The notes under the pieces: model-generated
What the model was told of the DNA's origin: nothing
The model's database searches: none
What the model saw: only the letters and a program-made list of their open reading frames with translations
Program-made: the position numbers and the translations under genes
Assembly: GCA_025453925.1 (NCBI GenBank)
Contig: JALOPK010000028.1
Span: forward strand, 1-17,473
DNA length: 17,473 nt
From: Candidatus Eiseniibacteriota bacterium
GTDB taxonomy: Bacteria > JAFGKV01
Reading direction: 5' to 3'
Part shown: piece after piece, positions 1 through 17,473 of the stretch
How the letters are laid out: the number at the start of each line of letters is the position of its first letter
Numbering within the stretch: position 1 is the first letter of the stretch

Positions 1-939
1 CACAACCTTGACGTCATGCAATCACTCGATGAAGCGGAAGCATTGATTGAGAAGCGGGCCAGCCTGTATCGCGGAGGCGCGGGAATTCGGTGGGCCGTGA
101 CCCTTAGGTCGCACTCTGACAGTGCTATCGGCTCAGTTGGATTCTACAATCTGCAGCCCGCGAGCCGGTCGGCGGAGATCGGCTATGATCTTCATCCCGA
201 CTACTGGAATCGTGGAATCGCGACGGAGGCGGTGGGCGCAGCGATCGACCACGGCTATAGCCGGAGGTTCTTCTTTCCACTGAACCGGATCGAAGCGCTG
301 ACCTACCGGGAACACCGCGCGTCCATTCGCGTGCTCGAGAAACTGGGATTCACCGACGAAGGAACCCGTCGGGAGTGCGGGTTCTGGAAGGGCGTCTACC
401 ACGATCTTCGCTGCTTCTCTTTGCTTCGCCGTGACTGGGAGGCTTTGAAGGTCGGGGAGTCTGGGGCGGAGTTGCGCCAGGCGCCTGCATGTGGCGATCC
501 CCTCACCGGGTACCTGCGCGCCAAGGTGATCTGCGTGTTCCGCAACGGGGGCAGGATTCTCGCGGTCGAGGGTTACGACCCCGCCAAGAAGGAGCGGTTC
601 TACTGCCCTCCGGGCGGCCGCATCGAATTCGGCGAACGGAGTGAGGATGCCGTGCGGCGGGAGATACGGGAAGAGCTCGGCACAGAACTTCGTTATCCAA
701 GGCTGCTGGGCATCCTGGAGAATCTCTTCACCTTTGACGGCCGGCGAGGCCACGAAGTAGTGTTTGTATACGACGCAGACCTGGCGGATCGCTCGCTCTA
801 CGACCGCGACTACCTCGATGGGCGCGAGAGCAATGGCGAGCCGTTCACTGCAGTCTGGCTCGACATGGACTCGCGTAGCGCGGCTGCCCTCCCGGTCTAC
901 CCTGACGGCCTGGAATGCCTTCTGCGCACGGCACGATGA
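1..939 (+). CDS. GNAT acetyltransferase-Nudix hydrolase fusion (5' end outside window)
   Basis: Two-domain enzyme. Residues below count from the Met at 16, but the frame stays open to base 1 and the usual first ~40 residues of a RimJ/RimL-type GNAT are missing, so the true start is probably upstream. The GNAT part (about 1-140) has the acetyl-CoA loop NRGIATEA at 65-72 and the typical late segment ASIRVLEKLGF at 102-112. The Nudix part (about 165-307) has a near-canonical Nudix box from G201 to T223 (G-x5-E-x7-REIREELG); the last position is Thr rather than an aliphatic residue. From family knowledge, GNAT domains acetylate amines or protein N-termini and Nudix domains cleave nucleoside diphosphates linked to X; the substrates here are unknown. 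The gene ends 24 bases before an ADP-ribosylglycohydrolase on the same strand, which makes ADP-ribose or a related nucleotide a reasonable guess. Domain calls are firm; the substrate is inference. Confidence 0.88.
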   Translation, partial: HNLDVMQSLDEAEALIEKRASLYRGGAGIRWAVTLRSHSDSAIGSVGFYNLQPASRSAEIGYDLHPDYWNRGIATEAVGAAIDHGYSRRFFFPLNRIEALTYREHRASIRVLEKLGFTDEGTRRECGFWKGVYHDLRCFSLLRRDWEALKVGESGAELRQAPACGDPLTGYLRAKVICVFRNGGRILAVEGYDPAKKERFYCPPGGRIEFGERSEDAVRREIREELGTELRYPRLLGILENLFTFDGRRGHEVVFVYDADLADRSLYDRDYLDGRESNGEPFTAVWLDMDSRSAAALPVYPDGLECLLRTAR

Positions 940-963
940 GCAGTCCGATGGGGGGATTCTCCC

Positions 964-1896
964 GTGCGGGTGAGTGAGAATGACCGGTTCCGGGGGTGCC
1001 TCCTGGGCCTGGCGGTGGGCGATGCCGTGGGCACCACCGGGGAGTTTCAGCCGCGCGGCGGCTTCCCGCCGCTCACGGACATGGTCGGAGGAGGTCCACA
1101 TGCCCTCAATCCCGGCGAATGGACCGATGACACTTCCATGGCGCTCTGCCTGGCGACCAGTCTCGCCGATCGGGGGCGATACGATCCGGCGGACCAGATG
1201 GACCGCTACTGGCGCTGGTACCGTGAGGGCTACCTGAGCAGCACTGGACGGTGTTTCGACATCGGGAACACCACCGGAGCCTCCCTTCGGCGCTACGCGA
1301 AGAGCGGCGACCCGTACTCCGGTTCGGCCGACCCGAAGGCCGCGGGAAACGGCTCGATCATGCGGCTGGCGCCTGTGCCGATGTTCTTCTTTCCCGATCT
1401 CGAAGCCGTCGAACAGCACTCAGGAGACAGCTCACGCACGACCCATGCCGCTCCGGAGTGCATCGACGCCTGTCGGTTCCTGGGCCGTGTCATCTGCCGT
1501 GCACTCCTCGGAACGACAAAGGAAGATGTCCTGCTGGGCGACCGTCGCGACTTCGCCGGATCACCTCGGATCGTTGAGATCGCCCGCGGGGAATACCTGG
1601 AGAAGAATGAGTGCCAGATCAGTGGGGACGGGTACGTGGCACACAGTCTCGAGGCCGCGCTGTGGTGTTTTCACCACGCGACCACCTTCGGAGAGGCGAT
1701 CCTCGCCGCGGCCAACCTCGGGGAAGACGCAGACACCACCGCGGCCGTATGCGGGCAGGTCGCCGGGGCGTTCTACGGGGTCAGGGAGATTCCGCGTCGC
1801 TGGACCGAACAGCTAGTACTCGGGCGAGAGATCGCGGAGCTTGCCGATCGCCTGCATTACCTGCAGCAGACAAGGGAGGCCGTCGCGCCTCGATGA
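964..1896 (+). CDS. ADP-ribosylglycohydrolase (DraG/ARH family)
   Basis: A 310-residue protein matching the ADP-ribosylglycohydrolase fold, which removes ADP-ribose from proteins or small molecules using a di-magnesium centre. Visible signatures are GCLLGLAVGDAVG at 11-23, the metal-binding WTDDT at 53-57, GNGSIMRLAP at 128-137, a TTH motif at 159-161, and GEDADTTAAVCGQVAGAFYG at 253-272, whose D255/D257/T258 are the second metal-ligand group. All expected acidic residues are present, so it is probably active. GTG at 964 is chosen because it follows a G-rich stretch at 950-955; a second GTG at 970 is possible. It follows the GNAT-Nudix gene after a short gap and is probably co-transcribed. 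A hydrolase releasing ADP-ribose beside a Nudix domain that could cleave it is a sensible pair, though this is inference. The cytoplasm is expected because no signal peptide is seen. Confidence 0.92.
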   Translation: MRVSENDRFRGCLLGLAVGDAVGTTGEFQPRGGFPPLTDMVGGGPHALNPGEWTDDTSMALCLATSLADRGRYDPADQMDRYWRWYREGYLSSTGRCFDIGNTTGASLRRYAKSGDPYSGSADPKAAGNGSIMRLAPVPMFFFPDLEAVEQHSGDSSRTTHAAPECIDACRFLGRVICRALLGTTKEDVLLGDRRDFAGSPRIVEIARGEYLEKNECQISGDGYVAHSLEAALWCFHHATTFGEAILAAANLGEDADTTAAVCGQVAGAFYGVREIPRRWTEQLVLGREIAELADRLHYLQQTREAVAPR

Positions 1897-2144
1897 AGTC
1901 ACGGAGGAGGCGTGCCGATGCAGGTCCCGCCTGCTCCGGTCGCGGCGGACATGCCCCCGAATCTTCCAGGACCCACGCCGGAGCGCTGCCCCGCTGGGCT
2001 CACCCTGCCACAGAGTGGCGGTGCCGCGTGAGTCTTGCGCACGGCGTTCCCGTGATGCACCTTCCATATGTCTCTCGGATTGCCGCGCGTGATGCGTGGT
2101 AGTAGTTGTCTCAATCTCTTAGCGTCCCGAAAGGGGGTTCGCAG

Positions 2145-3650
2145 ATGAGAGTCTGGCTCGCCGCAAGCTTGGTTGGTGTGCTCCTGGTGGTGAGCGCCGG
2201 CGCTCGGATTCTGCCAGGCGACCCTGTCGGAGGTGTCAACCTGACGCGCGACAGCTACGGGGATCACAACAACGGCAATGTTGTGTTCACCGTAAGTGAC
2301 ATCGGCGTTCAGGCGTACATGGACTTTCCGGACAATGGTGTCGGCTCGGGATTCAGGTACCCGGCCGGAGGCGCTTCGCTCCTCTTCGAGGGTGCCTTCG
2401 TCGCGGGGATCGGGCCGGCCCAGGTTTCAGACGCCATGCGGAATACCGGCGGTGGACAGGACCGGGATTTCGTGGTTTCGGGTGGTGGCGATCTTGTCAT
2501 TTCGACCCCCGGCGCCCAGGCCGAACAGCAAGGCTACGCGATGTACAATGACGGCGCGGCCGCGGACCCGATTTCCATCCAGGTGGAGCAGCATTCCTAC
2601 AGCTGGTCGGCTGATCCCAACGATGATTTCGTCATAGTCCGCTACGTCATCACTAATACGGGTGAAGGCGCCATCAATGGCCTCTACGCCGGCATCTACC
2701 TTGATTGGGATGTGACCTCCAGTGACAACAGCAACTACGACGCCGCGAATGCGGTTGGCTACCAGTATGGCAGCGGCTCGGACTACGCAGGTATTGCCAG
2801 CCTGAGTCACTTTCCCCCCGCTACCTTCCGCTCCATCGACAACGCAACCGAGGCCTACCCGCCCAACCCCACTGAAGCCGCGAAATGGGGCTGGTTGACG
2901 TCTGGTTTCGCGACAACATCGCATTCGGGTGGGGACATCTCCATGCTCATGGCGAATGGCCCGTTCACGATCGCTTCGGGCGAGGACGTCGTCGTGGGGT
3001 TTGCCCTGCTCGGCGGGGATAACCTGGCAGACCTCCAGGCCAACACCATGGCCGCCCGGGCCGTGTGGATGACGGTTCCGGTCGAGCTGGTGTCATTCAG
3101 CGCCGGGTGCGTGGATGGACATGTCGCGCTGCAGTGGGTGACCGCGAGCGAAAGCGAGACATACGGGTTCAACCTGTACCGGTCCGCGGGCCTTGATGAT
3201 GCGCGAACCCGCGTGAACGAGAGCATCATCCCGGGCGCCGGAACCTCCAGTGTGCCAAAGAACTACTCGTTTGTCGATCTGAGTGATTTGGCCGGCGGTG
3301 CCTACCGCTATTGGCTGGAAGAGGTCTCACTTTCCGGTGCGACCGAGCTCTTCGGACCGGCAGGTATCGAGATCGGCGGCGTGCCGAGTTCGGCGGTGCT
3401 CTATGAACCGACGCCGAATCCGATCACAGAAGGTGCACTCATTCGCTATCTGCTGACGGAGCGTACCGAGGCGCGCCTCGCGCTCTATGATCTTTCGGGC
3501 AAGATGGTACACGTGTTTGCGGATGGCGTTCATGCCGCCGGCGAGCATCAGTTGAGCTGGAATGCCGCCGACATTCCTCACGGAGTGTATCTCTGCAAGC
3601 TGGTCACGCCGAAGGAGAGCGTTTCGCATACCGTCATTCTGCTCCCATAG
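2145..3650 (+). CDS. Secreted protein with fibronectin-like domain and C-terminal sorting-type tail
   Basis: A 501-residue exported protein. The ATG at 2145 is preferred over the upstream TTG (2106) because GGGGG at 2133-2137 sits at ribosome-binding distance and translation then begins directly with a signal peptide (MRVWLAASLVGVLLVVSAGA). Residues ~22-310 form a beta-rich region with no recognised catalytic motif; it includes DDFVIVRYVITNTG, a pattern seen in secreted FCB-group proteins. Residues ~311-410 resemble the fibronectin/Ig-like module (VPVELVSFSA...YGFNLYRS) that often precedes sorting tails. Residues ~414-501 are a FlgD-like / Por-secretion-tail module with TPNP, LALYDLSGKMVHVF and GVYLCKLV. 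It ends in VILLP rather than the basic ending common in Bacteroidetes type IX substrates. It is probably surface-exposed or released; the function is unknown. It stands alone and is followed by a strong hairpin. Confidence 0.85.
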   Translation: MRVWLAASLVGVLLVVSAGARILPGDPVGGVNLTRDSYGDHNNGNVVFTVSDIGVQAYMDFPDNGVGSGFRYPAGGASLLFEGAFVAGIGPAQVSDAMRNTGGGQDRDFVVSGGGDLVISTPGAQAEQQGYAMYNDGAAADPISIQVEQHSYSWSADPNDDFVIVRYVITNTGEGAINGLYAGIYLDWDVTSSDNSNYDAANAVGYQYGSGSDYAGIASLSHFPPATFRSIDNATEAYPPNPTEAAKWGWLTSGFATTSHSGGDISMLMANGPFTIASGEDVVVGFALLGGDNLADLQANTMAARAVWMTVPVELVSFSAGCVDGHVALQWVTASESETYGFNLYRSAGLDDARTRVNESIIPGAGTSSVPKNYSFVDLSDLAGGAYRYWLEEVSLSGATELFGPAGIEIGGVPSSAVLYEPTPNPITEGALIRYLLTERTEARLALYDLSGKMVHVFADGVHAAGEHQLSWNAADIPHGVYLCKLVTPKESVSHTVILLP

Positions 3651-3665
3651 CTCGTCTCACCTGAT

Positions 3666-3696
3666 CCGCAGGGGGCCGCGCCGCGGCCCCCTGCGG
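3666..3696 (+). terminator. Strong GC-rich hairpin, probable terminator
   Basis: Perfect 15-base arms (3666-3680 and 3682-3696, CCGCAGGGGGCCGCG and its complement) around one central base, starting 15 bases after the stop at 3650. In practice a few inner pairs would open to form the loop. The following GTCTTCCC is only mildly T-rich, so termination could need help. Position and stem strength support a terminator for the secreted-protein gene. Confidence 0.7.
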
Positions 3697-4010
3697 GTCT
3701 TCCCGTTCGAGGGTTCTCCCCCGGTTCCATTCGCTCCCGTTGCCCTGCCATGTTCTCAGACAGCGGTGCATCAGGCGATCGATGGAATCGGCGTGCTGCC
3801 TCTCCAGACGCCGTCTTGACCCTGAGAGGGCGATCGTCCCGATCGATATCGGCGACTCCTGATGAGGGGAAACGCCATGCCCGGTCAGCAGCCCAGGCAC
3901 TGCGACCAGGCGGCGCCTGCAGGTGGAGTCCCTCGCCGCGGCGGGTGTGGGAAGGCGGCGGCCGGGAACAGCCGTGCCCATGCAGGCTGAATTGACGTGG
4001 CCGCTCGGGC
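3697..4010. other. Intergenic stretch without a recognisable gene
   Basis: Between the terminator hairpin and the promoter of the lipoprotein gene. Reading frames exist on both strands, but none has a convincing start, ribosome-binding site or familiar protein pattern. A few short palindromic GATCGAT-type patches occur around 3777-3855; I could not assign them a role. Confidence 0.5.
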
Positions 4011-4039
4011 TTGATCCGCCGCGGCTGCGCCGTCATACT
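4011..4039 (+). promoter_or_regulatory. Candidate sigma-70-like promoter for the LEA14-like lipoprotein gene
   Basis: TTGATC (4011-4016) and CATACT (4034-4039) are separated by exactly 17 bases. Each matches four of six positions of the -35 and -10 consensus. Transcription would start near 4046, giving a leader of about 50 bases before the ATG at 4098. This is a pattern match only. Confidence 0.4.
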
Positions 4040-4097
4040 GCCCCGTGACACGGCCTGACCGTGCCGCGCGTCCCCTCGATCGCATCAAGGAGTTCCC

Positions 4098-4955
4098 ATG
4101 CGACTGACCAAAGGGTTGCTTCCCCTCGCTCTCATGGTACTCATCGCACACGGGTGTTCGACCGTGAGAGAGCTTGCACGGGCGCAGAGGCCCACCGTTA
4201 CCGTCGCTCAAGCCCGTATCGCAGGGCTGACATTCGAGACCATCGATCTCGTCATGGACCTGAAAGTTGCCAACCCCAATCCCTTCTCACTCCCCCTTGC
4301 CGGCCTGGACTACGACCTTTCCCTCGATGGCCGGTCAGTGCTGAACGGCAACCAGCCGCAATCCGTCAGCGTTCCCGGGGGCGGCCACCGTGTCGTCACC
4401 CTCCCGCTCTCACTTCGATTCAGGGAACTCTATGCCTCCGTCAGCTCGCTGGGCGGCCGCGATGAGGCCCCCTACGGCGTGTCCTGCGGACTGAGTTTCG
4501 ACTTGCCCGTGGCCGGGCGCACGAGGATTCCCGTCCGGCACACCGGCAGCCTCCCCTTGGTGAAGCTGCCCCGGGTGGCGTTGAACGGCCTCCGCGTCAA
4601 GGATCTCTCTTTGATGGGCGCTACTGTGGAAATCGTGCTGGGCGTGGACAATCCGAATGCATTCGACCTCGCCCTGAAGCGCGTCGACTATGCCCTCGAC
4701 ATCAACGGTGCATCGTGGGCGACGGGGCGCACGCAACGGACCGATTCCGTCGCGCGGAAGCAGCGGGGCGAGCTGCGGATCCCGGTGACACTGGACTTCC
4801 TGCGAATCGGGTCGGGGATCTACGATATCGTGAGCGGCTCGTCTCAGGTGTCGTACAAGCTTTCCGGATCATTGGACGTGGGCACATCGCTGCCGCTACT
4901 CCGGCAGGCCATCGTTCCCATCAGCGGCACCGGCAGCATCCGTCTGTCCCGATGA
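4098..4955 (+). CDS. LEA14/WHy-domain lipoprotein, two tandem domains
   Basis: A 285-residue protein with a strong ribosome-binding site (AAGGAG, 4087-4092) five bases before the ATG. The N-terminus is a lipoprotein signal: a hydrophobic stretch then LIAHGC with the lipidated Cys at residue 20. The -3 position is Ala rather than the more usual Leu, but the overall signal fits. Two copies of the water-stress/late-embryogenesis (WHy/LEA14) fold follow, at about 35-150 and 152-285. Each carries the diagnostic NPN motif (ANPNPFSLPL at 58-67, DNPNAFDLAL in the second) followed by a strand like LDYDLSLDG / VDYALDING. From family knowledge these are small Ig-like domains, often periplasmic or membrane-anchored, linked to desiccation or stress tolerance; no enzymatic role is known. 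The gene is monocistronic with its own putative promoter and is convergent with the beta-helix gene downstream. Confidence 0.9.
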   Translation: MRLTKGLLPLALMVLIAHGCSTVRELARAQRPTVTVAQARIAGLTFETIDLVMDLKVANPNPFSLPLAGLDYDLSLDGRSVLNGNQPQSVSVPGGGHRVVTLPLSLRFRELYASVSSLGGRDEAPYGVSCGLSFDLPVAGRTRIPVRHTGSLPLVKLPRVALNGLRVKDLSLMGATVEIVLGVDNPNAFDLALKRVDYALDINGASWATGRTQRTDSVARKQRGELRIPVTLDFLRIGSGIYDIVSGSSQVSYKLSGSLDVGTSLPLLRQAIVPISGTGSIRLSR

Positions 4956-4988
4956 GTGCGCCGCGCAGCCGCGGCAAAGGTGCGCGGC

Positions 4989-5022
4989 GGAGGGACGGAG
5001 GCGTAATGCCATCCGTCCCTCC
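4989..5022. terminator. Hairpin between convergent genes, probable bidirectional terminator
   Basis: GGAGGGACGGA (4989-4999) pairs with TCCGTCCCTCC (5012-5022). Inside, GGC and GCC can pair around a GTAAT loop. It lies in the 84-base gap between two genes that end toward each other (stops at 4955 and 5040). No long T-run follows on either strand, so this rests on position and stem strength. Confidence 0.55.
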
Positions 5023-5039
5023 CGACCGGGGGTTTCCGC

Positions 5040-6716
5040 TCAGTCTGTGAACACCACCGGTTGCGCGACCCGGACACCATCCGCCGCCAGCACGCAGACA
5101 TAGAGTCCCCGCGAAACGGCGACGCCGCAATCATCCTTCCCGTCCCACGAGAACAGGTGCGCCCGCTCGCCCGGCAGGGCGCCCGAATGGAGCGTGCGAA
5201 TGGACCGGCCGGTGATGTCGTACAGGCGCACGGTGCCGTGCGCATCGGACGGGAGATCCAGCCGGATTGCGACTGATTCGCTGAAGGGGTTCGGCGCGCA
5301 GCGTATCCGGATATCGTTGGCCAGTGGTGGCTGCTCCACGCCCAGAGACGTCTCGCAGTCCGCGATGTCCTCGGGCCGGCCCGCGGGAAGCGGGAGCCAG
5401 CAGTTCCACGCTCCCCCATAGGCCCCCATGTCATTCCGTGCGCCCCACAGACCCGCATCGCATCCAAGGCAGGCATCGTTCGAACCCGCATCGGGGTTGC
5501 CCCGGTTGATGCATGGCGAGTTATGGGGGTAGCCGCACTCGCTTGCCATAAGGTGGAAGTCGCCGTTGGCAGGATCACGGAACCGTGGGTTCTGCGCGAA
5601 GATGTTGCCCACGCCGAGAATCGCCTGCGGGGGCTGCACCAGGTTCTTCAGGTCCGAGTACTTCACCGTCGCGCTGTTCACGCCTCCGCCGCCGAAACCG
5701 AGGTCGGCGCCGCCCCAAAGAATGGAGTTCAGAACGGTGGCGGAGGAGTTGTCCCACACATCAACGCCGGTGTTGTTGTCGTAGAGCGTGGAGTTCCACA
5801 CATCGCATGAAGACTGCGTCTCGACAAAGACACCATGGTTCGCGCCCGTCAGGACGCAGCCCTTGACCACGGGGTGGCAGGAGAACATGGCGAGGAGGCC
5901 GAAGTTCACCGCGTCGATCTCGTTGTTGTGCAGAGTGGGGCTACTGGTGTACGTGCAGGCGACCCCTACCGTCACGTCGTAGATGCTGTTGGTCGTGATA
6001 CTCGGGTTCGAGGAGTACTCACACCGGATCCCCTCCTTGCTCTGCTTGCACACGTTCGATCTGATCACGGGGCTCGCGTAGGATGCCAGCACGCCACCTG
6101 TGACATTGTCAACAAAGGTGCAGCCGGTGACGGTCCAGTTCGCCCTGTAGGCGTGAATACCCCAGTCGTTCTCCGCGAAGATGCAGCCGGTCACGTTGCA
6201 GCCCGAGTTCTTGGCGAAGGAAAGGGCTCCCTTGAAGTTCCTGGCTCCTCCGGCATTGTTCGGAAGGTTCAGCACCTCACGTGCATACGAGAACTTGGAG
6301 AACTGCATTGTCGAGGGAGCATTGGCCTTGAAGAAGACCATGCCCCACCTCCCTGCATTCCCGTCGCGCGTGAACTGGATGATGTTGTTCGGCTGACCCA
6401 GCGCCTTGAGTTGCCCCTCAACGATGAGAATGCCCGCGTTGAAGCCGGCATTGGCGTAGTTGAAGTTGTCGCCGACCTTGAACCGGACCACGACTCCCGG
6501 CTGGATCGTGAGGATCGCGCCGGCGGCGATGGTGGCCTTGCCCTGGATCACGTACGGCGAGTTGACGGCGGTCCACACGCCCGCCACGTTGGCGCCGTTG
6601 GGGATGTTCACCAGAGCATGCACGCCGGGCGCCGTTGCGAGGGCTGCGATCAGCGGAAGCCAGGATGCTCTTCTGACTGCGTGTCGTCTGTGGAGTCCAT
6701 GTCGTGATGGGCGCAT
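5040..6716 (-). CDS. Secreted right-handed parallel beta-helix protein with C-terminal sorting-type tail
   Basis: A 558-residue exported protein. The ATG at 6716 has an excellent ribosome-binding site (AAGGAGG, eight bases upstream). Residues ~1-35 are a signal peptide with an arginine-rich n-region (MRPSRHGLHRRHAVRRASW) and a likely cut after VHA. Residues ~60-400 show the irregular ~22-residue turns of a right-handed beta-helix, rich in Asn, Gly and Val (NNAGGARNFKGAL, NDWGIHAYRANWTVTGCTF, NSIYDVTVGVACTYTSS), as in NosD/pectate-lyase-like folds. A segment with two CxxC-like cysteines and DMGAYGG, typical of such proteins in FCB-type genomes, follows near 430. The last ~85 residues are a FlgD-like / Por-secretion tail (APNPF, VRLYDITGRSIRTL, GLYVCVLA). 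No catalytic residues can be assigned. The role could be polysaccharide binding or cleavage, or surface structure. The tail resembles that of the protein at 2145-3650, so both may use one export or anchoring route. Confidence 0.88.
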   Translation of the reverse strand: MRPSRHGLHRRHAVRRASWLPLIAALATAPGVHALVNIPNGANVAGVWTAVNSPYVIQGKATIAAGAILTIQPGVVVRFKVGDNFNYANAGFNAGILIVEGQLKALGQPNNIIQFTRDGNAGRWGMVFFKANAPSTMQFSKFSYAREVLNLPNNAGGARNFKGALSFAKNSGCNVTGCIFAENDWGIHAYRANWTVTGCTFVDNVTGGVLASYASPVIRSNVCKQSKEGIRCEYSSNPSITTNSIYDVTVGVACTYTSSPTLHNNEIDAVNFGLLAMFSCHPVVKGCVLTGANHGVFVETQSSCDVWNSTLYDNNTGVDVWDNSSATVLNSILWGGADLGFGGGGVNSATVKYSDLKNLVQPPQAILGVGNIFAQNPRFRDPANGDFHLMASECGYPHNSPCINRGNPDAGSNDACLGCDAGLWGARNDMGAYGGAWNCWLPLPAGRPEDIADCETSLGVEQPPLANDIRIRCAPNPFSESVAIRLDLPSDAHGTVRLYDITGRSIRTLHSGALPGERAHLFSWDGKDDCGVAVSRGLYVCVLAADGVRVAQPVVFTD

Positions 6717-7025
<309 letters not shown>

Positions 7026-7200
7026 AGTACTCGCGTTCATACGCATGGTCACGCACCGAGAGCGACGGGGCGACCGGGCAGCGGGTGAGCGAGGAGGGCA
7101 GATATCCGAGATGATATCTCACCGATCGAACAGTCCGCCGGCTGGCGGACTCGGGATGCAACGGCGGTTGAATGCGATCGTGTTTGTGAATCCGAGTACT
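7026..7200 (-). repeat. Dispersed element copy A, MITE-like, bounded by terminal inverted repeats
   Basis: Read on the minus strand, this ~175-base segment is closely similar to 14414-14579 on the plus strand. Identical blocks of 17, 10, 13, 17, 20, 10 and 15 bases occur in the same order. Both copies begin with AGTACTCGGATTCACAA, and similarity stops at both outer ends. The ends of copy A are inverted repeats: AGTACTCG...TTCA at one end, its complement at the other, about 13 of 16 positions matching. A central palindrome AGATATC-N6-GATATCT is shared by both copies. Copy A alone also has an 8-bp stem at 7132-7151 (AGTCCGCC/GGCGGACT, GGCT loop). No coding capacity is apparent. No clean target-site duplication was found. 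Confidence 0.7.
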
Positions 7201-7273
7201 GAGCACGAGCGGGGGTAACGCCGCGGCGCTCGCCGTCTCAAGCTCGAGGCTGCGCGGAGTTCCCCCGCGCCAC

Positions 7274-7915
7274 TCAGCCCGCATCCCTGAGGGTGAAGCG
7301 GTAGGGAAGGGCGATCCAGACCGCTACCGGCTTGTCGCGCTGCTTCGCGGGTGCCAGCAGCGACGCCATTGCCGCGATCCTCACGCAATCGTGGAAGATC
7401 TTCGGCCCACTCATGATCCGCACATCAAGCACTCTGCCGTCGGTGCCCACGAGCAACTTGGCAGACACCGAGCCCTCGACCCCTGCCTTCCTGGCGAGTT
7501 CAGGGTAGTCGGGCGTGACATAGTGAATGAACTCGGGCTTGGAGTCGTAGGGGACGAACTGGTCAAACGCGGGGAGCATGGGCGGCGGTTCGGCGACAGG
7601 CCGGGCCACGGTCTCCGCGTCAAGGATGGTTTCCGCGATGGTCACATCTTCCGGGACCTCGACGTCGTCCTCCGCTTCGATCGGCACCACCGGTCGAGGG
7701 ATCTCCGGTCGCTCCTTAAGCGGCACCGTCAGCTCCGGCGGCAGTTCCAGAGTCTCGATCTTCCGTTCCTCAACAGCCCTGATCCTGATCTTGTACTCCG
7801 GCACCGACACCAGACCGAAGAGATGCACGAGCAGGGCGAGAAGCAGGGCTTTCTTGGCGGCGCCCGCCGCCGCCCGCCGATCTCGAAGCGCCGGGGGCAT
7901 TGCGGTCTTCCACAT
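7274..7915 (-). CDS. TonB-like energy-transducing protein
   Basis: A 213-residue protein with the TonB layout. It has a short cytoplasmic start, one membrane helix (about 22-38, ALLLALLVHLFGLVSV), a periplasmic linker rich in Pro, Glu and Val (about 55-120), and a C-terminal TonB_C domain (about 124-210) with TPDYPELARKAGVEGSV, LLVGTDGRVLDVRIMSG and a final strand PYRFTLR. The ATG at 7915 is chosen because AAGGAG lies seven bases upstream; the frame continues 62 codons further up without a better start. From family knowledge TonB couples the proton-motive force to outer-membrane transporters, and the same domain also occurs in other envelope proteins. The linker is short compared with enterobacterial TonB. 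No exbB, exbD or TonB-dependent receptor is adjacent, so the partners must be encoded elsewhere. Confidence 0.85.
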   Translation of the reverse strand: MWKTAMPPALRDRRAAAGAAKKALLLALLVHLFGLVSVPEYKIRIRAVEERKIETLELPPELTVPLKERPEIPRPVVPIEAEDDVEVPEDVTIAETILDAETVARPVAEPPPMLPAFDQFVPYDSKPEFIHYVTPDYPELARKAGVEGSVSAKLLVGTDGRVLDVRIMSGPKIFHDCVRIAAMASLLAPAKQRDKPVAVWIALPYRFTLRDAG

Positions 7916-8263
7916 CGTCGGTCTCCTTCCAGGGGAGCGTCTTCCGCAGAGCATCGGTCCGTCCGTGCTCAGTTCCACATCTGAAGCGCGGGCGCGACGG
8001 GAAAGGTTCACTGCCCACGAAGGGGCCTGCCGTAGCCTGGACTTCCTATCGACGTACTGCCGCCCCATCTGAGGTAGCAGCCACGGATGGAGGTCCTGCA
8101 ATTGCAGCCAGGCGAAGTCTTCTCCGGCTTGCCGGCTTGTGGATCAGTGTGTTCGAGTGTACTCTTCCCGTGGAGGTTGACCCATTCGCGCGAAGCGGCG
8201 GTAATCCGACGAGCAAGACCGCTCCGACAAGGGTTGTGGCCCGTGTACGAGGTCTTCCGCGCC
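7916..8263. other. Divergent intergenic region
   Basis: Lies between the TonB-like gene (minus strand) and the toxin/antitoxin remnant (plus strand). It should hold promoters for both, but I could not pick out convincing -35/-10 pairs. A plus-strand frame from 8087 runs in phase into the antitoxin remnant up to the TGA at 8273; it resembles no protein I recognise except possibly at its last few residues. Confidence 0.45.
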
Positions 8264-8446
8264 ATGGCGAAATGAGAAAACCGGGCTCTCTCGTACTTCA
8301 TTGATACCGCCGCACTCCGCTACGTGGAAGAGCACGGACTGTTGGATGAGTTCGAGACGCGCGAGATCTCCGAGAACAGGGTGCTGAACAGACGCCTGAG
8401 GCGCGCCCGTGACGACGTCAAAGCCGGGAGAAGACGGTGTGTCTGA
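8264..8446 (+). pseudogene. Antitoxin-like small gene interrupted by an in-frame TGA
   Basis: The frame ending at TGA 8444-8446 reads, over its last 40 codons, as a plausible charged antitoxin tail (EEHGLLDEFETREISENR, then NRRLRRARDDVKAGRR) and overlaps the downstream toxin start by eight bases, the usual antitoxin-toxin arrangement. In the same phase, ATG GCG AAA at 8264 is followed directly by TGA (8273-8275) and then by open sequence ENRALSYFIDTAALRYV. Either a full-length antitoxin was broken by a nonsense mutation at codon 4, or a shorter 40-residue protein starts at GTG 8324. I do not recognise the exact antitoxin family. The assignment rests on position, size and charge. Confidence 0.4.
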
Positions 8447-8720
8447 GTATCGGGTCTTCGAAACTGAGGAGTTCGTCCGATGCCTGAGGAAGCTGCCCGA
8501 GGCGGACGCAGGCTTCATCCAGGCGAGGCTGCGGAGCGCGGTCTATCCACGGTTGCCGGAGATACCCTTCGTTGGCCCGCACATCAAGAGACTACGAGGC
8601 TACACGCCAGAGACCTGGCGCTACCGCATTGGCAGCTACCGGGAGTTGCCCCATGTGGATCAGCACGACAAGGTGGTCTTCCCTTTGACCATCGGGAAGC
8701 GTGCGGATGCATACAGATAG
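8439..8720 (+). CDS. RelE/ParE-family toxin
   Basis: A 93-residue protein with the RelE/ParE pattern. It starts with a short strand and 'F..CLRKLPEADAGFIQARL' helices, then a central HIKRLRGYTPETWRYRIGSYR and a final strand DKVVFPLTIGKRADAYR, close to the usual 'WRYRIGxYR...KVVFxLxIGxRxDxYR' signature. From family knowledge RelE members cleave mRNA in the ribosome and ParE members poison gyrase; sequence reading alone cannot decide which. GTG at 8439 is chosen because GGGAGAAG lies just upstream and because it overlaps the end of the antitoxin frame; an upstream GTG (8409) would add ten unrelated residues. If the antitoxin frame is truly broken, this toxin must be weak, silent, or neutralised by another protein. 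Confidence 0.8.
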   Translation: MSEYRVFETEEFVRCLRKLPEADAGFIQARLRSAVYPRLPEIPFVGPHIKRLRGYTPETWRYRIGSYRELPHVDQHDKVVFPLTIGKRADAYR

Positions 8721-8847
8721 TATACAGGTTACACCTCTCCGTGGCGTCAGGCTCCTGTCCCATTGTCGATCGCGCCCCCCTCGGTCGGAGACCTGCGAAC
8801 ACGAAGGCGAGTCACTTGTCATCCTGCAGCTGGTGGAGCGGGGTGCG

Positions 8848-9348
8848 ATGAACAGACAAGATCTCGTGAGAAAGCTGAGCACAGTGACGAGCACGCTTCT
8901 TCACGAGAAGGGGTACCTCAGCTATCCCGACGTTTTCATGGGGCTGGGCTACCTGGAGCAGAAAGACTACGAATCGTGGAGGTTCCGCGGTGTTCCATAT
9001 CTTGAGAAGATGATCCACGTCAACCTCTCTCGCATCTCGTTCATCATGAAGACCATTCGAAAGAACAGCATCAATGGGAAGCTGAAACCTAGTCACTCAG
9101 GCTACATGTCCTGGGGCAAAGGCCCCAAGGTTCACCTGCGGTTCTCGCGAAGCCGGACCCCGGCCATCGAGGAGCTTTGGTCTACGCACTTCGTCCGTCC
9201 GAAGGCGGCATCACCCACGGGAATCGCCCCCAGCGAGACGTCCGAGGCCCCCGAGCAGCGACTCCCCGCCGCGCCTCCAGAGGCCGAACCCCAAAACCCT
9301 GAGCCCTCCCCACTCGAGCAGTTGCACAGCCGACGAGAGCCCCGGTGA
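8848..9348 (+). CDS. Conserved hypothetical protein, first gene of a coupled pair
   Basis: A 166-residue basic protein. The first ~115 residues look like an ordered domain with motifs KGYLSYPDVFMGLGYL, YESWRFRGVPYLEKMI, LSRISFIMKTIRKN and SGYMSWGKGP. The last ~45 residues are a Pro/Ala/Glu-rich, probably disordered tail. The pattern recalls uncharacterised proteins found in diverse bacteria, but I cannot name a family. The Lys/Arg-rich helices would fit nucleic-acid binding, which is speculation. ATG at 8848 is chosen because the ordered domain begins there and GGAG lies about ten bases upstream; the frame's longer extension to 8701 is not protein-like. Its stop overlaps the next start (GTGA, 9345-9348), so the two are almost certainly translated together. 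There is no signal peptide or membrane segment. Confidence 0.7.
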   Translation: MNRQDLVRKLSTVTSTLLHEKGYLSYPDVFMGLGYLEQKDYESWRFRGVPYLEKMIHVNLSRISFIMKTIRKNSINGKLKPSHSGYMSWGKGPKVHLRFSRSRTPAIEELWSTHFVRPKAASPTGIAPSETSEAPEQRLPAAPPEAEPQNPEPSPLEQLHSRREPR

Positions 9349-9830
9349 ACGACGAACGCCAACTCGTTGAGAAGCTGCTTCGGATCGAGGCGCTCTTCGC
9401 GCGACCCGGCACAGATGGCGAGAAGGCGGCAGCGGCAGATGCCGCCGCACGGATCCGCCGACGAATCGGCGAGCTGGCGGAACTCGACCCGCCAGTGGAG
9501 TACCGGTTCTCTGTGTCCGACGGCTGGTCGCGGAAGCTGCTTCTTGCCCTGCTTCGGCGGTACGGGGTTGAACCCTATCGCTACCGGAATCAGCGACGGA
9601 CAACGGTCATGGCCCTCGTATCCTACCGCTTTGTGCATGAGACGCTGTGGCCTGAGTTCCTGGAGTTCAGCTCTGTCCTTGAGGCGCATCTGTCGGAGGT
9701 GACTGATCGGATCATCGGCCAGGCGGTGTCTGCGGAGAGCTACGACGAGGAGGTGCGATCCGACCACGCATTCGGCGCTGGTCCTGGTGGGCGTGAGCTC
9801 CCGACGGTCGGCGGCCTACCCTGCTCGTGA
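9345..9830 (+). CDS. Hypothetical protein with DUF2786-like N-terminus, second gene of a coupled pair
   Basis: A 161-residue protein starting at a GTG that overlaps the previous stop. Residues ~5-45 (VEKLLRIEALFARPGTDGEK, then AAAADAAARI) resemble the helical start of DUF2786-type proteins, in which a short 'LLaLA...GE..AA..A' helix pair is typical; this is a weak resemblance. The middle (VEYRFSVSDGWSRKLLLALL, then RRYGVEPYRYRNQRRTTVM) and the helix FVHETLWPEFLEFSSVLEAH look like a folded domain I cannot name. No catalytic motif, signal peptide or membrane segment is visible. Coupling to the upstream gene suggests the two proteins act together, perhaps in equal amounts. It ends 42 bases from the convergent MFS gene. 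Confidence 0.68.
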   Translation: MNDERQLVEKLLRIEALFARPGTDGEKAAAADAAARIRRRIGELAELDPPVEYRFSVSDGWSRKLLLALLRRYGVEPYRYRNQRRTTVMALVSYRFVHETLWPEFLEFSSVLEAHLSEVTDRIIGQAVSAESYDEEVRSDHAFGAGPGGRELPTVGGLPCS

Positions 9831-9848
9831 ACGCGGCGTCACCCCCGC

Positions 9849-9870
9849 AGGCTGAGAGCTCGGCCAGCCT
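9849..9870. terminator. Weak hairpin between convergent genes
   Basis: AGGCTG (9849-9854) and CAGCCT (9865-9870) can pair in the short gap between two genes that end toward each other. Six pairs and no T-run make this a weak candidate. Confidence 0.25.
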
Positions 9871-9872
9871 CG

Positions 9873-11090
9873 CTACGAGCCCTGTCGGCCCGGCCCGAGG
9901 TCTCGGCCGCGGAGGGCGAACCAGATGGTGCCCAGGAGACCGAACGCGGAGGCGGCGATGAAGTTCACCTCAGGGGAGATCAGCCACAGCAGAGAGCCGC
10001 CGAAGGCCGCCATCGAGACGACCACATCCCGCACCAGATAGTAGAGCCCGAACGTGGCGGCCTTGGCGTCGTCGGGCGCGAGGTCCATGATGAGGGCCTT
10101 CCGGGTCGGCTCGCCGAACTCCTTGAGACCGCGGATGACGAAGGCGATGACCAAAGGCCAGAAGGAGCGGGAGAAGAGCAGCACCAGCGGGAACACCGAG
10201 AAGAACACGAATGTCATGACCACGAAGGGCTTCTTGTTGCCTCTGTCCGCGAGATAGGCGATGGGGATGTAGATGAGCACGGCGGTCGCCATCTCCACGG
10301 CAGTGAGCACGCCGAAGCTGAACGCCGATACGGGCTCGGTGATCGTCTTCATGCACCAGATGACCACGAACGCGTAAGGGATCTGCTCGCAGAAACGCAC
10401 AAGGATGTCCGCCACCAGGAGGTTCTTGAGGCTCGGGTGCATTCTCCGCCAGAGCGCCCGGGGACTGCTGTTCGAGGGGACGGCATGGTTCTGGCGCGTC
10501 TTCCGGTCATCCTCGATGAGGACCTGCTGCAGCCATGCGGCCACCGCGGCCATGCACAGCGCGGCGACAAACGCCAGCCGTACACCCTCGCGCTCGCCTC
10601 TGGCGGCGATGAGCGCACCGCCCACCAGCGGCCCCAGGGCCATGGGCACCCGGCGCACGAGGGAGTGGAGCGAAACGCCCATGGTGCGTTTCTCCTTGGG
10701 CAGGACGATCGAGACGAGTTTCATGGTTCCAGGGAGAGAGATGGCGGTCCACGACAGGAAGAGCACCGATCCTACGATCACCGCCTGCCACGTCGGGATC
10801 AGAATCACGATCACGAATCCCGCCATGGCCATCAGGTCGAAGATGAGCAGCGACCGCCTGGTGCCCAGGCGTTCGGCGAGGTAGCCGCCCGGATAGGAGT
10901 ACAGTGCGGAAAGCAGGTTGTCCATCCCATTGAGCAGGCCGATGACCAACGGGCCGCCACCCAACGCCACCAGGTAGATGGGCAGGAAGCGTTCCGCCAT
11001 CTTCTCGCCCATGCCCACGAGCACCACCATGCCCAACAGCCCCAGCATGCTCCGGCGCAATCCCAGGAACTCGACCACCGATCGTCGCAT
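9873..11090 (-). CDS. Major facilitator superfamily transporter
   Basis: A 405-residue polytopic membrane protein with about 12 hydrophobic segments. The MFS signature loop is present in the first half (GGYLAERLGTRRS, about 68-80) and a degenerate copy in the second half (AYLADRGNKKPF), as expected from the two-fold MFS repeat. Other conserved features are the Glu/Arg pair near the end of helix 1 (EKMAERFLPIYL) and the helix 4-5 stretch LVRRVPMALGPLVGGALI. From family knowledge it is probably a proton-coupled exporter or drug/sugar transporter; the substrate is unknown. ATG at 11090 is chosen for the GGAGAA seven bases upstream; ATG 11108 and a TTG at 11147 are less likely. Its 5' end lies next to a headless PIN-domain gene, so its upstream region may have been rearranged. 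Confidence 0.88.
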   Translation of the reverse strand: MRRSVVEFLGLRRSMLGLLGMVVLVGMGEKMAERFLPIYLVALGGGPLVIGLLNGMDNLLSALYSYPGGYLAERLGTRRSLLIFDLMAMAGFVIVILIPTWQAVIVGSVLFLSWTAISLPGTMKLVSIVLPKEKRTMGVSLHSLVRRVPMALGPLVGGALIAARGEREGVRLAFVAALCMAAVAAWLQQVLIEDDRKTRQNHAVPSNSSPRALWRRMHPSLKNLLVADILVRFCEQIPYAFVVIWCMKTITEPVSAFSFGVLTAVEMATAVLIYIPIAYLADRGNKKPFVVMTFVFFSVFPLVLLFSRSFWPLVIAFVIRGLKEFGEPTRKALIMDLAPDDAKAATFGLYYLVRDVVVSMAAFGGSLLWLISPEVNFIAASAFGLLGTIWFALRGRDLGPGRQGS

Positions 11091-11178
11091 CTGCGTTCTC
11101 CATGCCATGGCTGTGGGAGAGGGGATCTCATCAACAGCACAAGCCAATGGAACACGCCCCTGGAGTCAACTCCCGGCT

Positions 11179-11607
11179 CGCGACACCGATAGGACGGCCC
11201 TTGCGCTCGCGGACCACTGCCGTCTGCAGGGCTCGATCTGCGCAACAACCGCCACGACGATAGGCTACATCGCAGCGAGGAGCTTCGGCCGCCGCAGGGC
11301 TCAAGACCAGGTGCGCGAGCTACCTGGATTATTCGCGGTCGCTCCCGTAAACCGGGACACCTTGGATCGAGCCCCTGACACCGGCTTTGCTGACAACGAA
11401 GACGCGGTGGTGCACGAGGCGGCACGAGCAATCGGGGCGACCGCGATCGTCACGCGAGACCGTGATGGCTCCGCAAAATCCATTCCTCCCGTCTTCGACC
11501 CGCGGGACCTGTTGGCACCGATGGCGGCAGAGGTGCCGCAGGCGGTGCAAGTCGGGACCGCTGAGCGGGCACGTCCGGACGGGTCATATAGGACAGATCC
11601 TATATAG
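11179..11607 (+). pseudogene. PIN-domain toxin remnant lacking its N-terminus
   Basis: The frame reads as a PIN-domain (VapC-like) ribonuclease from about its first long helix onward. Segments are RTALALADHCRLQGSICATT, TTIGYIAARSFGRRRA, LFAVAPVNRDTLDRA, FADNEDAVVHEAARAIGATA, IVTRDRDG, and a closing VFDPRDLLA. These align with the family pattern '..DfEDavq..aA...gad.IVTRN..dF....vlsPeefL'. The conserved acidic residues of the DNEDA stretch and the TRD motif are present. What is missing is the initial strand with the first catalytic Asp (usually LLDTNV); upstream codons (11161-11178) do not resemble it in any frame and no start with a ribosome-binding site is found. The expected upstream antitoxin is absent too. 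The frame ends inside the tandem palindromes at 11586-11621. I read it as a decayed toxin cut by a rearrangement between 11091 and 11179. Confidence 0.65.
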
Positions 11608-11621
11608 GACACGTCCTATAT
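11586..11621. promoter_or_regulatory. Two tandem 16-bp palindromes, operator-like
   Basis: ATATAGGACAGATCCT (11586-11601) is followed at once by ATATAGGACACGTCCT (11602-11617) and then ATAT. Because each unit ends in the complement of its start, the stretch forms two overlapping palindromes: ATATAGGA-N4-TCCTATAT and ATATAGGAC-AC-GTCCTATAT. It is AT-rich in a GC-rich background. The 16-base spacing puts the half-sites roughly one and a half helical turns apart, compatible with two regulator dimers. No gene starts within 500 bases downstream except the radical-SAM pair. The regulator is unknown. Confidence 0.6.
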
Positions 11622-12003
11622 CAATACGGAGTGCTGCCCGCATGTTGTTCTCAGTCGCGTCGTTGCGCCGGCCGGCTTGACCCGACGGAGGCGACCCTGT
11701 TTCTTTGAGGTCACCGTGTCCCATGGACCACCTTCACCGCGGGGCAGAGATGGATGCGATAGGATTCCGCACATGCCCTCTCAAGCCGGCGGTGCTCCTC
11801 GGAGGCTGTGTTGTTACCAGACCAGAGGAGCGCGCACCCATCGCCCCGACCGGTCCCTTCTAGCCCTACGAATCCACGGCCGATGGTTGCCCGACCCCTG
11901 CATCAAGCGACCGAGAACCAACAGGGGCTGACCCGCAATCCTGCCGTGTCCAGAATTCGACTGACTGACTCAGAGGTCGTCTGCCCGCGCATGGGCAAGA
12001 TCG
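11622..12003. other. Non-coding stretch between the PIN remnant and the radical-SAM leader
   Basis: Several reading frames cross this region (for example 11677-11931 and 11808-12173 on +, 11866-12225 on -), but none has a convincing start site or recognisable protein pattern. A patch at 11918-11934 (CCAACAGGGGCTGACCC) resembles short palindromic motifs found near mobile elements, without more support. No tRNA-like fold was noticed. Confidence 0.45.
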
Positions 12004-12145
12004 CGGTGATAGGCCCCAACTTCTGCCGCCTATCACCGGCAGCACTTCTCGGCCCGTTCGGGCCGAGACCAAAGCACGGCAATGCCTTCCGCGAGATGCT
12101 CGTTGAACTCGGTGCTGTGATAGACTGCAAAGACCGCACTCTATC
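12004..12145 (+). promoter_or_regulatory. Structured leader with three consecutive hairpins upstream of radical-SAM genes
   Basis: Three inverted repeats lie in series. First, CGGTGATAGGC (12004-12014) pairs with GCCTATCACCG (12028-12038) over a 13-base loop. Second, TCTCGGCCC (12047-12055) pairs with GGGCCGAGA (12060-12068) around GTTC. Third, GATAGA-C-TGC (12119-12128) pairs with GCA-C-TCTATC (12136-12145) with one C-C mismatch. The last ends about 20 bases before the start of the radical-SAM gene. The arrangement suggests an RNA leader, attenuator or riboswitch-like element; I recognise no known riboswitch class. A transcription start upstream of 12004 is assumed but not seen. Confidence 0.4.
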
Positions 12146-12165
12146 CCAGAGTAGCCGAAGTGCTC

Positions 12166-13122
12166 ATGCCTGATACGCTGAAACCACCCCATAAACCCAA
12201 GGAGGAGACGCGAGAGGATATCCATACGTCTCGAAAACCCTTGTGGGGTCGGCTACGTTTCTACACTGCGTTCGTGTGGCGCTTTGTGGTGCTGCAGCGC
12301 CCGGAACCGCTCATCTACGGTGTCGCCCTCACGGACCGCTGCAACCTTGCCTGCCGCGGCTGTCACGTCTCCAACACCGGCCGTCCCGATATGAGCTGGG
12401 ATCACCTGGTCACCGCACTGCAGGACGCGTGGAGCCGCGGGTTCCGCGAGCTGTACTTCAGCGGCGGAGAACCCATGCTGTGGCGCGCCGAAGACCATAC
12501 GCTCAAGGACGCGATCGCCGAGGCGAGACGGATCGGTTTCTTCCACGTGCATGTCTACACCAACGGCCTGCTTGGACTTGAACCCTCGGCTGATTTCGTC
12601 TGGGTCAGTATGGATGGGTTGACCGGCACCTTCGATATGCGGCGTGGCAATCACTTTCATCAGGTCGAACACGCCGTTCGCACGGGTTCGCATCCCAGGG
12701 TCGCCGTGATCTATGTGATTGATCGCAACACCGCCGCGGGCGTCGAGCTGTTCCTGAAGTGGGTGGATGAAACGAGATTCCCCATCATCGGTGTGATGTT
12801 CTACTTCCATACTCCCTACTACGGGCGCGACGAGCTGTTCCTGACCGCTGAGGAGCGCGCACCGATCATCGACCGACTACTCGAGTGCATCCGGGCCGGA
12901 CAGCCGGTGCTCAACTCAAGGGCAGGCTTGTCGGCGTTGAAATCCGGCAACTGGCCGCGCCGGTTTCGCGTGGCTTCGGTGAGGGATGTTGACGGCGAGT
13001 CGGTATGCTGTCGCGCCTCCGACGAGGTGTGCGCGGATTGCGGTTACGCGGCGTGCACCGAACTCACTGAGTCTCAACGCCTGCGACCGAGCGCGCTGCT
13101 CGGCATGACGAGGTATTGGTGA
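12166..13122 (+). CDS. Radical SAM protein with Cys-rich C-terminus
   Basis: A 318-residue radical SAM enzyme, numbered from the ATG at 12166 (GTG at 12160 is an alternative; both have only weak ribosome-binding sequences). An N-terminal segment with a hydrophobic/aromatic stretch (RLRFYTAFVWRFVVLQ, about 29-44) may associate with membrane or partner. The cluster motif TDRCNLACRGCH places Cys at 59, 63 and 66, and SGGEP follows at 99-103, the SAM-binding loop. Near the end, CCRASDEVCADCGYAAC gives five more cysteines (281, 282, 289, 292, 297), which could hold an auxiliary iron-sulfur cluster as in SPASM/twitch-type enzymes. From family knowledge it makes a 5'-deoxyadenosyl radical; the substrate is unknown. 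No precursor peptide was seen nearby. The stop overlaps the start of a HemN-like radical SAM gene (GTGA, 13119-13122), so the two are coupled. Confidence 0.85.
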   Translation: MPDTLKPPHKPKEETREDIHTSRKPLWGRLRFYTAFVWRFVVLQRPEPLIYGVALTDRCNLACRGCHVSNTGRPDMSWDHLVTALQDAWSRGFRELYFSGGEPMLWRAEDHTLKDAIAEARRIGFFHVHVYTNGLLGLEPSADFVWVSMDGLTGTFDMRRGNHFHQVEHAVRTGSHPRVAVIYVIDRNTAAGVELFLKWVDETRFPIIGVMFYFHTPYYGRDELFLTAEERAPIIDRLLECIRAGQPVLNSRAGLSALKSGNWPRRFRVASVRDVDGESVCCRASDEVCADCGYAACTELTESQRLRPSALLGMTRYW

Positions 13123-14414
13123 GCAGTTCAGGCCGTTGGCCACTTCGCGTCATCACGCGCACCCTTCGCCGTTACCTCGTGGGGGCTGAACAACGCTGGG
13201 TTTTCGAGCGGCCGCCGCCGGACTGGACCCCGCCGCACATCGCGCGCACTTCGCTGTATCTGCACGTGCCTTTCTGTCGCCATTCTTGTCCCTATTGTCC
13301 CTACACAAAAGTCCCGTATCGCGCGTCACTCATGGAACCCTACACCAGAGCGGCGCTCGCCGAGGTGGACTGGTGGGCCCGTGCAGCTGGACCGGCCGAG
13401 CTCACGAGTATCTACATCGGCGGAGGCACGCCGACGCTCGCGTTGGACGCCGTCGGCCGTGTGCTGACGCGTGTGCGTGAGAAGTTTCGTCTGACGGGCG
13501 ACATCTGCATCGAGACCAATCCCGCTGATGTGGACGATGAGACCGTGCAGCGTTTGCATGACATGGGGGTCGAGCTCGTTTCGCTGGGCGTAGAATCATT
13601 CCGACCAGAGAATCTTGCCGTGCTCGGGCGCGACTACGAGCCCCATATCGCCGAGCGTGCCCTGGCGTTGCTTGCGGGGAGTAGCTTTGCCTCGGTCAAC
13701 GCGGATATCATGTTTGCCCTACCACGCCAGACTGCCGCAGACGTGACTGCCGACTTGGCCCGAGCTGCCCAGCTCGGCGCGGACCAGCTCACCACCTACC
13801 CACTCTTCACTTTTCCATACACCACAGTCGGTAGATACCTGCAGCTGACGGCGGTGCGCATGCCAAACCTGCACATGCGCCAGGCGCACTACCGAGCCAT
13901 CAGCGGATGGTGCACTGAACACGGCTATGCGCGTGTTTCGGTGTGGGGCTTCAAGCGTGGCACCGTCCCGCGCTATTCCTCGGTCACCAGAGATGGCTAC
14001 ATAGGGATCGGCCCCGGTGCTGGATCGCATCTGCCCGACGGATTCGTACTCAACACATTCGATCTCAACAGCTGGATTCACACAGTCTGCGATGGGCGCA
14101 GGGCGATCGCGCTGCGCATGCCGTTCGCCGGCGAGATGTCTGGCTGGTGGTGGCTGTACTGGCGTTTCTACGACACGCACATCCCACTGGATGACCTCGA
14201 TACGGCTCTTGGTAGCGACGCCCACAAAGCCCGACAGTGGCTGAGAGCCGCAGAGCAGGCCGGGTTCGCAGTTCACGCCGGCAGGCATCTTGAGCTCACT
14301 GAGTCGGGCGCATTCTGGCTTCATCTTGCGCAGAACTACTTCGCGCTGAATTATGTGAACACGCTTTGGACTCAGGCACGACGGGAGCCGTGGCCGCACG
14401 CAGTGGCAATCTAA
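13119..14414 (+). CDS. HemN/HemW-like radical SAM protein
   Basis: A 431-residue protein of the coproporphyrinogen-dehydrogenase-like radical SAM group. It has YLHVPFCRHSCPYCPY with cluster Cys at 53, 57 and 60, GGGTPTL at 101-107, ETNPADVD, LVSLGVESF and NADIMFALPRQT, all in family order. A C-terminal winged-helix-like part (HLELTESGAFWLHLAQNYFA) resembles the HemN_C region. The residue after the third cysteine plus one is Pro-Tyr, so the fourth Cys of true HemN (CxxxCxxCxC) is absent. This argues against anaerobic coproporphyrinogen oxidation and toward a HemW-like or different role. GTG at 13119 has GAGG five to six bases upstream and overlaps the previous stop; TTG at 13116 is an alternative. 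With the upstream radical SAM gene it forms a two-enzyme operon. The stop codon coincides with the left end of a dispersed element (14414). Confidence 0.87.
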   Translation: MSSSGRWPLRVITRTLRRYLVGAEQRWVFERPPPDWTPPHIARTSLYLHVPFCRHSCPYCPYTKVPYRASLMEPYTRAALAEVDWWARAAGPAELTSIYIGGGTPTLALDAVGRVLTRVREKFRLTGDICIETNPADVDDETVQRLHDMGVELVSLGVESFRPENLAVLGRDYEPHIAERALALLAGSSFASVNADIMFALPRQTAADVTADLARAAQLGADQLTTYPLFTFPYTTVGRYLQLTAVRMPNLHMRQAHYRAISGWCTEHGYARVSVWGFKRGTVPRYSSVTRDGYIGIGPGAGSHLPDGFVLNTFDLNSWIHTVCDGRRAIALRMPFAGEMSGWWWLYWRFYDTHIPLDDLDTALGSDAHKARQWLRAAEQAGFAVHAGRHLELTESGAFWLHLAQNYFALNYVNTLWTQARREPWPHAVAI

Positions 14415-14579
14415 GTACTCGGATTCACAAGTGCGATCGCATTCGACCGCCGTTGCATTCCGGCCATCTGTGTTGCTCGATCGGTGAGATATCGCAGCGG
14501 ATATCTGCCCTCCTCGCGCCGTGCTGGCTGGTCGCCCCGACGCTCTCGGTGCGTGCCCGTACTTATGAACCCGAGGACT
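14414..14579 (+). repeat. Dispersed element copy B, MITE-like, bounded by terminal inverted repeats
   Basis: Second copy of the element at 7026-7200, in the opposite orientation. Shared identical blocks are 14414-14430, 14435-14444, 14446-14458, 14477-14493, 14498-14517, 14530-14539 and 14541-14555. The two ends are imperfect inverted repeats: the first 22 bases (AGTACTCGGATTCACAAGTGCG) match the complement of the last 22 at 18 positions. Two GATATC sites (14488-14493 and 14500-14505) form the central palindrome. The variable segment 14459-14476 replaces the hairpin found in copy A. It sits between the HemN-like stop codon and the SPFH genes and might act as a terminator or carry a promoter. 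No open gene lies inside. Confidence 0.7.
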
Positions 14580-14643
14580 GAGCCAACGCGCGGGCCACGG
14601 CTCATCCGCAGAACCGTTCTCACTAGACGAAGGAGGTGCATAG

Positions 14644-15627
14644 ATGGACATGCAGACAGGAGTAATGATCGGGTTTGCAGCATGGTTCCTGGTGCGTTTC
14701 GTCCTGCCCGGTTTCTACACGGTGGGACCGAACCAGCGGGCCGTGAAGACGGTCTTCGGGCGCGCGCAACGATTGCGCGGGCTGACGACCCTCGACGATC
14801 CGATTGCTGAGTTGCTGAGGGAGACCGAAAAGGAGCGGTACTCCTACCCGCAAGTCAGGGTCATCATGCCCGGCGGTCCCTACTTCAAGTGGCCGTGGGA
14901 AAAGGTGTACAAGGTCTCGGTCGCGACAGAGACGGCGAACATGGCATGGGACCCGGAGACACCCGAAGCGAACCGACACGGCACCGTCCTCGAAGCGGTG
15001 ACCAAGGATCAGTTGAACACGGGGTTGACCGGCCAGATCCGGTTCCAGGTGTCGGAGCGGAACCTGTATGCCTACGTCTTCGGCGTGACCAACCCGATTG
15101 CGCACGTGATGGGCTATTTTGTCTCCGTGCTGCGCGAGAGGATCGCGACCTTCGAGGCACCGGGGAAAGCGGAGGCCGAATCGACCCCGGGCGCCATCTC
15201 CGTCGAGGGCATTTCGATCAACGATCTCCGCAAGAACCTGCGGGACCTGAACGAACACATGGACAAGGAGTGCCAGTGTTCGCAAGCCCGGTACGGGATC
15301 CGGCTCGACGCATCGCTCATCACGGGGATCGACCCGCCGCCGGAGGTCGAATCGGCCCTGGCGGCGATCAACACGGCCCACAACCAGGTCTCCTCGGACA
15401 TCAGCCTCGCAACGGCCGCGGCCGACCAGCGCATCGTCGAGTCCAAGCGCGCGGTGGAGATCGAGACGCTGAAGGCGGAGGCCGACGTCGAGCCCCTCCG
15501 GCGTCTGGCCGCCCAACTCACGGTGCTCAAACAGAACGGCACCGCGGCGATGGATGCCTACGTGCGGACGGTGAAACTCGCGCTGTTCGCCCATGCGGAC
15601 CGCGTTATCACGGAGGTGAAGCCGTGA
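14644..15627 (+). CDS. SPFH/band-7 domain membrane protein, first of a pair
   Basis: A 327-residue protein with an excellent ribosome-binding site (AAGGAGG at 14630-14636, seven bases before the ATG). Residues 6-24 form an N-terminal hydrophobic anchor. Next comes a stomatin/prohibitin/flotillin/HflK (SPFH) domain with GFYTVGPNQRAVKTVFGRA (about 23-41), PGGPYFKWPWEKVYKVSV (about 78-95) and a long strand-helix region including IRFQVSERNLYAYVFGVTNP. An Ala/Glu-rich helical part (AADQRIVESKRAVEIETLKA, about 259-278), typical of the oligomer-forming C-terminal helix of this family, follows. From family knowledge SPFH proteins form ring or cage assemblies on membranes and help control proteases or membrane domains. 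The overlap with a second SPFH gene recalls the HflK-HflC arrangement, though sequence detail does not make it HflKC. No adjacent protease gene is visible. Confidence 0.88.
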   Translation: MDMQTGVMIGFAAWFLVRFVLPGFYTVGPNQRAVKTVFGRAQRLRGLTTLDDPIAELLRETEKERYSYPQVRVIMPGGPYFKWPWEKVYKVSVATETANMAWDPETPEANRHGTVLEAVTKDQLNTGLTGQIRFQVSERNLYAYVFGVTNPIAHVMGYFVSVLRERIATFEAPGKAEAESTPGAISVEGISINDLRKNLRDLNEHMDKECQCSQARYGIRLDASLITGIDPPPEVESALAAINTAHNQVSSDISLATAAADQRIVESKRAVEIETLKAEADVEPLRRLAAQLTVLKQNGTAAMDAYVRTVKLALFAHADRVITEVKP

Positions 15628-16589
15628 ACCACCCGCTGTTCATCCCCGTTCTCTCGTTCGTCGCGTTCCTCTTCGGCATCCCTCTGGTGCTGGGTGTGGC
15701 CCGTGCTCTTGGGGTCTACACCATCGTGCATGAGCGCCGATGCCACGTGTACGTGCTGTTCGGCACGGTGATCGGGACTGTGAGCGATCCGGGGTTGCGT
15801 TTCTTGTGGCTGCGATTGGGCTGGAAGGCGCTGTTTGTCCAGTGGCTGGGGCGCTGTCACGTGACCGACATGCGGCTGGACCAGGAATACCTGCGCAGTC
15901 AGCCGGTCAACTCGGAGGAGGGCGCGCCCATGGGCATCGGGATCTGGTATGAGATGTTCATCAGTGACCCGGTGGCCTACCTGTTCAAGAACGTGGACCC
16001 GCGTGGGTCGCTGGCGGCCAATGTCAGCAACTCGACGGTCCGCTGCCTGAGCAACTTGCCTCTGGCGAAGATGCTCGTCGATCGCCACGCGATGAGCCGG
16101 ACGGTGCGGGACGAAGTCACCCCCAAGTCGAATGAATGGGGCTACAAGCTGGGATCCATCTACATCCGGAAGGTTCACTTCCGTGATCCCGAGATGATCC
16201 GGCAGATCGAGAGCAAGGTGGTCAACCGGCTGCGGCAGGTCACGGCGGCGATCAAGCAGGACGGGGCGAATCAGGTGAGCATTATCAGGAGCACCGCGGA
16301 GCGCCAGGCGGCCGTCGAGTTCGGCAAAGCGGGTGCCGTCCGGCCGGCTATCGTCGGCAAGGCAATGGCGGAGATCTGCGGAGATCCGGAAGTAGCCGGC
16401 ACGATGTTCGATATCCTGGAGACCCAACGCATCGTGGAGGGTGAGTGTTCCCTCACGCTGCTCCGGATCACCGATCACTCCCTGCTCGCCAGCCTGCTCG
16501 CGGCAGGCGGAGGCACGGGGCGGACGGCGATCCCACCGGGGGCTCACAGTCGCCTCGCCGACGCGACCGCGCCGTCGCCTGAGAGATGA
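15624..16589 (+). CDS. SPFH/band-7 domain membrane protein, second of a pair
   Basis: A 321-residue protein starting at a GTG that overlaps the previous stop (GTGA), with GGAGGTG at 15612-15618 as ribosome-binding site. The same frame is open far upstream (to 14889), but that part is an out-of-frame shadow of the first SPFH gene. Residues ~5-30 (PLFIPVLSFVAFLFGIPLVL) form a membrane anchor. The SPFH part carries TIVHERRCHVYVLFGTVIG, DPGLRFLWLRLGW, SEEGAPMGIGIWYEMFISDP and KLGSIYIRKVHFRDPEMIRQ. A helical region follows (VVNRLRQVTAAIKQ, AERQAAVEFGKAGAVRPAIV). The last ~30 residues are a flexible Gly/Ala/Pro tail. Together with the upstream protein it probably forms a mixed membrane complex. Its sequence differs enough from its partner to argue for an old duplication or distinct roles rather than a recent copy. 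Confidence 0.85.
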   Translation: MNHPLFIPVLSFVAFLFGIPLVLGVARALGVYTIVHERRCHVYVLFGTVIGTVSDPGLRFLWLRLGWKALFVQWLGRCHVTDMRLDQEYLRSQPVNSEEGAPMGIGIWYEMFISDPVAYLFKNVDPRGSLAANVSNSTVRCLSNLPLAKMLVDRHAMSRTVRDEVTPKSNEWGYKLGSIYIRKVHFRDPEMIRQIESKVVNRLRQVTAAIKQDGANQVSIIRSTAERQAAVEFGKAGAVRPAIVGKAMAEICGDPEVAGTMFDILETQRIVEGECSLTLLRITDHSLLASLLAAGGGTGRTAIPPGAHSRLADATAPSPER

Positions 16590-16777
16590 GTCTGATCGCG
16601 CGCCCCGGGGAAAGCGTGGTGCTGCCAGCGTATCGGTCGGAGAAGGCCGCCGGCGCATCGGAATCGCGTTTCTTCCGAGCCACGGCAATCAGGGGTTCAC
16701 GACGGTGCGGCGTGGGCTGGCGGCAGACGTATGGCAGTGGCTGATGAGGCGCTCCTGCAGGCAGTGCGTGGTCCGGG
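16590..16777. other. Intergenic stretch before the methyltransferase gene
   Basis: About 190 bases between the SPFH operon and the methyltransferase. A frame shared with upstream out-of-frame sequence is open here but has no recognisable protein pattern. No clear terminator or promoter motif stands out. Confidence 0.4.
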
Positions 16778-16797
16778 GCCTCGCACCAAAGCGAGGC
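16778..16797 (+). promoter_or_regulatory. Hairpin covering the ribosome-binding site of the methyltransferase
   Basis: GCCTCGC (16778-16784) pairs with GCGAGGC (16791-16797) around ACCAAA. The right arm contains GAGG, the only purine-rich sequence just before the ATG at 16800. Folding would hide it and could lower or condition translation. This could be chance in GC-rich DNA. Confidence 0.3.
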
Positions 16798-16799
16798 AC

Positions 16800-17473
16800 A
16801 TGACTCCAGTGAGTGACCTGCCCGAGCATGTCAGGCGCAATCGCGCGCTGTGGGATGAGCTGGCGACCGAGTTCGAGAACGCCGGGGAACTCGCCTGGAC
16901 TATCCAGACTCCCCGTTGGGGGATATGGAACGTTCCCGAGCCAGACCTGGGGATGCTGCCCGAGGATCTCGCGGGTCAGGACGCCGTCGAGCTTGGGTGT
17001 GGTACGGCGTATGTGTCGGCCTGGATGGCTCGGCGCGGAGCCCGGGTCGTCGGGATCGACATCTCCCACGCGCAACTGGTTACCGCACGGCGGCTCCAGC
17101 GGCAGCATGGGCTTGAATTCCCGCTGATCCATGGGAACGCCGAAGCGGTTCCCTACCCGGATGCTTCGTTCGATTTCGCCATCTCCGAGTATGGTGCGTG
17201 CCTGTGGGCTGATCCGCAGCGTTGGGTTCCCGAGGCTGCGCGCCTGCTTCGACCAAGAGGCCGCCTCACCTTTCTCACCAACTCCTTCCTGATGGCGCTG
17301 TGCACGCCGGAAGAGGAGGGGGTTGCCGCGACTGATCGGCTGCTGCGCCCGGCGTTCGGGATGCACCGTCTTGAGTGGCCGGGCGAATATGGGGTCGAGT
17401 TCCACCTCTCGCATGGCGGGTGGATCAGGCTCCTGCACCGCAACGGATTCGAGATCGAAGACCTTGTGGAGGT
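16800..17473 (+). CDS. Class I SAM-dependent methyltransferase (3' end outside window)
   Basis: The first 224 residues of a methyltransferase that runs off the right edge. Motif I is VELGCGTAYVSAWMARRGA (about 63-81), followed by the acidic end of strand 2 in VVGIDIS, then HGNAEAVPYPDASFDFAISE (motif II region) and EAARLLRPRGRLTFLTNS (motif III). The N-terminus (RRNRALWDELATEF...WGIWNVPEPDLGMLP) fits a widespread bacterial subgroup of methyltransferase type 11 proteins whose substrate is not known. ATG at 16800 gives the best family match; spacing to the GAGG just upstream is short (three bases) and that site sits in a hairpin. GTG at 16809 is an alternative. It is probably soluble and cytoplasmic and apparently separate from the SPFH operon. 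Confidence 0.87.
   Translation, partial: MTPVSDLPEHVRRNRALWDELATEFENAGELAWTIQTPRWGIWNVPEPDLGMLPEDLAGQDAVELGCGTAYVSAWMARRGARVVGIDISHAQLVTARRLQRQHGLEFPLIHGNAEAVPYPDASFDFAISEYGACLWADPQRWVPEAARLLRPRGRLTFLTNSFLMALCTPEEEGVAATDRLLRPAFGMHRLEWPGEYGVEFHLSHGGWIRLLHRNGFEIEDLVE

Follow-up and report, generated by a model that had tools for sequence, protein, structure and literature searches.

A HemN-like radical SAM clade and a specific radical SAM partner recur as a two-gene unit in scattered bacterial lineages

HemN-like enzymes carry out hard chemistry, such as C1 transfer to unactivated carbon, cyclopropanation and ring opening. A contig of a Candidatus Eiseniibacteriota genome (the window, 17,473 nucleotides of JALOPK010000028.1, assembly GCA_025453925.1) raises the question of what such a protein does when its gene overlaps that of a second radical SAM protein. 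A first-pass annotation, made from the sequence alone, had noted two overlapping radical SAM genes here, the second HemN-like, and both ORFs (g1 and g2 below) are present as it placed them. The features on which the analysis turns are the following.

12160..13122, plus strand: g1, radical SAM protein of about 318-320 aa (PF04055, E=1.2e-10; model pLDDT 89.4)
12340..12363, plus strand: CNLACRGC of g1, the CxxxCxxC motif (C61, C65, C68) of the SAM-cleaving [4Fe-4S] site, found in 31/31 pair partners
13006..13056, plus strand: C-terminal cysteines C283, C284, C291, C294 and C299 of g1, likely auxiliary [4Fe-4S] ligands
13116..14414, plus strand: g2, HemN-fold radical SAM protein of 432 aa, a sister family of the menaquinone-methyltransferase-like (MKMT-like) clade (model pLDDT 94)
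13119..13122, plus strand: GTGA overlap of the g2 start GTG with the g1 stop TGA, read from the sequence (TTG 13116 is the alternative start)
13275..13304, plus strand: CRHSCPYCPY of g2, CxxxCxxC followed by PY, lacking HemN's fourth Cys in the family alignment
13785..13805, plus strand: QLTTYPL of g2, which includes the position equivalent to NocN Ser225 in the second-SAM site (sequence alignment)

In the window sequence g1 starts at GTG 12160 or ATG 12166 and stops at TGA 13120-13122; an internal TTG at 12241 corresponds to the start codon of one ortholog. Translation of g2 starts at GTG 13119 or, less probably, at TTG 13116, and stops at TAA 14412-14414. A GTGA stop/start overlap is the usual arrangement in coupled translation. 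The 4-nt overlap recurs in four orthologs (L051, L053, L055 and L059), which agrees with the translational coupling proposed at the outset. The g2 stop codon is abutted by a MITE-like, dispersed intergenic repeat of ~170 bp and may sit in the edge of this element, which lies at 14412-14583 (plus strand) and 7026-7203 (minus strand) of the window. The repeat has imperfect terminal inverted repeats (AGTACTCGG(A/G)TTCA), with 24 matches in its own genome, 14 in the genus sister genome, and none in the family's other genus; an Rfam search of the window gave no match. Two consecutive Band_7/SPFH genes (PF01145; 14644-16589, plus strand) follow downstream of the pair and are not kept beside it elsewhere.

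A g2 alignment scanned against 84,980 species yielded at least 47 g2-family loci (L051-L097), in hosts that include Chloroflexota, KSB1, WOR-3, Elusimicrobia, Clostridia and Trichococcus. Among these listed loci g1 adjoins g2 in 32, with full-length genes in 30, and the order is g1-g2 in 20 and g2-g1 in 12; recurrence on this scale argues that the pairing is not due to chance. Divergence of the two proteins is correlated (Mantel r 0.80; 0 of 5000 permutations as high, maximum 0.34). The remaining 15 loci have no adjacent g1, and their genomes hold a clear g1 elsewhere in one case (E=5e-101), weak matches in two and none in 12. Some of these genomes are incomplete MAGs, and Alkalibacter and Paraclostridium are isolates. 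Since most genomes of this kind are free of g1, g2 can evidently act alone in some hosts. The pairing is thus strong and not obligatory: adjacency recurs across distant phyla, but the genes are not locked together as described earlier, given the 15 loci without a neighboring g1 and an order that flips.

That each gene is found without the other would fit a co-inherited pair whose members act on different substrates, with adjacency reflecting shared regulation such as anaerobic expression. The occurrence of both gene orders, the coupled overlap and the correlated divergence speak against separate substrates, and we regard this as the least probable of the readings weighed here.

Neither the other genome of the window's genus (G001) nor one of its family (G002) contains the g2 family or a close g1. 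A broader sample of 386 genomes around the window MAG, mostly marked as sharing only its domain, held g2 relatives (E<1e-60) in 8, g1 relatives (E<1e-30) in 10, and both in two: the window genome and a Poribacteria genome (G311, locus L071), with g1 and g2 side by side in opposite order. Seven g2 orthologs with 64-75% identity come from Dehalococcoidia, Ornatilinea, another two Chloroflexi, KSB1, Vicinamibacterales and one bacterium without assignment. Their neighbors differ, and all but L054, which is without g1, carry the pair. Such similar orthologs in unrelated lineages, amid unlike neighbors and with a sister genome lacking the pair, point to a mobile, self-contained two-gene unit that has probably spread horizontally. 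A plasmid search with g2 gave no match, and viral contigs searched with g1 gave only 11 weak generic matches, with the pair absent.

What kind of protein is g2? It has CxxxCxxC at residues 54, 58 and 61 and matches Radical_SAM (PF04055) at E=3.8e-19 (70 bits). Its AlphaFold model (pLDDT 94) aligns with HemN (1olt) at Z 30.8 and rmsd 3.5 over 373 residues, with the next entry at Z 15.5, and has the HemN fold over both domains. The extended motif LYxHxPFCxxxCxxCPY occurs in 43 of 47 g2-family proteins and in 0 of 19 MKMT-like and 0 of 17 HemW proteins. Searches of NCBIfam and Pfam returned superfamily-level matches only, and named relatives were each ruled out: HemN (fourth cysteine of CX3CX2CXC in 0/47; TIGR00538 at 96 of 325 bits), HemW (HNxxYW in 0/47 versus 17/17 HemW controls; TIGR00539 at 126 of 205 bits), HutW/ChuW (163 of 400 bits, though the best curated match) and STM4012 (147 bits versus a cut-off of 380).

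These scores bear on whether the pair might convert or degrade heme or a porphyrin, in the manner of HemN, HutW/ChuW or AhbC/NirJ. The HemN fold of g2, its HutW score (163 bits) and a weak similarity of g1 to NirJ and AhbC in curated family scores lean that way, but g2 falls far under the HutW (400), HemW (205) and HemN (325) cut-offs and lacks both the fourth HemN cysteine and HNxxYW. Moreover, no heme genes were seen beside the pair, and 13 of 27 host genomes, the window's own included, yielded no HemC, many of these being incomplete MAGs. A tetrapyrrole substrate therefore appears distinctly improbable.

An IQ-TREE analysis of the g2 family with MKMT-like, HemW, HemN and STM4012 sequences placed the family, together with an archaeal (L099) and a bacterial (L038) protein, in one clade (100/96) that is sister to the MKMT-like clade (joint clade 99/97); the latter was labeled from PRK08629 scores and published motifs (PMC10320005), with no characterized MenK sequence as reference. 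The archaeal member (L099:740-2071), from a Thermoprotei MAG, has the CPYCPY motif and extends the family to archaea.

Characterized members of the MKMT-like clade methylate a membrane quinone, and MKMT has six signature motifs (PMC10320005). Like MqnK, MenK and MenK2, which are class C radical SAM methylases, g2 combines the HemN fold with a CxxxCxxC lacking the fourth Cys, and it shares two of the six motifs: QxTxYP in 44 of 47 family members in relaxed form (20 of 47 as strict QxTxYPL) and NxFxxxxY in 38 of 47, both absent from the HemW controls. The other four occur in 0, 0, 0 and 1 of 47. Unlike these enzymes, g2 has CxxCPY (43/47) in place of CxxCxF, lacks YFxxxRxE, GxxFxxxYxGGGT and the RxSxG arginine, and has g1 as a partner. 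With four motifs missing or nearly so and PRK08629 at 148 of 355 bits, an identity of g2 with MKMT was ruled out.

A looser connection to quinones would have g2 as a menaquinone-type methyltransferase and g1 modifying the quinone ring a second time. It would suit the sister-clade placement, the two shared motifs, the five UbiA matches in the window genome and a g1 relative that shares an operon with UbiA in G337. Against it stand the four (almost) missing motifs and the hosts: 7 of 27 have no UbiA match, among them three isolates with the full pair (Anaerovirgula multivorans, Terrisporobacter petrolearius and Trichococcus paludicola), so a prenylquinone is not generally available from the host itself, whereas a quinone of exogenous origin could still serve. 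We judge the quinone proposal improbable. Together, the gaps in UbiA and HemC indicate that neither a prenylquinone nor self-made heme is a good common substrate.

By sequence profile, HemN and NocN are the best solved relatives of g2; NocN is absent from its list of structure matches, so the link between the two is one of sequence profile only. NocN residues that contact the second SAM (SAM II) include Y34, Y96, R153, D196 and S225, and R153, in the RxSxG motif, holds the methionine part of SAM II (PMC12871812). Four of these five contacts are kept in the g2 family, with equivalents at Y48 for Y34 (46/46), Y100 for Y96 (47/47), D197 for D196 (47/47) and T/S226 for S225 (44/47). With NosN/NocN g2 also has the HemN fold in common, but the R153 equivalent is L154 (L or M in 38 of 47 g2 proteins, Arg in one), and no thiopeptide genes lie near the pair. 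An arginine occupies this position in HemN and NocN (from alignments) and in most MKMT-like and HemW proteins (from motif counts). Its replacement means that binding of SAM II in g2 may differ or be lost. The missing arginine sets g2 apart and is the main doubt over calling it a class C methylase.

The partner, g1, is a radical SAM protein by its CxxxCxxC and GGE motifs (31/31 pair partners) and by PF04055 (42.3 bits versus a cut-off of 29.5). Across the 31 partners C283, C291, C294, E301, GGE and CxxxCxxC are invariant, and a fourth core cysteine is present as a CC or CxxC arrangement, giving every partner at least four; C299 is not general. All five C-terminal cysteines of the original description are thus present in the window, but only a four-cysteine core is general, and this core would fit a single auxiliary cluster. 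In its model (pLDDT 89) g1 adopts a compact radical SAM fold, for which the best solved matches are BlsE (Z 21.4), SkfB (20.1), SuiB (18.7), Tes, the GDGT synthase (18.6), and viperins (about 18.5), with anSME also near. Its likeness to the SPASM/twitch enzymes and Tes covers fold (Z 18-21), GGE and extra C-terminal cysteines, while g1 is shorter, with a compact four-Cys C-terminal core. No SPASM or maturase model was reached at its cut-off among curated NCBIfam and Pfam families, which matched g1 at superfamily level only. With neither protein reaching a curated family, the pathway is still unassigned, as first described.

These matches could suit a peptide or protein substrate, with g1 as a SPASM-like maturase acting on an unrecognized substrate encoded elsewhere and g2 methylating the product. 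SkfB is the closest profile match of g1 (E=1.1e-18), BlsE, SkfB, SuiB and anSME are near in fold, and NocN, a class C methylase, acts on a peptide (PMC12871812). Fold, however, cannot pick among peptide, nucleotide-type and lipid substrates: the lipid-acting Tes is similar to g1 in both fold and profile, and peptide maturases score equally high. The absence of any conserved small ORF beside the pair in close orthologs, and a cross-phylum spread as two genes, which implies a substrate present in each host, count against a peptide, a reading about as improbable as the quinone one.

In the orthologs with 64-75% identity, the 2.5 kb around the pair hold no conserved third ORF or precursor peptide (≥20 aa), as the earlier remark that the pair has no precursor peptide or familiar biosynthetic partner had anticipated. 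The neighborhood survey proposed with it as a check found pairing that recurs without being constant, and third partners in subsets only, namely an exported SRPBCC-like protein and an XRE regulator. The former (A6) touches the module in four unrelated Gram-negative lineages (KSB1, Vicinamibacterales, WOR-3 and Akkermansiaceae), at these positions.

L053:11296-11922, L056:7361-7975, L063:9442-9999 and L068:11254-11883: SRPBCC-like protein next to the module, in the genomes searched

The placement of A6 differs in each of these four, one being between the two radical SAM genes, with one copy per genome; it is missing from the window genome and most host genomes. It belongs to no Pfam family, and a search of PDB sequences with its profile gave no convincing match; the SRPBCC/START-like call comes from a distant relative in G388 whose match to Polyketide_cyc2 (E=5e-4) is under the cut-off. 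The XRE-type regulator, with a conserved C-terminal domain, lies directly upstream of the pair in four Clostridia loci (L072, L076, L078 and L080), and a related one lies three genes upstream in Heliobacterium (L062), which suggests dedicated control of the Clostridia pairs.

The nearest known arrangement is STM4011-STM4014, a system of unknown function in which a radical SAM protein of roughly 290 aa (STM4011) stands beside the HemN-like STM4012; we saw it in L142-L144. It resembles g1-g2 in that a small radical SAM gene adjoins a HemN-like one. Identity with STM4011/STM4012 was rejected, with g2 at 147 of 380 bits and the g1 profile without similarity to STM4011 at E<1, and no STM4013 hydrolase or STM4014-like partner was seen next to g1-g2. 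The type of arrangement is known, and g2 represents an uncharacterized HemN-like clade that has a distinct radical SAM protein as its partner.

Because the genes stand side by side in scattered, mostly anaerobic hosts with no other constant partner, they are probably a self-contained unit, and a unit of two genes that works across many hosts would need a substrate occurring in all of them. Three features point to a hydrophobic one: the sister relationship with the MKMT-like clade, the exported SRPBCC-like neighbor and a cationic amphipathic helix at the N terminus of g2 in the window and in close orthologs (muH about 0.7, higher than anywhere else in the protein); the signal for such a helix is weak in the g1 family. 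Our preferred reading, held tentatively and at somewhat less than even odds, is that g1 and g2 are a self-contained module, spread by horizontal transfer, in which a class-C-like g2 and an auxiliary-cluster g1 act on a hydrophobic metabolite. The two oxygen-sensitive enzymes probably modify one small, perhaps lipid-like, molecule, and would do so sequentially, as the first-pass annotation suggested. As a branch of the class C radical methylases, g2 would hold one SAM on its [4Fe-4S] cluster, probably with a second beside it, and a methylene or 5'-deoxyadenosyl radical would either transfer a C1 unit to a hydrophobic substrate with sp2 carbons or take hydrogen from it. With its auxiliary cluster, g1 may subject that molecule to a further radical reaction, either preceding or following g2, or it may make the g2 substrate. 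The substrate itself would most likely be a membrane lipid or a small hydrophobic metabolite of wide availability, and not a peptide. The two-SAM chemistry, the step order, and a shared and hydrophobic substrate are what we infer from these comparisons. A bolder version, which we think rather unlikely, is that g1 and g2 alone perform an undescribed anaerobic modification of some hydrophobic metabolite found in all hosts, for instance the acyl chain of a membrane lipid; g2 would then be a new HemN-like functional class that does without the conserved second-SAM arginine.

Annotations do not reveal the pair, since curated models assign both proteins generic names only, and we found no paper on it in open-access PMC text. 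A separate HemN-like clade tied to one radical SAM partner amounts to two genes, small enough to transfer among hosts and test directly, and with cultured hosts of the pair at hand (Trichococcus, Heliobacterium and Terrisporobacter) a search for the product is feasible.

Relatives of g1 also occur in other settings. A second g1-like subfamily (WKCH...GCY.KNRG...C..CGFAAH; L022-L026, L049 and L050) consists of single genes with no g2 nearby, and adjoins lepA in two genomes. In G337 (L047, 5669-9663, minus strand) a g1 relative with 35% identity shares a tight operon with genes for a UbiA prenyltransferase and for a fusion of chorismate-binding and aminotransferase class IV domains, possibly an unusual quinone or aromatic pathway.
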